Shown: positions 1-64,000 of the stretch, one piece after another
Layout: every line of letters begins with the position of its first letter
How positions within the stretch are numbered: position 1 is the first letter of the stretch
From: Anaerolineae bacterium
GTDB taxonomy: Bacteria; Chloroflexota; Anaerolineae; DRVO01
Length of the DNA: 64,000 nt
Assembly (NCBI GenBank): GCA_013178015.1
Contig: JABLXR010000002.1
Location: 62,001-126,000, forward strand
Direction of reading: 5' to 3'
Notes under the pieces: generated by a model
Told to the model about the DNA's origin: nothing
Databases searched by the model: none
The model's input: the letters and a program-made list of their open reading frames with translations, nothing else
Program-made: the position numbers and the translations under genes

Positions 1-989
1 ACGGCAAGGGCCTAGAGGCCGTCTGGCGCTGGTGTGGTGGTCGAGTGACCTCAGTGGGGCAGGCCATGCTGCGGGCTTACAGCCAGCACGAAGTTGACGT
101 CCTGGCTGCGGACGTGGGCTCCCTGAGTACCGTGCTGGTGCGGACCGGGCACGGGCAGGTCCTGGTGGAGCGGGGCTGCGGCGTGGGTCAGGGGGCGCAG
201 CCGTTGCTCCGGCGCATCGGTGCCGAGCGATTGCTGCGCTGGGTGGCCTCCGAGGGCGTGGGCGAGGCAGAGGTCACCGATTGGTCCCTCAACCGTCAAC
301 TGCGCCCCTGGCTGCGTGCGGCCACCCCGGGGGAAACAGAGATCGAACTGGCCTGTGCCCGCGAGGCTCTGGCAGCGGCGCGCCAAGGAGCTGCCGCTGC
401 GTGGCCCGAGGGCTGGGACTACCCCGACTCTCTGCCGCCGAGGGTGGACATGGTAGTGGGTGGCGGGGCCGTACTCGGTCGCTACCACTCCTTGGGACGA
501 GCTGCTGCCGTTCTAATTGACGGCCTGCAGCCTGTGGGCGTGTGCCGTCTGGCCCTGGACTGGGGCAACCTGGCCACCGGCCTGGGGGCGCTGGCCGAGC
601 TCAACCCGGCTGCCGTTCTGTCCGTCCTGGAGCGCGACGGGGTGTTGCTGCTGGGAACCCTGGTAGCTCCGGTGGGCCGGTCCCGCTTTGGCCGGGAGGT
701 TGTTCGGCTTACGGTCACGGGGCCGGGCAGCCAGACGGCGGAGCTCAAGGTGTCGGCCGGGGACCTAATCCGCTTGCCGCTGGCCCCGGGAGCGCGCGCC
801 CGAGCCACCATCCGCCCCGCTCGCGGCTATGACGTAGGGGCCGGTCGAGGGCAGGGGCTGGAGGTGGAGGTCGAGGGAGGACCGCTAGGGTTAGTGATCG
901 ACGCCCGGGGCCGTCCCCTACCGGAGAACGAGAACCCGGCCGACCGTCGGCGATTGCTGCGGCGCTGGCTGCAGGCGCTGGAGGCATAG
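1..989 (+). CDS. MutL-like (glutamate mutase L / ASKHA-fold) protein, C-terminal part
   Basis: The reading frame is open to the left edge (first full codon at 3), so this is the C-terminal ~328 residues of a longer protein; the GTG at 45 is probably internal. A second actin-like ATPase half begins at DVLAADVGSLSTVLV, a phosphate-1-type loop, and further on has the glycine-rich VVGGGAVLGRYHSLGRAA and the LQPVGVCRLALDWGNLATGLGAL stretch (quoted in parts), typical of the MutL-like proteins that are common in Chloroflexota. MutL of glutamate mutase is thought to be a reactivation or chaperone ATPase, but no mutase gene is visible here, so the role is unproven. The next gene follows after 2 nt, so the two are probably co-transcribed. 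Confidence 0.6.
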   Translation, partial: GKGLEAVWRWCGGRVTSVGQAMLRAYSQHEVDVLAADVGSLSTVLVRTGHGQVLVERGCGVGQGAQPLLRRIGAERLLRWVASEGVGEAEVTDWSLNRQLRPWLRAATPGETEIELACAREALAAARQGAAAAWPEGWDYPDSLPPRVDMVVGGGAVLGRYHSLGRAAAVLIDGLQPVGVCRLALDWGNLATGLGALAELNPAAVLSVLERDGVLLLGTLVAPVGRSRFGREVVRLTVTGPGSQTAELKVSAGDLIRLPLAPGARARATIRPARGYDVGAGRGQGLEVEVEGGPLGLVIDARGRPLPENENPADRRRLLRRWLQALEA

Positions 990-991
990 TC

Positions 992-2005
992 GTGCCGGTT
1001 GTGGGTGAGACGGTGGTCTGCAGGCGATGCGTGTACGGGGAGCGTTTCCGCCTGCCCGGACCGGGGCGAATAGTGGTCAGCACCGGCGACCTGGTGACGC
1101 CTGCAGACGTGGTGGGCTACATCGTGGAGCGGGGTCCGGTCAGGGTGGTCGATCTAGCCTCCGAGCTAGGCGTCGCTCCGCGGCGGGTGTCGCAGTGTCT
1201 GGTCATCAAGGAAGGCCAGTCGGTGCGGGCGGGCGAGCTGCTGGCCCGGCGGGAGGCTTGGCCCCGGCCGCGGGAAGTGAGGGCACCGGAGAACGCTCGC
1301 GCCATGGCTCTGGGGGGCGGCATGGCCCTTCTGGAAGGATTTCCCACCGAGGTTCCGGTGCGTGGCTGCCTTCCTGGCCGGGTGGGCGAGACCTACCCTG
1401 GGTCGGGAATGGAGGTGGAGGGGAGGGGAGCCGTGATCGTCGCTGCCGCCCTCCTGGGGAGCGAGTTCTCTGGCCCGCTGAAGATGGTTGGTCCGGTGCC
1501 GGAGAGAGTGTTGCGCCCCGAGCACGTAGATGCCACCGCCCACGGCGCCGTGCTAGTGGGCGGGATAGGGGAGGACCCAGCGGCGCTGACCCGGGCGGCC
1601 GAGTTCGGGGCCCAGGGAGTGGTCTTGGGTGGGGTGCCGGGGGCATGGGCTGAAACCCGGCTGCCGCTGCCTGTCGCGGTGGTGGAGGGTTTCGGCCGGG
1701 TGCCCATGAACCGGTTGGCCTTCGACCTCATGAATGAGATAGCGGGTAGTGTCGTGTATGTTCTGCGGCGAGGGAGTCGGTGTTGGCTCCTGTCGCCTCA
1801 AGACGTCGAGCCAGAGGGGCGCTTCGACCCTGTGGCGGTGAGGCGGCTCGAGGCGGAGGCTGAAGTCCGTCTGGTTGCTGGACCTCAGGCCGGGTCCATC
1901 GGTCGCGTAGTGGAGATACTGGCAGGGAGTGGCGAGGCGATCGTACAATTGGGCGGCAAGAGAGTGACCGCTCTGGTGGCGAACTGCGAGTTGGTCTTCC
2001 GCTAA
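992..2005 (+). CDS. conserved hypothetical protein, partner of MutL-like protein
   Basis: 337-residue protein with a GTG start 2 nt after the MutL-like stop. The N-terminus (residues about 15-50, GRIVVSTGDLVTPADVVGY) and a second patch (KEGQSVRAGELLARRE, about 72-87) look like biotinyl/lipoyl-type beta hairpins (GxxV..GDxV..GdvL). The C-terminus (about 290-330) resembles a KOW-like beta strand pair (GSIGRVVEI...AIVQLGGKRV). There is no signal peptide or membrane helix. I do not recognise a named family. Tight coupling to the ASKHA protein suggests the two work together, possibly as an assembly or reactivation pair; that is inference only. Confidence 0.6.
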   Translation: MPVVGETVVCRRCVYGERFRLPGPGRIVVSTGDLVTPADVVGYIVERGPVRVVDLASELGVAPRRVSQCLVIKEGQSVRAGELLARREAWPRPREVRAPENARAMALGGGMALLEGFPTEVPVRGCLPGRVGETYPGSGMEVEGRGAVIVAAALLGSEFSGPLKMVGPVPERVLRPEHVDATAHGAVLVGGIGEDPAALTRAAEFGAQGVVLGGVPGAWAETRLPLPVAVVEGFGRVPMNRLAFDLMNEIAGSVVYVLRRGSRCWLLSPQDVEPEGRFDPVAVRRLEAEAEVRLVAGPQAGSIGRVVEILAGSGEAIVQLGGKRVTALVANCELVFR

Positions 2006-2066
2006 GCTCCGGCGCTTTCTGAAGCGAGAGGGCCGGAATCATGCTGTGTGAGCGTGGAGGTAAGAG

Positions 2067-2747
2067 ATGGCTTCGTTGTTCGATAAGGTGCAGACTCTGA
2101 TCAGCGCCAACTTGCATGCACTCGTGGACAGAGCTCTCCGGTCCAACTCGCTGGCGGTCATAGACGAGTATATCCGCCAGATAGAGAACAGCCTCAGCGA
2201 CCTGGAGGACGCAGTAGCCACCGTAGGGGGCCAGCTGAAGACGCTGGAACGCAAGTACGAGGAGTACCGAGGCAAGGCGGACGAACTAGACCGCAACATA
2301 GACGTGCTCCTGGTAGAAGGACGCGAGGACCTGGCCGTGGCCGCCCAGAGCAAGCTGAACTCCACCCGGCGGCTGGCAGATAGCTATGGCGAGCAGGTGG
2401 AACGGCAGCGGGGTGAGTTCCGGCAACTGCAGGATGCCCGGCTCAAACTGGAGGCAAGGCTAGCTACTGTCAAGCAGGAGCGGGAGGAACTGCGGGCTCT
2501 GCTGGAGCTGGCACGGTCCAAGGAGATCGCCCAGCAGACGATGGCCTCGCTCGATTCCCTGGTCGGGGTGGGCGATAGCGATGTGGCCCGGGTGGCTGAT
2601 GCCATACGGGCGCGGCTGGACAAGGCGCAGGCGCGCAGCGAGATGAGCGCTAGCCGGCTGGATGCCCAGATGGACGAGTTGCTGGAGAGGCGGGACATTG
2701 ACTTGCAGCTGGCCGAGAGGCGGCGCCGGCTCGGTCTGGGCCAGTAA
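2067..2747 (+). CDS. pspA: PspA/IM30 family membrane-remodelling protein
   Basis: 226 residues, almost wholly coiled coil, starting MASLFDKVQTLISANLHALVDRA, an amphipathic N-terminal helix as in PspA/Vipp1, followed by ENSLSDLEDAVATVGGQLK and a long heptad-rich stalk to about 210. PspA/Vipp1 are ESCRT-III-like proteins that polymerise on the inner leaflet of the cytoplasmic membrane and repair or reshape it under envelope stress. The start is supported by GGAGG at 2055-2060, about 7 nt before ATG. It leads two genes for membrane-anchored substrate-binding-like proteins; no pspBC or pspF homologue is seen. Confidence 0.88.
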   Translation: MASLFDKVQTLISANLHALVDRALRSNSLAVIDEYIRQIENSLSDLEDAVATVGGQLKTLERKYEEYRGKADELDRNIDVLLVEGREDLAVAAQSKLNSTRRLADSYGEQVERQRGEFRQLQDARLKLEARLATVKQEREELRALLELARSKEIAQQTMASLDSLVGVGDSDVARVADAIRARLDKAQARSEMSASRLDAQMDELLERRDIDLQLAERRRRLGLGQ

Positions 2748-2789
2748 GCCGGAGCGAGGTGGCGCGGTAAGCCGGGCTCAAGGTGACAG

Positions 2790-3971
2790 ATGAACAGGAC
2801 TAGGCTGGTCTTTGTGCTGGTGCTGGTCGTCGCTCTGGCCATCGTAGGGCTATCCTACCTGATGCGGAGCGACGGCGGGTCCCTTGAGCCCGAGCGGCAG
2901 GAGCTGCTCGAGGTCCGAGTGGCCTGTGCCCTGCCGGTGGAGGCCTGGGTGCGGGAGGCTGCCGAAGCCTTCAATGCCGAGGGACATCGCCTCGACGGGG
3001 TTCCCATAACGGTCCAGGTGACGGCAGTGGACGGGCTGACGGCTAAGAGCCGGTTCGACCGGGGCGAGTTTGACCCTGTGCCTACGGCGTGGATACCGGA
3101 CAGCCGGTACCTGGTGGAGCTGGTCAACCTGACTCAGAAGCAGAAGCTGGGTCGGGATGTCTTCCTCACCGATGGGGAGTACCGGGCCCGACCCATAGCC
3201 ATCTCCCTATTTGCCTGGGGCATCTACGCCAGCCGGGCCGAGGTGTTGCGGGAGCGCTACGGGAAAGTGGACTGGGGCAGCATTCACGATGCCGCGGTGG
3301 CCCGAGGTGGCTGGGCCGAGTTGGGAGGTGATCCCTCTTGGGGGTACTTCAAGCTGGTGGTGCCGAACCCGCAGCGGAACGTAGGCGGGCTGGCGGCCAT
3401 GGTGGCGGCAGCGGGGGAGTACTACCAGAGCACTCGCATCGGGGTAGCGGATGTGACCAACCCCGAGTTCCAGCAATGGCTGGGAGAGCTGATGGGGGCG
3501 GTGACGGATTTCAGCAGTCTGAGCGCCTACTCAGCTGAGGACTTGGCCCTATTCGGCTACTCCATGGGCGACGGAGGCCAGCTTCTGGAGAGCGACCTGC
3601 TCTCGCACATGGAAGGGATACAGGCCCGCTGGCAGGAGCCACTAGTCATCATCTACCCTGAGTACATCACCTGGTTCGATTTCCCCTTCACCGTCTGGAT
3701 GGGTCAGGAGACGACGGCGGCGGAGAAGAATGCGGCGCTGGAGTTCGAGCGCTACCTCCTCTCTGAAGAGGTGCAGGCTCAGGCAGTGCTGCACGGGCTG
3801 CGGCCCGTGAACACGAGCGTCTCCCTGGACATTGAGGGCAGCCCCTTTGCCCGTTGGCGCGACCAGGGAATCGTGACCGTGGTGCCGCGCGCCTCCGCCA
3901 TGCGTTCCCCCGACCGCGACACCCTGGACACTCTGGTGCGCTGGTTCGAGCTCAACGTGACCCAGCGCTAA
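2790..3971 (+). CDS. membrane-anchored extracellular substrate-binding-like protein
   Basis: 393 residues. Residues 5-24 form one hydrophobic helix (LVFVLVLVVALAIVGLSYLM) with no lipobox cysteine, so it is probably anchored by an uncleaved signal-anchor helix. The rest has the two-lobe periplasmic-binding fold pattern of ABC solute-binding proteins: VRVACALPVEAWVREAAEAF near 45-65, WIPDSRYLVELVN, a PNPQRNVGGLAAM loop, and a C-terminal FERYLLSEEVQAQAVLHGLRP motif common to extracellular family 1 binding proteins. No permease or ATPase follows. The next gene is a paralogue fused to a vWA domain, which suggests a sensing or adhesive role rather than transport (inference). Confidence 0.72.
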   Translation: MNRTRLVFVLVLVVALAIVGLSYLMRSDGGSLEPERQELLEVRVACALPVEAWVREAAEAFNAEGHRLDGVPITVQVTAVDGLTAKSRFDRGEFDPVPTAWIPDSRYLVELVNLTQKQKLGRDVFLTDGEYRARPIAISLFAWGIYASRAEVLRERYGKVDWGSIHDAAVARGGWAELGGDPSWGYFKLVVPNPQRNVGGLAAMVAAAGEYYQSTRIGVADVTNPEFQQWLGELMGAVTDFSSLSAYSAEDLALFGYSMGDGGQLLESDLLSHMEGIQARWQEPLVIIYPEYITWFDFPFTVWMGQETTAAEKNAALEFERYLLSEEVQAQAVLHGLRPVNTSVSLDIEGSPFARWRDQGIVTVVPRASAMRSPDRDTLDTLVRWFELNVTQR

Positions 3972-3981
3972 GGAAACGCGC

Positions 3982-5643
3982 ATGCAGGCGCAGAGGTCCC
4001 GCACCAATCGCCTCTTGGCGATCCTGATAGCGCTCTTCTTGCTGGTGACGGCGCTCCCGTTCGCTTGCTGGTGGGGCGTCAGCCGCTTGCGAGCCGCCGT
4101 CACCCCGCCGGAGCCCACCCTCCGGCTGGCCTACTCGCCGGAGAAGAGAGAGCTGTTGGGGCAGTTGCTGGCCGAGTTCGAGCGACAGGGCCTGCGCACC
4201 ACCTCGGGAGCACCCATGCGGGTGGCAGCGGTGGAGATGCTGCCGGAGCGCATGGTCAGGCTTGCGGTCGAAGGCCAGGTGGACGCTGTCTGTCCTGATT
4301 CCTCGCTGTGGCTCACGGAGACGGACCAGCGCTGGCGGGAGACCTTTCTGCGAGACGGAGTGCTGGTGGGTGAGGCGGTGCGCTTCGCCATCAGCCCCGT
4401 GGTGATAGCCATGCGGGAAGACGTGGCTCGCTCTATGGGCTACCCCGATCGCCCCATCGGCTGGATGGACATCCTGGAGCGGGCCCAGACGGAGGAGACA
4501 TTCAGCTGGAGCCATGCTTCCACCAGCACGGCCAGCGGCCTGCTGGCTACACTGGCCCAGTTCTACGCCGGGGCAGGGAAGACGCGCGGACTCACCATCG
4601 AAGATGCCACGGCCCAGAGTACCCTCGACTACGTGGCGGCAGTGGAGGCCACGGTCAGGCACTACGGCGAGGGAGAGCTGGCCACTGTGGAGAGGGCCCT
4701 GGAGGAGGGCGAGCTGCGACTGGACGCCTTCGTGGTCCAGGAGCAACTGGTAGTGTACTACAATGGTCGCGGGAGCGACCGACTGGTGGCCGTCTATCCG
4801 GCCGAGGGCACTCTCTGGGAGGATCACCCCCTGGCCCTGCTGGAGCACGCGGACCTGGATAACGACGCCAGGGAGACGTTCCAGGCGCTCAAGCGTCACC
4901 TGCTTAGCCCGCAGTCTCAGCAGGTAGTGCTGCAGCACGGTTACCGCCCCGCGGACCTCTCGATCCCCCTGACCGGCGAGGGCTCCCCGCTGACTGCCGC
5001 CAACGGCGTAGACCCGACCCAGCCCAAGACGGTGTTGCAGATGCCGAGCGCGGCCGTGGTGGACGTGGTAAGGGACGTGTGGTGGTACACTAAGAGGCAC
5101 ACCAACGTGTTCCTGGTGGTGGATACCTCCGGTAGCATGCAGGGGGACAAGCTGGAGAACGCCCGCCTCGGGCTGCAGGCATTCGTAGAAGGCATCCGCG
5201 GCGACCAGGAACGGGTGGGCATGATCGAGTTCGCCAGCGAGGTGGGGCGGACCATTCCCCTGGACGAGTTGGGGCGCAACCGGAGGGCACTGGAACAAGC
5301 CATCGCCGACCTCTCGGCCGGGGGCAATACGGCACTTCTGGACGCAATTGGGGCGGCGTACGGCCGGCTGCAGAGCCTGGGCGATGCCGAGCGGATCAAC
5401 GCCATCGTGGTGATGACGGACGGGCGCGAGAATGCCTCCCGGACGCGGCTGCGGGAGCTGCAGATGCGCATTCGGGATGGGAACGCCCGCGGGGTGCCGG
5501 TGGTGGTGTTCTGCATCGCCTACGGCAGCGATGCCGATCTCGACACGCTGGCCGCCATCGCGGAGACGAGCGGCGGCCAAGTGCGTCGAGGAGACCTGAC
5601 CTCGATAGAAGAGCTCTACCGGCTGATCTCCACCTACTTCTGA
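3982..5643 (+). CDS. substrate-binding-like domain fused to von Willebrand factor A domain, membrane-anchored
   Basis: 553 residues. Residues about 11-33 are a signal-anchor helix (LLAILIALFLLVTALPFACWW). Residues about 45-350 repeat the substrate-binding pattern of the preceding gene (ISPVVIAMREDVARSMGY; FQALKRHLLSPQSQQVVLQHGYRP). Residues about 375-553 are a vWA domain with an intact MIDAS: DTSGSM at about 381, a Thr/Ser in GGNTALLDAI, and MTDGREN near 478. vWA domains bind divalent metal and mediate protein contacts, here outside the membrane. It lies 10 nt after its paralogue and ends the operon. The substrate is unknown. Confidence 0.75.
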   Translation: MQAQRSRTNRLLAILIALFLLVTALPFACWWGVSRLRAAVTPPEPTLRLAYSPEKRELLGQLLAEFERQGLRTTSGAPMRVAAVEMLPERMVRLAVEGQVDAVCPDSSLWLTETDQRWRETFLRDGVLVGEAVRFAISPVVIAMREDVARSMGYPDRPIGWMDILERAQTEETFSWSHASTSTASGLLATLAQFYAGAGKTRGLTIEDATAQSTLDYVAAVEATVRHYGEGELATVERALEEGELRLDAFVVQEQLVVYYNGRGSDRLVAVYPAEGTLWEDHPLALLEHADLDNDARETFQALKRHLLSPQSQQVVLQHGYRPADLSIPLTGEGSPLTAANGVDPTQPKTVLQMPSAAVVDVVRDVWWYTKRHTNVFLVVDTSGSMQGDKLENARLGLQAFVEGIRGDQERVGMIEFASEVGRTIPLDELGRNRRALEQAIADLSAGGNTALLDAIGAAYGRLQSLGDAERINAIVVMTDGRENASRTRLRELQMRIRDGNARGVPVVVFCIAYGSDADLDTLAAIAETSGGQVRRGDLTSIEELYRLISTYF

Positions 5644-6070
5644 CATCGCCTACCTGAACGCTCGCGCGGCCATGGCGAGCCATCCTCGCGTGGCCTCGGA
5701 ACGTCACCGTGTCACCTGACTCTCTTCCTCCATCAGCCAGAGCTCCTCGGTGTCTCCCTCATGCCCTTCGCGTCTCCCCCTCCCGTATCGCCCGGAGCCC
5801 CCTCGCGTCACTCTGAACCCTCCTGTGTCATCCTGAACCACCGGCGTCGCTCTGAAGACCCTCGCGTTACCCTGAACGAAGTGAAGGGCCTCCGGATTCG
5901 GAGACCAGGGTGCCCGCTCTCCTCCGGCCCTTCCCTCGGCATAACGCGCAGAGGCAGACGCAAGCTCGGCCGGAGATGGGGATCGTGGGGACACGTGCAT
6001 CGGTGGGCACGGGGGCTGGGCTGGCATGCCCAGCCGGCCCGGTACTTGCATGTCTCCGGTATCGAGGTGC
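5644..6070. other. intergenic region with short tandem repeat
   Basis: No gene-like frame. The stretch holds the 20 bp-period array at 5807-5884 (annotated separately) and AC-rich, repetitive sequence before it (GTGTCACCTGACTC at about 5708). No terminator with a T tract is seen after the vWA gene. Confidence 0.5.
5807..5884. repeat. degenerate ~20 bp tandem array, GTCAYYCTGAAC type
   Basis: Four phased copies start at 5807 (GTCACTCTGAAC), 5827 (GTCATCCTGAAC), 5846 (GTCGCTCTGAAG) and 5866 (GTTACCCTGAACGAAGTGAAGGG). The last copy carries the CTGAACGAAGTGAAGG extension, a short interspersed motif often seen between genes in environmental bacterial genomes. Confidence 0.7.
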
Positions 6071-6099
6071 TTGTGACCGGTCGGGCCGGCTGCTATAAT
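6071..6099 (+). promoter_or_regulatory. sigma70-like promoter of the glycosyltransferase
   Basis: TTGTGA at 6071-6076, 17 bp spacer, perfect TATAAT at 6094-6099. Transcription should begin near 6106, so the GTG at 6107 would be leaderless while ATG 6140 has a 33 nt leader. Confidence 0.75.
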
Positions 6100-6139
6100 C
6101 GCGCCCGTGCCTCAGGCTCGTGATGCGAACGTGGCCGAG

Positions 6140-7264
6140 ATGCAGGCGCACATCGGCCTCAACGCCCAGTTGCTGGCTCCTCCCGGCACGTATCGGAGCG
6201 CCGGGATCAGTGGGTACATCGCCGGCCTGCTGAGCCACCTTCCCGGGGCAGCGCCTGACATGCGGTTCACCGCCTGGCTGCCTCATCGGCGGGACGGTTG
6301 GGAGGGCGTGCGGCAGCAGGAGGTGCGCCTGGCGGGCAGCAAAGTAGTGGCGCGGCTGCTATGGGAGCAGACCGCACTGGTGGCAGAGGCCAGGAAGCTA
6401 GGGGTGGACCTCCTGCATGGTCTGGCGTTCTCTCTACCCCTAGCCTCATCCATTCCGGCTGTGGTCACCGTGCCGGACATGAGCTTCCGGCTTTTCCCTC
6501 GCTATCACGCTCGGGGCCGCCGGGTGTATCTCAACTTGATCACCCGCCTGGCAGTGACCAGGGCGCGGGGAGTGATAGCGATTTCGGAGAGCACCAAGCG
6601 CGACGTCTGTCGGTTACTGGCGGTGCCGGCAGACAAGGTCCAGGTGACTTACCTGGGGGTGGCGGATCACTTCAGGCCGCCGAGTCCGGGAGAGCGAGCG
6701 GGGTTTCTAGATGAGGTGGGCCTCGGGCGGTACATCTACTACCAGGGCACGCTGGAACCCCGCAAGAACCTTCTCACCCTGGTGGAAGCGTTTCGTCTGT
6801 TGCGCCAGTCGGGCTGGGAGGATCACAGACTGGTTCTGGGGGGCGCGCCCGGCTGGGGATACAGGAGCATCTACCAGGCGGTCGAGCGTTATGGGCTAAC
6901 CGAGGACGTGATCTTTCTGGGCTATGTACCGCCGGAGCAGAGTCCCCGCTGGTACGGGGGGGCCGACCTGTTCGTCTATCCCTCTGCCTACGAAGGCTTT
7001 GGGCTATCTCCTTTGGAGGCCATGGCTTGTGGGACCCCGGTGATCACGGCCGACACCTCGTCTCTCCCCGAGGTAGTGGGCGAGGCGGGGCTGATGGTCA
7101 GCCCGGGCGACGTCCGGGCGCTGATGGAGGCCATACTACGGCTGCTGAGCGACACCAACCTCCGAACGGAGCTCATCGGGAAAGGTCTGGAACGCGCCAG
7201 GAAGTTCACCTGGGCGAAGACGGCGAGGGCCACCTCGAGCTTGTACATCCGTTGCCTCGGGTGA
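6140..7264 (+). CDS. glycosyltransferase family 4 (GT-B)
   Basis: 374 residues from ATG 6140. An in-frame GTG at 6107 would add 11 residues, but that codon coincides with the predicted transcription start. The protein opens HIGLNAQLL, then YRSAGISGYI, the usual N-terminal loop of GT4 enzymes. The C-terminal Rossmann lobe has YYQGTLEPRKNLLTLVEAF, GAPGWGYRS, VIFLGYVPPEQ and YPSAYEGFGLSPLEAMACGTPVI (quoted in parts), with the E-x7-E nucleotide-sugar binding motif. It acts in the cytoplasm, transferring a sugar to a lipid-linked or nascent glycan. Its stop overlaps the start of the sugar-phosphate transferase, so both belong to one exopolysaccharide operon. Confidence 0.88.
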   Translation: MQAHIGLNAQLLAPPGTYRSAGISGYIAGLLSHLPGAAPDMRFTAWLPHRRDGWEGVRQQEVRLAGSKVVARLLWEQTALVAEARKLGVDLLHGLAFSLPLASSIPAVVTVPDMSFRLFPRYHARGRRVYLNLITRLAVTRARGVIAISESTKRDVCRLLAVPADKVQVTYLGVADHFRPPSPGERAGFLDEVGLGRYIYYQGTLEPRKNLLTLVEAFRLLRQSGWEDHRLVLGGAPGWGYRSIYQAVERYGLTEDVIFLGYVPPEQSPRWYGGADLFVYPSAYEGFGLSPLEAMACGTPVITADTSSLPEVVGEAGLMVSPGDVRALMEAILRLLSDTNLRTELIGKGLERARKFTWAKTARATSSLYIRCLG

Positions 7265-8700
7265 AGCCTAACGGCCGCGGCTGGGTGGTTCGCTGGCTGA
7301 CACCGGCCATGATTGTCGCCGATGTGCTGGCCATCAACCTGGCCTTCTACCTGGCGTACTTCTTGCGCTATGTGGCCGAGTGGCCCACCCCGGTGGAAGA
7401 CGTCTACTCCTTTCCCTATCGCTACTACTTCCCCGTGGGGCTGGTGCTGTCCGCGGTGTTGTTGCTGCTGTTCCACGCTCAGGGGCTCTATGCCAACAAG
7501 GTGGGTGACACCTGGCTCGATGAGTTCCAGCGCGTGGTGAGCGGCACCGCCACTGGCATCGTGGGCTTGGTGGTGTTCTACTTCTTCTACCGCCCGAATG
7601 TCTATTCCCGCCTGGTGTTCTTCTATGCCGCTGTGCTCATCGTGGTGGTGTTGGCGTTGAATCGCTGGGCCAAGTACCTGGCCCTGGACTACCTTCGGCG
7701 GCGCGGCATCGGCGTAGCCCGAGTGCTCATCGTCGGCGCTGGTGAGGTCGGCCGGGCCGTGATGCGCAGCATAGTAGCGCATCCGGAGCTGGGCTACCAG
7801 ATCGTCGGCTTCGTGGACGATGACCCCGAGGCAGGCGCCACCAATCTGGGCCGCTTCGTCGGGCTAGGTCCTACCGCCAACCTGCCCCGCGTCATACAGG
7901 AACTGGAGGTGGATGAGGTCATCATCACCCTTCCCTGGATGCATCACCGCAAGATACTGACTGTGGTCAACCAGTGTCAGGAACGCGATGTGCGGGCTCG
8001 GGTGGTGCCTGACCTGTTCCAGATGAGCCTGTCGCGGGTGGATTTCCACGACCTGGATGGCATTCCGCTGCTAGGCGTGCGGGACACTCACATAAGCGAC
8101 TTCGACCGGGCCGTCAAGAGGATAGTGGACCTGATCGGCGGGCTGATAGGGGTGCTGGTGCTGGGGTTGATCTTCCTGCCGGTGGCGGCAGCCATCAAGC
8201 TGGATTCGCCCGGGCCGGTGCTCTACGCCCAGGAAAGGGTGGGGCGCGGTGGCCGGCGCTTCCGCATCTACAAGTTCCGCTCTATGCAAGCGGATGCCGA
8301 CGAGCAGTTGGATGGCCTCCGGGGCCGCAATGAGGCCGATGGTCCTCTGTTCAAGATGAGATTCGACCCTCGCTGTACCCGGGTGGGCCGGATCCTGCGC
8401 CGACTGAGCTTGGACGAATGGCCGCAGTTCATCAACGTACTCCGCGGCGAGATGAGCTTGGTGGGGCCTAGGCCCAACCGACCCTCGGAAGTGGAGGCAT
8501 ACAAGCCCTGGCACCGCCGCCGGCTGGAGGTGAAACCGGGCGTCACGGGCCTCTGGCAGGTAGGCGGGCGGAGCGAGGTGCCCTTCGACGAGATGGTGCT
8601 GCTCGACATCTACTACATCGAGAACTGGTCGGTGGGCCTGGACCTCAAGGTGATTCTGCGCACTATCCCCCACATTGTCTTCGGGCGCGGCGCCTACTGA
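7261..8700 (+). CDS. polyprenyl-phosphate sugar-phosphate transferase (undecaprenyl-phosphate glucose phosphotransferase type)
   Basis: 479 residues. I chose GTG 7261, which overlaps the preceding TGA, because a family-like N-terminus with membrane helices starts right after it; the upstream extension is out of family. There are four to five N-terminal helices (about 15-130), a Rossmann-like CoA-binding-3 domain at about 155-290 (VARVLIVGAGEVGRAVMRSI), another helix near 285-310 (IGGLIGVLVLGLIFLPVAA), and the bacterial sugar transferase domain with QERVGRGGRRFRIYKFRSM, LDEWPQFINVL and MSLVGPRPNRP. Such enzymes add the first sugar-1-phosphate to undecaprenyl phosphate to start polysaccharide assembly. 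Confidence 0.9.
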   Translation: MKPNGRGWVVRWLTPAMIVADVLAINLAFYLAYFLRYVAEWPTPVEDVYSFPYRYYFPVGLVLSAVLLLLFHAQGLYANKVGDTWLDEFQRVVSGTATGIVGLVVFYFFYRPNVYSRLVFFYAAVLIVVVLALNRWAKYLALDYLRRRGIGVARVLIVGAGEVGRAVMRSIVAHPELGYQIVGFVDDDPEAGATNLGRFVGLGPTANLPRVIQELEVDEVIITLPWMHHRKILTVVNQCQERDVRARVVPDLFQMSLSRVDFHDLDGIPLLGVRDTHISDFDRAVKRIVDLIGGLIGVLVLGLIFLPVAAAIKLDSPGPVLYAQERVGRGGRRFRIYKFRSMQADADEQLDGLRGRNEADGPLFKMRFDPRCTRVGRILRRLSLDEWPQFINVLRGEMSLVGPRPNRPSEVEAYKPWHRRRLEVKPGVTGLWQVGGRSEVPFDEMVLLDIYYIENWSVGLDLKVILRTIPHIVFGRGAY

Positions 8701-8769
8701 ACGAGCGGCAGCGAGGGAGCGCCTTCCGACCCGGAAACGCTGCCGGACTCCGGGGCCCATGGGGCTGCG

Positions 8770-8832
8770 CGTAGGGATGGTGCGGAACTCGGGGCAGGCA
8801 CCGAGCGCACACAGCACAGCTGCGCCCCTACG
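8770..8832. repeat. GTAGGGGC-type inverted repeat, copy 1
   Basis: CGTAGGG and CCCTACG (7 bp arms) flank GGGGCAGGCACCGAG. It resembles the copies at 11892-11945 and 44454-44505 in arm sequence and in the internal GGCAGG/TGCCTGCC words. Confidence 0.5.
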
Positions 8833-8909
8833 GGTCCGTGCCTCTTCTCTACGCCGCCCCGTGTTCTTCGTCTCCCCTCAAGAGAAATGCGGCCATGAAA
8901 GCGCTGCGA

Positions 8910-8939
8910 TTGGCGCGGCGCATACTGCCCCTTTAGAAT
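8910..8939 (+). promoter_or_regulatory. candidate purA promoter
   Basis: TTGGCG at 8910-8915, 18 bp spacer, TAGAAT at 8934-8939. It would give a leader of about 170 nt before purA. Confidence 0.5.
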
Positions 8940-9115
8940 GTCCTCGCTTCACAGGCCACGCCAACACAGCGCTGGCCCTCGGGCGACCGCCTCGGCACGC
9001 CTGAGGTCGTGCTGCGCGGTCGGCCACTCGCGACCCAGGAGACGGCGCGCGGGCCACACTTCCACCGCCAAATTGGACGGCGGTGGTGTCCCGGCCGGCT
9101 CAGACGGAGGCTCCC

Positions 9116-10402
9116 ATGCCAGTAACGGCCATAATCGGCACGCAGTGGGGCGACGAAGGAAAGGGCAAGATCACGGACGCTCTCGCCGATCAGGCGGATG
9201 TGGTGGCGCGTTATCAAGGGGGCGACAACGCCGGACACACGGTGGTCCATGGCGACTGGTTGCTCCGCCTGCACCAAATCCCGTCCGGGATTCTCCACCA
9301 GGGGACCCTGTGCGTTCTAGGCGGGGGTATGGTGATCAATCCCAGGACGCTGCTCCAGGAGATGGACGAGCTGCGGGAGCGCGACGCCTTTCGAGCTCGG
9401 ATGCTCATAAGCGGCCGGGCCCACCTCATCATGCCTTACCACATCGCCCTGGACGGGGCCAGCGAGAAGCGCCGCGGAGCCGGCGCCCTCGGCACCACTC
9501 AGAGGGGCATCGGTCCCGCCTACCAGGACAAGGCAGCCCGCACGGGGCTGCGCATGTATGACCTGTTGCTGCCCGATCCGCAGTTGGCAGACAAGGTACG
9601 AAGCGCCGTGGTGGAGAAGAACCTCCTCCTGGAGCGGGTGTACGAACAGCAGCCATTGGACCCAGACGCCGTAGCCAGGGACCTGGTCGGCTATGCTCAG
9701 AGGCTGCGGGAGTACATCGGTGACGATTCCCTTGCTCTCGCTCGGGCCCTTGAGGAGGGGCAGCAGGTCCTCTTCGAAGGAGCCCAGGGCATCCTGCTCG
9801 ACCTGGATCACGGCACCTATCCATACGTGACCAGTTCCTCCACTGTACTGGGTGGGGCGTTGGCTGCGCTCGGCGTGGCTCCGCGCGAGGTCACTCGGGT
9901 GGTGGGTGCGGTGAAGGCATACCAGACACGAGTGGGGGAGGGGCCGTTCCCCACCGAGCAGGGGGGAGAGATCGGCTCTCGCCTGCGAGGCACTGGCCGC
10001 AACTACTGGGACGAATTTGGCACCACTACTGGCAGGCCGCGGCGATGCGGCTGGCTGGATCTGGTGACGGTGCGGCATTCGGCCCGGGTGAGCGGCATTA
10101 CTGAACTGGCGGTGACCAAGCTGGATGTACTGTCTGGGCTGGGGGAACTGCAGGTCTGTGTGGGCTACCGACTGGATGGGCAGGTCATTCACCGCGCGGT
10201 GCCGCACGTACAGGACCTGATTCGGGTGGAGCCCATATACGAGCGCCTAGCGGGCTGGGTGGAGCCCTTGGGACAGGTTAGGCGCTTCGAGGATCTTCCC
10301 CCTGCTGCCCGGGCCTACGTCCGCTTTATCGAGGAACAGGTTGGGCTGCCGGTGGGGGTGATAACTGTTGGCCCCGGGCGAGACCAGTCCGTGACCCGGT
10401 AG
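9116..10402 (+). CDS. purA: adenylosuccinate synthetase
   Basis: 428 residues, the normal length. It makes adenylosuccinate from IMP, aspartate and GTP, the first committed step to AMP, in the cytoplasm. ATG 9116 is set by GGAGG just upstream and by the family N-terminus. GTQWGDEGKGK puts the catalytic Asp at residue 13, and GGDNAGHTVV puts the catalytic His at 41, as in the E. coli enzyme. Later motifs are RGIGPAYQDKAAR, FEGAQGILLDLDHGTYPYVTSS (quoted in parts), FPTE, TTGRPRRCGWLD and the terminal VGPGRDQS. It appears intact. The FAD oxidoreductase follows 29 nt later. Confidence 0.97.
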   Translation: MPVTAIIGTQWGDEGKGKITDALADQADVVARYQGGDNAGHTVVHGDWLLRLHQIPSGILHQGTLCVLGGGMVINPRTLLQEMDELRERDAFRARMLISGRAHLIMPYHIALDGASEKRRGAGALGTTQRGIGPAYQDKAARTGLRMYDLLLPDPQLADKVRSAVVEKNLLLERVYEQQPLDPDAVARDLVGYAQRLREYIGDDSLALARALEEGQQVLFEGAQGILLDLDHGTYPYVTSSSTVLGGALAALGVAPREVTRVVGAVKAYQTRVGEGPFPTEQGGEIGSRLRGTGRNYWDEFGTTTGRPRRCGWLDLVTVRHSARVSGITELAVTKLDVLSGLGELQVCVGYRLDGQVIHRAVPHVQDLIRVEPIYERLAGWVEPLGQVRRFEDLPPAARAYVRFIEEQVGLPVGVITVGPGRDQSVTR

Positions 10403-10431
10403 GACCGGGGTCAAGAGAGCCGGGGACCAGC

Positions 10432-11616
10432 ATGGTAGTCTTAGATGCGTTGGTGGTGGGCGCTGGCCCCGGTGGCGCCAGTGCTGCCTATCACCTGGCC
10501 CGTGGTGGCGCCAAGGTGGCTCTTGTTGACTCTGGCGAGCTGGGCGGCGAGCGCCCCGCGGGCGGTTTCTGCTCGGCGCTGGCCCAAGACTGCCTTGACG
10601 GCATGCGCCTGGGCGAGTGGGCGGCGGGCCATCAGCGCTGCCGCGAGATGCGGTTCGTGGGACCCCGGGGGACGGTGGCTTCGTGGCAGCCGGGAAGCCG
10701 GGCCAGCCTCATCATCCCGCGCGCCGAGTTGGAGTCCGTCCTGCTGCGGGCATGCTCCTCCGCCGGGGTGCGGCTGTACCCTGACACTCGCGTGAGGGGG
10801 ATCGAGGTGGGCAGCGACTCGGTGGTGGCCCGGAGTTCGGGGCCGTCGCTGCCCGCGGCTTGCTTGGTCATTCTGGCCGAAGGCTCGCGGCCGGACCTGG
10901 CTGCCTCTCTGGGTCTGGTACGTCGCGACCCTGACTTCGTGAGCATGCATACCCTGTTCGAGTACGACTCGAATGGGGTGGCGGAAATACACTACCTGCC
11001 GGACCTGCTGCCCAGCGTGGCCTGGGCGCTTCCTGCGGGGCCGGGACTGATGGACCTCAGCGTGTCGGCACTCTCTCGCGGCGCCAAGGGCTACGAGCTA
11101 CTGGCTGGCCTGCGGCAGCTGAGCGACAGGCGCGCCTTCGATGGTGCCCTGGCGGGGCGCCGCCCGCTGCGGTCGCCGCGGGTGCGGTTCCTACGCAGCG
11201 GCCTGAACTCGGTGGTGCCATATGGCGAGAGGGTGCTGCTAGCGGGAGATGCGGCGGGCGTAGTGCACCCGTTGACCCTGGAAGGCATCGGGGCGGCCAT
11301 GGAGAGCGGTCGGGTGGCAGCGCAACACGGGCTGTATGCCTTGGAGAAGGGTCGGTTCAGCGGCGCGGACCTATCCGCCTACGCCAAGGCGCTCCAGCGC
11401 AGTTTTGGGGTCGAGTACAGAGCGGCGCGGTTCCTGCGGGAACTCCTGCGCAGCGAGAGGGTGCTGGAGCGGATCTTGGGCAGGGCCCAGCGGGATCGCA
11501 ACTTCGCCTCCATGATCGGCAACCTGTTCATGCGCAGTCAGAGCACTCTGGGGACCCTCACGCCTGCCAACCTGGCACGGTACCTGATGTGGTGGCGCAC
11601 TCCCAGACGGCGGTGA
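10432..11616 (+). CDS. FAD-dependent oxidoreductase, geranylgeranyl reductase family
   Basis: 394 residues. The FAD-binding dinucleotide fold is at the N-terminus (VVGAGPGGASAAYHLARGG), and the second FAD motif VLLAGDAAGVVHPLTLEGIGAAMESG (quoted in parts) lies near 265. This matches the geranylgeranyl/digeranylgeranyl reductase branch of flavoproteins that saturate isoprenoid chains or oxidise related lipids. The PxxF-like substrate loop and the C-terminal helical cap (SVEYRAARFLRELLRSERVLE region) are present. It sits 29 nt after purA on the same strand but is probably functionally unrelated. The substrate cannot be told from sequence. Confidence 0.8.
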   Translation: MVVLDALVVGAGPGGASAAYHLARGGAKVALVDSGELGGERPAGGFCSALAQDCLDGMRLGEWAAGHQRCREMRFVGPRGTVASWQPGSRASLIIPRAELESVLLRACSSAGVRLYPDTRVRGIEVGSDSVVARSSGPSLPAACLVILAEGSRPDLAASLGLVRRDPDFVSMHTLFEYDSNGVAEIHYLPDLLPSVAWALPAGPGLMDLSVSALSRGAKGYELLAGLRQLSDRRAFDGALAGRRPLRSPRVRFLRSGLNSVVPYGERVLLAGDAAGVVHPLTLEGIGAAMESGRVAAQHGLYALEKGRFSGADLSAYAKALQRSFGVEYRAARFLRELLRSERVLERILGRAQRDRNFASMIGNLFMRSQSTLGTLTPANLARYLMWWRTPRRR

Positions 11617-11891
11617 GGGGTGGGACGCATGAGGCAGAGGTTGGTCAGCCAGCTTCTCGGTGATACACACTGCCAACTGCGTGCCTCCGCAGCCCGGGGT
11701 GGCCGTACGGCGGCCGGCACACCCAGTCACCTCGGTCTGGCACCTGTCTCCGCGGGAGGGCACGCCAATCTCGCGTCGAAGTACAGGCCGGCACGCGGGG
11801 CGACGCCGTCGCGCTCACCCCTCGAGTGAGGGCTGGGCGTGCCCAGACGCGGAGCCACCCCAACTAGGGGGCCGTGTCGTCGCCGGGCCGA

Positions 11892-11945
11892 GGGCGAACA
11901 CGAGAGAGAATGCGAACACGAGGTTCGCCCCTACGCGCGGCGCCT
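11892..11945. repeat. GTAGGGGC-type inverted repeat, copy 2
   Basis: GGGCGAAC at 11892-11899 and GTTCGCCC at 11933-11940 (8 bp perfect arms) flank CGAACACGAG words and end CCCCTACG. It is the same class of element as at 8770 and 44454. Confidence 0.6.
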
Positions 11946-12007
11946 GCGGGCCATGGATGTCCCCAATTCACCTCCAAGGTAAGATGCGCCACTCTCCGGC
12001 CTTTGCC

Positions 12008-12037
12008 TTGACCCTATCGGTGGGCCTGTGCTAGAGT
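12008..12037 (+). promoter_or_regulatory. candidate promoter of cold-shock gene
   Basis: TTGACC at 12008-12013, 18 bp spacer, TAGAGT at 12032-12037. The resulting leader of about 120 nt is long, as is usual for cold-shock mRNAs. Confidence 0.55.
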
Positions 12038-12165
12038 CTGGCACCATCTCCAGCTTGGGGGGAGGGAGCGCACTGAGCCACTGGTCACCGTCGGCGGCGG
12101 GCTGGTGATGCCCTCAAAGCGGCGGAGCGCAGGGGCGAGGTAGTTCGACAGGGGGTCGGCCGCAC

Positions 12166-12384
12166 ATGGCAGAAGAGATGCAGGGGACGGTCAAGTGGTT
12201 CAGCCGTACCAAGGGCTACGGATTCATCACCCCGGACGGAGGTAGTGGGAAGGATGTCTTCGTTCACTACTCCGCCATCGTCGGGCAGGGCTTCCGCAAT
12301 TTGGAGGAGGGTGATCGGGTCCGGTTCGAGGTGGAGGACAGCCCCAAGGGGCCACAGGCTACGCGGGTAAGCCGCCTGAGCTGA
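12166..12384 (+). CDS. cspA: cold-shock domain protein
   Basis: 72 residues: one cold-shock OB fold with RNP1 KGYGFITP (about residues 16-23) and RNP2 DVFVHYSAI (about 32-40). Such proteins bind single-stranded RNA and act as RNA chaperones in the cytoplasm. The monocistronic unit has its own promoter, a long leader and a strong intrinsic terminator 34 nt after the stop. The terminator runs into the convergent MFS gene. Confidence 0.95.
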
Positions 12385-12417
12385 GAGGGGGTGGACGCCT
12401 GCGGGCGCCCTGAATGG

Positions 12418-12446
12418 GCCCGGCCCGGTTACCGAGCCGGGCTTTT
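12418..12446 (+). terminator. rho-independent terminator of cold-shock gene
   Basis: GCCCGGC (12418-12424) pairs with GCCGGGC (12436-12442), with an inner CGG-TTA-CCG helix, followed by TTTT. The loop contains the stop codon of the convergent MFS gene. Confidence 0.85.
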
Positions 12447-13619
12447 CGCTGCCTGGGAGAGGCGAGGGCGCTCGCTCAGGTGAACTAGAGGCAGGCCAAG
12501 AAGGCAGGCAGCGGCTGTCACCCAAAAGACAGAGGTGAGGCTGAACTGATCGGCAATGAGGCCGCTTATGGCGGGACCGGCAGTCATCCCCAAGGCGTAG
12601 ATGGCCTGGAAGGCACCCATTGCCGAGGCACGCTGTTCCTGAGGCACCGACTTGATGCTCAGTCCCATAAGGACGGGGTAGGTCAGGCCCATGCCTAACC
12701 CGAAGAGGATGCGGCTCACCAACAGACTCCAGAACCCAACAGTGAAGGGGACGACAGTGGTCGCCACGGCCAGGAGACAGAGCCCCACGGTGACCAGCCG
12801 GCGCTCACTCACCCGGGTGGACAGCCCAGCCACCATTGTGGTCATGAGGGCGTAGGGCAGTAGCACCATAGAGGTGAGGGTGCCGATCTGCGCCGAGTCC
12901 AGGTGCAGCACTTCGTCGGCGAAGATGGGCACGAAGGCGTAGGAGGTGGCGAAGGCAGCATACTGAGCCGCGGCCGCTGCCAGAGAGATTAGGAGCAGGG
13001 AAGGAAGTGTGAGCACGCCCGCGATCTCGCCCAGGGGTGGCGTTCGGCGCTGGGCGGCGGCCGGCTCAGCCACTGGCAGCAGCACCAGAAAGCCAACGAA
13101 GGCGACGAAGGCGGCCACCCAGAAGGGCGAGCCGGTCCCGTGGCGTGCGGCCACGTAGCCCCCGGCGAAGGTGGCCAGCATCTGGCCCAGGGAGCTCGAC
13201 AGCGACATCAGGCTGGTGGAGCGCACGGCTTCGCTCGGGGGGTAGAAGGCCGAGAACAAGACGGTGGAGGCCACCCAGGTTGAGGCTGCCACCCCTGCCA
13301 GCCCTCGTGCCAGGAGCATGTGTGCCGGGCTGGGCGCCAGCGCCAGTCCGATCGAGCTCACCGCAATGGTGAGGAGGCCCAATAGCACGAAGACTTTGCG
13401 CCGGCCCAATCGGTCGGAGGCGATACCCAGCGGGACGCGCACGATGAGCTGGGTGAAGCCGTAGGAGCCCACGATCAACCCTACCACAGTGTCGCTGGCA
13501 CCCAGCGAGCGGGCGTGGACGGCCAACGTGGGCACGTAGAAGTAGAGGGCGGCCCAGAACAGGGCGATGCCCACGACGAAGCTGCCGACCTGACGACCGC
13601 GGCTTCTGGCTACAGGCAT
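12429..13619 (-). CDS. major facilitator superfamily transporter
   Basis: 396 residues with about 12 predicted membrane helices. The MFS motif A loop appears as GIASDRLGRRKVFVLLGL between helices 2 and 3, and a related FGLGMGLTYPVLMGL helix occurs in the second half. The length and pattern fit drug/sugar exporters of the DHA or YfcJ type; the substrate is unknown. It follows dtd by 45 nt on the minus strand and likely shares its transcript. Its stop codon sits inside the cold-shock terminator hairpin of the opposite strand. Confidence 0.85.
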   Translation of the reverse strand: MPVARSRGRQVGSFVVGIALFWAALYFYVPTLAVHARSLGASDTVVGLIVGSYGFTQLIVRVPLGIASDRLGRRKVFVLLGLLTIAVSSIGLALAPSPAHMLLARGLAGVAASTWVASTVLFSAFYPPSEAVRSTSLMSLSSSLGQMLATFAGGYVAARHGTGSPFWVAAFVAFVGFLVLLPVAEPAAAQRRTPPLGEIAGVLTLPSLLLISLAAAAAQYAAFATSYAFVPIFADEVLHLDSAQIGTLTSMVLLPYALMTTMVAGLSTRVSERRLVTVGLCLLAVATTVVPFTVGFWSLLVSRILFGLGMGLTYPVLMGLSIKSVPQEQRASAMGAFQAIYALGMTAGPAISGLIADQFSLTSVFWVTAAACLLGLPLVHLSERPRLSQAAKSPAR

Positions 13620-13664
13620 TGGGCTCCGGTAACCTCCTGGGCCACGAATGGTCCGGCCCTGGTT

Positions 13665-14102
13665 TCAGCGCTCCAACATGATGGTCACCGGCCCGTCGTT
13701 GAGTATCTCCACCAGCATGTGTGCCTGAAAGATGCCCGTCTGGGTCGGTACGCCTACCTCCGCCAGAGCTTCGGCGAAGTGAGACACCAGAGGTTCCGCC
13801 TCCTCGGGGAGGGCGGCATCGCTGAACCCGGGCCTCCGCCCCCGACTGGCGTCGGCGTAGAGGGTGAATTGAGAGACGACAATGGCCTGGCCCCCCACAT
13901 CCAGAAGGGAGAGGTTCATCTTACCTTCGGCATCCTCGAAGATGCGCAGGTTGGCCGTCTTCTCCGCCAGCCAGGTGGCCTGGTCGGGCGTGTCTCCACG
14001 GGCCACTCCCAGGAGGATCACCAGACCTCTGCCTATGCGCGCTACCTCACGGTCCTCCACTCGCACCGAGCTGCGGGCCACGCGTTGGATCAGTGCCCTC
14101 AC
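13665..14102 (-). CDS. dtd: D-aminoacyl-tRNA deacylase
   Basis: 145 residues, the full family length. The enzyme removes D-amino acids and glycine wrongly attached to tRNA. The GTG start at 14102 overlaps the upstream TGA (GTGA) and is followed at once by the family N-terminus VRALIQRVARSSVRV. The catalytic SQFTLYAD motif and the terminal NDGPVT cross-subunit Gly-cisPro-type motif are present. A longer upstream frame exists but is antisense-like noise inside the TPR gene. Confidence 0.95.
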   Translation of the reverse strand: MRALIQRVARSSVRVEDREVARIGRGLVILLGVARGDTPDQATWLAEKTANLRIFEDAEGKMNLSLLDVGGQAIVVSQFTLYADASRGRRPGFSDAALPEEAEPLVSHFAEALAEVGVPTQTGIFQAHMLVEILNDGPVTIMLER

Positions 14103-15217
14103 TGTGGCTCTTCCTCGCCGGTGTCGAAGAGCTCCTTCAGGGTAGCCACGGCCTCTCGGCTTTCGGTGAGAGAGGTGAGGAGCTCCCAGGCGGAGCGGTC
14201 GTAACGGCGGCGCGGAGGCACGGAGGAGCGCAGCTGGCTGATGCCCAGGTTCAGGGTTCTGCGGGCGCTCTCGATTTCTCCCATCCGAACCAGACCGATG
14301 GCAAGCAGCAGCCAGACGCGGGAGCTGTAGGATTCCTGCAGGCTGGTAGACAGGACCGCCAGCGCATCCTCGGTTCTCCCGGTGCGCAGAGCCGCCTCTG
14401 CCCACTCTACCCGCCCCTGAGCTGCCTCCAGCGGGTCCTTCTCCAGGAGTCTGCGCCAACGAGCGGACCCCGAGGCGAACGCGCCTTCACGGTTGTCTAT
14501 GACGCCTCGGTAGTACTCGGCCCGGAGCTCGGAAGGATCCCGGCGGAGGTACCGGCGGAGGAGATCCAACTCCCCCAGATCCAGCAGGTAAGTGTAGAGC
14601 TCGGGCGCCAGATGCTGGGCCATGTCTGGTGCAAGCTCTGCCATGCGGTCCCAGGCCTCCAGAGCCTGCTGCAGATGCCCTTGCTGGCGATGAAGGACGA
14701 AGAGCCGTTGCTGGATGAGGGCCTGGTGCCTTGGGTCTGGGGCCAGCTCTAGGGCCTTCCTGACTGCCACCTCGGCTTCGGCGTACTCTGCTCGGGCCAG
14801 ACGGGCATCGGCCATTGCGAGCCAGTGGGCGGGATCGTACGGAAAGCGTTCGGTGAGAGAGGATAGGCTGGCCAGGGCCTCGTCCAGATCACCCTTCGCT
14901 ATCAGGAGCCTGGCCGCGTGCTGCTCAATCTCGTCGTCATCCTCGGGCCTGAACCGAACGAGCGAGCGCAGAACCGCCACCGCCTCGTCGTAGCGGCCCT
15001 GATCGGCAAGGAGACCGGACAGCTCCACGCCGGCCAGGTAGCCGAAACTGGCGATGTCCTCGTGGCGCCTGAGCGTCTCCTCCGATAGCATGGCCAGCCG
15101 CTTCGATATGCGTTGCAGGATGTCTATCGCGCCACCTGCGTCTCCCGTACGTATCAGAAACTGGGCCCGCTGGTACATGCTTTCGTAGGTGCCGGATAGG
15201 CCGGCCTGCGCTCCCAC
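14099..15217 (-). CDS. tetratricopeptide-repeat protein
   Basis: 372 residues from GTG 15217 (a TTG lies one codon earlier at 15220). At least six TPR-like helical hairpins run through it, for example LADQGRYDEAVAVLRSLVRF, AKGDLDEALASLSSLTERF, ARAEYAEAEVAVRKALELAP and RTGRTEDALAVLSTSL. There is no signal peptide or membrane helix, so it is probably a cytoplasmic scaffold. It is the first gene of a TPR-dtd-MFS transcript with a perfect TATAAT upstream. No specific function can be assigned. Confidence 0.75.
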   Translation of the reverse strand: MGAQAGLSGTYESMYQRAQFLIRTGDAGGAIDILQRISKRLAMLSEETLRRHEDIASFGYLAGVELSGLLADQGRYDEAVAVLRSLVRFRPEDDDEIEQHAARLLIAKGDLDEALASLSSLTERFPYDPAHWLAMADARLARAEYAEAEVAVRKALELAPDPRHQALIQQRLFVLHRQQGHLQQALEAWDRMAELAPDMAQHLAPELYTYLLDLGELDLLRRYLRRDPSELRAEYYRGVIDNREGAFASGSARWRRLLEKDPLEAAQGRVEWAEAALRTGRTEDALAVLSTSLQESYSSRVWLLLAIGLVRMGEIESARRTLNLGISQLRSSVPPRRRYDRSAWELLTSLTESREAVATLKELFDTGEEEPQ

Positions 15218-15252
15218 CAAGTAGAGCCTCCAGCGCTGGGCAAAGTGAACCG

Positions 15253-15258
15253 ATTATA
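15253..15258 (-). promoter_or_regulatory. -10 box of the TPR-dtd-MFS operon
   Basis: Perfect TATAAT on the minus strand about 35 nt before the TPR start. The -35 is poor (TGGCCC at 17 bp). Confidence 0.45.
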
Positions 15259-15285
15259 GCGCGCGAAGGGGCACTGGGCCAGTAA

Positions 15286-15668
15286 GAGCTGAGGATCGGG
15301 GGGACGAGCGTGTTGCGCCGGCAGTCGCACGCAGGTGGTCTCCTCACCGGCTCTCGCGGCAGGCTCTTCGGCCGGCTAGGAGGGCAGGGCGCTGGGGTTC
15401 CGGGAGGTTCCGGCCTCCTCCTGAGGAATGCGCGCTCCTAGGCACGGTAGGCACTCGAGGGGCGGCGCGCGTGGGCGCGCGCACTCCTCGAAGGGAGGTG
15501 CCCCAGGCACGGTAGGCACTTGGGGGGCGGCGCGCGTGGGAGCGGGCAGTCCTCGAAGGAAGGTGTACGTGCGGTGCAGCCGGGGCGGGCTCGCCTAGTG
15601 CGAGCGCGGCGAAGGCCCTGAGTGGCGGCGCTTGTCGGCGTGTGCCCCCCCGATCCTGAGCTGCTACA
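15286..15668 (+). repeat. MITE-like dispersed repeat, copy A
   Basis: About 383 bp, bounded by imperfect inverted ends: GAGCTGAGGATCGGGGGG at the left and CCCCCCGATCCTGAGCT at the right. The body is strongly similar to the element at 48266-48766, sharing GGCAGGCTCTTCGGCCGGC, CCTCCTCCTGAGGAATGCGC and the core GGCGCGCGTGGGCGCGCGCA. It has one full and one partial copy of the internal ~66 bp unit (from 15439 and 15504). It fills the divergent space between the TPR operon and the S1 gene. It encodes no transposase. Confidence 0.75.
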
Positions 15669-15718
15669 TGGGCCAGGGTCGTCGGCGCATTTGGTGACGG
15701 GCGAGTTCTGCGCTGACC

Positions 15719-15748
15719 TTGACCAGTTTGTGCGCCCAACCCTATAAT
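15719..15748 (+). promoter_or_regulatory. sigma70-like promoter of S1-domain gene
   Basis: TTGACC at 15719-15724, 18 bp spacer, perfect TATAAT at 15743-15748, giving a leader of about 39 nt. Confidence 0.8.
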
Positions 15749-15793
15749 GATAAGCACGGTGGGAGAAGAACCAGTTAGAGGGGACTTGGGCGG

Positions 15794-16786
15794 ATGTGGA
15801 ATCGGGAGGAAGAGCGGCGGCAGAGTGTGACCGGCAGGGACGAAGCCTACTGGTCTATGCTGCTGCAACAGGAAAAGCAGGAATCTAATTCGGTACTGGT
15901 ATTCTATGGCTCTAAGGGGGCCTGTCTGGCCTACGAGGGGTACCGACAGGTCTCGGCTCGGAGTGGGGGGCGGCGCGCGCTTGACCCCAGCGAGCAAGAG
16001 GCCTGGGCGTTGCTGGAGGAATGCCTGCACTCGACCAAGGTCCTCACCGTCAAGGCCACCGGCTACAACCGGGGTGGCCTTCTGGTGAGGGTGGACAACC
16101 TGCAGGGCTTCGTCCCCTCCTCACAGATAAAGGACCTGCCTCGCCAGCTTAGCGAGGAGCAGCGAGCAGTGCAGATGGCCACCTACGTGGGCCGAGAGCT
16201 GCACTGCCGCGTCATTGAGTTGGATCAAGAGCGCAACCGCATCATCCTGTCGGAGAGGGCAGCCACGCCCGATGGGCTGCAGGCGGAGCAACTGCTGGAC
16301 GTCTTGCAGGAAGGGAGCCTGGCCCACGGTCGCATCAGCAACATCTGTGACTTCGGAGCCTTCGTGGACCTGGGCGGGCTCGAGGGACTGGTTCACATAA
16401 GTGAGCTATCCTGGCGGCGCATCGAGGACCCCCGCGAGGTGGTTCGGCTAGGGGACCCGGTGCAGGCGTATGTGCTTTCGGTGGACAAAGACAAGCGTCG
16501 AGTGGCGCTTAGCCTGAAGCGGCTTCAGCCCGACCCTTGGCAGGGGATCGAGGAGCGCTACGAAGTAGGCCAGGTGGTCGAGGGCCGAGTTACGAACGTG
16601 GTGGACTTCGGCGTGTTCGCCAGCATCGGCGATGGGATCGAAGGGCTGGTGCACATCTCCGAGATGGATATCGAGCCGGGAGAGGATCCCAGAGACCTGA
16701 TACAGGAAGGCGAGGCGGTCAAGGTCCGGATCCTGCATATAGACAGGGATACCCGCCGGCTGGGCTTGAGCCTGCGGGGGGTCTAG
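15794..16786 (+). CDS. S1 RNA-binding domain protein, ribosomal protein S1-like
   Basis: 330 residues. After an ~70-residue N-terminal extension there are three S1 OB folds: a divergent one at about 75-150 (GGLLVRVDNLQGFVPSSQI) and two canonical ones at about 172-243 (GRISNICDFGAFVDLGGLEG, HISEL) and 257-328 (GRVTNVVDFGVF, GLVHISEM). Bacterial S1 proteins of this short type bind mRNA at the ribosome and help initiation. The SD AGAGGGGA precedes ATG 15794. Bacterial rpsA usually has four to six domains, so this could be rpsA of this lineage or a paralogue. Confidence 0.82.
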   Translation: MWNREEERRQSVTGRDEAYWSMLLQQEKQESNSVLVFYGSKGACLAYEGYRQVSARSGGRRALDPSEQEAWALLEECLHSTKVLTVKATGYNRGGLLVRVDNLQGFVPSSQIKDLPRQLSEEQRAVQMATYVGRELHCRVIELDQERNRIILSERAATPDGLQAEQLLDVLQEGSLAHGRISNICDFGAFVDLGGLEGLVHISELSWRRIEDPREVVRLGDPVQAYVLSVDKDKRRVALSLKRLQPDPWQGIEERYEVGQVVEGRVTNVVDFGVFASIGDGIEGLVHISEMDIEPGEDPRDLIQEGEAVKVRILHIDRDTRRLGLSLRGV

Positions 16787-16893
16787 GATTGGGTACGATG
16801 GTTCATTGCCCCTTCTGCCGCCTGCCCATAGTGCGGAAGTGTTCACGGGTGACGCAAGGTGGCCCTGCGCTTCGTCAGGGCTGAGTCGAGTCG

Positions 16894-19092
16894 ATGGCTG
16901 GGGGCGGCAAAGCGACCTTCCATTCTAGACTGAGCAGGCTGGCCGACGGTCTCCAGGACTACCAACTTGAGATCGTCGGCTTGCTTGTCGCTTGCTGGGG
17001 CCTGATAAGCTTGGCGGCGATGCTGGGCCTCACGGGCGGGGTGCTAGTCACGGGGTTCAACGAAGGGCTCTTCCGGGCTTTCGGCATAGGGGCCCCGGCG
17101 TTGGCGCTGGTCCAGGTCCTGGTGGGCGCAGTCCTGTTGGGGCGACCGATGCATCTCGCTAGAGGGCTGGGGCGAAGAGCGCTGGGGCTGGCGATCCTCT
17201 GGGCCGCTAGTCTGATGGCGGCAGAGCTGGCCGCCCCGGCGGAGCGATGGACGTCCAGCTACGGCGGTGGCCTGGGGTGGCTGGCCGCCGGATCTCTGCG
17301 AGGGCTGGCGGGTCCGGCCATCGGCTGGCTCGCCACGGCAGCCCTGGCGGCAGAGGGTGTGCAGCTGACGGTCGGGTTCTCGTGGCGCCGCGCCTTCGCT
17401 GCCCTGGGGCGCTTCCTGCAAGCCGGGGCTCGTCGGGCCGTGGCCGGGGTCCGGCGGTTGGTCTCAGCCTCGATCTGCGGCCTCCGGAGGCTGCAGGTAA
17501 GTGCGGCCCCTGAGACTCCGCCGGTAGCGCCTGTCGCTGTTCCCGACTCCTTGGCCGAGGAGCACCAGGGTGAGCCGGCCTCGGCCGAGGCAGCGGACAC
17601 GGTGATAGAGGAGCGGGTGGAGGAGGCCCGTCCGATGCCTCCCCTGGACCTGTTCGACCCGCCCGTGCGGGCGGACGGGAGTGGAGCTGAGGACGCCGTG
17701 CGGGCCACCATCATCGAGGAGACACTGGCTGGGTTCGGAATTCCGGCCAAAGTCGTGGAAGTACACCGGGGGCCGGCAGTGACCCGGTTCGGGCTCAAGC
17801 CGGGGTACGTGCAGCGCACGACAGGCGGAGTGCCGGTCCGGCGTCGGATCCGGGTGAACAAGATAAAGGCTCTCGCCGATGACCTGGCTCTGGCGCTGGC
17901 AGCGGCGCCCATCCGGGTGGAGGCGCCCATACCGGGCCGTCCGCTGGTGGGCATCGAGGTGCCCAACACGGCCGTGTCCCTGGTGGGCATCCGCGAGATA
18001 CTGGAGTCGCCCGAGTATGAGGGGGCGGGCGCTCCTCTTCCGGTGGCCCTGGGAAAGGACATCTCGGGCCGGCCTTTCGTGGTGCCCCTGTCCCGCATGC
18101 CTCACCTGCTCATCGCCGGCGCCACCGGGTCGGGGAAGTCGGTGTGCATATCCGCCATCGTCGCCAGCCTGCTCTTCTCGTGCGCGCCCTCCGAGCTCCG
18201 GTTGCTCCTCATGGACCCCAAACGAGTGGAACTGGTGCGCTACAACGGCGTGCCCCACCTGCTGGGCAAGGTGGAGGTGGAGGTCGAGGGAGCCATCGCC
18301 GCTCTGCGTTGGGCCTGCAAGCAGATGGACGAGCGGTACGCGACGTTCGCCCGCGAGGGTGTGCGCGACCTGAGCGGGTACAACGCGCTGCCGTCGGTGG
18401 AGCCGCTGCCGCGCATCGTGATCATCATTGACGAGCTGGCTGACCTGATGCTCACCTCCCCGGACGAAGTGGAGAAGGTCATCTGCCGGCTAGCACAGAT
18501 GGCGAGAGCGACGGGCATTCACCTGGTGGTGGCCACTCAAAGGCCCTCGGTGGACGTGGTGACCGGGCTGATCAAGGCCAATTTCCCCGCCCGTATCTCG
18601 TTCGCCGTCACTTCGCAGACGGATTCTAGGGTGATTCTGGACACTCCGGGGGCTGAGTCCCTCATCGGACACGGGGACATGCTCTACCTGCCGCCGGACT
18701 CCAGCAAGCTGCACCGGCTGCAGGGCACTTTCGTCTCCGAGGAGGAGACCCGCAGACTGGTGGACTTCTGGCGCCAGCAGGCGGACGATGGGCGACGGCT
18801 GCCGGTCGCGCCCTGGTCTGGGATGCTGGAGGAAGAGGAAGACCACGATGAGCTCTTCGATCAGGCTGTGGCCGTGGCCCGCGAAGTCAGCGCCGTGAGC
18901 GCATCGTACCTGCAGCGGCGCCTGCGTATCGGCTACCCCCGGGCCGCGCGTCTGCTGGATCTGCTGGAGGAAGCCGGGATCGTGGGTGAGGCTGCGGGAG
19001 GGGGAAAGGCCAGACCAGTGCTCAAGGAACAAGATGGCTCGATCGAGGGGGAAGAGCTCGAGGACCTGGTCGAGGAAGAAGAGGCGGAGTGA
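16894..19092 (+). CDS. ftsK: DNA translocase FtsK/SpoIIIE
   Basis: 732 residues. There are about four N-terminal membrane helices (about 25-165), a linker, then the alpha/beta RecA-type motor: VHRGPAVTRFGLKPG, Walker A GATGSGKS (about 408-416), DPKRVELVRYNGVPHL, Walker B IIIDELADLM (about 509-518), and ATQRPSVDVVTGLIKANFPARI (quoted in part). The C-terminal gamma winged helix (about 655-710, VSASYLQRRLRIGYPRAARLLDLLE in parts) reads KOPS/SRS-like DNA signals. It is a hexameric pump at the division septum that clears chromosome ends. The following IF-1-like gene overlaps its stop by one base. Confidence 0.93.
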   Translation: MAGGGKATFHSRLSRLADGLQDYQLEIVGLLVACWGLISLAAMLGLTGGVLVTGFNEGLFRAFGIGAPALALVQVLVGAVLLGRPMHLARGLGRRALGLAILWAASLMAAELAAPAERWTSSYGGGLGWLAAGSLRGLAGPAIGWLATAALAAEGVQLTVGFSWRRAFAALGRFLQAGARRAVAGVRRLVSASICGLRRLQVSAAPETPPVAPVAVPDSLAEEHQGEPASAEAADTVIEERVEEARPMPPLDLFDPPVRADGSGAEDAVRATIIEETLAGFGIPAKVVEVHRGPAVTRFGLKPGYVQRTTGGVPVRRRIRVNKIKALADDLALALAAAPIRVEAPIPGRPLVGIEVPNTAVSLVGIREILESPEYEGAGAPLPVALGKDISGRPFVVPLSRMPHLLIAGATGSGKSVCISAIVASLLFSCAPSELRLLLMDPKRVELVRYNGVPHLLGKVEVEVEGAIAALRWACKQMDERYATFAREGVRDLSGYNALPSVEPLPRIVIIIDELADLMLTSPDEVEKVICRLAQMARATGIHLVVATQRPSVDVVTGLIKANFPARISFAVTSQTDSRVILDTPGAESLIGHGDMLYLPPDSSKLHRLQGTFVSEEETRRLVDFWRQQADDGRRLPVAPWSGMLEEEEDHDELFDQAVAVAREVSAVSASYLQRRLRIGYPRAARLLDLLEEAGIVGEAAGGGKARPVLKEQDGSIEGEELEDLVEEEEAE

Positions 19093-19340
19093 TGGCGCTC
19101 AGCTCCGGGGAGGACATCGGCCCAGACGACAGCGCCCACTCGCGAGTGAGGACTGCCGGAGTGGCGAAGGTGCTCCCGAACGGCCTCTACCTGCTGGCCC
19201 TTGACGAGGGAGGGGAGGTGAGGGCGCACTTGGGTGGCGAGATGCGCCTGCACAGCGTCCGCCTACTGCCGGGAGAGCGGGTAGAAGTGGAGCTTGCCCC
19301 TTTCGACCCGGGTCGTGGCCGCATATTGCGGAAAGTGTAG
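19092..19340 (+). CDS. infA: IF-1-like S1/OB-fold protein
   Basis: 82 residues; ATG 19092 overlaps the ftsK TGA (TGATG). From residue 20 the sequence follows translation initiation factor IF-1: GVAKVLPNGLYLLAL, then HLGGEMR, IF-1's AHISGKMR site, VRLLPGERVEVELAPFDPGRGRI (quoted in parts), then RK. It is clearly in the IF-1 family but diverged, with an acidic 18-residue N-terminal extension. It may be the sole infA or a second paralogue; its position after ftsK, away from the ribosomal protein operon, favours a paralogue. Confidence 0.7.
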   Translation: MALSSGEDIGPDDSAHSRVRTAGVAKVLPNGLYLLALDEGGEVRAHLGGEMRLHSVRLLPGERVEVELAPFDPGRGRILRKV

Positions 19341-19347
19341 CAGGCTT

Positions 19348-20028
19348 ATGAGAGGTCGGGCGGGCATATTCTGGAGCGCGCTGGCAGTGGGTTTCTCGGG
19401 AGCGATGATCCCCGGGCCCATGCTGGCCGTGGTACTGTCGGAGAGCTTGAACGGGCGGCTCTGGGGCAGCCTGGGCGTGGTACTGGGGCACGTGCTGCTC
19501 GAGGCGGCCCTGCTGGTGGCCCTGGCCCAAGGGGCGGGCGGGGTGCTCAAGAAGCCGGCGGTGGGGGCCGTTGTGGGCATAGTCGGAGGTGCACTGCTGG
19601 CCTACATGGGGGCGAGCGTGGTGCACACCGTGCTGCGAGATCCGGGCGCGATGGTGGCCAACGCTTCCCTGGTCTCGTTGCCCGCCTCTCCAGTGGTCAC
19701 GGGGGTGCTGGTGAGCGGTTCCAACCCCGCCTGGGTGATGTGGTGGGGGGCCGTGGGCGTGGGCTACGTAGCCCTGGCTCTGGGTCAGGGCAGAGGTGGC
19801 CTGCTGTCCTTCTACGTGGGCCACACACTGTCCGACTGGGTGTGGTACGGGGCGGTGGCGGGCCTGGTCACTAGCGGCCGGCAGATGCTGCAGGGGAAGC
19901 CGTACCTATGGCTAATCAGCATCTGTGGGGTGCTCCTGGTTGGCTTCGGGCTCTACTTCGTGAGCCTGGGCGTGCGCCAGGTGCGACAAAGGCAGGCGGC
20001 TGCCGCGGTGCGGGTGCGGGAGGCCTGA
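19348..20028 (+). CDS. LysE/RhtB family translocator
   Basis: 226 residues from ATG 19348 with six predicted membrane helices. The family signature near the N-terminus is AVGFSGAMIPGPMLAVVLSESL, the GxxPGP motif of LysE exporters. A SNPAWVMWWGAVGVGY motif begins the fourth helix. Members export amino acids or related compounds by proton exchange; the substrate is unknown. The 7 nt gap to the IF-1-like gene and 3 nt gap to the next gene place it in the same transcript. Confidence 0.85.
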   Translation: MRGRAGIFWSALAVGFSGAMIPGPMLAVVLSESLNGRLWGSLGVVLGHVLLEAALLVALAQGAGGVLKKPAVGAVVGIVGGALLAYMGASVVHTVLRDPGAMVANASLVSLPASPVVTGVLVSGSNPAWVMWWGAVGVGYVALALGQGRGGLLSFYVGHTLSDWVWYGAVAGLVTSGRQMLQGKPYLWLISICGVLLVGFGLYFVSLGVRQVRQRQAAAAVRVREA

Positions 20029-20031
20029 GCA

Positions 20032-20805
20032 GTGATTCACGTGGGTACGGCGGGTTTCCACTATCAGGACTGGGTGGGCCCCTTCTACCCGGAGGGCTAC
20101 CCTCAGTCGAGGTGGCTGGAGTTCTACTCCCAGGAGTTCGACACCTGCGAGTTGAACTACACGTACTACCGCCTTCCCGACGCTGGGCAGATGGCGCGGA
20201 TGGCCGAAAGGGTGCCGGACGGGTTCGTGTTCTCGCTCAAGGCTTACAAGGGCATCACTCACGAGCAGGAAAACGTGGCCGAGAGCCTGGAGCGCACGCG
20301 CGAAGCGGTGGAGCCGCTGGTGGCAGAGGGGAAACTGGGGGCACTGCTGCTGCAGTTTCCCCATACGTTCCGGCCCACGCCGGACACGGTGCAGCTGCTG
20401 GAGCAGTGTCGCGAGGGGCTGCCCGACCTGCCTCTGGTGGCCGAGTTCCGCCACCGGGCCTGGGTGCGCCAGGAGGCTTTCGACTTCCTCCGCCGGCTCC
20501 AAGTGGGCTTCTGTTGTGTAGACGAGCCACCCCTGAAGGGTCTGATGCCGCCCGTGGCAGTGGCCACCGCGGATGTAAGCTACGTGCGGTTCCACGGGCG
20601 CAACGCCGCCAAGTGGTGGCAACACGAGGAGGCATGGGAGCGCTACGATTACCGCTACTCCCAAGAGGAGCTGGCGGAGTGGGTGCCCAAGATCCAGGAC
20701 CTGGACGGTCAGTCGGCGCACACGTACGTGTACGCCAACAACCACTGGCAGGGCCAGGCTGTGGACACGGCCAGACAACTGCGTCTCTTGCTGCAGCTGG
20801 GGTAG
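20032..20805 (+). CDS. DUF72 domain protein (TIM-barrel-like, YecE family)
   Basis: 257 residues, GTG start 3 nt after LysE. The DUF72 pattern is clear: VGTAGFHYQDWVGPFYPEG, LNYTYYRLP, FSLKAYKGITHE, LLLQFPHTFRPTPD, VAEFRHRAWV, YVRFHGRN and YVYANNHWQGQAVDTA. The fold is a TIM barrel; the biochemical role is not established, though a nuclease or metal-dependent function has been suggested for relatives. It is probably cytoplasmic. Confidence 0.9.
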   Translation: MIHVGTAGFHYQDWVGPFYPEGYPQSRWLEFYSQEFDTCELNYTYYRLPDAGQMARMAERVPDGFVFSLKAYKGITHEQENVAESLERTREAVEPLVAEGKLGALLLQFPHTFRPTPDTVQLLEQCREGLPDLPLVAEFRHRAWVRQEAFDFLRRLQVGFCCVDEPPLKGLMPPVAVATADVSYVRFHGRNAAKWWQHEEAWERYDYRYSQEELAEWVPKIQDLDGQSAHTYVYANNHWQGQAVDTARQLRLLLQLG

Positions 20806-20856
20806 CGCCCAGCTGACCGGGGGCGAAGGCGAGGTAAGCGATACCGGAGGTGACTG

Positions 20857-21612
20857 ATGTCAGGACATAGCAAGTGGTCCACCATCAAACGGAAGAAGGG
20901 CGCGGCCGACGCGAAGCGGGGCCAGGTCTTCACCAAGCTGGCGCGAGAGATCGAGATCGCCGCCCGCGAGGGGGGTGATCCGGAGACGAACTTCAAGCTG
21001 CGCCTGATCCTGGAGAAGGCACGAGCCGCCAATATGCCCAAGGAGAATGTGGAGCGGGCCATCCGCCGGGGCACGGGAGAGGAGAAGGCCGAGGCGCTAG
21101 AGGAAGTGGTGTACGAGGCCTACGCACCCCACGGGGTGGCTCTCATCATCGAGGCGTTGACCGATAACCGCAATCGCACCGTGGCGGACGTGCGGCGCGT
21201 GTTCAACCGCATGGGGGGGAGCCTGGGCGAGAGCGGCAGCGTGTCCTGGCTCTTCGATCAGAAGGGCTACATCGCTGTGGACGCGATGAACGTTGATCCG
21301 GACGAGGTAGCCCTGGTGGCCATTGATGCCGGGGCGGACGACGTGGTCATAGGCGGAGAGATCGTGGAGGTCTACACTCTCTTGGAGGACTTCAAGGCGG
21401 TTCAGGAGGCCCTCACTGCTGCCGGCTACCAGATCAGCAACGCCGACTTGGCCATGATCCCCAAGACCATGATCGACCTGTCGCCTGCCGAGACTATGCA
21501 AGCCATGCGGGTGGTGGACGCGCTGGAGGAGATCGAAGAAGTCACTAACGTGTACTCCAACCTGAACATCCCCGACTCGGTGCTGGAGCAGTACGAGAGC
21601 GAAGCAGCCTGA
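20857..21612 (+). CDS. yebC: YebC/PmpR family translation or transcription factor
   Basis: 251 residues, full length. It has the hallmark start SGHSKWSTIKRKKGAADAKRG and the later NMPKENVERAIRRGTGEE, MGGSLGESGSVSWLFDQKG and YSNLNIPD. Family members bind DNA as regulators, and recent work links some to relief of ribosome stalling at proline stretches. The SD GGAGGTG lies 5 nt before ATG. It overlaps ruvC by one base (TGATG), a common yebC-ruvC-ruvA arrangement. Confidence 0.95.
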   Translation: MSGHSKWSTIKRKKGAADAKRGQVFTKLAREIEIAAREGGDPETNFKLRLILEKARAANMPKENVERAIRRGTGEEKAEALEEVVYEAYAPHGVALIIEALTDNRNRTVADVRRVFNRMGGSLGESGSVSWLFDQKGYIAVDAMNVDPDEVALVAIDAGADDVVIGGEIVEVYTLLEDFKAVQEALTAAGYQISNADLAMIPKTMIDLSPAETMQAMRVVDALEEIEEVTNVYSNLNIPDSVLEQYESEAA

Positions 21613-22124
21613 TGCTGGCACTGGGCATTGACCCGGGCACTGCCCTCACGGGTTACGCGGTGGTGCGCCAGGCGGACTCGGAGCCGGAACTGGTGGCCAG
21701 CGGCGTGATCCGAACCGACGCCTCCGAACCACTGCCGCAGCGGCTGCAGCAAGTGTACCGGGGCATCGTGGGGCTGGCCCGAGAGCACCGGCCCGACGCG
21801 GCGGCGGTGGAAGAGGTGTTCTTCCGAAGGAACGTGCGCACGGCCCTGGCGGTGGGCCATGCTCGAGGGGTGGTGCTGCTGGGCCTGGCGGACGCCGGCG
21901 TCAGGGTGTACGAGTACAAGCCTTCGGTGGTCAAGCAGACAGTGACTGGGTACGGCGGGGCCGACAAGCACCAAGTGCAGGAGATGGTCCGGCTCCTATT
22001 GCAGCTGCCGGAGGTGCTGCGTCCGGACGATGCGGCCGATGCTGCTGCCATCGCCCTATGCCATCTGCAGCACGAGCGCTTCGGTCAAGCAGTGGAGCAG
22101 AGAGGAGGGACGGTAGAGACGTGA
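21612..22124 (+). CDS. ruvC: Holliday junction resolvase RuvC
   Basis: 170 residues. The catalytic acidic residues are in place: Asp7 in GIDPGTALTGY, Glu in AVEEVFFRRN, and the C-terminal Asp pair in RPDDAADAAAIALCH. It cleaves Holliday junctions symmetrically as a dimer after branch migration by RuvAB. The start overlaps yebC, and the stop overlaps ruvA by 4 nt. No ruvB is present in the window. Confidence 0.95.
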   Translation: MLALGIDPGTALTGYAVVRQADSEPELVASGVIRTDASEPLPQRLQQVYRGIVGLAREHRPDAAAVEEVFFRRNVRTALAVGHARGVVLLGLADAGVRVYEYKPSVVKQTVTGYGGADKHQVQEMVRLLLQLPEVLRPDDAADAAAIALCHLQHERFGQAVEQRGGTVET

Positions 22125-22696
22125 TCGCCAGTCTGGCCGGGACTGTCCTCTCCCTGGACGAGGAATCAGCTGTGATCGAGGCCGCCGGGATCGGCTTCCG
22201 GGTGATGCTGCCGCGCCGGATGGTGCGAGAGCTCAGGGTGGGGCAGCAGACTCGATGCTTCACCCACTTCACTGTGGCCCAGAGTGGCGAGCTCTCCCTC
22301 GTCGGGTTCCAGCGGCAGGACGAGCTGGAGATGTTCCGGCTTCTCCTCCGGGTGTCGGGCGTAGGGCCCAAGGCGGCCCTCGCTCTGGTGGACTCCCTCT
22401 CCCTCGATACCATCCGCTCCGCCATCTACAATGAGCAGCCCGAGGTGCTCACCAGCGTCCCCGGGATCGGCGCCAAGACGGCCCGAAGGATCGTGTTTGA
22501 CCTGAGGGACAAGGTGAGCGGAGTAGGGGCAGCTCTCTCCTTAGCCTCCCGGGACGACCTCGATCTGGTGGAGGCGCTTACGGCGCTGGGATACTCGGTG
22601 GTCGAGGCCCAGGCGGCGGTGCAGTCTCTGCCCACCGACAATCGCGACGACTTCGAGGCTAGGCTACGACAAGCCCTTGCCTACTTCGCCCGCTGA
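22121..22696 (+). CDS. ruvA: Holliday junction DNA helicase subunit RuvA
   Basis: 191 residues from GTG 22121, with an AGGAGGGA SD at about 22103-22110. It starts IASLAGTVLSLDEESAVIEAAGIGF (quoted in part), the RuvA OB fold; then the helix-hairpin-helix motifs LLRVSGVGPKAALALV and LTSVPGIGAKTARRIVFDL; and the C-terminal RuvB-binding domain (VEALTALGYSVVEAQAAV). The tetramer holds the junction for the RuvB motor, which must be encoded elsewhere. Confidence 0.95.
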   Translation: MIASLAGTVLSLDEESAVIEAAGIGFRVMLPRRMVRELRVGQQTRCFTHFTVAQSGELSLVGFQRQDELEMFRLLLRVSGVGPKAALALVDSLSLDTIRSAIYNEQPEVLTSVPGIGAKTARRIVFDLRDKVSGVGAALSLASRDDLDLVEALTALGYSVVEAQAAVQSLPTDNRDDFEARLRQALAYFAR

Positions 22697-22962
22697 TCTG
22701 CCTCTACCTGACGGTTCCTTGCGGGATGGCCGCGAGGCCAGCGGCCCGGGCGGGACGCCGCCCGTTCGCCGTCGGCGGTGAGGCTCCTTGGCGCCAGCCC
22801 AACCCGGCATCCTCTACCTGAAGGCTTCAGGCGCCTGCCACAGCGTGGCGACCGGGCCCACACTCCAGTGTGGCCCGCCATGCACTGGCAGGCTGGGTAG
22901 CCCCGTGGCATGGTGGTGGGGATCACCACCGATCTGCGTAGGCCCCTGGGCGGCTCCTGTGC
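22697..22962. other. intergenic region with hairpins
   Basis: No gene. CCTGAAGGCTTCAGG near 22817 and an imperfect stem CACACT-CC-AGTGTG at 22859-22872 are possible transcript-end structures after ruvA, but no T tract follows either. Confidence 0.4.
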
Positions 22963-22991
22963 TTGCGCCCAGTCGGCGGCCCGCATACAAT
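22963..22991 (+). promoter_or_regulatory. promoter of GntR-ABC operon
   Basis: TTGCGC at 22963-22968, 17 bp spacer, TACAAT at 22986-22991. A second TACAAT lies at 23003-23008. ACAAT repeats at 22988-23008 may also form the GntR operator. Confidence 0.55.
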
Positions 22992-23009
22992 CACCACAAT
23001 GATACAATT

Positions 23010-23414
23010 ATGGCATTGCACGCGACGGGCATGCATGTAAGCCTCGACCACAGAGGGCGAGAGCCCATCTACCGCCAGATTGTGGAGCAGATCCGTCGCC
23101 TAGTGGAGCAGGGCAGGCTCTCCCCGGGGGAGCGGCTGCCTACCATCAGGGAGCTGGCGGCGGAACTGGAGATCAACTTCAACACGGTGGCGCGAGCCTA
23201 CCGCATCCTGCACGACGCAGGGCTCATCTCTGCTCAGCAGGGACGAGGCACGTACGTGTTGGGTCCTCCTGATGGCGCGGCCCGGTCCCGGCGGGCTGCC
23301 CTCGATGCCATTCTGGAGGATGCTCTAGTGGAAGCGGCGGAACTGGGGTTCACCCGGCCGGAACTAGAGCAAGCCTGGCGAGAGGTGATGGACCGGCGAT
23401 TCCCTGGTGGATGA
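23010..23414 (+). CDS. GntR family transcriptional regulator, YtrA-like
   Basis: 134 residues from ATG 23010; ATG 23031 (MHVSLDHRGREPIY) is equally likely and fits the family start better. The winged-helix domain is complete: IYRQIVEQIRRLVEQGRLSPG, LPTIRELAAELEINFNTVARAYRIL (quoted in part) and the wing LISAQQGRGTYV. Only a short ~45-residue C-terminal helix tail follows, as in the YtrA subfamily that controls ABC exporters. It heads an operon with a DUF4870-like protein and an ABC-2 transporter, so it is probably their autoregulated repressor. Confidence 0.88.
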   Translation: MALHATGMHVSLDHRGREPIYRQIVEQIRRLVEQGRLSPGERLPTIRELAAELEINFNTVARAYRILHDAGLISAQQGRGTYVLGPPDGAARSRRAALDAILEDALVEAAELGFTRPELEQAWREVMDRRFPGG

Positions 23415-23471
23415 GAGTGATGTCGCTAGCGCAGTGGTGCCCTGGGCACGCAGCCTGCAAGGAGGATGGAA

Positions 23472-23924
23472 GTGACCGGTGTGGCTGTACCGACGACGGA
23501 TAACCGAGACGAGAGGCTATTGGCAGCGCTGGCTCATGCCCTGATCCTGATCAACTTCGTGGGTGCCGTCGGCGCAGCCGTCATCTTCGCCCTGAACCGG
23601 GAGCGCAGCCGGTATGTGGCTTTCCAGGCAGCCCAGGCGGCCGTCTACCAGTTGGCAGGCTTCCTGCTCACGGTAGGCTGCTGGGTGTGCTGGACTGTCG
23701 GGTACCTGGGGTCCCTCGTTCCCTTGATGGCGGATCCATCGGCCTATCCAGAGCCGCCTTGGTTCTTCTGGGCCGGCATGGCCTCCATGGTGCTTCCGTT
23801 GGCCTTCATGGGGCTGCTGTGGCTCTACGGCCTCTGGGGCGCGGTGCAGGCCTTTCGGGGCCGGCCTTTCCGCTACCTGCTCATCGGCCCCTGGCTGGGG
23901 CACTACTTGCTGGACCAAGGGTGA
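23472..23924 (+). CDS. DUF4870-like membrane protein
   Basis: 150 residues from GTG 23472. AAGGAGG at 23459-23465 abuts ATG 23466 but is 6 nt from the GTG, so the GTG is the better start. There are three predicted membrane helices (about 15-45, 58-90, 105-135). DUF4870 features: DERLLAALAHALILINFVGAVG, RYVAFQAAQAAVYQ and the C-terminal helix ending LYGLWGAVQAFRGRPFRY. The function is unknown; such genes often accompany ABC exporters under GntR control, as here. Confidence 0.8.
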   Translation: MTGVAVPTTDNRDERLLAALAHALILINFVGAVGAAVIFALNRERSRYVAFQAAQAAVYQLAGFLLTVGCWVCWTVGYLGSLVPLMADPSAYPEPPWFFWAGMASMVLPLAFMGLLWLYGLWGAVQAFRGRPFRYLLIGPWLGHYLLDQG

Positions 23925-23937
23925 GAATAACGGGGCA

Positions 23938-24858
23938 ATGATTGAGACCAGCGGACTGACGCGCCGCTTCGATGGGTTCACCGCCGTGGACCACGTGGAC
24001 CTGTCGGTGAAGAGAGGGGAGGTCTTCGGCTTCCTGGGCCCCAACGGCGCCGGGAAGACCACCACCATCCGCATGCTGGCGGCCCTGATCGGCATCTCTG
24101 AGGGTGAGGCGTGGGTCGCCGGCTTCAAGGTGGGAGAGCAAGACCAGGAGATCAGGAAGCGCATCGGGATCCTGACCGAGTCGCCCGGGCTGTACGATCG
24201 CATCTCGGTGGAGGCCAACCTGCGTTTCTTCGCCCGGATGCACCTGCTAGACCGGGAACAGGAAGACAGGCAGGTGGACAAGTACCTGTCGCTTCTGGGG
24301 CTGCAAGGGAAACGCAAGGACCCGGCGGCTACTCTGTCCAAGGGGATGAAGCAGAAGCTGGCTCTGGCCCGGGCCATGCTCCACGAGCCTGAGGTGCTCT
24401 TTCTGGATGAGCCCACTTCGGGGCTGGACCCAGAGGCGGCGCGGGTGGTGCGAGAGTTCATGGCCGAGCTGGGGAAGGGCGGGCGCACCATCATCCTGTG
24501 CACCCACAATCTCTTTGAGGCCGATCTCCTCTGCAGCCGCATCGGCATCATCAAGCAGCGCCTATTGCGGGTGGATACGCCTGCTGGGCTGAGAGCCTCC
24601 CTCTACGGGCAGAAGGTGGAGGTCGAGCTGTCCGAGCCAGCCCCTGGGATCGAGAAGGTGGTCAAGTCGTTGCCCTTCGTGACGTCGGTGCAGTCCGACC
24701 ACGGGACCATGGTGGTCGAGCTGCAGGACCCCGATCGCAACAACCCGGTCATGGTGAGCCGGATGGTGGAGGCGGGGGCGCAGATAAGGTACGTACGGCC
24801 GGTGGAGCACTCCCTCGAAGACGCCTATCTGGCGCTGGTGGCGGAGGGGCAGCAGTGA
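23938..24858 (+). CDS. ABC transporter ATP-binding protein
   Basis: 306 residues. Walker A GPNGAGKTT (about residue 36-44), Q-loop ILTESPGLYDR, signature LSKGMKQKLALARA, Walker B VLFLDEPTSGLDPEA and the H-loop THN are all present. A C-terminal ~80-residue domain (from about 220) is typical of ABC-2 exporters of the CcmA/DrrA type. It powers the permease encoded next, which overlaps by 4 nt (GTGA). Confidence 0.92.
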   Translation: MIETSGLTRRFDGFTAVDHVDLSVKRGEVFGFLGPNGAGKTTTIRMLAALIGISEGEAWVAGFKVGEQDQEIRKRIGILTESPGLYDRISVEANLRFFARMHLLDREQEDRQVDKYLSLLGLQGKRKDPAATLSKGMKQKLALARAMLHEPEVLFLDEPTSGLDPEAARVVREFMAELGKGGRTIILCTHNLFEADLLCSRIGIIKQRLLRVDTPAGLRASLYGQKVEVELSEPAPGIEKVVKSLPFVTSVQSDHGTMVVELQDPDRNNPVMVSRMVEAGAQIRYVRPVEHSLEDAYLALVAEGQQ

Positions 24859-25643
24859 TCCCGCGGGTTCGGGCGATCGTGCTCAAAGAGTGGGCGGATG
24901 TGTTCCGCAATCGCATCGTCGTCCTATTGGTAGCCCTCCCGCCGACGCTGATGGTGGTGCTGAGCATCGGCGTGATGTATGCCACGGTGCGGTTCCCCAC
25001 GGCCGACCTGGAGGACATGCGGCCCTTCTTGCAGCGGCCAGACTTCGCTGGGCTCACGGAAATGGAGGCGGCGCAGGTGGTGATGGCGCAGTACTTCCTC
25101 ACCCTGTTCCTCCTCATGCCTCTCATCATCCCGGTGAGCATCGCCGCCTACAGCATCGTGGGGGAGAAGCTCCAGCGCAGCCTGGAGCCGCTACTGGCTA
25201 CTCCGGTGGAGACGGGTGAGCTGCTCCTGGCCAAGTGCCTGGCAGCCGTGACCCCGGCTCTGGCCGTCACTTGGACTGCCTTCGCCGTCTTCGTAGCTGG
25301 GGCCAGGCTCCTGGCGGTGAGCGATCAGGCCTTCTCCCGCATGGTCAGCCCGGTGTGGGTGCTCATGGTGATGCTCATCGCGCCGTTGGTGGCCGCTCTG
25401 GGGGTATTGCTTAGCATCATCGCCTCCTCGCGGCTTAACGACCCGCGGGCGGTGGAGCAGGGCATCGGCGTTCTGGTGATCCCGGTCATCGGCCTCTTCA
25501 TCGCCCAGATGACGGGCGTGCTCACCCTGAACTACCTCACCCTGGCTCTGGGTGCGGTGGCGTTGGCTGCCGCGGACGCTCTCATGCTGCGGGCGGCGGT
25601 GCGGCTATTCGAGCGCGAGACCATCCTCACCCGCTGGCGGTAG
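24855..25643 (+). CDS. ABC-2 type transporter permease
   Basis: 262 residues with six predicted membrane helices. It begins with the amphipathic IVLKEWADVFRNRIVVL coupling segment typical of ABC-2 permeases, then PLIIPVSIAAYSIVGEKLQRSLEPLLATPV (quoted in part), a signature of this family. Together with the ATPase it forms an exporter of unknown substrate (drug, lipid or ion). It ends 17 nt inside the convergent pyrD gene. Confidence 0.88.
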   Translation: MIPRVRAIVLKEWADVFRNRIVVLLVALPPTLMVVLSIGVMYATVRFPTADLEDMRPFLQRPDFAGLTEMEAAQVVMAQYFLTLFLLMPLIIPVSIAAYSIVGEKLQRSLEPLLATPVETGELLLAKCLAAVTPALAVTWTAFAVFVAGARLLAVSDQAFSRMVSPVWVLMVMLIAPLVAALGVLLSIIASSRLNDPRAVEQGIGVLVIPVIGLFIAQMTGVLTLNYLTLALGAVALAAADALMLRAAVRLFERETILTRWR

Positions 25644-26463
25644 CCTGCCCGCTCTCTCCTCCCACGGCGGCCGCCAAGCGGGCGGCCCCGGCCGGATCGA
25701 GCAGCAACAGCCCATCCAGCTGAACCGCGGCCGCCCCGAGGATGGCGCAGGAGTTGACGTCGGCGAGGTCGTAGATGCCGCCGCCGGCGATCAGAGGAAT
25801 GTCCACCCGGGGGGCAACCTCGGCCAGCGCTCGGAGCGTGTGGGGCAGCATGGCGGGGCCGTAGAGCGGTCCTGTCAGGCCACCGGGAGACATCCCGAGA
25901 TGGGGGGTAGCCAGCACCAGGGCCGACGCACCCACCTCCACCGCCACTGAGACCAGGTCTACCTGCAAGCCCAGAGGAAGCTTCACCAGCACCGGGAGGT
26001 CGCACTCGGACTGCACGGCGGCCATCACATCTTCCAGCCACTTCTCCTGGGCTTCGGGGGGCAGAGCCAGCTCCACCCCGGCCACGGTCGGCTCCGGCTC
26101 CAGGCGGCGGCCGAGTGCCGCTGCCTCCTCCGCGGTGTTCACCCAGAGGGAGAGAATCACTGGGGCTTCCCACCGCGCCCAACTGGGGGCAAACTGACGC
26201 AGTACGCTGGACAGGCCCGGGTTGGACGGGGGCAGGGCGAGGATGAATCCGCCCCGAGTGCGCGCGAATCCCGGCGAAGGCCCGGTGAACGGCAGCAAAG
26301 TGGTAGTTCTCGTCACTAGAGCGCCGAAGGAGCGAGGGTCCACCATGCCGGCATAGGCTCGGCCATAGCCGAGGAATCCTGCGGCCGGCATGACGGGCCG
26401 GCGGAGCAGGAACTCCCTACGCCCGCGGCCCCCGATGCTGACCGACCCGGCCAGGCCAGTCAC
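25627..26463 (-). CDS. pyrD: dihydroorotate dehydrogenase-like flavoprotein
   Basis: 278 residues from GTG 26463, which overlaps the pyrK TGA; the longer upstream frame lies in the pyrK gene. TIM-barrel FMN enzyme pattern: PAAGFLGYGRAYAGMV, LPVLVKLPLGLQVDLVSVA, ALVLATPHLG, GGLTGPLYGPAMLPHTLRAL (the GGLSGPALKPIAL-like loop) and LIAGGGIYDLADVNSCAILGAAAVQL (quoted in part). Adjacent pyrK indicates a class 1B-type, NAD-linked enzyme that oxidises dihydroorotate in UMP synthesis. The sequence is diverged, so a related dihydropyrimidine or other dehydrogenase remains possible. Confidence 0.75.
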   Translation of the reverse strand: MTGLAGSVSIGGRGRREFLLRRPVMPAAGFLGYGRAYAGMVDPRSFGALVTRTTTLLPFTGPSPGFARTRGGFILALPPSNPGLSSVLRQFAPSWARWEAPVILSLWVNTAEEAAALGRRLEPEPTVAGVELALPPEAQEKWLEDVMAAVQSECDLPVLVKLPLGLQVDLVSVAVEVGASALVLATPHLGMSPGGLTGPLYGPAMLPHTLRALAEVAPRVDIPLIAGGGIYDLADVNSCAILGAAAVQLDGLLLLDPAGAARLAAAVGGESGQATASG

Positions 26464-27194
26464 AACAGCTCCTTGAGGTCCAGTATGGGACCGTCGCTGC
26501 AGAGGGTGTATTGGCCTCGCCCATGGCGCTGAACGCAGCCTCCACAGGCTCCCACCCCGCAGGCGAAGTCGGAAGGCACCAGGACCCCAGCGAAGCCCTC
26601 CACCAGGCGGAGACGAGCTCTCTCGATGGCTCTGGCCGCCCACTCGACACGGGTGCTATCGGCCACTAGGAAGAGTTGGTCGGCCCAGCGAAGGTCGTCT
26701 GCCAGGGTAGGTGACGCCTCGGGCGGTCCCACGGTGCACTCCACTGTGTCGGGGACCAAGTCGGTGAGGGGGCGCCAGGCGGGATCCCCCAGGATGAGGC
26801 TGACGGCGCAGTCTTGCCGCAGGGCCCAGTGGGCCACGGCGAGGGCGGGCGCCACCGGCTCGGTTAGGGCCACGACTAGCAGCCGGCCAGCTCCAGGCCT
26901 GAGGACGAACGGCTGTCCCAGGGGACCGAGCGCATCCACCGTCTCTTCCGGGAGGAGCGAGCCCAGGTCGTGCGCCCAGGGCTCGGCCTGGGAGAGGAGA
27001 AGTTGGCCGATGCGACCGCCGCGGGAGAAGAAGGCCGGATGGCGGAGCGGATCGGACCAGCCAGGGCGGAGGCGCAGCATGAGGAACTGGCCCGCGCGGG
27101 CGGGCTGCCCCAGCGGGTCGCAGTCCACCTCCAGCAGGTAGTGGCCGGAGTCCACCGAGCCGTGCGCCACGATCCGGCAATGATCCTGCCGCAC
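26460..27194 (-). CDS. pyrK: dihydroorotate dehydrogenase electron transfer subunit PyrK
   Basis: 244 residues, GTG start. It has an FAD-binding beta barrel at the N-terminus (ARAGQFLMLRL, HPAFFSRGG), an NAD-binding middle (LLVVALTEPVAPALAVAHWAL), and the C-terminal 2Fe-2S cluster ligands CGVGACGGCVQ...YTLCSDGP (Cys spacing 4, 2 and 11). It passes electrons from the PyrD flavin to NAD. Four-base overlap with pyrD supports a complex of the two proteins. Confidence 0.87.
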   Translation of the reverse strand: MRQDHCRIVAHGSVDSGHYLLEVDCDPLGQPARAGQFLMLRLRPGWSDPLRHPAFFSRGGRIGQLLLSQAEPWAHDLGSLLPEETVDALGPLGQPFVLRPGAGRLLVVALTEPVAPALAVAHWALRQDCAVSLILGDPAWRPLTDLVPDTVECTVGPPEASPTLADDLRWADQLFLVADSTRVEWAARAIERARLRLVEGFAGVLVPSDFACGVGACGGCVQRHGRGQYTLCSDGPILDLKELL

Positions 27195-27197
27195 AGC

Positions 27198-27742
27198 TCA
27201 CTCCGGAGAGATGAAGGAGCTCTGAGGATCCAGGTTGTACTCCAGCCGGGCGATGCGCCAGGAACTGTCCACCAGTTGGAGTTGCCAGCGATCCCGAGGT
27301 GTGCGCCCGTCTGGCCCAGGCACCATCACCTCCGCCCGGCCGTCCTGAACGGTGATAGTGGGCCGCGGCGAGCGCGGCCTTGGGCCCAGATCGGCCTCGG
27401 CCGGATAGGAGAACACCTCGTGGGTGTAGCGCTCGCGGATAGCGGGCCATCCCTGCCAGCGTCGGTCGTCGGTGTCAGTGTCGGGGGTGTGAGCAACGTC
27501 CACCACCTGCCCATCCGGGAGCCAGAGCTGGGCCAGGGCATCAATGTCCTGCTGGCGCACGGCTTCAGCCTCGGCGGCCACCACCGCCCAGGCCTCATCG
27601 GCGGCACCGAGCGGCGGCGGCAGAGGGGTAGCTGTGGGCGGCAAGACCCGAACCAGGCCCGGTGTGGGGGGCAGGGGCGCAGTGCATCCGGCGGCCAGGA
27701 GGAACAGGCACACCGTCAGGCCCGCGATCGCTGCAGTGGCTC

Positions 27743-27746
<4 letters not shown>
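27198..27746 (-). CDS. lipoprotein with SnoaL/NTF2-like domain
   Basis: 182 residues, GTG start overlapping the gyrA stop (GTGA). A lipoprotein signal peptide ends at a lipobox LAAGC (Cys about 21), followed by a Pro/Thr-rich linker to about 45. The rest fits an NTF2-like fold: [31 protein letters not shown]-containing strands, and the terminal [17 protein letters not shown]. It is probably anchored to the outer face of the membrane. It lies between gyrA and pyrK without obvious functional link. Confidence 0.7.
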
Positions 27747-30193
<2,447 letters not shown>

Positions 30194-30224
30194 CTGCGAA
30201 CCTCGGGTGGCGGTGATGCTAGCG

Positions 30225-31301
30225 TTAGTCTTCGAGCCCGCGCGACTTGATCCGGGCGATGAGAGCTCGCTGCTGTTCGGTGGGGCGCCAGCCCCGCTGC
30301 TGAGCGCGCAGCAGCAGGTCTGCCGTCAGGTCCCTCTCCCATTTCTCTTGAGGGAGGAGACGGCTGATGAGCTCATACCAGTAGTCGGGGCTCTCCGGAG
30401 GAGGAAGAGGCCGCGCTATCTCGGACACCTGAACTCGAACCGGCACCAAGGCGATGCCGCCGTTGGTCTCCAAGAAGAGCCGGCTAGTGTAGCGCCGGCC
30501 GATCTTCAGCCGAGAGGGGTCAATGGTGACGCTGAAGGTTTGCTCGTTGCCGGAGAACCTTTCCGGAGAGACGCTCACCCACGCATGGCTTATGTTGACG
30601 TGGCCGGAGAGGACGCCGGTCCCGCCGTTCGTGACGCGCAGCTGGTGGGCCACCGGCCCCGCTTGGGCGTAGACCTCTCCGAAGTCGAGCACCTCGGGCT
30701 CAACTCGGACGGCGGGTTTGGGCTCCGGCTCCACCTCCACGGTGACGGGCACGACCTTGCTGCCGCCCAGCACGGTGCCGATGGTGACGGAGCCAGAGTG
30801 ACGCCAGCCGTCGCGCAGGTTGGCCGTGTCCACGGTGACCTCGACGGTGCAAGTGCCTCCGTCGGCGCGGGAGACGCTGGTGCGGACCCAGGGTTGGTTG
30901 GGTCGGACGCTGCCGCGAAGGGAGCCCACCCCATCCATGGTCACCTGAAGGACGGCTGTCTGGATGCTTCCCTTGGGCATGGGCCCGAACTGGAGCGACT
31001 GCGGGTCCACCCGCAGCCGGGGCGGGGCAGTACGAGAGGCGCGGCGAAGGCCGGCGGAACGCTGCCCGGGGCGCCGCAGGGCCAGTTCCTGGTCATACTG
31101 CGCCCGCCGCTCGGAGTCGCCCAGCACCTCGTAGGCCATGTTCAGGTCTCGCATGCGGTCGGCAGCGTTAGGCGCTCGGTTGACGTCCGGGTGATACTTG
31201 AGGGCCAGGCGCCGGTAGGCTGCCTCGATCACCTCGGGCTCGGCCGCCGGGTCAACCTGAAGAATGCGGTATAGGTCGGGTCTTTCCGGTGCTGGCGCCA
31301 A
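30225..31301 (-). CDS. J-domain protein with C-terminal Ig-like repeats
   Basis: 358 residues, TTG start after a GGAAAGAGAG SD. Residues 8-72 are a J domain with intact HPD ([13 protein letters not shown]), which would stimulate a DnaK ATPase. From about 90 onward there are no zinc-finger or substrate-binding DnaJ domains; instead two or three beta-rich repeats follow, each ending in a VTVDTANL / [16 protein letters not shown] type strand with [15 protein letters not shown], resembling Ig-like or DUF domains. A C-terminal helical tail contains [18 protein letters not shown]. Such J plus beta-sandwich proteins occur in Chloroflexota; the client is unknown. Confidence 0.8.
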
Positions 31302-31336
31302 CTCTCTTTCCGGGAATCGCTTGTGTTCAAACCACC

Positions 31337-31342
31337 ATTATA
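31337..31342 (-). promoter_or_regulatory. -10 box upstream of J-domain gene/gyrA operon
   Basis: Perfect TATAAT on the minus strand about 36 nt before the TTG start; no good -35 at 16-18 bp. Confidence 0.45.
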
Positions 31343-31651
31343 CCCTCAAATGACCTGCTGCGCACGGAGAACATGAGAGATCAGGATCGAGGGGATGGGT
31401 CCTGAGACGAGCATCGGCGCTCAGGTCCTTCGATACACTCAGACTGCGAGAGCAGGCCCCGGCTGCGTTGCCGCTATACCTTTCTTGAGGGAGTGTGCAG
31501 GTCCACGCGCACCATGCCTCCACACGGCCAGCCCGCCTGGGGGCGCTCACGCCTCCAGAAGGAGTCGAACCACATCGCCTTGCCCTCGTCGCCGGCGGAA
31601 GAGCGGGCCGCGAAAGCCTGTGTTGCAGCCACTTAAGCCAGTCTACCCCGT

Positions 31652-31693
31652 GCGATTGCGGCGTGAATGGACTCGTCCCCGATCCTGAGCTCT
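31652..31693 (-). repeat. end fragment of MITE-like element, reversed
   Basis: GATTGCGGCGTGAATGGACT / CGTCCCCGATCCTGAGCTCT (consecutive) is the reverse complement of the left end of copy A (GAGCTGAGGATCGGGGGGAC onward), with small gaps. Confidence 0.5.
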
Positions 31694-31794
31694 TGGGGAG
31701 AGTGAGGTCACAAGGAGTAGGGGATGGGGCACGGCCATGCCGCCGGCCCGCCAAATCCGGTCTACCCCATCCCTTACTCCCTGCGACCTATCAT

Positions 31795-33234
31795 CTACTG
31801 GGAGCGTATGCGCATGTACTGAAGGGCGGTGGCAAGGTACTCGCCCGGAGAGAGATGGTAGGGGAACATGCGTCGCTTCATGGCATAGCCCTTCCAGGCC
31901 TTGTAGACGAGCCAGAACAGAGGGTTGGGAGGCAGGCGGATCAGCCTTCGCACCAGGGGCAGCAGAGCGGGGAACTCGACGGTCAGGGCGAACAGCTTCT
32001 GGAGGTTCTCGACCTGGTGCCCTTCATTCTCATCCTGGAAGCGGATGGGGGTGCTCAGGGTGACGGAGCCGCTGAGGTCATCGAAGGTCCCGTGCATGTA
32101 GCCCTCTTGCAGGGCCATCTCCCCCAGTTCGGTCTTCGGGTAGGGCTGGTAGAGGAAGACATTGGCGTAAGCGGGGCGGCACTGGACGTTCAGGGCCAGA
32201 GTCTCCAGGTCTTCGGCCAGCCCCCCGGTGGGCAGCCCGAGCATGTTGTTGGTGGAGAAAGCTATTCCATGGGCACGGAGAGTCTCGGCCGCGCGAATGA
32301 TCTGCTCCCGGGACATGTTCCGATTCAGGATCTGGTTGCGGAGGCGGTCGTTGCCGGCCTCGATGCCGAAGCTGACGCTGACGCATCCGGCGCGCTTGAG
32401 GGCAGCGGTGACGCTTTCGTCCACCAAGTTGGCCCGCACCTGGCACCAGAAGGGTAGCCCCACCTGGGCCGGGTAGACCCGGGAGAACTCCTCCAGCCAG
32501 CGCCGCTGCACGATGAAGGTATCGTCCATGAAGGTGATGAAGGCCAGCTCGTGCCTGGAGGCCACCTGCTTGACCTCTCGCACCACACTGTTCACGCTGC
32601 GACGTCTCAGAGGGGCGCTGTGCCCTTGTCCCTCGTAGAGCTCGGAGTAGGCTCGGTTGAAACAGAAGGAGCAGTTGTAAGGGCAGCCGCGCCCGGTAAT
32701 GAAGGGGCGGATGCGGTTCTCGCGGCTCGGAGGGTGGGCGGCGTAGAGGAGCTCCCGGTCGGCAAAGGGAAGCTGGTCCAGCTCTTCTGAGGTAAGCAGG
32801 GGGCGGAGGGGGTTACGGATCACGCCGCTATCGGTCTTGAACAGCCAGTTGCGCAGGCCGTGGAAAGGTGCAGAAGCCTCGAGGGCGTCCATCAACTCGA
32901 GAGTGGCGTACTCGCCCTCACCCACGCAGAGGCCATCCACTCCTTCCTCCTCGATCATCTCGGGGAAGAAGGTGGGGTGGGGGCCACCGAAGATGGAGAA
33001 GACCGGAATGCGGGACTTGATCTGCCGGTTGAGGTCCAGGTAGTAGCGCTGGGTGCCGGTGTAGACGGTGTAGCCGACCACATCGGGCCTCAGGCGCACC
33101 GCCGCCTCGATGGGATCCTCTTCGGTGGCGACCACCAGGGAGACCCGGTGGCCGTGCTGCTTCAGCAGGGCGGCAATGAGCAGGATGCCGTGAGGCTCGT
33201 TATCAATCTCCCGCACGATGAAGAGGAGGTGCAT
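31795..33234 (-). CDS. B12-binding radical SAM protein
   Basis: 479 residues. The N-terminal ~150 residues have the cobalamin-binding-like fold pattern of this class (LLFIVREIDNEPHGILLIAALLKQHGHRVSLV, quoted in part) with FSIFGGPHPTFFPEM. The radical SAM cluster motif is CPYNCSFCF (CxxxCxxC) at about residue 180, preceded by ITGRG, with GIEAGNDRLRNQILNRNMS further on. The enzyme is probably a methyltransferase or C-C bond-forming radical enzyme acting in lipid or secondary metabolite modification. It lies 1 nt downstream of a paralogue (about half identical by eye), suggesting successive steps on one substrate. Confidence 0.88.
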   Translation of the reverse strand: MHLLFIVREIDNEPHGILLIAALLKQHGHRVSLVVATEEDPIEAAVRLRPDVVGYTVYTGTQRYYLDLNRQIKSRIPVFSIFGGPHPTFFPEMIEEEGVDGLCVGEGEYATLELMDALEASAPFHGLRNWLFKTDSGVIRNPLRPLLTSEELDQLPFADRELLYAAHPPSRENRIRPFITGRGCPYNCSFCFNRAYSELYEGQGHSAPLRRRSVNSVVREVKQVASRHELAFITFMDDTFIVQRRWLEEFSRVYPAQVGLPFWCQVRANLVDESVTAALKRAGCVSVSFGIEAGNDRLRNQILNRNMSREQIIRAAETLRAHGIAFSTNNMLGLPTGGLAEDLETLALNVQCRPAYANVFLYQPYPKTELGEMALQEGYMHGTFDDLSGSVTLSTPIRFQDENEGHQVENLQKLFALTVEFPALLPLVRRLIRLPPNPLFWLVYKAWKGYAMKRRMFPYHLSPGEYLATALQYMRIRSQ

Positions 33235-33235
33235 G

Positions 33236-34660
33236 CTAGGACTTGATCCTCATGAACCGCCAGGCGGTGCTCAGCAGGTCCCGGGGGGACATGGACACCG
33301 GGTGGATGCGCTGTTTAATGGCGTAACCCTTCCAGAGCTTGTTGGCCAGCCAGTAGAGCGGGTTCCCCGGTAGGCGGAGCAGCCGCACCAGGAGCGGTCG
33401 CAGTAAGGGCCATTCCACTCCCAAGGCGAAAAGGCGCTGGAGATTGGTGAGGGCTCCCTTGTGCTCGGGCGAAAACCGCAGGATGGTGCGGTCCCAGGCG
33501 CGCACGCCGATGTCGTCGAAGGTGCCCTCTAGCATGCCTTGTTCGAGGGCGTACTGGCCCAGCCGGGTGCGGGGGTAAGGCTGGAAGATGAAGGCATGGG
33601 CGTAGTCGGGCCGAGCCTCGGCGTTGAGGTCGAGCGTCTTCAGATCGTGCTCGATGGTAGTGCCGGGGAGGCCGATCATGTTGGTGGTGCTGAACCGGAG
33701 CCCGCCCTCTCGGATGAGCCGAGCGGCCCCAAGGATCTGCTCGCGGCTCATGTTGCGGTTGAGGAGCTGGTTGCGCACTTCGTCGTCGCCCGTTTCGATG
33801 CCCATGCTCACGGAGTGACAGCCCGCCCAGCGTAGCAGCTGCACCAGCTCTCGAGTGACCAGATTGGCGCGCACATTGCAGAAGAAGGGCAGACCTACGC
33901 GTTCCCGATAGTGGCCGGCGAACTCCTCGAGCCAGTCCACGTCCAGGATGAAGGTGTCGTCCACGAAGACGACGTGTTCCAGGGGGTAATGCTCCCGCAC
34001 CTGCGCCACATCGTCCACTACGTCGGCGGGCCGGCGGAGCCGGACATGCTTGCCTCTGCCCCGGTAGATGGCCATCAGGGCGTGGTTGAAGCAGTAGGTG
34101 CAACCGTAGGGGCAGCCACGCCCGGCGATGAAGTGCTTGATCTTGCTTCGGCGCGTGACCGGGTCCTTGTCATAGACGAGGCCATAGTCGGGCGGGGGCA
34201 GGGACTCCAGGTCGGCGTAAGGCCCGACTTGGTTGCGGATGATCTCACCGTCGAGCTTGAGGTGCCAGTTGGGCAGGCGGGTGTCGGAGAGAGTGCCATC
34301 CGGCTGGAGCGCGCGGGCGAGCTCGAGCAGGGGGCGTTCCCCTTCGCCGATGCACACCGCGTCCACTCCTTCTTCTTGGATCATCTCAGGAAAGAAGGTG
34401 GGGTGGGGCCCACCGAAGACACTGAGTGCCCTAACTTGGGCTCGGAGCCGTCGGTTGAGGTCGAGGTAGTAGCGCTGGGAGCCGGTGATGACGCTGTAGG
34501 CGAGGATCTGGGTCTGGAACTGGCGGGCTACCCGGACTGGATCCTCCAGCGAGGCAACGGCAAGCTCCACCTGGTGCCCCTCTGCCTTGAGCACGCTGGA
34601 GAGCTGCATGATGCCCTGCGGCTCGTAGTCAACCTGGTCCAGGACGAAGAGGATCCGCAC
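33236..34660 (-). CDS. B12-binding radical SAM protein (paralogue)
   Basis: 474 residues from GTG 34660, placed 4 nt after a GGGGG tract; TTG 34663 is the alternative. Same architecture as its downstream neighbour: cobalamin-binding-like N-terminus (ILFVLDQVDYEPQGIMQLSS), SVFGGPHPTFFPEMI, cluster motif CPYGCTYCF, GIETGDDEVRNQLLNRNMS, and a C-terminal helical segment ending in YWLANKLWKGYAIKQRI. Both C-termini share NPL-W-A-K-WKGYA-K-R. The pair looks like an old tandem duplication. The substrate is unknown. Confidence 0.88.
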   Translation of the reverse strand: MRILFVLDQVDYEPQGIMQLSSVLKAEGHQVELAVASLEDPVRVARQFQTQILAYSVITGSQRYYLDLNRRLRAQVRALSVFGGPHPTFFPEMIQEEGVDAVCIGEGERPLLELARALQPDGTLSDTRLPNWHLKLDGEIIRNQVGPYADLESLPPPDYGLVYDKDPVTRRSKIKHFIAGRGCPYGCTYCFNHALMAIYRGRGKHVRLRRPADVVDDVAQVREHYPLEHVVFVDDTFILDVDWLEEFAGHYRERVGLPFFCNVRANLVTRELVQLLRWAGCHSVSMGIETGDDEVRNQLLNRNMSREQILGAARLIREGGLRFSTTNMIGLPGTTIEHDLKTLDLNAEARPDYAHAFIFQPYPRTRLGQYALEQGMLEGTFDDIGVRAWDRTILRFSPEHKGALTNLQRLFALGVEWPLLRPLLVRLLRLPGNPLYWLANKLWKGYAIKQRIHPVSMSPRDLLSTAWRFMRIKS

Positions 34661-34663
34661 CAA

Positions 34664-35045
34664 ACCCCCGTCTTCACGCTCGCCAGAAGGGCAAGGGAGA
34701 GTCTAGCACCTGTAGAGCAGAGCGGCAAGGGCGTGATAGGAGGTCAGGCTCGAGGGGGCGAGTGCGTGCAGCGGGCAGTTGTGCGGGGGCAGCTCCGCTT
34801 CCAGCTGCGAGGCACGGGGCAGTGGTCCAGTCCCTCCGCAAAAGTGAGCGCCCGGGCGCGGCGGGCACATGGGGACTTGGCCCGCGTGCGCGCGCACCGC
34901 TTGCTCGACGGCAGTTGCACCTGGGATGCCTTCTCGGTCTGCTCTGCCAGGGTGATAGCAGCGGAGGGCCCGGGCGACGGCGCTGGCGGGAATGCATCCT
35001 CTTGGCCCTGAGCTGTGGCGCAGTGTGGCCGCGGGGCGCGGCGGT
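34664..35045. repeat. intergenic region with degenerate MITE-like copy
   Basis: No gene. From about 34744 the words TCAGGCTCGAGGGGGCGAGT, GTGCAGCGGGCAGTTGTGCG and later GGGACTTGGCCCGCGTGCGC and CCCTGAGCTGTGG (near 35010) match, at low identity, the left end, core and right end of the element at 48266-48766. I treat it as an old, decayed copy. Confidence 0.35.
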
Positions 35046-35639
35046 CTACAAGTGCAGGAGCAGGTCGAGGTCGGGCGAGGCAGTGGAAAGCCGACCACGT
35101 AGGACGTCGGGCAGGCCTGAGGGAAGGAGAGGCTGGAGGAGGGAGAGCATGGTGGGGGTGAAGCTTTCGAACAGGGGGCGTAGGTAGGAGTGGTTGAGTG
35201 AGGCTATGATGACCTGACGCACTCCCTCCCAGGCTCCCCAGGAGGCGGCCACTCCGTAGCGTATGACGGGAACGGACACGCTGATGAAGGCATAGGTAGC
35301 CAGGGCGCCGACGGCGAAGCCGGCGATGTGGCTGATCTCGTTGAGCTCCTGTTTCTGGCTGCTATGGAGGAGACTCTGCGCCACCAGGCTGAGGATGGCG
35401 GTCACTATCCCCACGAGGAGGAAGAAGGTGAGGGCGGTGACGGCGTAGGTGGGCAGGGCGAGAAGCCGACGGTCGAGGGCGGGCGTGACCATGGGAGTAT
35501 ACTGGGCTGCCACCGCCAGGCCCACGTACAGAGCGGCCAGGTCGGCCGTCTGGCGGACAAAACCGCGGGCGAATCCGGCTGCCATGCCCCCCAGCAGCAT
35601 GAGACAGACGATGATGTCGAAAGCACTGATTTCGCCCAT
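35046..35639 (-). CDS. CvpA family membrane protein
   Basis: 197 residues from ATG 35639; TTG 35651 and GTG 35648 are upstream alternatives. There are four predicted helices. The CvpA pattern is seen: FDIIVCLMLLGGMAAGFARGFVRQTADLAALYVGL (quoted in part), then LALPTYAVTALTFFLLVGIV. CvpA proteins sit in the cytoplasmic membrane and have been linked to colicin V production and envelope stability. It follows the tRNA genes on the same strand, with an ~250 nt gap. Confidence 0.8.
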   Translation of the reverse strand: MGEISAFDIIVCLMLLGGMAAGFARGFVRQTADLAALYVGLAVAAQYTPMVTPALDRRLLALPTYAVTALTFFLLVGIVTAILSLVAQSLLHSSQKQELNEISHIAGFAVGALATYAFISVSVPVIRYGVAASWGAWEGVRQVIIASLNHSYLRPLFESFTPTMLSLLQPLLPSGLPDVLRGRLSTASPDLDLLLHL

Positions 35640-35865
35640 GTCTCCCACCAAGATGGTAACAGTATGGGGCTAGGACTACAAGGGTACTTGAGTCCCAAGT
35701 TGCCGGCTGAAGGGTTCTCTGCCATCGGCATCCGGCGGCGACAGCTGACCGGGGCGAGTCCGGCGGTGAAGATAAGGAGCGGCGCGCTGAGACTGGACGC
35801 CGACCGGCCGACTCCTGATACTGCATCTTGCGTGCCATCGGGGGTGCCTGGAGGTGGCGGAATGG

Positions 35866-35895
35866 AATCGGCCGGCGTTTCAGCGCCGGCCGATT
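35866..35895 (-). terminator. hairpin after tRNA-Gly
   Basis: Perfect 12 bp stem AATCGGCCGGCG / CGCCGGCCGATT with a 6 nt loop, starting 5 nt after the tRNA-Gly 3' end. No long T tract follows, so it may act as a processing or pause structure rather than a strong intrinsic terminator. Confidence 0.55.
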
Positions 35896-35899
35896 CAGG

Positions 35900-35971
35900 A
35901 GCGGAAGACGGGATTCGAACCCGCGACTTTCTCCTTGGCAAGGAGATGCTCTACCACTGAGCCACTTCCGC
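35900..35971 (-). tRNA. tRNA-Gly (anticodon GCC)
   Basis: 72 nt cloverleaf: acceptor GCGGAAG/CTTCCGC, D arm GCTCAGTGGTAGAGC, anticodon stem TCTCC/GGAGA with loop TTGCCAA, T arm CGGGTTCGAATCCCG. CCA is not encoded. Confidence 0.97.
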
Positions 35972-35986
35972 ATCTCTACCGCCAGG

Positions 35987-36069
35987 TGGGGAAGGAGAGA
36001 CTCGAACTCTCACGGAGCGTCTCCACGTGATCCTAAATCACGCTCGTCTGCCAATTCCGACACTTCCCC
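35987..36069 (-). tRNA. tRNA-Leu (anticodon TAG)
   Basis: 83 nt with a long variable arm: acceptor GGGGAAG/CTTCCCC, anticodon stem CGTGA/TCACG with loop TTTAGGA, variable arm GTGGAGACGCTCC, T arm GAGAGTTCGAGTCTCTC. CCA is not encoded. It lies 15 nt before tRNA-Gly on the same transcript. Confidence 0.96.
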
Positions 36070-36084
36070 AGGTCGGCAAGCAAC

Positions 36085-36113
36085 ATTATAGCGTTGGGAG
36101 CCGGATGTGTCAA
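36085..36113 (-). promoter_or_regulatory. consensus promoter of the tRNA operon
   Basis: On the minus strand TTGACA (36113-36108), 17 bp spacer, TATAAT (36090-36085), both perfect. Transcription should start about 8 nt before tRNA-Leu. Confidence 0.92.
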
Positions 36114-36159
36114 GCGCAGGCGAAATGCGTTCTGGGCGGCGGCGCGGGTGGCTGCAGCA

Positions 36160-36185
36160 TACCTTGAGCCTGTCGAAGGGGCCTG
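36160..36185. repeat. short interspersed motif CCTTGAGCCTGTCGAAGGG
   Basis: ACCTTGAGCCTGTCGAAGGGG lies between the tRNA promoter and the YgjP-like gene. It is the same class as CCCTGAACGAAGTGAAGGG at about 5870 and CCTTCGATACACTCAG at 31428. Confidence 0.5.
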
Positions 36186-36211
36186 GGGTCGGGGGCGTCG
36201 GGCGCGAGGGG

Positions 36212-36529
36212 CTACTTCGGGTCGCGCTGGTCCAGGTAGCTCCGCATCAGGGCCCTGAAGAGCCGGCTGTGGTTCGGCACCTTGAGGTGGAGCAGCTCGT
36301 GAACTATCACCTGCGCCCGGAAGTCGGCCGGCTGGCGGAGAAGGTCCGTGTCAAACGTGAGGTTGCCCCTGGAGGAGCAGCTGGCCCACTTGCGCTTCAT
36401 GGGCCGGAGGCGCACCTCATTGGGCTGCACATCCAACCTCTTGGCCCAGGCCCGCACCTCGGCCCGGAACAGCTCCGCCGGCACCAAGTCCTCGAGGGGG
36501 GTCCAGCCCGGCGTGTCTTTCTTCCTCAC
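36212..36529 (-). CDS. YgjP-like (DUF45) zinc metallopeptidase
   Basis: 105 residues from GTG 36529, overlapping the hsdR TGA. The family pattern is complete: MKRKWASCSSRGNLTFD, then LRQPADFRAQVIVHELLHL with the zinc site HELLH, and a downstream NHSRLF where the third ligand His is expected. YgjP-like proteins often end type I restriction operons. The N-terminal half of longer family members is missing, so it is a short form. Confidence 0.82.
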   Translation of the reverse strand: MRKKDTPGWTPLEDLVPAELFRAEVRAWAKRLDVQPNEVRLRPMKRKWASCSSRGNLTFDTDLLRQPADFRAQVIVHELLHLKVPNHSRLFRALMRSYLDQRDPK

Positions 36530-39414
36530 GGCGCCGCTCTCTTGAGCACGGTCAACAGCCGGTCCACCACCTCGGTCAGCTTCCCGCTCAGTGGGGTCTT
36601 GGCCAGTGCCTTGTACAGCGACAGGCGCACCTCCCTCTCCTGGGCTTGGCTTCGCTGCCAGTGGGGGTACTGGCTGAAGCACGGCTCTACCTGCTTGGCC
36701 ACCTCCTCTGCCCCCTCCAGGCCCTCCTCATGCAGGAGCCAGTAGACGCCGAAGCCCTCTCGGGATAGGTCGCTGCTCTCCCTGGTCCGCTGGGCCTCCT
36801 TGTACTCCTCGATCAGGTCCTCCAGCCGCTCGAGCGCCTCCTTGGCCGTCAGCTGGCGCTGCTCGAAGGCCTGGGCGATGGCCGCTGCCCGCTCCCCAAT
36901 GGGTATGAGATGCGGGGCCTCTTTCTCCTGCTCTTCGACCAGCAGGTGCAGGGCCTTGATCAGGTTGAAGACCCTCACCGTGTCGGACTGCTCCGACTCG
37001 GCCAACTGGTCCAGTACCTCGGGCCCGATGCGGTAGACCTCTCTGGGCTCCATGATGACCGAGGTCTGGGTGTGCTGCTGCACCAACGCCGCCGTCTTGC
37101 GCATGAAGCCGCGGTCTACCGGCACGTGAGGCTCGAAGGCGCTCCGCACCAGCCGGTAGACTCGGCCCAGGTGGTCGTAGTCTTCCACGAAGGGGCGAAG
37201 GAAGGCGTCGGGGGAGATGATCTCATAGAGCTCCTGGAGCTCCCGGAAGTAGCGATAGAACTCGTCGCGCTCCTCCTTGTCCCGGAAGTGCTCTAGATAT
37301 GCCTCGGCCTCTTTATCCGCCCTCAGGCCCCGACCCAGGTCCAGGTACTCCCTCTTGCCCAGTTCCATCATGGTCTGGAACTGGGCCTTAAGCACCTCCA
37401 ACCCCTGGACCACCCCCTCCACGTCCTCGGAGTCAAAGGCCAGGGCCTTCTCCAAATGGTCGAAGACGCCCACGTAGTCAAGGACGAACCCGGCCGGCTT
37501 GCGATGGCCCTGGTCATCCTCATAGGGCCGGTTCACCCGAGCGATGGCCTGCAGGAGCACGTGGTCCCGCATGGGCTTATCCAGGTACATGCAATAGAGG
37601 ATGGGGGCATCGTAGCCGGTGAGGAGCTTCTCGGTGACGATGAGGATCTTGGGCAGCCGCTGCGGGTCCCGGAAGGCCTGGCGCACCTCTCGCTCCTCAT
37701 GGTCGGAAAGGTGATGCCGCACCAGGAGCGGCTCGTCGTTGTGCCCGGCGCTGATCACCACCTTGGAGTATTCCGACGGCAGGTGGCGGTCCAGGGCTTC
37801 CTTGAGCAGGGCACAGGCCTCCCGGTCTACGCCCACCAGGAAGGCCTTGTAGCCCATGGGCTCGACGTTGGTGCGGAAGTGCTGAGCCACGTGCCGGGCC
37901 ACCCGCTCCACCCGCTCGTGGTTCTTGAGCAGGTTGCGCAGGGTGACGGCCCGGTCCAGCACCCGGTTCAGTTCCTCGATCTCGCTGACCCCCTCCAGTT
38001 CGGCCAAGTCCAGGAACTCGCGGTTCAGCACCTCCCGGTCCACCTGCAGGTCGTTAGGGGCCAAGGCGTAGTTGAGGGGGACGGTGGTGCCGTCCTCGAT
38101 GGACTCCCGGATGGAGTACTTGTCCAGGTAACCCTTGGGGTCGTCACTGCCGAAGGTTTTGAAGGTGCCCTGGCCGTGGGCGGTGCGGTCGATGGGCGTG
38201 CCGGTGAAGCCGATGTAAGTGGCGTTGGGCAGGGCGCCCATGAGGTAGTTGCCCAGGTCGCCGCCCGTGGTGCGGTGGGCCTCGTCCACCAGGACGAATA
38301 TGTTGTGCCGCGTATTGATATCGGCGGGGATGTCGTCGAACTTGTGGATCATGGAGACAATGAGGCCCCGCTGGTCGTGGCGCAGGAGCTCTTGCAGGTG
38401 GCGCTTGCTCTGGGCCACCACCGCCTGGCTCAGGCCCACCGACTCCAGGTTGCCGAAAAGTTGCGCCTCCAGCTCGTTGCGGTCCACCAGCATGAGCACG
38501 GTGGGGTTGTTCAAGCTGGGGTCTTCCATCAGCCGCTGGGCCACCGTGATCATGGTGTAGGTCTTGCCCGAGCCCTGGGTGTGCCAGACCAGGCCCCGCT
38601 GCTTGTGCCGGTCCTTGGCTCGCCGCACCACTCGTTCCGTGGCCCGCATCTGGTGCGGCCGCAGCACCACCTTGGACAGCTCTCCGTCCTTGCGGGTGAA
38701 GAGGATGAACTCGGTGAGGATGCGCAGGACCCGCCGGGGCGTGACGAAGGTCTTGACCAGGGTCTCGAAGTCTCCCGCCTGCTCGTCTCGCCAGTTGAAC
38801 AGGGACTTGCGGGACAGGCTCCAGGTGGCGCCGTAGTAGAACTGGACCAGGTGAGTGAGGGCGTAGAGCTGCATCAGGGCCATGAGCTCCGGCCCTTCCC
38901 GGTGGTAGCGGCGAATCTGGTCGAAGGCCTCGGCGATGCCCTCGATGTGGGTGGCGGCCTTGGTCTCCACGACGATCACGGGCACGCCGTTGACCAGAAA
39001 GACCACGTCGGCCCGAATGCGGTGGGTGCCGTTGTCGAAGGTGAACTCGTCGGTGACGTGGAAGGCGTTGGCCTCCACGTTGATGGGGTCCAGGAAGGCG
39101 ACGTTGCGCTCTCGCCGGTGCTCGGGCACGAAGACGGTGCGGAGGCCCTTGAGGTACTCCCAGGCCTGCAGGTTGCCCTCGATGTTGGGGGCCACGATCT
39201 CCAGCCGCCGGATCAGCTCTTCGGCCCGGGCGTGGTCCACCACTCCGGGGTTGAGCCGCTGAAGCTGATCGAGGAGGACACCGTGGAGGAGGCCGCTGCC
39301 CTCGCCTCGGCGCAGGCCTTGGGCCTCATCGGGGCGAAGGTAGGCCCAGCCGGCCTCCTGAGCGTAGGTCAGGATGGGGCTCTGGACGGCGACGGCCTCT
39401 CCTCCCAGGGGCAT
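36526..39414 (-). CDS. hsdR: type I restriction endonuclease subunit R
   Basis: 962 residues from ATG 39414, preceded by GGAGGAGACAG. The nuclease domain holds the PD-(D/E)xK residues in IRADVVFLVNGVPVIVVETKA (quoted in part, about 131-151). The SF2 motor has Walker A HTQGSGKT (about 277-284), the DEAH box VDEAHRTTGG (about 375) and a GFTGTP motif III. A C-terminal helical domain (from about 800) binds the MTase. It cuts unmethylated DNA after translocation by the HsdR2M2S complex. The gene appears intact. Two toxin-antitoxin-like genes separate it from hsdS. Confidence 0.95.
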   Translation of the reverse strand: MPLGGEAVAVQSPILTYAQEAGWAYLRPDEAQGLRRGEGSGLLHGVLLDQLQRLNPGVVDHARAEELIRRLEIVAPNIEGNLQAWEYLKGLRTVFVPEHRRERNVAFLDPINVEANAFHVTDEFTFDNGTHRIRADVVFLVNGVPVIVVETKAATHIEGIAEAFDQIRRYHREGPELMALMQLYALTHLVQFYYGATWSLSRKSLFNWRDEQAGDFETLVKTFVTPRRVLRILTEFILFTRKDGELSKVVLRPHQMRATERVVRRAKDRHKQRGLVWHTQGSGKTYTMITVAQRLMEDPSLNNPTVLMLVDRNELEAQLFGNLESVGLSQAVVAQSKRHLQELLRHDQRGLIVSMIHKFDDIPADINTRHNIFVLVDEAHRTTGGDLGNYLMGALPNATYIGFTGTPIDRTAHGQGTFKTFGSDDPKGYLDKYSIRESIEDGTTVPLNYALAPNDLQVDREVLNREFLDLAELEGVSEIEELNRVLDRAVTLRNLLKNHERVERVARHVAQHFRTNVEPMGYKAFLVGVDREACALLKEALDRHLPSEYSKVVISAGHNDEPLLVRHHLSDHEEREVRQAFRDPQRLPKILIVTEKLLTGYDAPILYCMYLDKPMRDHVLLQAIARVNRPYEDDQGHRKPAGFVLDYVGVFDHLEKALAFDSEDVEGVVQGLEVLKAQFQTMMELGKREYLDLGRGLRADKEAEAYLEHFRDKEERDEFYRYFRELQELYEIISPDAFLRPFVEDYDHLGRVYRLVRSAFEPHVPVDRGFMRKTAALVQQHTQTSVIMEPREVYRIGPEVLDQLAESEQSDTVRVFNLIKALHLLVEEQEKEAPHLIPIGERAAAIAQAFEQRQLTAKEALERLEDLIEEYKEAQRTRESSDLSREGFGVYWLLHEEGLEGAEEVAKQVEPCFSQYPHWQRSQAQEREVRLSLYKALAKTPLSGKLTEVVDRLLTVLKRAAP

Positions 39415-39501
39415 CTGTCTCCTCCATGACCGCCCGCCCCGGTCTTGCAGCGCAGGGACAAAGCACACCTTGCCCCTGCTCGACCGATGGCGGTGGCTTG
39501 T

Positions 39502-39717
39502 TCAGGCAGCGGGCACGGCCGTGACCGAGATGGGCAGCATCAATCCATCCCGGTCGTGCTTGCTCACGTTGAAAACGGCAAAGCCAACCACCCGGCCGTC
39601 GACTGTGCGTCGCTCGAATATGTCGTCGGCTATCTCCTCCAGCACTGCCGGCACATCCTCGAATGTGACTTCCAGGTAGTCCCCTTCTTGGTCGTACCAG
39701 ACCCTCACGGCTGCCAT
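39502..39717 (-). CDS. DUF2283 family protein, antitoxin candidate
   Basis: 71 residues from ATG 39717, which lies inside the 3' end of the toxin-like gene (13 nt overlap) with AAGGA 8 nt upstream. The DUF2283 pattern: VWYDQEGDYLEVTFEDVPA, then EIADDIFERRTVDGRVVGFAVFN. These small proteins are often next to RelE/PBECR-like toxins. The overlap suggests coupled translation with the toxin. The antitoxin role is inferred from context. Confidence 0.72.
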   Translation of the reverse strand: MAAVRVWYDQEGDYLEVTFEDVPAVLEEIADDIFERRTVDGRVVGFAVFNVSKHDRDGLMLPISVTAVPAA

Positions 39718-40022
39718 ACAGTTCGTCCTTTCTTCATCCTGCCGCTGAAAAAGGCGGTCAAGACAAAGGCATCGCCTTCCAGCATCTTGGCCACCACTAC
39801 CAGGTACTTGCGGGTGACGGGGGTATTCTCGTACAGGCGATGGTAAGCATGGACAGACTCGTCCTTGATAGTGGCTATCACAATGTCGGGGCAGGCAAGA
39901 GTCTGCTCGATGCGCTCTTGCTGCCCCAGCATCTCGGCATGGCCGAGGATATGCCGCCATCGCTCCTCTGTGAGGCGAATAGCCCGCCCCTGGCAATCGG
40001 TCGTGATCTTCACATCAGGCAT
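39705..40022 (-). CDS. PBECR/RelE-like RNase toxin candidate
   Basis: 105 residues. The pattern is WRHILGHAEM near the N-terminus, an IEQTLACPDIVIATIKD strand-helix, YHRLYENTPVTRKYLVVVAKM and the terminal FVLTAFFSGRMKKGRTVW. This is a small nuclease fold found in phage and toxin loci (the barnase/EndoU/colicin/RelE group). His26-type and late Arg/Lys residues could be catalytic. With the overlapping DUF2283 gene it forms a toxin-antitoxin candidate inside the restriction island. A TAGAAT lies immediately upstream of ATG 40022. Confidence 0.65.
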   Translation of the reverse strand: MPDVKITTDCQGRAIRLTEERWRHILGHAEMLGQQERIEQTLACPDIVIATIKDESVHAYHRLYENTPVTRKYLVVVAKMLEGDAFVLTAFFSGRMKKGRTVWQP

Positions 40023-40107
40023 ATTCTAGCCAGTGAGTTCGCGTTGTGCCCGCTCTTCCGGGTACCGAATTCGCCGTGCCCGCCGCCACGCACCACGCGC
40101 ACGGCGG

Positions 40108-41427
40108 TCACATCGCCTCCTGTGGTTCAGGAGGAGCGAACTCGGAGACACGGACCTTACCGGTCATCAGATTCTGGAGAAGGGAGCTGAACAGCGTGCG
40201 CAGGCCCTGCAGCCTCATTCGCTCAGACCTGACCTTGCCATCAACTGCGGCTAACCACTCTACGCTCTGCCGCTGTTCCGGAAGCGGCGGCAGTCCCACG
40301 ATGAGGCTCCGCAGCTTGGTGGCGCTTATGTTGGATTGACTAGCGCCTCGGGTAGCTAGCGTCCTGAGCCGGTTCTGCACCGCCTCACTGTTCAGGTAGA
40401 AGTTGAGGTAACGTGGCAGAAGCTTGCTGTGGTCCGGCACTACTCTGACAAGGTATGAGGCGAACACAAAAGGCTCACTTGACTCAAACAGGGCTGTCTT
40501 CCCCACCAGCTCGTAGCTGTTGGTCCTGTTGAACAGGATGTCTCCCGATGTTAGGGAGTACTTCCGGTACTCATCTTCAGGCAGATCGACGTACTGCAGG
40601 TCGTCCGTTCTGACGCTTCCTTCCTCCAGGTTGTTCATGCGGAGAATGGGGTACTCACCGGCACTCTGCCCTCGCCTGGAAAGACCGTACTGAGTGCCAA
40701 CAACGACGTCTCCCAGGGGAACGACCGCCCAATGCTGCGGCACCGGACCGATCTCCGTGTCCTTCAGCGGCACCCGATCCGCCTCCTGCACCGGCACCGG
40801 GCCGTAGGTGAAGAGGTGGCGCATGAGGCTGCGCTTGAGCTCTTTCGTGGCGGCGATGACCCGCTCGGTGGCCTCGATGGCGTCCTGGACGGTGCGCAGC
40901 ACGTGGGCGATGGCGCGCTGTTCGGGGAGGGGTGGGAGGGGAATCGGCAGGGCAATGAGAGCATCCTTGGGCAGCCTCTGGCGCCCTGTCGTTCCTTGCA
41001 TCTTGCCAGCAAGGTCCTCACGTACTGCTGGAAGCTTCAGATAGAGGGCAAGAAACTCAGCCAGCATAGAGGGATTGGGGTGCATAGCATAGATTTCGGT
41101 GCTCGCATAGCCCCATCCCCCTGGCAAGCCACGAACAATACCTTGCTTACCGTTCTCCAGGCAGGGGGTTATCTTAGCTAACAGCACGTCACCATCCCTA
41201 ACAGGCACACCGCTTCGCACTTCTTCTGGCGTGCGAAGCTCCCATTCAGTTACCGCCAATGGGCCAGTGGGCACTAGTGTCATGGGTATGAAAGGCACGG
41301 TCGCCCTGTAGGGCGAGAGGCCTCGACGCCCAGTGAACTCTACCACTTGGCCGAGTTCCGCCACCTGCCACTCCTGCGGCAGAGGGCCGAGCTCGGTCAT
41401 CTTGTAGCCCGGCGGCAGGTCGGTCAC
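40108..41427 (-). CDS. hsdS: type I restriction specificity subunit S
   Basis: 439 residues from GTG 41427, whose SD (GGAGGAAGGGAAG) lies in the end of the hepT frame; GTG overlaps the hepT TGA. There are two target recognition domains, each ending in the conserved LPPLPEQR motif (about residues 173-180 and 385-392) followed by the central coiled-coil spacers. The protein sets the DNA sequence recognised by the methyltransferase and endonuclease. It looks intact. Confidence 0.93.
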   Translation of the reverse strand: MTDLPPGYKMTELGPLPQEWQVAELGQVVEFTGRRGLSPYRATVPFIPMTLVPTGPLAVTEWELRTPEEVRSGVPVRDGDVLLAKITPCLENGKQGIVRGLPGGWGYASTEIYAMHPNPSMLAEFLALYLKLPAVREDLAGKMQGTTGRQRLPKDALIALPIPLPPLPEQRAIAHVLRTVQDAIEATERVIAATKELKRSLMRHLFTYGPVPVQEADRVPLKDTEIGPVPQHWAVVPLGDVVVGTQYGLSRRGQSAGEYPILRMNNLEEGSVRTDDLQYVDLPEDEYRKYSLTSGDILFNRTNSYELVGKTALFESSEPFVFASYLVRVVPDHSKLLPRYLNFYLNSEAVQNRLRTLATRGASQSNISATKLRSLIVGLPPLPEQRQSVEWLAAVDGKVRSERMRLQGLRTLFSSLLQNLMTGKVRVSEFAPPEPQEAM

Positions 41428-41786
41428 GACTTCCCTTCCTCCTTCACGTCCTTGATCATACAACTGACATGCTCTTCCAGAAGGGGCAGGTCCTCGTGCA
41501 AGGTCTTCCAGATTACATCCAGGTCTATACCGAAGTACTCGTGGATGAGCTTGTCCCGGATGCCGGTTACATCCCGCTAGGGCACGTCCGGGTAGCGCAG
41601 GCACAAGGAGTGCGGCACCTTCTTGGCTGCCTCGCCGATTATCTCCAGCGCCCTGATGACGGCGAACACCGTCTTGTCGTCGGCCCTGAAACTCTCGTAG
41701 TCCATGCCGGCGACAAACTGCTGCGCTTTCCGAGCGGCTTCGAGCATGTCTTGCAGGTAGTCCAGGTATTCCCGCTTCTTGCTCAT
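41424..41786 (-). pseudogene. hepT: hepT (HEPN toxin) interrupted by an amber codon
   Basis: The 120-codon frame starts at ATG 41786 (overlapping the mntA stop) and reads as HepT: REYLDYLQDMLEAARKAQQF, then TVFAVIRALEIIGEAAKKVP. Codon 70 is TAG (41577-41579), exactly where many HepT proteins have Trp (TGG), and the same frame continues as RDVTGIRDKLIHEYFGIDLD and on to a TGA at 41424 that overlaps hsdS. The catalytic RX4HXY motif (RDKLIHEY) is after the TAG, so the 69-residue product should lack RNase activity. Readthrough, sequencing error or true inactivation are all possible. Confidence 0.88.
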
Positions 41787-42106
41787 ACCGCCACCACCTC
41801 CCGCAAGATGTGCCGGCCGATGCGTGGCTTGAGGCTGCTCTTCATCACCAGGTCAACCCTAACACCCAGAACGTCGCTCAGGTAGTTCTCCAGCTCGATG
41901 TACTTGAGCAGGCTCGGCGGCTCGTCGAATTCCACCAATAGATCAAGGTCGCTGGTGGCCTTCTCTTCGCCCCGGACATACGAGCCGAATACACCCAGGT
42001 GGCTCACCCGGTAACGCTCCCTCACCGTTGGCATCTGTTCCCGCAACCGGCCGACAAGCTCACCGAGGCCGGGCTTGTGGGCCACTGCCGGGTCAGGTTC
42101 ACTCAT
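41783..42106 (-). CDS. mntA: MNT-domain nucleotidyltransferase antitoxin
   Basis: 107 residues. The minimal nucleotidyltransferase signature is intact: GSYVRGEEKATSDLDLLVEF (GSxxxG and the DxD pair), and a third acidic residue in VDLVMK. MntA-type antitoxins neutralise HepT by adenylylating its RX4HXY tyrosine. It lies 4 nt after hsdM and overlaps hepT by 4 nt (ATGA). With its HepT partner broken it may be a relic or act on another HEPN protein. Confidence 0.9.
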   Translation of the reverse strand: MSEPDPAVAHKPGLGELVGRLREQMPTVRERYRVSHLGVFGSYVRGEEKATSDLDLLVEFDEPPSLLKYIELENYLSDVLGVRVDLVMKSSLKPRIGRHILREVVAV

Positions 42107-42110
42107 TCCT

Positions 42111-43664
42111 CTAGACCTCCAGTCCCAGCTCTCTGAGCACCTCGCCCAATCGCCTATCCGCCTCAGCTCTCTCCTCTTCCGCCTGCCGGAGCAGCAGCAC
42201 CGCCTCCTCTAGGGGCAGCACCTCCTCCGCTCCGTTGACCGACACGTACCTCGCGGGGCTCAGGTTGTAGTCGTTGCTGCGGGCCTGCTCCAGGGTGACG
42301 ATGGCGGAGAGCCCCTCCTCCTCCCGCCACTCCTCGTGCAGCGCGGCGATGGTCTGGATGTTCTCCTCGGTGAGGAAGTTCTTGGGCCGGCCCTTCTCGA
42401 ACTGCTGGGAGGCGTTGATGAGCAGCATCTGGCCGGGGTGCCGCTTGGCCTTGTCCAGCACCATGATGATGGCGGGGGCAGAGGTGTTGTAGAAGAGGTT
42501 CTCCGGAAGGAGGATCACCGCCTCCACCAGGTCGGCCTCCACCACCGCCCTGCGCACGTCCCGCTCCCGGTTGGAGCCCTGGTTGCCGCTGCCCCGGGAG
42601 ACGGCTCCCGTATCCAGGACCACCGCCATCCGTCCCCGCGGCTTGAGCGAGGCCAGCATGTGCTGCACCCACCCCCAATCGGCACTGGAGGCGGGAGGGG
42701 CGCCGTAGATAAAGCGGCCCCAGGGGTCGTTCTCGTAGAGGCTGACGGGGAAGCTCTGGTTCCACATCGGGTTGGCGGTCACCAAGTCGAACCGGCGCAG
42801 GCTCCCGTCGTCCTCGGTGAAGGCGGGCCGGCGCATGGTGTCGCCCAGGGCGATCTGAGCCTCCATGTCATGGATGAAGGCATTCATCCGGGCCATGGCG
42901 AAGGTGGAGTTGTTGATCTCCTGCCCGAAGAGCTTCAGAGCGGCGAGTGTGGGAGGAAGCTCTCGGCCCCCGTTCTTGGCCACGCCATGCGTCTCCAGAA
43001 GCCGCAGTTGCAGCTTGATGAGCAGCCCGCCCGACCCGGCCGTGGGGTCGTAGCCCTCCATCCCCGGCTCCGGCCGCAGCAGGCGAGCCATGAGGACGCC
43101 CACGCCTTGAGGAGTGTAGAACTCGCCGGCGCTCTGCCCCTGGCCCTCGGCGAACTTGCGCAGCAGGTACTCATAGGCCCGGCCAAAGATGTCGGGCTCC
43201 ACGTCCCGGAGCCCGAGCCGGTGTCGGTTGAGGACCTGGACCAGGGCCAACAGGTAGGGCTCGTCCACGATGCGCTGGCCGGCGGTGGTGGCGTTGAAGT
43301 CAACCACGTCAATGACGCCCTGAAGGCGGGGGTTCGCCCGCGCCACCGCCCGCACGGCGGTGGTGAGGTACTGTCCCAGCCCAGTGGTCTGCCGCGCGAT
43401 GGCGGGCCAGCGCGCCTCCTCGGGAATGTAGAAGCGGAAGAGGCTGGGGTCACTCCTTGCCTGCCTGGCCGCTCTACCCTCAAGCTCGCGCGTCAGGCGC
43501 TCCACCTCGTCGTCGAACACATCGGAGAGGCGCTTAAGGAAGATGAGGGGCAGGATGTAGTCCTTGAACTTGGGGGCGTCGACCGGCCCCCGGATGGCGC
43601 AGGCTGCGTCCCACAGCCAGGTCTCCAGGGTAGGCAGGTCGAGGGCGCGGCCAGTAGTGGGCAT
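42111..43664 (-). CDS. hsdM: type I restriction-modification DNA methyltransferase subunit M
   Basis: 517 residues. N-terminal HsdM helical domain (IRGPVDAPKFKDYILPLIFLKRLSDVF, quoted in part), then the N6-adenine methyltransferase domain: SAM motif I YDPTAGSGGLLIKLQL and catalytic motif IV in VTANPMWNQSF, an NPMW variant of NPP(F/Y/W). It methylates the target adenine with HsdS and forms the core of the endonuclease. GGAGGAGCTTC precedes ATG 43664. It is the first gene of the island. Confidence 0.94.
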   Translation of the reverse strand: MPTTGRALDLPTLETWLWDAACAIRGPVDAPKFKDYILPLIFLKRLSDVFDDEVERLTRELEGRAARQARSDPSLFRFYIPEEARWPAIARQTTGLGQYLTTAVRAVARANPRLQGVIDVVDFNATTAGQRIVDEPYLLALVQVLNRHRLGLRDVEPDIFGRAYEYLLRKFAEGQGQSAGEFYTPQGVGVLMARLLRPEPGMEGYDPTAGSGGLLIKLQLRLLETHGVAKNGGRELPPTLAALKLFGQEINNSTFAMARMNAFIHDMEAQIALGDTMRRPAFTEDDGSLRRFDLVTANPMWNQSFPVSLYENDPWGRFIYGAPPASSADWGWVQHMLASLKPRGRMAVVLDTGAVSRGSGNQGSNRERDVRRAVVEADLVEAVILLPENLFYNTSAPAIIMVLDKAKRHPGQMLLINASQQFEKGRPKNFLTEENIQTIAALHEEWREEEGLSAIVTLEQARSNDYNLSPARYVSVNGAEEVLPLEEAVLLLRQAEEERAEADRRLGEVLRELGLEV

Positions 43665-43684
43665 GAAGCTCCTCCGTGGAGCTT

Positions 43685-43715
43685 ACAGTATGCTGTATAA
43701 GGGGCATGAGATCAA
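43685..43715 (-). promoter_or_regulatory. candidate hsdM promoter with overlapping palindrome
   Basis: On the minus strand TTGATC, a 19 bp spacer, then TACTGT, overlapped by the inverted repeat TACAG-TATG-CTGTA (43684-43697). A repressor site is possible. The spacing is not ideal. Confidence 0.35.
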
Positions 43716-43726
43716 GCGGTGCTAAG

Positions 43727-43800
43727 AGCTCCAGGATCGCGGGGAGGAGTGTGTTCAGCCGGCAGTCGCATGAGGCAGACATGGGCACGCGCACTCCTCG
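43727..43800 (+). repeat. partial MITE-like element
   Basis: GAGCTCCAGGATCGCGGGGA, GTGTGTTCAGCCGGCAGTCGC and GGGCACGCGCACTCCTCGG match the left end and the core of the elements at 15286 and 48266. The internal body is missing. Confidence 0.6.
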
Positions 43801-43829
43801 GAGCTTGGTGGGGGCGAAGTCCGAGCGTC

Positions 43830-44128
43830 GGCCGGGTGGCGGTCCTGGGCATTCACACCGAACCGCTGGGGGTGGACACATACGCCGAGCTGAGGGACAA
43901 GGTGGCCCCGATCGTCGGCATGACCGACCACTGGCGCGGCGGGTGGCACCTGCTGCTCGAGCATGCCCGGCGCGGTCGCCTGGAGCTTTCCGTCGTGGTC
44001 ACCCAGGCTGTGCCTCTGGAGGCGGGGCCCATCAACGCGGCCCTGGACCGGCTGGAGCGGTTCGGGGGCGGGCGAGGATGGTGCTCCGGCCCAAGCCCAC
44101 AAGCGCGGGAGGCAGACCGGCGGGATGA
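43830..44128 (+). pseudogene. C-terminal fragment of a zinc-type alcohol dehydrogenase
   Basis: GRVAVLGIHTEPLGVDTYAE, ...IVGMTDHWRGGWHLLLEHAR and VPLEAGPINAALDRLERFGG match the C-terminal part of MDR-family dehydrogenases. There is no start, cofactor-binding or zinc domain; the 5' side ends at the partial repeat element. After ERFGGG the family ending (RMVLRPKP) appears in another frame, so a frameshift lies near 44075-44085. A dead remnant truncated next to a repeat is the simplest reading. Confidence 0.65.
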
Positions 44129-44453
44129 AGCGAGGGTACTGAGGCTCGGCTGGGCGGCGGTAGGTGGGAGGAGGGCCCGGCGCGATGTCGAGGCGGATGA
44201 TTGCCGTGACGGTGCGCCAGTGTATGCATCGAAGAGGGAGCGTCGTCCCGGGCCATCTCCTGCCCACCTGCGAGTGCTTCGGTAATGGACCCAGGCGCGA
44301 GCATGGCCCGAAAGTACTATGGAACGCCTGACGCCGATACCCCGCGGATCACCACCGGTCGCCGGGAGACGGGACCCAACCAGGACCGGCGCCGGACAGC
44401 GCAGCCCGCTCAGGTCATGAGCCACACCGACCGCTTCTCGGCGAGATGCGGGC

Positions 44454-44505
44454 GTAGGGGCAGGTCACCGTGCCTGCCCTGGGAGTCGCGGTGGTCTGCC
44501 CCTAC
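44454..44505. repeat. GTAGGGGCAG inverted repeat, copy 3
   Basis: GTAGGGGCAG (44454-44463) and CTGCCCCTAC (44496-44505) are perfect 10 bp arms around GGTCACCGTGCCTGCCC. The right arm ends at the base before the stop codon of the response regulator gene, so it may work as a transcript-end hairpin. Confidence 0.75.
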
Positions 44506-45156
44506 CTACACCAGCTTGTGCTGCAGGGCGATGGCCACCGCCTCCGTGCGGCGCGACGCCCCCAGTTTGGAGATCACGTTGCTGACGTGGAACTTCACCG
44601 TCGAAGGGCTGACCACCAGACGCTCGGCGATCTCCGGGTTACTGAGGCCCTGCACCATCAGGGCCAGGACTTCCTTCTCCCTGGAGGTCAGCTCCTCCAC
44701 CAGAAGCTGAGGCTGACGGGTGGCGTTGATGAGCGCCTGGGTGGCTTCGGGGGCCAGCGTGGGCTTGCCGGCGTGAGCCTGGCGGATGGCGTGGGCCAGC
44801 TCCTCGGCACCCACGTTCTTGAGCAGGTACCCGATAGCCCCCGCCTTCAGGGCGCGCTGTACCAGGTCGTCCTCCCTGAAGCTGGTGAGGGCCACCACCT
44901 GAGTCTCCGGGTGGCGCTGGCGCAGGATACGGGTGGTCTCGGCCCCGTCCAGCCCTGGCATGATCAGGTCCATCAGCACCACGTCCACCGGCGGAGCGGC
45001 CGGGTCGTCGCAGAAGCGCAGGGCTTCGGCGCCGCTATCCGCCTCTCCCACCAGCTCCAGGTCGTCGTACACCGACAGGAAGGCGGTCAGACCCGATCTC
45101 ACCACCGCATGGTCGTCCACCACCAGCACCCGAATGGGATCGCGCTCAGCCACCAT
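44506..45156 (-). CDS. LuxR/NarL-type response regulator
   Basis: 216 residues. Receiver domain: acidic pair VVDDH (about 13-16), phosphoacceptor Asp63 in [13 protein letters not shown], Thr/Ser in VALTSF and Lys in YLLKNVG. The C-terminal LuxR helix-turn-helix (about 150-210) shows [22 protein letters not shown], then [18 protein letters not shown]. Phosphorylation by the kinase encoded just upstream (11 nt overlap) would drive DNA binding. The target genes are unknown. Confidence 0.94.
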
Positions 45157-47410
45157 CCACCTCCGGCTCTCTCGGCCACCGAACCAGCACTTCTGTGCCC
45201 CGTCCCGGCGAGCTGGTCACGTCCAGGTGGGCACCGATACCATCGGCCCGCTCGCGCATGATGCGCAGGCCCAGGTGGTCACCTCCCGGCGCCCGGGGGT
45301 CGAATCCGACCCCATCATCGGCGATGGCAAGGTCCACTATCTCATCGCGGAAGGTGAGGCGCACCTGAGCAGCCCCCGCCCGCGAGTGCCGGGCCACGTT
45401 GTTGAGCGCCTCTTGGGCGATGCGGTACAGCGCCACCCTGACTTGGGCGGGTAGCTCGCCGGAGCCCTCGACCGAGACCGACACTGGCACCTGGGCCCGA
45501 CCGGCCACTGCCTCGCCCAACTGACGCAGGAGATCCTCGAGCGGTGCCTCCTCCAGCGCCGCCGGGCGCAACTCCAGCAGCAGGGTGCGCATCTCCGCCA
45601 GAGCGCCGCGGGTGAGCTGGCGCAGTTGGGCCAGCCGGCGCTCGCCCGCTGCCGCATCCCGTTTCCATATGCGGGGTAGCACTTCGGCGATCAGGCTGGC
45701 GGAGAAGAGGGTCTGGGTGACCGAGTCGTGCAGGTCCCTGGCCAGCCGGGAGCGTTCGGCGGCGGCGGCCGATACCTCGGCGTTCTCATAGAGCCGGGCG
45801 TTGTCGGCGGCTATGGCCACCTGGTTGCCTATCCCGGCCAGGAGGGAGATGTCATCGGCAGTGAGTTCGCGGAAAGTGCGCCCGGCCAGGTTGAGCGTTC
45901 CCAGCATCCGCCCCCGGGCCAGCAGGGGCACGCTCACCACCAGTTCCAGGCCCTCGGCCAGCACCGCCTCCTTGAGGGGGCCCTCGGGGTAGTCCTGAGG
46001 CCGGCGCACTACCACTTCCCCGGTGGCCTCGGCAGCCCCCGCCGCTCCCTCGCCCGAAGTGAGCCGCGCCACCTGGGCGATGAAGGAGGGCGAGAGCCCT
46101 TGGGCGTGGGTCAGGTGCAATCCGCTCGTGGACTCATCCACCCGGTAGGCTGCCCCCGCGTCCATCCCCACGTAAGCCATGGTCTGCTCCAGAGCCCCAG
46201 ATAGCACCTCCTCCAGCCTGAGAGAGCGGCTGGCCACGGCGGCGATGGTGTTGAGGGCTGCCAGGTCGCGCGTGCGATCGGCCACCCGGCGCTCCAGGTC
46301 GGCGTACGACTGGGCCAGTTGGGAGGACATGCGGTTGAACTGCTCCGCCAGCACCTCCAGCTCGTCTCCGGTGTCCACTTCCACCCGGCCAAAATGCCCG
46401 TCGGCCACCCGCCGGGCCCCCTGGGCCAGGCGGGCGATGGGGTCGGTGATGCGGCGGACCGAGAGACTGACGATGAGGGTGGGCACCGCCACCCCCAGGG
46501 CCAGCAGCAGGAGGAGGAAGGCGCGGTAGGAGCTGCTGGAGCTCATCAGCTCGTCCCAGCTCTCCTCCATGAACAGGGCCCAGGGCGTACCCGGGACCGG
46601 AGCATAGCTGACGATCACCCGGCCGTTGTCGGCGTCGGTCAGCAGATGGCCGCTCACGCCGGAGAGAGCCAGACTGAGGACATCCGGGTCGGCATCGGCG
46701 GCCTGACCGACCCTATCTCTCTGGGAGTGATACACGACCCGGCCGGCGCCGTCCACCACGTACACCTGGCCCCGCCCACTCAGGCTCACCTGGTGGAAGG
46801 TACGGTAGAGGTCGCTGGTGGCGTCGGGGCCGACCCGGAACATCCCGGCCAGCATGCCCACGAACTGCCCGTGGAAGCCCACGATGGGCACGCCCACCAC
46901 TACCACCTCTTCGCCGGAGGGCCCGTCGGCCACTACGTTGGAGAAGAGGGGGCCGGGGGTGCCCAGCATCCGCCGGAAGTAGGAGCGATCGGACCAATCC
47001 TGCCCGGTCCGATCGGGTCGCTCCGGCAGAGCGGCGACCACTCTGCCGGCGGTGTCCAGGGCGACTACACCGGCGTCGAACGTCCCCAGCCAGCGGGAGG
47101 CCTCGCGCAGTGCCTGCTGCAGCATCTCCGGGGCGCTCTCCGACACCTGGGCCGAGCGGGCCCGGGAGGCGAGGAGCTCGGTGTAGGCGGTGAGGTCGCC
47201 GAAGAGCTGGCCCGCGGCCAGCTGGGCCAGCTTCTCGTCTCGCTCGATGACCAGGTCCTCGGTGACCCGCTGGTACGAGTAGAGGTTGGTGGCCGCTACC
47301 GCCACCAGGATGATGACGGTGGGCACGAAAGACCAGGCGATGATCCTGGCCCGGAGGCTGGTCCGCCGCCGGGCGAGCGCGCTCCCCTCCGACGAGATCG
47401 GCGGAGTCAC
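45146..47410 (-). CDS. sensor histidine kinase (dCache-HAMP-GAF-HisKA_3)
   Basis: 754 residues, GTG start. TM1 about 25-45; an extracellular dCache-like sensor about 50-300 ([43 protein letters not shown]); TM2 about 310-330; HAMP ([20 protein letters not shown]); coiled coil; GAF about 400-545 ([20 protein letters not shown]); HisKA_3 with phosphoacceptor His561 in [14 protein letters not shown]; and HATPase with [12 protein letters not shown] and DDGVGFDP. NarX/DesK-type kinase for the regulator that follows. The ligand is unknown. Confidence 0.93.
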
Positions 47411-47454
47411 CGGTGGCGCTGCCCTGCCGCAAGAGGGGGCGCCAAGCTGATGGG

Positions 47455-47790
47455 CTAGACGGGCTCTTCGTAGCGGACGGCGGTGCCGCTGGCGCTCACC
47501 ATGAGCATGCCGCCGCTCCCGCCCGGGTTGATGGTCTCGTAGTCGAGGTCAACCCCGATGACGGCGTTTGCACCCAGGGCGAGGGCCTGCTGGCTCATCT
47601 CCTCGACGGCGATGTCCTTGGCCCGGCGCAACTCCTGTTCGTAGGCGGCCGAGCGCCCGCCCACGATGTCGCGCACGCTGGCGAAAAGGTCGCGGAAGAT
47701 GTTGGCTCCCAGGATGGCTTCGCCGCTCACCAGACCGAAGTACTGGACAATGGCCTTACCTTCCAGGGCGTGCGTGGTCGTGATTAGCAT
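47455..47790 (-). CDS. YbjQ family (DUF74) protein
   Basis: 111 residues from ATG 47790, with GGAG 6 nt upstream. Family pattern: [33 protein letters not shown] (quoted in part), REL..A...A...M...[15 protein letters not shown] and a terminal VSASGTAV. It forms a pentameric beta-barrel in solved relatives; the function is not established (once called heavy-metal binding). It lies 44 nt ahead of the sensor kinase on the same strand. Confidence 0.9.
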
Positions 47791-47804
47791 CAATTACTCC
47801 TTCG

Positions 47805-47822
47805 GCCGCGCCTTGGCGCGGC
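47805..47822 (-). promoter_or_regulatory. GC hairpin in ybjQ leader
   Basis: GCCGCGCC-TT-GGCGCGGC is a perfect inverted repeat a few nt upstream of the SD of the ybjQ-like gene. It could affect translation. Confidence 0.4.
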
Positions 47823-47841
47823 GGCTGGGCGTGTGCGGCTC

Positions 47842-47870
47842 ATTATGCCTGAAGGGAGCCCGGGGGTTAA
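47842..47870 (-). promoter_or_regulatory. promoter of the ybjQ-kinase-regulator operon
   Basis: On the minus strand TTAACC (47870-47865), 17 bp spacer, CATAAT (47847-47842). It lies back to back with the plus-strand promoter at 47898. Confidence 0.55.
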
Positions 47871-47897
47871 GTGTGGAACTGACTACTACCGCTGGCC

Positions 47898-47927
47898 TTG
47901 ACCAAATGTGCTCCGACTGCCTATACA
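47898..47927 (+). promoter_or_regulatory. promoter of small conserved gene
   Basis: TTGACC at 47898-47903, 18 bp spacer, TATACA at 47922-47927. Same layout as the promoters at 15719 and 12008. The leader is about 50 nt. Confidence 0.65.
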
Positions 47928-47982
47928 GCACCGTACATGCCCGCGCCGAAGGCGGGGATGCCTCTAGGGCTAGGAGAGCGCC

Positions 47983-48231
47983 ATGCTACGGTTGTCGGTA
48001 AAGACCAGACTGGACCCGCAACAGGTTCTCGTCCGGGCGACCGGGTACTTCGCCCAGGGCCTGGGTTTGGCGGCCCGCCAGCAATCCCCCGACTGCCTGG
48101 TCTTCTCCGGAGGCGGAGGCTACGTCACCGTCACGGCGCAGGCGGGGGCATTCGGGCGGGGCTCGGAAGTGGTGTTGGAGACGCGGGAGTGGGAGTACGA
48201 CACCCAGCGATTCGCCCAGGAGATATCGTAA
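47983..48231 (+). CDS. small conserved hypothetical protein
   Basis: 82 residues with its own promoter. The centre has FSGGGGYVTVTA followed by SEVVLETREWEYDTQRFAQEI, an alpha-beta pattern seen in short uncharacterised Chloroflexota proteins. There is no signal peptide or helix. It is bounded downstream by the MITE-like element. The function is unknown. Confidence 0.65.
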   Translation: MLRLSVKTRLDPQQVLVRATGYFAQGLGLAARQQSPDCLVFSGGGGYVTVTAQAGAFGRGSEVVLETREWEYDTQRFAQEIS

Positions 48232-48265
48232 AGTGGGTGGTGACCTGAAGCGCACGCCAGAGCAA

Positions 48266-48766
48266 GAGCTCAGGCTCGGGGGCGACGGGTGTGTTCAGCC
48301 GGCGGTCGCGCGCAGGTGGTTCCCTAACGGGCCTTGGCGGCAGGCTCTTCGGCCGGCCAGGAGGGCAGGGCGCCAGCTTCCTGGTGGGTTCCAGCCTCCT
48401 CCTGAGGAATGCGCGCTCCTAGGCGCGGTAGGCACTTGGGGGAGCGGCGCGCGTGGGCGCGCGCACTCCTCGAAAGAAGGTGCCCTAGGCACGGTAGGCA
48501 CTTGGGGGAGCGGCGCGCGTGGGCGCGCGCACTCCTCGAAAGAAGGTGCCCTAGGCACGGTAGGCACTTGGGGGAGCGGCGCGCGTGGGCGCGCGCACTC
48601 CTCGAAAGAAGGTGCCCCAGGCGCGGCAGGCACTTGGGGGGCGGGCGTCCTCGAAGGAAGGTGTACGCGCGGTGCGGCCGGGGCTGGCTCGCCTAGTCGG
48701 AGCGCGGCGAAGGCCCTGAGTGGCGGCGCTTGTCGGCATGTGCCCCCCCGATACTGAGCTGCTACA
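48266..48766 (+). repeat. MITE-like dispersed repeat, copy C, expanded
   Basis: About 501 bp between GAGCTCAGGCTCGGGGG (left) and CCCCCCCGATACTGAGCTG (right), imperfect inverted ends. It is collinear with copy A at 15286-15668 but longer because of additional 66 bp units (48420-48617 plus a partial one). No transposase. It is open in more than one frame, which creates spurious ORFs on both strands. Confidence 0.8.
48420..48670 (+). repeat. 66 bp tandem repeat inside the MITE-like element
   Basis: Units begin at 48420, 48486, 48552 and 48618 (period exactly 66 bp); the first three are almost identical, the fourth is partial. Each holds TAGGCACGGTAGGCACTTGG and the self-complementary core GCGCGCGTGGGCGCGCGC. 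Because 66 is a multiple of three, both strands stay open. Confidence 0.92.
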
Positions 48767-48896
48767 CCGGAAACCCTTGCTGGCGCGGCAGGGGCACGTT
48801 GACCGGGCGAAGCGCCAGGGCGCCGATGGCGACGGGTTGGCTTGGGCCGAAGAGCCTGCGGTCGCCGAGATCTATAGCCACAGCAAGGAGGATGCG

Positions 48897-50390
48897 GTGC
48901 TCAGCGACCGCCGTGTGTTCTGGGCCGACCTGCACAATCACAACGAGATCGGCTACGGCCGCGGCTCCCTGGCCCGGGCCATCGAGGTGGCTCGGGAGCA
49001 ACTGGACGTGTTCTGCTTCACCCCGCACGGGCAGTGGTTCGACGAGGCCAACACGCCTCCGGAGGTACACCGCAAGCATCAGGAGGGCTTCGAGCGGGTC
49101 AGGCAGTCCTGGGACCAGGTGCGGGCTCAGCTTGAGGCCGCCTATGTGCCGGGGTCGTTCGTCACCTTCCTCGGGCACGAGTGGCATTCCTCCAACTTGG
49201 GCGACTACCACGTCGTCTACCCCGGCCCAGATCACAGGATCAGCTACTTCGATGACATTCGCCTTCTGCAGCAGTACGTGCATCAGCAGGGGGCTATCAT
49301 GGTGCCCCATCACGTGGCCTACGCCCGAGGATCGCGGGGCATCGCCTGGGAGTATTTCGATCCGGCGGTCTCACCGGTGGTGGAGATCTTCTCCGAGCAC
49401 GGGTCGTCCGAGACGGAATGGGGCCCCTGGCCCATGATGGGCCACTCCATGGGGCCGGCTTCCACCACTCAGACCATCGCCCACGCCCTCGAGCAGGGGT
49501 TGGTGTTCGGGTTCACCGCCTCCACCGACGATCACCTCGGCTACCCGGGAGCCTACGGGGAAGGCATGACCGGCGTGCTGGCGGAGGAGCTCACCCGCGA
49601 GTCGGTATTCGAGGCCCTCCGGAGCCGACACACCTACGCGGTCACCGGCGATCGAATCGGCCTGGATTTCCAGCTGGACGAGGCCCCTATGGGCAGTCTG
49701 CTTCCGGCCCGCAATGACCGCCTCCTGCGGGTGACGGTGCGCCTCGAGGACGAGCCCGTCGCCGTGGAGATGGTCAAGAATGGGCGGGTGTGGCGCCGGC
49801 TGCTGTGCGAGAGCCCCATCCGTGGCCCGGCCGCCGACGCAGAATGGGTGGAGTTCGTGCTCCGAGTCGAGTGGGGCTGGGGTGGCATGGGAAGCGAGGC
49901 GGTGGTGGACTGGCTCATGCGGCTGACGGTGACGCAGGGGGAGATAGTGGCGGTCACTCCGCACTTTCAGTCCGGCCCCTACGACGAGGTCCGGCGCAAT
50001 CGAGTCCTGGAGCGGACTCCCACCTTCTGCGCCTGGCAGTCCTACACCTCCCGGCGGCAGGCGTTCCGGGGTGTGGCCACCAACTCGCTGCTCTTCACCA
50101 TCCGAGCCCGCGCGCAGGCGGAACTGCTGCTGGAGACGGAGAAGCCCTCGGCGCGGCGGGTGCGGACGACGGTGGCGGAGGCCTTCGCGGCCAACCACGT
50201 GGAGCGCATGGGCTCGTCGTTCTCGGCCGAAACGTTGCTGGTGCACCGGGCCCTGCCAGTGACCGACCTGGAGCGGACGTGGCACCTGTGCGACCGAGAG
50301 GCCGAACGGGAGCGCGACTACTACTACGTGCGAGTGCAGCAGCGCAACGGGCACATGGCCTGGTCCAGCCCCATCTGGGTGGGGGGATAG
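48897..50390 (+). CDS. PHP-like/DUF3604 domain protein, predicted metal-dependent hydrolase
   Basis: 497 residues from GTG 48897, 5 nt after AAGGAGG. The frame is open upstream to 48720, but the first residues there come from the repeat element. The PHP-type metal site begins WADLHNHNEIGYGRGSL, followed by CFTPHGQW, FLGHEWHSSN, VPHHVAY, EIFSEHGSSE and FTASTDDHLGYPG, giving the His/Asp/Glu set of a trinuclear centre. A C-terminal beta-rich region (about 260-495) ends MAWSSPIWV as in DUF3604. It is probably a phosphoesterase-like or other hydrolase; the substrate is unknown. No signal peptide is seen. Confidence 0.8.
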   Translation: MLSDRRVFWADLHNHNEIGYGRGSLARAIEVAREQLDVFCFTPHGQWFDEANTPPEVHRKHQEGFERVRQSWDQVRAQLEAAYVPGSFVTFLGHEWHSSNLGDYHVVYPGPDHRISYFDDIRLLQQYVHQQGAIMVPHHVAYARGSRGIAWEYFDPAVSPVVEIFSEHGSSETEWGPWPMMGHSMGPASTTQTIAHALEQGLVFGFTASTDDHLGYPGAYGEGMTGVLAEELTRESVFEALRSRHTYAVTGDRIGLDFQLDEAPMGSLLPARNDRLLRVTVRLEDEPVAVEMVKNGRVWRRLLCESPIRGPAADAEWVEFVLRVEWGWGGMGSEAVVDWLMRLTVTQGEIVAVTPHFQSGPYDEVRRNRVLERTPTFCAWQSYTSRRQAFRGVATNSLLFTIRARAQAELLLETEKPSARRVRTTVAEAFAANHVERMGSSFSAETLLVHRALPVTDLERTWHLCDREAERERDYYYVRVQQRNGHMAWSSPIWVGG

Positions 50391-50487
50391 AGCGCAGATG
50401 GCGCTGATGCTACGTAGGTCAACGCTGATGAGAAGAAGGCGGTGTAGGAGGATCAGCGCTCGATCAGCATCATCTGCGTTCCATGCC
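50391..50487. repeat. convergent-end repeat (ACGCTGATG type), copy 1
   Basis: It starts AGCGCAGATGGCGCTGATG right after the TAG of the plus gene and ends GATCAGCATCATCTGCGTTC just before the stop of the minus permease gene. GCGCTGATGCTACG near the left and CATCATCTGCG near the right are partly complementary. Similar elements lie at 57155 and 63848. Confidence 0.65.
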
Positions 50488-52389
50488 CTACAGGTGGTGG
50501 GGCACCTGGATGATGACGACGTCGGGATAGGCCCGGAGACGGTGGCGCAGAAGGTTGGCCGTCTGGTTGTGTAGGAGCTGGTCGGCGAACGACCGGGGGA
50601 TGAACTCGGGCACCACCACCGTAGTGAGCTTGTCCGGGAACTCCACCCGATTCACGTGCTGGATGTAGCGAATGAGGGGCTCCAGGATGTCCCGGTACTG
50701 GTAGTCAATGATAATGAGCTTGGCCCCGTCGGTCAGCTCGGGGAAGCGCTTCCATCGTTCCCGAATGCGCTGCTTAGCTGCCTCGCTCTGACTGATGTTG
50801 ACCACCCGGATGTCGTTGCTCAGGCGGCGGGCGTACTTGAGGGCGCGCAAGGTGCCGCGGTGGATGTCGGCGATGGGCACGATGACCACATCAGCCACGT
50901 CGGCCACGTCGTGGGGCGCCAGCGTGCTGGTGCTCAGCTTGGCGGCCACGTCCTGATAGTGATGGTTGATACCGCGGAAGAGGAGGACCAGCAAGGGTAC
51001 CGCGAGCACCACAATCCAGGCCCCGTCGAGGAACTTGGTGGTCACCAGCACGATGAGCACGATGAAGGTGACTGCGCTGCCCACGGCGCTGACTGCGCGC
51101 TTCCACTTCCAGCCCGCCTCGAATCGTATAGTAGTTACCCCGGTGTCCACCTCTTCGCCTGGCGGAATCCGCCCCACCTTCTCCATTAGCCGCACCATGC
51201 CCGCCTGGGAGAGAGTGAAGCTGGTCATAACGCCCAGGGCATAGAGCGGCAGCATCTCGATCTCGTTGGCCTGGAAGACGATGATGAGAGTGCCAGCCAG
51301 GACCGAGAGAGTGATGATGCCGGAGCTGAACACCAGCCGGTCGCCGCGGTTCTGCAGCCAGCGGGGCATGAAGCCGTCCCGGGCCAGGAAGGCGCTCAGG
51401 CGAGGGAAGTCCTGGTAGCCGGTGTTGGCGGCCAGGAAGAGGATGAGCATGGTGAACAGCTGCACCCAGTAGTACAGGAATCCACTGCCGGCGATGAGCT
51501 GAGTCATCTGGGAGAGGACGCTGTTCTCCTCGGTGGGCACTATGCGCAGGTGAGTGGCCAGATAGGAGATGCCCAAGAAGAGGGACATGGCCATGATCCC
51601 CATGGCCACCATCGTCTGGGCCGCGTTTCTGTGCTCGGGGGGTCTGAAGGCCTGCACTCCGTCGCTAATAGCTTCGATGCCGGTGAGCGCGGTACAGCCG
51701 GCGGCGAAGGCTCGTAGTATGAGCCACAGGTAGGCCGCCTGGCTGAAGGTACCGAGGGGCTGGACCACGTCGGGGTGAACTTCGAGCGGTGGCAGGCCGA
51801 ACCAGCCGAAGTAGCGAGCCAGCCCCTGAGCGATCACCGCCAGGACGCCTATGACGAAGGCGTAGGTGGGCAGGGCGAAGATGGTGCCGCTCTCCCTAAG
51901 CCCGCGCAGGTTCACCCAGGTGATGAGCACAATCACCGCCAGGGCCATGAGCACCCGGTACTCGTAGAGCTGAGGGAAAGCCGAGGTGACGGCGCGCACG
52001 CCGGCGGAGATGGACACCGAGACGGTCAGTATGTAGTCCATCAGTAGGGCGCCGGCCGCCACCAGCGAGGGCATGACCCCTAGGTTGTCCTTGCTGACGA
52101 AGTAGGCCCCGCCGCCGCGGCGGTAGTGCAGGATAGTCTGCACGTAGCTGAAGATGACTATGGTCACTAGGGCAGCGATGGCGAGGGCGATCGGCCAGGC
52201 CAGGGCCAGCGCGTTGCTGCCCAGCACGATCAGGATGCCCATGATCGCCTCGGTGGCGTAGGCATTGCTGCTGATGGGGTCGGAGGCGAAGATGGCCAGT
52301 GCCCGGATCTTGTCCAGTCGCTCGTGCCGCTCGGCGGACAGGGGGAAGGGTCTGCCTATAAGGAAACGCTTCACTTGAGTCAGCGTCAT
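50488..52389 (-). CDS. KimA-like APC superfamily permease (putative potassium/proton symporter)
   Basis: 633 residues from ATG 52389 (GAGG 9 nt upstream). There are about twelve membrane helices to about residue 470: SDPISSNAYATEAIMGILIVL, RRGGGAYFVSKDNLGVMPSLV and FAAGCTALTGIEAISDGVQAF. A soluble C-terminal domain ends VVVPEFIPRSFADQLLHNQTANLL and VVIIQVPHHL, close in pattern to the B. subtilis KimA tail. KimA imports potassium and is inhibited by c-di-AMP, but amino acid transport is not excluded. Transcription likely starts about 270 nt upstream. Confidence 0.8.
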   Translation of the reverse strand: MTLTQVKRFLIGRPFPLSAERHERLDKIRALAIFASDPISSNAYATEAIMGILIVLGSNALALAWPIALAIAALVTIVIFSYVQTILHYRRGGGAYFVSKDNLGVMPSLVAAGALLMDYILTVSVSISAGVRAVTSAFPQLYEYRVLMALAVIVLITWVNLRGLRESGTIFALPTYAFVIGVLAVIAQGLARYFGWFGLPPLEVHPDVVQPLGTFSQAAYLWLILRAFAAGCTALTGIEAISDGVQAFRPPEHRNAAQTMVAMGIMAMSLFLGISYLATHLRIVPTEENSVLSQMTQLIAGSGFLYYWVQLFTMLILFLAANTGYQDFPRLSAFLARDGFMPRWLQNRGDRLVFSSGIITLSVLAGTLIIVFQANEIEMLPLYALGVMTSFTLSQAGMVRLMEKVGRIPPGEEVDTGVTTIRFEAGWKWKRAVSAVGSAVTFIVLIVLVTTKFLDGAWIVVLAVPLLVLLFRGINHHYQDVAAKLSTSTLAPHDVADVADVVIVPIADIHRGTLRALKYARRLSNDIRVVNISQSEAAKQRIRERWKRFPELTDGAKLIIIDYQYRDILEPLIRYIQHVNRVEFPDKLTTVVVPEFIPRSFADQLLHNQTANLLRHRLRAYPDVVIIQVPHHL

Positions 52390-52665
52390 CACCGGAAACC
52401 TCGGGTTGGCGGCAACGAGCAGCATGGGGAGTGGCTCTCCGGGGGGTGACCGGCGCGCCACCGGGGAGGCGACACGTGGCCGACGGGCGCCGGTGCCCAC
52501 TTGCCGCGCCAGACGCAGGCAGGCACAGCGCCCAGCAGTGCTGCTCTCTTGCTGTGTTAGCAGAGGTGAAGAGGCGCCGACCGACCGCGGAACGTGCCGG
52601 CCCCGTCGCCGCCCCAATGCGTCCGCCGCTGCCGTTGCTCTCGACTAGCGACCAAACACCAGGCT

Positions 52666-52694
52666 AATCTACCTCAGTGCAGGAGGGTTAGCAA
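52666..52694 (-). promoter_or_regulatory. candidate promoter of the KimA-like gene
   Basis: On the minus strand TTGCTA (52694-52689), 17 bp spacer, TAGATT (52671-52666). The ~270 nt leader it implies is unusually long. Confidence 0.45.
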
Positions 52695-52752
52695 GCTGCG
52701 CGGCAAGGGCTCGCGATCAGGGGGGAGACCATAGGGCCTCCTGTCGCTCCGG

Positions 52753-52816
52753 GCTGAACATCGGAGCCAGAGCCCGCGAAGCGGGCCCCCTGGCCGTCAC
52801 CCTCTCGATGTTCAGC
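52753..52816. repeat. nested hairpin with 11 bp arms
   Basis: GCTGAACATCG (52753-52763) and CGATGTTCAGC (52806-52816) are perfect arms around a second stem GCCCGC-GAA-GCGGGC with flanking CCAG/CTGG. Confidence 0.75.
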
Positions 52817-53000
52817 GTCGCTGGCGCGGTGTGCACCTGGGGCCTGGCGCGCGTGGGCGCGCGCACTCCTCGGGGGTGTAGCTGGGGTACGGTCGGGGCT
52901 TTGCTTTGTGGTCTGGTCCCGTCTGGCGTTGCAGGTTCAGCGTCGCCGGCGCGGTGTGCACCTGGGGCCTGGCGCGCGTGGGCGCGCGCACTCCTCGGGG
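52811..53000 (+). repeat. direct repeats with MITE core, copy D
   Basis: TTCAGCGTCGCTGGCGCGGT through GCACTCCTCGGGG occurs at 52811-52875 and again at 52936-53000 (spacing 125 bp, nearly identical). Both hold GGCGCGCGTGGGCGCGCGCA, the core of the elements at 15286 and 48266. Confidence 0.8.
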
Positions 53001-53371
53001 GATGCGACTGGGGGACAGGCGAGGCTCGTTTTTGCCGACCCGTCCGTGTCTTGTCTGTCCCTCCCCAGGGTCCTCTTGAGGAGGACGTGGCGCGCGCGGG
53101 CGCGCCTAAGTGCCTCGACCCCTGGCTCACTGGCGCCCAGACCGAGACCGTCACCGCTGGCGCACCGGCGCTTGAGGATAGGAGACGACGAGGGGATGGC
53201 CCCGATCGTCCATCCCCTCGCGTCCAGGAGGGATGAGAAGAGGAACAGCGGTCGTGGTTCCGCCGTCTTTCACTTCATGTAACCCCCCAGGGCCGGCTGA
53301 GTTGCACAGACGCAGCCGGCCCGCCTGTAGAAGTCCCCGGCGACAAGTCCTGGCAAGCAGCCATCACACGC

Positions 53372-53401
53372 TTGAGGCAGACTGGTGTGCACGGGTAGAC
53401 T
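53372..53401 (+). promoter_or_regulatory. promoter of the lipoprotein-glycan operon
   Basis: TTGAGG at 53372-53377, 18 bp spacer, TAGACT at 53396-53401, about 40 nt before the start codon. Confidence 0.5.
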
Positions 53402-53439
53402 ATTACCGGAGCGAGCGATGCCGCTCCCGGAGGTGAACA

Positions 53440-54180
53440 GTGAAGGCAATGGCTGTGACTGTGCGTCTGATGTCGTTACTCTTGGTGGCAGTGGTGAGCT
53501 CTAGTTGTGCGGCTGTGGGGTCCGGTGCTCTCAGGAGCGAGAGCCGGTCGGTGCCAGTCGCGGGAGTGACTTCCGCCTCGGTGGAGCTGGCTATGGGTGC
53601 CGGCGAGCTGGAAGTCACCGGTGGGGCGGCGGAGCTGGTGGAGGCGAACTTCACCTACAACGTGGCCCGATGGACGCCCGAGGTGGACGTCAGGCAGGCC
53701 CGTGGGCGGACGTCGGTGGAGATCGAGCAGGGCGGCGGCCGGCTAACCCTGCCCGCCTTAGGGAACTCGTACAACCGGTGGGAGATCCGGCTGAACCCCG
53801 ACGTGCCCCTGGACCTGAAGGTCCGGCTGGGGGCAGGCACTACCACTCTGCAGTTGGGGGGTCTGGCTTTGGAGCACGTGGACGTCACCATGGGCGCGGG
53901 CGAGGCCGTGCTGGACCTCACTGGGCCCTGGGAAGAGGACGTCCAGGTAGAGGTTACCGGGGGCGTAGGTCAGCTGAGGGTGGAGCTCCCCGCCGAGGTG
54001 GGAGTGCGCGCCCAAGTGACGGGCGGCCTGGGCTCGATCCGGGTCGAGGGCCTGCGGGCTCAGGGCGGGGCTTACGTCAACCAGGCCTATGGCGTCTCCG
54101 ACGTGACTCTGGAGCTCAATGTCCGCGGCGGGGTGGGGGAGGTGGTCCTGGTGGCGGGGGAGAGCCAGGAGCGCGCGTGA
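53440..54180 (+). CDS. toast-rack-like lipoprotein
   Basis: 246 residues. GTG 53440 is fixed by GGAGG at 53429-53433, 6 nt upstream. A lipoprotein signal (LMSLLLVAVVSSSC) ends at a lipobox Cys near 23. The rest is a repetitive right-handed beta structure (ASVELAMGAGELEVTGGAAE; LKVRLGAGTTTLQLGGLALEHVDVTMGAGEAVLDL in parts; VTGGVGQLRVELP), the toast-rack/DUF2154 pattern near cell-wall stress genes. It is probably anchored outside the membrane. It overlaps the next gene by 4 nt (GTGA). Confidence 0.8.
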   Translation: MKAMAVTVRLMSLLLVAVVSSSCAAVGSGALRSESRSVPVAGVTSASVELAMGAGELEVTGGAAELVEANFTYNVARWTPEVDVRQARGRTSVEIEQGGGRLTLPALGNSYNRWEIRLNPDVPLDLKVRLGAGTTTLQLGGLALEHVDVTMGAGEAVLDLTGPWEEDVQVEVTGGVGQLRVELPAEVGVRAQVTGGLGSIRVEGLRAQGGAYVNQAYGVSDVTLELNVRGGVGEVVLVAGESQERA

Positions 54181-54818
54181 CTGCCGCTGCTGTGGTGGTG
54201 GCCCATCCTGACGACGAGACGCTCTGGGCCGGAGGCGAGATCATGGCCCACCCCGACCTGGGTTGGGTAGTGGTGTCGCTGTGCCGCGCGTCCGACCCGG
54301 ATCGGGCTCGCAGGTTCGCCGAGGCACTCAGGGCCCTGGGAGCCACGGGCGTCATGGGCGACTTGGATGACAGCCCGGACCAGCCACCGCTATCCCCCGA
54401 GGTGGTGGAGAAGTTTGTGTTCGACCTACTCCCGGCACGGAGATACGTGCGGGTTCTCACCCACGGTCCGCGGGGGGAATACACGCGCCATCGTCGCCAT
54501 GAGGAGACCTGTAGGGCTGTACTGAGCCTGTGGTGTAGAGACGCAATCGAGGCCGACGAGGTGTGGCTTTTCGCCTACGAGGACGACGGCGAGGGAGGCC
54601 TTCCCAGACCTGCAGCGCAGGCCCAGGTGCGCCGACCTCTGAGTCCCGGGTTGTGGCAGCGCAAGCTGGACATCGTCACCCGAGTGTACGGGTTCGCCCC
54701 GGGGAGCTGGGAGTTCAGGGCCGCGCCGCAGGAGGAGGCCTTCCAGCCTCTGCGTAATCGGGACGACGCTCGAGCGGTGCTGGCCCGGGCGTGCCGCCGT
54801 GAAGGAGAGCACGCATGA
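54177..54818 (+). CDS. PIG-L/LmbE family deacetylase
   Basis: 213 residues, GTG start overlapping the lipoprotein stop. The zinc-binding motif VVAHPDDETLWAGG is at the N-terminus and the third ligand region HGPRGEYTRHRRHEE lies near 100-115. These enzymes remove N-acetyl groups from GlcNAc conjugates (GlcNAc-PI, mycothiol or bacillithiol precursors, glycans). Its place before a GT4 enzyme suggests GlcNAc transfer followed by deacetylation, but the acceptor is unknown. Confidence 0.87.
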   Translation: MTAAAVVVAHPDDETLWAGGEIMAHPDLGWVVVSLCRASDPDRARRFAEALRALGATGVMGDLDDSPDQPPLSPEVVEKFVFDLLPARRYVRVLTHGPRGEYTRHRRHEETCRAVLSLWCRDAIEADEVWLFAYEDDGEGGLPRPAAQAQVRRPLSPGLWQRKLDIVTRVYGFAPGSWEFRAAPQEEAFQPLRNRDDARAVLARACRREGEHA

Positions 54819-55957
54819 AGGTGCTGGTCCTGTATGAATACCCGCCACCCCCTGGCGGGTTGGCGACGCAGGGCGACCTGCTGTACCGGGGACTGCTGGA
54901 GGCGGGGGTGGAGGCCCGCCCCGTGCACCTGGACTCTCCCCAGGAGAAGGAGTGGTATTACCGTTGGTTCGGTCCCGACGTAGTCATCGGGGTAGGCTAC
55001 TGGGGCCACACGCCTCAGATCGTCATGCACCCGGAGCGACACGGCCTGCTGGCGGTGCCCTGGCTGGTGGCGGATGGCTTTGTGGCCAACTATCGCGAGG
55101 TGTTGAATCACCTGCCCCTCATCCTGGTAACCTCGAGCTGGGTCAAAGATGTGTACGTGCGGGACGGGATCCGGGAGGACATCATCGAGGTCCTGCCGGT
55201 AGGCTGCGATACCGATGCCTTCTGCCCTCGGAGCCAGGACGAGCCCAAGGTCAGGGCAGTGCGAGAGGCTCTGGGCGTGAGCCCCGACGAGGTGATGGTG
55301 CTAACCGTGGGGGGTGATGCTGCCTCCAAGGGGGCCCAGGAGGTCATGCAGGCCTTGGCCATCGCCGACCCGCAGGCGCCTCCCTGGAAGTACGTGTGCA
55401 AAGTGTGGCCTCAGCCGCGGACGGTGCAGCAGAACCTTCTGGACTTTCAGTTGGCCACCCAGCTGGGCATAGATCGCAGAGTGCTGTACACCACCGGCAT
55501 CGTCTCCCGGAACTTCATGCCCTACCTGCTGGCTGCCTGCGACATCTACGCTGCACCGTCGCGCATCGAGGGCTTCGGCATGCCCCAGGTCGAGGCAGGC
55601 GCCTGTGCCAGGCCGGTGATCGGGATGCGGGCCATGGGCATGCTAGATACGCTGGTCCATGGAGAGACGGCGCTCCTGGCACGAGTGGCAACGGAGAACC
55701 GCATCACTGGGACGGTCCTGGGCCCGGAGGCTGGCTTTGAGGAAGGGCACCGGATCGTGTTCGACCCGCCACGGGTAGCAGACTACCGGGCCGACGTGCA
55801 TGACATCGCTGATTACCTCCTGCAGCTGATGCACGACCCTGATCTGCGTCAGCGGCTGGGCGATGCCGCCCGTTGCCGGGTGGTGGAGCGCTTCGACTAC
55901 CGGGTGGTAGCGAGGCGAATGCTATCCATCTTGGCCGACCGGTTGGGGGTGGAGTAG
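54815..55957 (+). CDS. glycosyltransferase family 4
   Basis: 380 residues, ATG overlapping the previous TGA (ATGA). GT-B fold: YEYPPPPGGLATQGDLLYRGL N-terminal loop, VTSSWVKDVYVRDG, LPVGCDTDAFCP, TVGGDAASKGAQEVMQAL, and the donor site IYAAPSRIEGFGMPQVEAGACARPVIG (quoted in parts) with EGFG and the downstream E. Cytoplasmic. It is placed between a deacetylase and a glycosidase. The sugar donor cannot be told. Confidence 0.88.
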   Translation: MKVLVLYEYPPPPGGLATQGDLLYRGLLEAGVEARPVHLDSPQEKEWYYRWFGPDVVIGVGYWGHTPQIVMHPERHGLLAVPWLVADGFVANYREVLNHLPLILVTSSWVKDVYVRDGIREDIIEVLPVGCDTDAFCPRSQDEPKVRAVREALGVSPDEVMVLTVGGDAASKGAQEVMQALAIADPQAPPWKYVCKVWPQPRTVQQNLLDFQLATQLGIDRRVLYTTGIVSRNFMPYLLAACDIYAAPSRIEGFGMPQVEAGACARPVIGMRAMGMLDTLVHGETALLARVATENRITGTVLGPEAGFEEGHRIVFDPPRVADYRADVHDIADYLLQLMHDPDLRQRLGDAARCRVVERFDYRVVARRMLSILADRLGVE

Positions 55958-57154
55958 TTGGCGGTGGAGTTGTCGCCGCGGGTGAAGGAGGCGCGCCGGG
56001 CAGCGCTAGAGGTGCTGCGACACAACCTGCGCGGGCCCTGCCGGGGGCTGCCCCGCACGGCCGGTTGGGGATATCCCGAGCCTTACACTCGCGACATGAT
56101 GGTCTCCTCTTTGGGTCTGCTACTGAGCGGCGACGACCGCATGGTAGACGCGGTGCGCCAGGTGCTGCAGGCGCTGGCGCACAACCAGACGCCTCGGGGC
56201 CACATCCCCTCGCTGGCCCACGACCCTGACGACCGAGGCGCGTCCGACACTACCCCCTGGTTCCTGATTGGGCTGGCGCTCTACCGGCGGTTCACCGGGG
56301 AGAAGGGCCTCCTAGAGGAGGCGGCCCAGCGGGCGCTCACCTGGATGCAGTATCAGAGCCCCGACGACCGTGGCCTGGTGGCGCAGCAGCCCACCAGCGA
56401 CTGGCGAGACGAGCAGTGGGTGCTGGGCTACGGGCTCTACGTGAACTCGCTTGTGCACACATACTTGGTCCTGTACGGGCGCCACGAAGAGGCGCAGACC
56501 GTGCGCCGCCTCATGAACCGCCTCGAGATTCGGGGCGAGCGCAAGGATGCCCACGTCCACGAAGGGCTGGTGGTCCCGCACCGGCCCTACTACGCCCTCT
56601 GGGCCTACAAGGTGCACGCCAGCGAGCGCTTCGACCTCCTAGGAAACTGCCTGGCAGTGCTGTCCGGGGTGGCCTCGGCCAGCCGCGCTCGGAGGCTGGC
56701 CACCTGGATCGAGGAAGAGTGCGACGATCTGCGAAGGCGCGGCGACCTGGCGATGCCCCTGTCTCCATGCCTATTCCCGTACATCAGGCCGGGAGACCCG
56801 GACTGGCACAGCCGCTACGAGCGATATGGCCAACCGGGCGACTATCATAACGGCGGCGTCTGGCCCTTCATCGCCGGGTTTCACGTCGCAGCGCTCATCG
56901 CTGCCGGCCGGGAGCGCCTGGCCCGGCAGCACCTGGAAGCGCTGGCCGAGGCCGTACGCCCTGCTAGGCGGCCCGGGCTGGAGTTCGGCTTTGCCGAGTG
57001 GTTACGGGCCCAGGACGGAGAGGCCAGAGGCCAGGAATGGCAGACCTGGTCGGCGGCCATGTTCGTCTACGCTGCCGCCTGCGTCGAGAGGTGCGCCACC
57101 CCCTTCTTCGACGACGTCAGACGCGAGAGCGCGACTGCCCCTGCTGAGGAATAG
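55958..57154 (+). CDS. six-hairpin glycosidase-like protein (GH100/debranching-enzyme type)
   Basis: 398 residues from TTG 55958 directly after the GT stop; GTG 55964 is an alternative. The (alpha/alpha)6 barrel pattern includes GWGYPEPYTRDMMVSSLGLLLSG (a catalytic-Asp-like RD), DTTPWFLIGLALYRRFTG, QPTSDWRDEQWVLGYGLYVNSLVH (quoted in parts), YHNGGVWPFIAGFHVAALIAAGR (quoted in part) and a late EWQTWSAAMFVYAAA. It resembles neutral invertases (GH100) and amylo-1,6-glucosidases. No signal peptide, so likely cytoplasmic. Its stop TAG belongs to the repeat that follows. Confidence 0.72.
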   Translation: MAVELSPRVKEARRAALEVLRHNLRGPCRGLPRTAGWGYPEPYTRDMMVSSLGLLLSGDDRMVDAVRQVLQALAHNQTPRGHIPSLAHDPDDRGASDTTPWFLIGLALYRRFTGEKGLLEEAAQRALTWMQYQSPDDRGLVAQQPTSDWRDEQWVLGYGLYVNSLVHTYLVLYGRHEEAQTVRRLMNRLEIRGERKDAHVHEGLVVPHRPYYALWAYKVHASERFDLLGNCLAVLSGVASASRARRLATWIEEECDDLRRRGDLAMPLSPCLFPYIRPGDPDWHSRYERYGQPGDYHNGGVWPFIAGFHVAALIAAGRERLARQHLEALAEAVRPARRPGLEFGFAEWLRAQDGEARGQEWQTWSAAMFVYAAACVERCATPFFDDVRRESATAPAEE

Positions 57155-57236
57155 AGCGCTGACTACGCTGATGGAACGCATGTGGACGCTGACTAGAGAG
57201 GGTTGATAAGGGATCAGCGAAGCATCAGCGTTCTGT
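57155..57236. repeat. convergent-end repeat, copy 2
   Basis: AGCGCTGACTACGCTGATGG ... GATCAGCGAAGCATCAGCGT forms an inverted repeat, ACGCTGATG/CATCAGCGT (9 bp). It lies between convergent genes and its right end includes the TGA of the minus-strand ccmD-like gene; its left end abuts the TAG of the glycosidase. Confidence 0.78.
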
Positions 57237-57362
57237 TCTGAGGCGCAGGTCCTCCAGCTGGCGGTCCAGCCGGCGCTGGCGAGACCAGATAGACAGAAGC
57301 AGAAGCAAGGGCAGGGCCCAGAACACCAGATAGGCGGCTACCAGGTATATCGGCACGCTCAT
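57225..57362 (-). CDS. ccmD: CcmD-like small membrane protein
   Basis: 45 residues, too short for most gene finders. The sequence MSVPIYLVAAYLVFWALPLL is one membrane helix (about 6-26), followed by a basic-amphipathic tail SRQRRLDRQLEDLRL. This is the usual CcmD layout. It lies 9 nt after ccmC and ends the ccm operon. CcmD helps release holo-CcmE from CcmABC. The last codons (TER stop) are encoded by the repeat at 57155-57236. Confidence 0.78.
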   Translation of the reverse strand: MSVPIYLVAAYLVFWALPLLLLLSIWSRQRRLDRQLEDLRLRTER

Positions 57363-57371
57363 TTGGTCCTC

Positions 57372-58070
57372 CTAACCGCGCGACAGGGAGTCGATGGTCT
57401 CTCTCAGCTGCAGCACTCGGTCCCGCGTTACCTCCAGCCGGACCCGCTGGCGCAAGATGGCGAAGTAGAACACGGTGAAGGTGAGCAGGCTGAACATCAG
57501 CGTCTGAACCATGCGAGGCTCCAGGCCGGCGCTGTCACCCCCAGTGATTATGTCCGGGTGGATGGTGCGCCACCAGCGAATGGCGAACCAGGACAGGGGC
57601 ACGGTGACGAAGGCGACAATGCCGTAGACGGCGGAGAAGCGGGCCGACTGGGCCGGGTTCTCCGCTGCCGCCCGCAGCATGACGTAGGCGATGTAGACCA
57701 GCAGCTGCACCGCCGAGATGGTGAGCCTGGGCTCCCAGGTCCAGTAGGTGCCCCAGACGGGCCGAGCCCAAAGGGAACCGGTGACCACGGCGGCGGTGAT
57801 GAAGGTCAACCCCACCTCGGCCGAGGACAGGGCCACGATGTCCCAGCGCCGCTCGCCGCGGACCAGATAAGCGATGCTGGCGACGAAGGTGACGAAGAAG
57901 GCGAAGAACCCCACCCAAGCGGCAGGGACGTGGAAGTAGAAGATGCGCTGCACATCGCCCATGGTGAGCTCGCGCGGGGCGTAGTAGAAGGCCATCAGCA
58001 CCGCCAGAGGCAGGAGCACGGCCGACGCGATGATGAGTGCCAGCCCCAGGCGATCGCGGGAGAGCGTCAT
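57372..58070 (-). CDS. ccmC: heme exporter/handling protein CcmC
   Basis: 232 residues from ATG 58070, overlapping the ccmB TAA. There are six membrane helices. The tryptophan-rich heme-binding loop is WGTYWTWEPRLTISAVQLLVYIAYVML (quoted in part), with conserved His in YFHVPAAWVGF and in RTIHPDIIT. It loads heme onto CcmE outside the membrane. The motif has WEPR rather than the common WDPR. Confidence 0.93.
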   Translation of the reverse strand: MTLSRDRLGLALIIASAVLLPLAVLMAFYYAPRELTMGDVQRIFYFHVPAAWVGFFAFFVTFVASIAYLVRGERRWDIVALSSAEVGLTFITAAVVTGSLWARPVWGTYWTWEPRLTISAVQLLVYIAYVMLRAAAENPAQSARFSAVYGIVAFVTVPLSWFAIRWWRTIHPDIITGGDSAGLEPRMVQTLMFSLLTFTVFYFAILRQRVRLEVTRDRVLQLRETIDSLSRG

Positions 58071-58741
58071 TACTCGCTCACCGCGTACTCGAAGGTCAGC
58101 ATGGACACGGCCAACATCACCAGATCGTATGCTATCAGCAGGTTCAGCCATCCGGTTACCTCCGCCAGAGTGCCGCCGTCGAGGAGCCAGGAGGTGGCCT
58201 TGACGGCGGCGATGAGCGCGGGCACGACGAGGGGCAGCAGGAGCACGGGCAGCAACACCTCTCGGGCCCGGGTGTTGACCGCCACTGCAGCCAGGAGGGT
58301 GCCGGCGCCGGCATAGCCGACGGTGCCTAACACCACCACAAGCAGTACCTGGGGCTGCAGTAGAGGAGCCTCGAAGAGGGCGGCGCACAGGGGCAGCAGG
58401 GCCAGCTCTACTACCCCGATGAAGATAAGGTTGCCCAGGGCCTTCCCAAAGAAGATGGCGCTGCGGTCCACCGGAGCCAGGAGCAGACCGTCCATACAGC
58501 CGTTGTTCTGCTCCCGCGCCAGGGAGCGGCTCAGCCCGAGAGTGCCGGCAAAGGCCACCGTGGCCCAGAGCACGCCGGGAGCCGCCGCGCGGGCCGTTCG
58601 TCCCTGCAAGTCCAGGGCGAAGCTGAATACGAGCAGGGCTATGGCAGCGAACACCAGCATGGCGCTCACCATCTCTCGGGTATGGAGCTCGGCCGAGAGG
58701 TCCTTGGCCACGATGGCCCACACTTTGCTGGCGAAGCCCAC
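58070..58741 (-). CDS. ccmB: heme ABC exporter permease CcmB
   Basis: 223 residues, GTG start, six membrane helices. Family pattern: VWAIVAKDLSAELHTREMVSAMLVFA (quoted in part), LSRSLAREQNNGCMDGLLLAP and PLVVPALIAAVKAT. It forms the CcmAB transporter that powers release of heme-CcmE. It sits between ccmA (10 nt upstream) and ccmC. Confidence 0.92.
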   Translation of the reverse strand: MGFASKVWAIVAKDLSAELHTREMVSAMLVFAAIALLVFSFALDLQGRTARAAAPGVLWATVAFAGTLGLSRSLAREQNNGCMDGLLLAPVDRSAIFFGKALGNLIFIGVVELALLPLCAALFEAPLLQPQVLLVVVLGTVGYAGAGTLLAAVAVNTRAREVLLPVLLLPLVVPALIAAVKATSWLLDGGTLAEVTGWLNLLIAYDLVMLAVSMLTFEYAVSE

Positions 58742-58751
58742 CTCGGCGCCC

Positions 58752-59462
58752 TCAGGCGGTTAGGCGGCGGTAGGCGCCGGCGAAGTCGGCCACCGCCGCC
58801 GCCGAGCAGGGAGAGTCGTGGACCAGGCGTCCCCGGGCAAGGACGAGCACCCGCTCGGCCAGGGAAAGGCCCTGAGCCAGGTCGTGCGTGGTGAGCAAAA
58901 CGGTGCAGCCCCGCTCGCGCATCTCCACCAGCAGATCGCTGAGGGTCTCGGCCGCCTGAGGGTCGAGCCCACTGTAGGGTTCGTCTAGGAGTAGGAGGGA
59001 AGGCCGGTGCAGGAGGGCTCGGGCTAGGGCCAGCCGCTGCTGCATCCCTCGGGAGAAGGTGCGCACTAGGTCGCCTTGGCGGTGGCTAAGGCCCACTCGC
59101 TCCAGCAGCTCCGCGGCCCGCCCGGCCCCGTCCCTGAGGTCGTACATCCGGGCGTAGAAGGCCAGGTTCTGCTCCGCGGTGAGGTCGTCATAGAGGAAGG
59201 TCCGGTGAGACAGCAGGCTGAGGCTCGGTCGGATCTGCTGGGCCTGGCGGGCGGCGTCGAGCCCGAAAAGGCGCACCGTCCCTGACGTGGGCCTGGCCAG
59301 GGTGGCCAGGATGCGCAGGAGCGTGGTCTTGCCCGCCCCGTTGGGACCCAGCAGGGCCACCAGTTCGCCGGCGCAGAGCTCCAGGTCCACCTGGGCCAAG
59401 GCCGTCCGAGCCCCGAAGGACTTGCTCACTCCCTCTGCCTGGACCACGACAGGCGCGCTCAT
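58752..59462 (-). CDS. ccmA: heme ABC exporter ATP-binding protein CcmA
   Basis: 236 residues. Walker A GPNGAGKTTLLRIL (about 39-52), signature FSRGMQQRLALARAL, Walker B LLLLDEPYSGLDPQA and H-loop THD are intact. Together with CcmB it uses ATP to detach holo-CcmE from CcmC. The general ABC motifs alone do not prove heme function; the operon does. Confidence 0.92.
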   Translation of the reverse strand: MSAPVVVQAEGVSKSFGARTALAQVDLELCAGELVALLGPNGAGKTTLLRILATLARPTSGTVRLFGLDAARQAQQIRPSLSLLSHRTFLYDDLTAEQNLAFYARMYDLRDGAGRAAELLERVGLSHRQGDLVRTFSRGMQQRLALARALLHRPSLLLLDEPYSGLDPQAAETLSDLLVEMRERGCTVLLTTHDLAQGLSLAERVLVLARGRLVHDSPCSAAAVADFAGAYRRLTA

Positions 59463-59496
59463 GCCCCCTCGGCCCTGCCGCCTGCGCCCGAGCCGC

Positions 59497-60399
59497 TCAA
59501 GCCCCGCCCTCCCGGGAGACTAGCCGGGCGCGGATGCGCCTGACGAGGGCGGCCCGGCGGCGGCCGTACTCCTCGGGCGTAAGGGAGCCCCGTTCGAGAG
59601 CCTCCTCTAGGGAGGCCAGCTCCTCCACCGGCCCCCGAACCGACTCGGGCATCGGACCGGGGCCACCAGGGCGCCAGAGGGCATACGCGGCCGCAGCTGC
59701 CAGGGCCACCGACGCCAGGCCGAGCCCCCACTCAGTGGTAGTGCTACGGGACGGGGCGATGCCCTGCTCGGGAGCGGCAGAGGCTCCACCGGCCTCCACC
59801 TCCATCAGGGAGAGCTGCAGCTTCTGGCCTGACTCCAGGGGGCCGGCGGTGTAGTAGGCAGCGGGACCCATCTGCGTGTCCACGGTACCCTGATAGGCCA
59901 GGCCGGTGCCCAGCAGTTCCAGACCCTCACCCGTCACGATAGCCACCACCGAAGCCACTGGCACCTCGCTCTGGAGCGTCAGCGTCAGCCCAGGCTGGAG
60001 GGGCAGATCGTAGGAGTACTGGACGCGAACGGTTCCCTCCCCCGGCGGTATGGGCTCGGTGTCATGGAAGCCTCCGGGCTCCTCCATGAACCTCTCGCCC
60101 AGGCCCGGTCCATCGAAGCGCAGGTTGGTGGCCCCAGCGGGCAGCCGGAAGCCCACCGTGCGCCTTCCTCCACCGGGCACCTCTGTCCCGAGGTAGGTAT
60201 CGTCGCCTTGGTTGGAGAGCACGTGCAGCTCCGCCACTCGCACCGCGCCGTCCACTGGGACGAGGACGAGGTGCACCTGGGCGGCGTAAATGCCTGGGGA
60301 CGGTGCCGGTTCTCCCTGCGGTGCTGGGACCGGGGCCGCAGGCCGGCCCAGAGCGCTCCAGGCGAGCAGCGACAGGAGGGGAAGGAGGAACCTGATCAT
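59497..60399 (-). CDS. secreted/membrane protein of ccm operon with C-terminal SHOCT-like motif
   Basis: 300 residues from ATG 60399. A signal peptide (about 1-22, FLLPLLSLLAWSALG), an extracellular beta-rich domain (about 30-215) with PAGATNLRFDGPGLGERF and VRVQYSYDLPL, one C-terminal membrane helix (about 225-245) and a cytoplasmic end ELASLEEALERGSLTPEEYG, SHOCT-like. It is not a core ccm subunit; its steady place in the operon suggests a role in cytochrome assembly or membrane anchoring. Confidence 0.7.
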   Translation of the reverse strand: MIRFLLPLLSLLAWSALGRPAAPVPAPQGEPAPSPGIYAAQVHLVLVPVDGAVRVAELHVLSNQGDDTYLGTEVPGGGRRTVGFRLPAGATNLRFDGPGLGERFMEEPGGFHDTEPIPPGEGTVRVQYSYDLPLQPGLTLTLQSEVPVASVVAIVTGEGLELLGTGLAYQGTVDTQMGPAAYYTAGPLESGQKLQLSLMEVEAGGASAAPEQGIAPSRSTTTEWGLGLASVALAAAAAYALWRPGGPGPMPESVRGPVEELASLEEALERGSLTPEEYGRRRAALVRRIRARLVSREGGA

Positions 60400-60644
60400 C
60401 ACGGGTTTCGCTCCTTCACTGGCGTGCCGCAGGCGGAGCAGAACCGGTCGTCCGCATCCAGAGCCTGCCCGCACTGCCGGCAGTACCGCGGTTCGGCAGT
60501 GCTGCGGGCGGAGCGCATCTGCGACACCCAGCGCTGGATGGTGCTGTCAAGGTCGTTGCCCCGAGGGGGCCGGAAAGGCCGCGCCACGAAGGCTGCCGAC
60601 ACTAGCGCCAGGGCCGCGCCAACCAAGAGGGATCCGCCGCTCAT
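60399..60644 (-). CDS. membrane-anchored zinc-ribbon protein
   Basis: 81 residues. One N-terminal membrane helix (SLLVGAALALVSAAFVA), then a C-terminal zinc ribbon YCRQCGQALDADDRFCSACG (two CxxC). It overlaps the CcmF-thioredoxin stop by 4 nt and the next gene by one base (TGATG). It might present the zinc ribbon to the cytoplasmic face; it is not a known ccm factor. Confidence 0.75.
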   Translation of the reverse strand: MSGGSLLVGAALALVSAAFVARPFRPPRGNDLDSTIQRWVSQMRSARSTAEPRYCRQCGQALDADDRFCSACGTPVKERNP

Positions 60645-63151
60645 GGTGCCTCCTCCGCCAAGACGCTCTCCAGCTCCTGCGCCAGCTGCTCGGAGGTGAT
60701 GGGGCCGATGTGGACGTAGGCCACCCGGCCCTGGCGGTCCACCACAAAAGTCTCTGGGATGCCGGTGATGCCGTAGCTGGCGGCCACGGCGTTGTTGACG
60801 TCTAGCGCTAGGGGGAAGGTGAGGCCGAAGCGCTGGGCTGCTGCCCGCACCGCACCTTCGGTTTCTCGGTAGGCCAGGCCGACGAAGCGTACCCCTCGGG
60901 GCCCGAACTCCTCCCAGAGGGATTGGAGGGCGGGAAGCTCGTCCTCGCACGGCTGGCACCAAGTGGCCCAGAAGTTCACCACGACCACGTTTCCGGCCAT
61001 CCCGGCGAGGCCGATGTCCTCACCGTCCAGCGAGCGGAGGAAGAAGCCAGGGGCAGCCTGGCCAGGGAGGGGCCGACCGGAGGCTCGCGACACCGATCCC
61101 TGTCCCCCACCCCACATGATGGCCGCAGCGGCGGCGAACACCCCCACTCCCACCACCAGAGCGACGGTACCGATGAGGGCTCGGCGCCGGGCCAGCGCCG
61201 GCGAAGCCTCCCGCGCCGGGCTCGGTGGCCACAGGGCGATCACTCCGCCGGCCATGAACACCAGGCCGCCGAGCCAGAGGAAGTTGATGAGCGGGTCCAC
61301 CACCACTCTCAAGGTGGCCGAGGTGCCGTCGGCGGAGACACCGCCCAGCACCAGGTACAGGTCCTCTCGCAGCCCCACCTTGAGGGCGGGGATGGCGATG
61401 GTCTGCCCCGCGCCGGGGTAGAAGTGCAGCTGAGGCGCCAGCGTGATCAGATAGGCACCGTCCCGGTACACGTCGAAGGTGCCGGTCAGGGCGGTGTGGT
61501 CGGCCCGATTCTCCTGGCGGGCTTCCTCGTAGACGAAAGTGTAGTTGCCGAAAGAGCGCGGGGCTCCGGAGTTGAGGGTGAGCTGACCCTCGGAGGAGTG
61601 CATACGGGTCCCGATCACTCCCACGGCCATTAGTATCACCCCGGTGTGGACCAGGTAGCCCCCGTATCGGCGCCGGTGGCGGCCCCAGACTTGCAGAGCG
61701 TGGGAGATCGCGCCCTCCCCCTCGGGCCGGGATGCCAGAGCGGGCCAGAACTGCCCCAGGGTGGTGGCGCCGGCCAGCCCCACTGCGGCGAACCCCACCA
61801 GGGACCCGGCATCGGTGAAGCCCAACAGGACGGCGGCGAGCACCACCAGCACCGCCCCCGTCAGCGGCACCGCTGCTCGACGCCCGAGCCTGCGGAAAGT
61901 GCTGACCGCATAGCCAACCAGGGGACACACCCCCATGAGCAACACTAGGGCGCCGAACTGAGGCCCGGTGACCCGGTCGAACCACTCCGGACCCGCCTCC
62001 ATCCGCTGACCGGACAGGGCCTGGGACAGGGTGGGGAAGACGCTGCCCACGAACACGGAAGCGGTGATGGTGGACAGCACCACCAGGGTGAGGAAGAACA
62101 TGCCTTCGCGGGAGAGCAGGCCGGCGCTCTTGGCGGGGGTCGAGGCGAGTTGGCGCCGGGCCCTGAGGCCCAGGTAGAGGGCCAGGGCCACCACCAGCGC
62201 CATGAAGGCCAGGAAGTAGTAGCCCAGGTTGGAGCGGGCGAAGGCGTGCACCGACTCGATGAGGCCGCTGCGGGTGGCGAAAGTGCCGAACAAGACGAAG
62301 AGGAAGGAGAGCACGGCCAGCATCAGATTCCAGGTACGAAAGGTGCCCCGCTCCTGCTGGATCACGCTACCGTGCAGGAGCGCGGTGGCAACCAGCCAGG
62401 GCATGAGGGCGGCGTTCTCCACCGGGTCCCAGCCCCAGTACCCACCCCAGCCCAGCACGTCGTAGGCCCAGCGGGCTCCGAGGAAGATGCCCAGGCCCAG
62501 GAAAAGCCAGGCGGCCAGAGTCCAGCGCCTGGCGGACACCGGCCACTCAGCGACGCGGCCGGTGATGAGCCCGGCCATGGCCAGGGAGAAGGGAATCGCC
62601 AGGGCCACGTAGCCAACATAGAGAGCCGGCGGATGGAAGACCATCCCCGGGTGGCGGAGCAAGGGGCTCATCCCCTGTCCGTTCGGGGGCACGGAAGGGA
62701 GGAGGGCGAAGGGGCTGGACAGGAAAGTGGTCACGCCCACGAAGAAGGCCACTATCGCGCCCAGAAAGACTCCTGCCCAGGGCACGAGCGGCCCGCTCCT
62801 GTTGGGGAGCGACCGCACCACCAGAGCGGCGAACAGGGCCTGAAGGAAGGACCACACCAGGAGGGATCCCTCCTGGCCGGCCCACACTGCCGTGACCTTG
62901 AGGTATAGGGGCAGTTCCAGGCTGGAGTGGCGGTACACGTAGGCTACCTGGAAGGTGTCGGTCAGGAAGGCGAGGGTTAGCAGCCCTAGAGCCAGCCCCA
63001 GGAGGGCGGTGGCAGTGTGGAGGGCATTGCGCCCGCTGGCCAGCCAGCGTCGGTCGAGGCGGTGAGCCCCTCGGGCTAGAGCGAGGGCGGCGTACAACGA
63101 CGCCGCCAGGGCGAGAATGAGGGAGAGGGACCCGACCTCAGCCGACATCAC
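60641..63151 (-). CDS. ccmF: CcmF-thioredoxin (CcmG/ResA-like) fusion protein
   Basis: 836 residues in one open frame. Residues 1 to about 640 are CcmF: many membrane helices, the WWD motif WGGYWGWDPVENAALMPWLV near 230-250, and heme-ligand His residues (HPGMVFHPPALYVGY; SVIQQERGT after LLHG). Then a helix (about 645-670) and, from about 685, a thioredoxin fold with GQAAPGFFLRSLDGE, NFWATWCQPCEDELP (active CxxC near 731) and cis-Pro GIPETFVVD. CcmF joins heme to apocytochrome; the fused domain would reduce the CxxCH cysteines. Separate genes are the rule. Confidence 0.93.
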   Translation of the reverse strand: MMSAEVGSLSLILALAASLYAALALARGAHRLDRRWLASGRNALHTATALLGLALGLLTLAFLTDTFQVAYVYRHSSLELPLYLKVTAVWAGQEGSLLVWSFLQALFAALVVRSLPNRSGPLVPWAGVFLGAIVAFFVGVTTFLSSPFALLPSVPPNGQGMSPLLRHPGMVFHPPALYVGYVALAIPFSLAMAGLITGRVAEWPVSARRWTLAAWLFLGLGIFLGARWAYDVLGWGGYWGWDPVENAALMPWLVATALLHGSVIQQERGTFRTWNLMLAVLSFLFVLFGTFATRSGLIESVHAFARSNLGYYFLAFMALVVALALYLGLRARRQLASTPAKSAGLLSREGMFFLTLVVLSTITASVFVGSVFPTLSQALSGQRMEAGPEWFDRVTGPQFGALVLLMGVCPLVGYAVSTFRRLGRRAAVPLTGAVLVVLAAVLLGFTDAGSLVGFAAVGLAGATTLGQFWPALASRPEGEGAISHALQVWGRHRRRYGGYLVHTGVILMAVGVIGTRMHSSEGQLTLNSGAPRSFGNYTFVYEEARQENRADHTALTGTFDVYRDGAYLITLAPQLHFYPGAGQTIAIPALKVGLREDLYLVLGGVSADGTSATLRVVVDPLINFLWLGGLVFMAGGVIALWPPSPAREASPALARRRALIGTVALVVGVGVFAAAAAIMWGGGQGSVSRASGRPLPGQAAPGFFLRSLDGEDIGLAGMAGNVVVVNFWATWCQPCEDELPALQSLWEEFGPRGVRFVGLAYRETEGAVRAAAQRFGLTFPLALDVNNAVAASYGITGIPETFVVDRQGRVAYVHIGPITSEQLAQELESVLAEEAP

Positions 63152-63633
63152 GAACTAGCCACCTGGGCAGGGGCGTCCTCCTGGTAGCGGGTGGGGCACC
63201 GAAGCAGTATCTCATCCGCCTGGAAGCGACCATCCTCGTCCAGGCGACCCCGAACGATGGCCTGGGTGCGGTGTTGTAGGAGGTCGGGCTTCACGTCGCG
63301 ATAGACGATTTCGAGGCGGGGCGCGTTCGGGTCTCGGACTGCTGCGTCCAGCACCGCGGCGAGCCCGCCGGCGCGCTTCACCTCTTCCGGGTCTCCTGGG
63401 ACCTGGGCGATGGTGAAGCGGAGGACAGGCAGAGAAGGGTCGTACTGGATGGTGTCGCCCAGGACGGCACCGGAGACGGTGAAGCTGCGGTCGCCCGCCT
63501 CCTGCCCCATCTGGCGGAGCTCCTCGATAGTCATGAAGTAGCGGGCGCTGGATCCGGTGCTGTTGAGCATGAGGAATAGCGCGGCCGCGGCCACTAACAA
63601 TCCGGCAATCAGGTACTTAGTCTTGTCTGCCAT
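63148..63633 (-). CDS. ccmE: CcmE heme chaperone, CxxxY variant
   Basis: 161 residues. An N-terminal membrane helix (YLIAGLLVAAAALFLML), then the CcmE OB fold (FTVSGAVLGDTIQYDP, RLEIVYRDVKPDLLQHR, AIVRGRLDEDGRFQADEILL). The usual heme-binding HxxxY is replaced by CPTRY near 149-153. Variant CcmE with CxxxY is known in archaea and some bacteria that lack CcmH, and no ccmH occurs here. It overlaps ccmF by 4 nt and is the first gene of the operon. Confidence 0.92.
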   Translation of the reverse strand: MADKTKYLIAGLLVAAAALFLMLNSTGSSARYFMTIEELRQMGQEAGDRSFTVSGAVLGDTIQYDPSLPVLRFTIAQVPGDPEEVKRAGGLAAVLDAAVRDPNAPRLEIVYRDVKPDLLQHRTQAIVRGRLDEDGRFQADEILLRCPTRYQEDAPAQVASS

Positions 63634-63719
63634 TGCCTGTAACCAGCCTCAGCAGTAGGCACGGTGGAGTCCGCGCCAATGAGCTAACAGGGCGGGCGGG
63701 GCCACGCCGTGCCGGCATG

Positions 63720-63749
63720 ACGATACCAGCGAGCGGTAGGCCGTGTCAA
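63720..63749 (-). promoter_or_regulatory. candidate ccm operon promoter P1
   Basis: On the minus strand TTGACA (63749-63744), 18 bp spacer, TATCGT (63725-63720); about 80 nt leader to ccmE. Confidence 0.55.
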
Positions 63750-63799
63750 CAACCGGCGAGGCCAGCCACTCCACCCGACCCAATGTTCACCGCTCCGCT

Positions 63800-63829
63800 A
63801 TTGTATTCCTGGGCCGCCGCTAGGGCCAA
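63800..63829 (-). promoter_or_regulatory. candidate ccm operon promoter P2
   Basis: On the minus strand TTGGCC (63829-63824), 18 bp spacer, TACAAT (63805-63800), an alternative upstream start with about 160 nt leader. Confidence 0.45.
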
Positions 63830-63847
63830 TGCTGCGGGGGATGAGGC

Positions 63848-63942
63848 GTTGATAGAACCGCGATGCCGCTGAGGCTACGCTGATGTGCGTTGATCCTTCA
63901 TTGTGGGTTCTTTCTGATCAGCGGGGATCAGCGTTCTGTGGT
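63848..63942. repeat. convergent-end repeat, copy 3
   Basis: GATAGAACCGCGATG, CTACGCTGATGTGCGTTGATCC and CTGATCAGCGGGGATCAGCGTTCTG share the left and right words of the copies at 50391 and 57155. ACGCTGAT pairs with ATCAGCGT. Its right end holds the stop of the gene cut by the window edge. Confidence 0.72.
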
Positions 63943-64000
63943 GGGTGCCAGGGTCCAGATCTGATCCTCGCTGCCTATGGCGCAGGCCAGGCGGTAGCGG
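63928..64000 (-). CDS. C-terminal end of unknown protein, cut by window edge
   Basis: On the minus strand the frame runs from the right edge as RYRLACAIGSEDQIWTLAP and ends TTER, stop at 63928-63930. The last codons lie in the repeat. Only 23 residues are visible, so no family can be assigned. Confidence 0.45.
   Translation of the reverse strand, partial: RYRLACAIGSEDQIWTLAPTTER

Follow-up and report, generated by a model that had tools for sequence, protein, structure and literature searches.

PspA/IM30 is a bacterial ESCRT-III protein, and where and when proteins of this type act is understood in a few model bacteria only. Most of the inputs described for Psp systems are membrane proteins or two-component systems. 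In Bacillus subtilis, PspA is kept at the membrane by the anchor YdjH together with an SPFH protein (PMC8581546), and Psp surveys tie PspA to chaperone-like band-7 partners (PMC11237479). In many Chloroflexota, pspA shares an operon with genes for a small membrane protein and for binding proteins anchored at the cell surface; there are two or three of the latter, one of them bearing an integrin-like vWA domain, and a transporter is lacking. This conserved operon, linking PspA to extracellular ligand-binding proteins, provides testable candidates for such inputs. The sequence analysed here (the window) comprises 64,000 nt from an Anaerolineae bacterium (Chloroflexota; DRVO01), assembly GCA_013178015.1, contig JABLXR010000002.1, positions 62,001-126,000 of the forward strand.

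Gene run in the window

The window contains pspA and the genes of two binding proteins, SBP and SBP-vWA, in one tight same-strand run (Table 1), with intergenic gaps of 42 bp and 10 bp. No terminator-like sites were found on the + strand between these three genes, and no known RNA elements in positions 1-9000 of the window. The initial annotation had described pspA followed by two paralogous, signal-anchored binding proteins, the second with a vWA domain and an intact MIDAS, in a run devoid of ABC permease and ATPase. This description was borne out: Pfam and the N-terminal hydrophobic anchors agree with it, profile-profile comparison identifies SBP and SBP-vWA as paralogous (hhalign 99.8%, E 3e-29), and neither an ABC permease nor an ABC ATPase is encoded within the run. 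F16, which ends 61 bp upstream of pspA, is possibly co-transcribed with it in the window; 9 of 59 other loci have the same gene as their upstream neighbour, and it is not a core part of the operon. F18, in turn, ends 2 bp upstream of F16. ORF and Pfam annotation of the window gave no MoxR AAA+ ATPase among the immediate neighbours of the run.

Table 1. Genes, domains and motifs of the pspA region, in window coordinates.
Feature	Position	Strand	Evidence
F18, MutL-like, C-terminal part of a longer gene entering from before the window	45..989	+	ORF and Pfam (PF13941)
F16, 337 aa, uncharacterised	992..2005	+	weak C-terminal KOW/SH3-like match
pspA, 226 aa, PspA/IM30 (bacterial ESCRT-III)	2067..2747	+	PF04012 (PspA_IM30) E 5e-18
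SBP, type II solute-binding protein with a membrane anchor, 393 aa	2790..3971	+	SBP_bac_11 PF13531 E 1e-5, barely above the cut-off
N-terminal signal anchor (TM) of SBP	2796..2864	+	hydrophobic stretch LVFVLVLVVALAIVGLSYL in the sequence
SBP-vWA, membrane-anchored binding protein with C-terminal vWA, 553 aa	3982..5643	+	PF13531 E 2.7e-13; VWA PF00092 E 9e-17
Membrane helix at the N terminus of SBP-vWA, residues 5-38	3994..4095	+	model secondary structure, alignment, sequence
SBP_bac_11 domain of SBP-vWA, residues 47-322	4120..4947	+	Pfam
vWA domain of SBP-vWA, residues 375-531	5104..5574	+	Pfam
MIDAS DxSxS (D381, S383, S385)	5122..5136	+	identical in 60/60 homologues
MIDAS T450	5329..5331	+	identical in 60/60 homologues
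MIDAS D480	5419..5421	+	identical in 60/60 homologues

Conservation in Chloroflexota

The conserved order in Chloroflexota is pspA-SBP-SBP-vWA-F3-F6. Among testable loci, SBP is present in 70 of 71 (directly upstream of SBP-vWA in all 70), PspA in 62 of 67, F3 in 68 of 70 and F6 in 55 of 63, with median gaps of 9 bp from SBP to SBP-vWA and 44 bp from SBP-vWA to F3. The pspA-SBP-SBP-vWA order is far beyond chance, since it recurs in dozens of families, and the synteny is thus not limited to the window genome. The earlier view of a conserved unit of PspA and permease-less binding proteins, matching no described system, is therefore supported. Its gene order is real, but a unit of three genes is incomplete, because the membrane protein F3 is linked as tightly as the binding proteins; the first description missed F3 and F6, usually downstream of SBP-vWA, as well as a regulator that is often upstream. 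In the window genome, F3 and F6 lie on another contig (C18), detached from pspA.

Across 41 related class-level genomes, PspA was found in 26, SBP-vWA in 25 and F3 in 24, and 15 genomes lack all three. PspA is present in every genome with SBP-vWA (25/25), a single genome having PspA without SBP-vWA (Fisher p about 3e-10, a value that overstates independence owing to shared ancestry), and F3 was found in all but one of the genomes with SBP-vWA (24/25) and in none of the 16 others. PspC, used as a negative control, does not correlate with the operon (17/26 vs 6/15 genomes); PF04024 (PspC) had no match in genomes G000, G001 and G002, and PspC is missing from the window genome. The stretches examined from other Chloroflexota classes contain genes for SBP, SBP-vWA and F3-like proteins but no pspA, indicating that a neighbouring PspA is not required for the extracellular module to work. 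Of the downstream small membrane proteins compared with F3, only the copy in another Chloroflexota class matched it.

Proteins of the operon

PspA of this operon carries an N-terminal amphipathic stretch (MASLFDKVQTLISANLHALVDRAL) and is set apart from its canonical paralogues by a branch with 100/99 support in the tree; judged by its sequence, it is a distinct, operon-specific subfamily. A search for anti-phage defence functions returned coiled-coil-type matches only, for PspA, and none for the other operon proteins, and a role of this kind was rejected.

The N-terminal membrane helix of SBP-vWA contains a cysteine (Cys26) that is nearly invariant in the alignment. The AlphaFold model of this protein has a mean pLDDT of 91, and its fold matches in the PDB are type II SBPs and vWA domains. 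The type II binding-protein fold was confirmed by Pfam, the AlphaFold model and Foldseek matches that include PotF and a sulfate-binding protein. Among solved structures, sulfate-binding proteins come closest to the SBP part in sequence, at no better than E 0.04-0.08, and its best matches by fold include binders of polyamines, sugars, iron and sulfate; these results single out no ligand.

F3 consists of two predicted TM segments and a cytoplasmic helical domain of roughly 200 residues. It gave no PDB match at E <= 1e-3 and no Pfam family above the cut-off, and its assignment to a known fold or family was rejected. F3 adjoins PspA even where SBP-vWA sits elsewhere (L089, L090, L091 and L197). 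Several loci have NfeD and/or SPFH genes inserted behind F3, the SPFH gene being present in L090, L116, L119 and L153 and absent from the window operon. F6 is a LivK-type lipoprotein. A histidine kinase or a STAND-ATPase/wHTH regulator is encoded upstream in 28 of 59 loci.

Proposed function and alternatives

The operon suggests an undescribed coupling of an outside signal to membrane repair. The likeliest reading is a Psp-type system for membrane maintenance and stress that has an extracellular module of its own, in which F3 would anchor PspA and the binding proteins would sense or dock, a proposal to which we give an even chance of being correct. The conserved gene order, the co-occurrence of PspA, SBP-vWA and F3, the adjacency of F3 to PspA, the NfeD/SPFH insertions, the regulators upstream and the distinct PspA subfamily speak for it. 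Points against it are that F3 resembles no known family or fold, that F3 and F6 are detached from pspA in the window genome, and that the module is found away from pspA in other Chloroflexota classes. A function in envelope stress gains support because PspA is operon-specific, NfeD/SPFH genes are inserted and TelA is found in a related trio of Betaproteobacteria. We infer the formation of a complex, a contact between F3 and PspA, the direction of signalling, the role in stress and the sensing of a metal or ligand, as follows. N-terminal helices would fix SBP and SBP-vWA to the cytoplasmic membrane on its outer side, where the two proteins, together with F6, would form a binding and docking complex, the vWA MIDAS being its putative metal-dependent protein contact. 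F3 would cross the membrane twice, and its cytoplasmic helical domain could anchor or free PspA, like YdjH in B. subtilis. Altered cargo of the binding proteins, or an altered link to the cell wall, would shift the F3-PspA state, and PspA would then polymerise on the damaged membrane; the STAND-ATPase/winged-helix regulator or the histidine kinase would set expression of the operon. F3 is a new candidate PspA anchor, co-inherited with PspA in the class. More tentatively, and with some doubt on our part, the operon could represent a new transmembrane signalling device for ESCRT-III-like repair, in which paired surface binding proteins and the vWA MIDAS would sense a specific ligand and, via F3, control PspA assembly inside the cell. 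The outer trio recurs in other phyla, with TelA replacing PspA, and the TelA-containing relatives would give context to the poorly understood TelA proteins.

A role that is structural and not sensory seems unlikely. SBP, SBP-vWA and F6 would then be an adhesion or chaperone complex tying the membrane with PspA and F3 (and SPFH/NfeD in some loci) to the cell wall, the S-layer or exported proteins, with binding folds that no longer exchange ligand. The extreme conservation of SBP (61-78% identity between orthologues across families in the alignment), the invariant MIDAS and the link to band-7 partners mentioned above are consistent with such a complex, as is locus L196, where F3 and SBP-vWA are separated by the gene of a PBP-like protein that weakly matches OmpA (peptidoglycan-binding). 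However, the cleft-type polar residues S107, S108, H178, E254, D281 and H282 in the SBP_bac_11 domain of SBP-vWA are invariant or nearly so in the alignment, and F6 matches Peripla_BP_6 like an ordinary member of that family (E 3e-49), features that would point to retained ligand binding.

Deinococcota and Proteobacteria have related trios made up of SBP, SBP-vWA and a 2TM protein, with TelA in the latter phylum; in Betaproteobacteria, SBP, TelA (PF05816 E 1e-35), SBP-vWA and the 2TM protein are encoded together. This clustering, the raised sensitivity to nisin and tellurite of a Listeria TelA mutant (cited in PMC12791056) and the distant sulfate-binding relatives of the SBP part would fit a resistance module, in which binding proteins trap a toxic oxyanion or a membrane-active peptide outside and PspA (TelA in Proteobacteria) limits membrane damage. 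We consider this improbable, as the oxyanion hint is weak, TelA was found in none of the 41 Chloroflexota genomes, and the slot of pspA in L157 and L164, which lack this gene, is filled by kinase-like/WD40 genes; TelA standing in for PspA in pspA-less Chloroflexota loci, as the Betaproteobacteria would predict, was rejected on the same grounds.

A search of 80 loci for ABC ATPase motifs and for ORFs encoding five or more TM segments found no ABC importer permease or ATPase in the operon, in agreement with the initial annotation; the sole ABC-type ATPase by motif lies on the opposite strand in the flank of one locus, and L103 has an inserted ABC-2 exporter. That SBP, SBP-vWA and F6 are orphan parts feeding an ABC permease encoded elsewhere, with pspA adjacent by chance or acting against a transport-induced leak, is the least probable explanation. 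In its favour, ABC importers are the usual partners of SBP and LivK folds, and some PspA operons described in PMC11237479 have an ABC ATPase, a permease and a PBPB-OmpA protein. The scan, a vWA fusion unusual among importer SBPs and the near-perfect co-occurrence with PspA and F3 argue against it.

Comparison with known systems

Full-text literature searches for an SBP/vWA-PspA operon found nothing, and none is described in the main text of the Psp surveys PMC11237479 and PMC9239133. In the B. subtilis pspA-ydjGHI operon (SPFH protein YdjI, anchors YdjG/YdjH), PspA is followed by a small membrane protein, as in the Chloroflexota operon, and, by likeness to it, the membrane protein next to PspA would be the likely anchor (PMC8581546). 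SPFH and NfeD genes join the Chloroflexota operon in several loci, SPFH being optional there. The B. subtilis operon differs in having no SBP, vWA or LivK-type protein, and the Chloroflexota F3 matches no Pfam family. The classical Psp (PspABC/PspF) and Lia systems have the PspA/IM30 effector in common with this operon, which likewise has a regulator or histidine kinase near about half of its loci, but contains no recognised PspB/C or Toastrack gene. The PspA/Snf7-AAA-ABC-PBPB-OmpA operons noted in PMC11237479 also combine a PspA-like protein with a periplasmic-binding-type domain; they encode an ABC ATPase, a permease and an AAA+ ATPase, whereas the operon described here has none of these and has a vWA fusion. 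Loci annotated as 'Substrate-binding and VWA domain-containing protein' in Actinomycetota, Deinococcota and Proteobacteria share the SBP-vWA fusion, the SBP paralogue upstream (Betaproteobacteria, Deinococcus) and a small helical membrane protein downstream. The latter has no detectable homology to F3, so that kinship of F3 with the protein of Proteobacteria/Actinomycetota was rejected, and these loci have TelA (Betaproteobacteria) or no such partner where the Chloroflexota operon has PspA.

Genes of the window and their products

The gaps between the three genes are 42 bp (pspA to SBP, a type II solute-binding protein) and 10 bp (SBP to SBP-vWA, a binding protein with a C-terminal vWA domain). 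Both binding proteins have a single hydrophobic anchor at their N-terminal start, and profile-profile comparison identified them as paralogues (99.8%, E 3e-29). The anchor region of SBP contains no cysteine; Cys26 of SBP-vWA is nearly invariant in the alignment and, judging from the sequence, could be lipidated despite its non-canonical context (LPFAC). AlphaFold models SBP-vWA with confidence (mean pLDDT 91), and the predicted structure matches vWA domains as well as type II binding proteins of solved structure, PotF and the sulfate-binding protein among them. All five MIDAS residues are identical in 60/60 homologues. The initial annotation, which had described pspA followed by two paralogous, anchored binding-fold proteins, the second with a vWA domain and an intact MIDAS, is therefore borne out.

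F16, an ORF upstream of pspA, has a weak KOW/SH3-like C-terminus but could be assigned to no family, and is found upstream in 9/59 other loci.

Coordinates of the operon genes and of other features in the window and in related loci
Feature	Sequence	Coordinates	Strand	Assignment
F18 and F16	window	45-2005		conserved pair immediately 5' of pspA; F18 MutL-like (PF13941)
pspA	window	2067-2747	same as SBP, SBP-vWA	PspA, PF04012 E 5e-18
SBP	window	2790-3971	same as pspA	type II binding protein, PF13531 E 1e-5
SBP-vWA	window	3982-5643	same as pspA	PF13531 E 2.7e-13; PF00092 (vWA) E 9e-17
second PspA paralogue	L070 (own genome, contig C41)	14728-15441		canonical-type, 149 bits to PF04012
tandem PspA-like pair	L060	5409-6926		5' of SBP
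tandem PspA-like pair	L168	5889-7298		5' of SBP
WD40 and protein-kinase-like genes	L157	3247-5899		slot before SBP
WD40 and protein-kinase-like genes	L164	6231-7574		slot before SBP
PBP-like (NMT1) protein	L196 (G069, another Chloroflexota genome)	3164-4795		weak OmpA match; between F3 and SBP-vWA

Conservation and distribution of the operon

Of 60 genomes searched, drawn from the genus, family and class to which the window belongs, 31 (own genome counted) have a full-length SBP-vWA; these are mostly of different families, and nearly all of the 31 with a long enough contig keep the order pspA-SBP-SBP-vWA. A scan of GTDB species genomes yielded 80 loci, whose titles, with one exception, name Chloroflexota groups (Anaerolineae, Caldilineales, Ardenticatenia, Thermoflexales and others). 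Because they were selected for their resemblance to the SBP-vWA of the window and are related by descent, these loci do not form an independent sample, and some overlap with the 60 genomes. Where flanking DNA sufficed, SBP lies directly 5' of SBP-vWA in 70/71 loci and pspA upstream in 62/67, with F3 (a two-TM protein) downstream in 68/70 and F6 (a LivK-type lipoprotein, Peripla_BP_6 E 3e-49) in 55/63; the median gaps, from pspA to F6, are 160, 9, 44 and 82 bp. The synteny thus extends well beyond this genome. In the tandem pairs of PspA-like genes of two loci the second member is strongly diverged, and the loci with WD40 and kinase-like genes lack pspA. L177-L179 (G187, G107 and G125) come from another Chloroflexota class; their SBP homologue sits inside open frames of about 800 aa, which suggests further SBP fusions.

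Among 41 class-level genomes, 25 contain SBP-vWA (two truncated or divergent) and all 25 PspA, one has PspA without SBP-vWA and the other 15 lack both (Fisher p about 3e-10, kinship ignored). Of the 25 genomes 24 also have F3, which no other genome of the set has, whereas PspC is distributed differently (17/26 genomes with PspA, 6/15 without). The operon copy is the sole PspA in most genomes of the set; canonical-type copies, where also present, form a clearly separate branch (support 100/99), and an extra copy, L232, in a genome whose main locus begins at a contig edge (G014), clusters with the operon type. The second paralogue of the window's genome branches apart from the operon PspA.

F3 and the neighbouring genes

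In F3 (about 280 aa; model pLDDT 84), two N-terminal hydrophobic helices separated by a short loop precede some 200 residues that form a helical domain, which hydrophobicity and charge place on the probable cytoplasmic side; F3 belongs to no Pfam family and matches no PDB fold at E 1e-3. F3 and F6 are adjacent on contig C18 of the window's genome, apart from pspA; a second genus of the family (G002, L088) too has them on a contig other than pspA's. F3 follows PspA, because the two genes adjoin without binding proteins in L089, L090, L091 and L197 (from G077 and from G042, G021 and G056, whose SBP-vWA belongs to the divergent branch). It also follows the binding proteins, because in other Chloroflexota classes an F3-like gene (hhalign E 2e-6) accompanies SBP and SBP-vWA with no pspA within the fetched stretch; F3 is therefore the natural link between both.

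In 28/59 loci the genes upstream of pspA include a histidine kinase and/or F10, a STAND-like ATPase that bears an OmpR-type winged helix. L116, L119, L128 and L153 have NfeD and/or SPFH genes 3' of F3; in L090 such genes come directly after pspA-F3. In B. subtilis, PspA is localised by the SPFH protein YdjI and the membrane proteins YdjG/H, and YdjH interacts with PspA (PMC8581546).

Possible function

We favour, at about even chances, a Psp-type system in which F3 would anchor PspA and the binding proteins would act as outside input; the complex, its ligand, the direction of signalling and induction by stress are predicted parts of this model, while its gene order, joint inheritance, MIDAS and missing importer are observed. 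That the operon encodes a structural scaffold is improbable, although it is the strongest of the alternatives, and a resistance module that binds a toxicant is more doubtful. Least probable are orphan importer parts, since no importer-like gene recurs across the 80 loci (multi-TM ORFs are isolated only), as expected for the permease-less unit first proposed. A single ABC-type ATPase was detected by motif in these loci, on the opposite strand of a flank, a lower bound since this crude test overlooked the ATPase of an ABC-2 exporter inserted in L103.

Comparison with known systems

The main text of two genome-wide Psp surveys (PMC11237479, PMC9239133) does not describe a PspA/SBP/vWA operon, which may be tabulated without comment in their supplements. 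The PBP-like protein of L196, with its weak OmpA match, resembles the PBPB-OmpA proteins that PMC11237479 mentions together with PspA. Outside Chloroflexota, SBP-vWA fusions carry the annotation 'substrate-binding and VWA domain-containing protein'. The operon reads SBP-SBP-vWA-small membrane protein in Deinococcus and SBP-TelA-SBP-vWA-small membrane protein in Variovorax and Sphaerotilus; the gene annotated upstream as 'hypothetical' encodes a paralogue of SBP (hhalign 98%, E 4e-13). The small membrane proteins of these loci have no detectable relation to F3. All this makes the outer module appear to predate its PspA link, or to be more mobile than it. TelA may have a comparable inner function in Betaproteobacteria, where two genera are too few for certainty.
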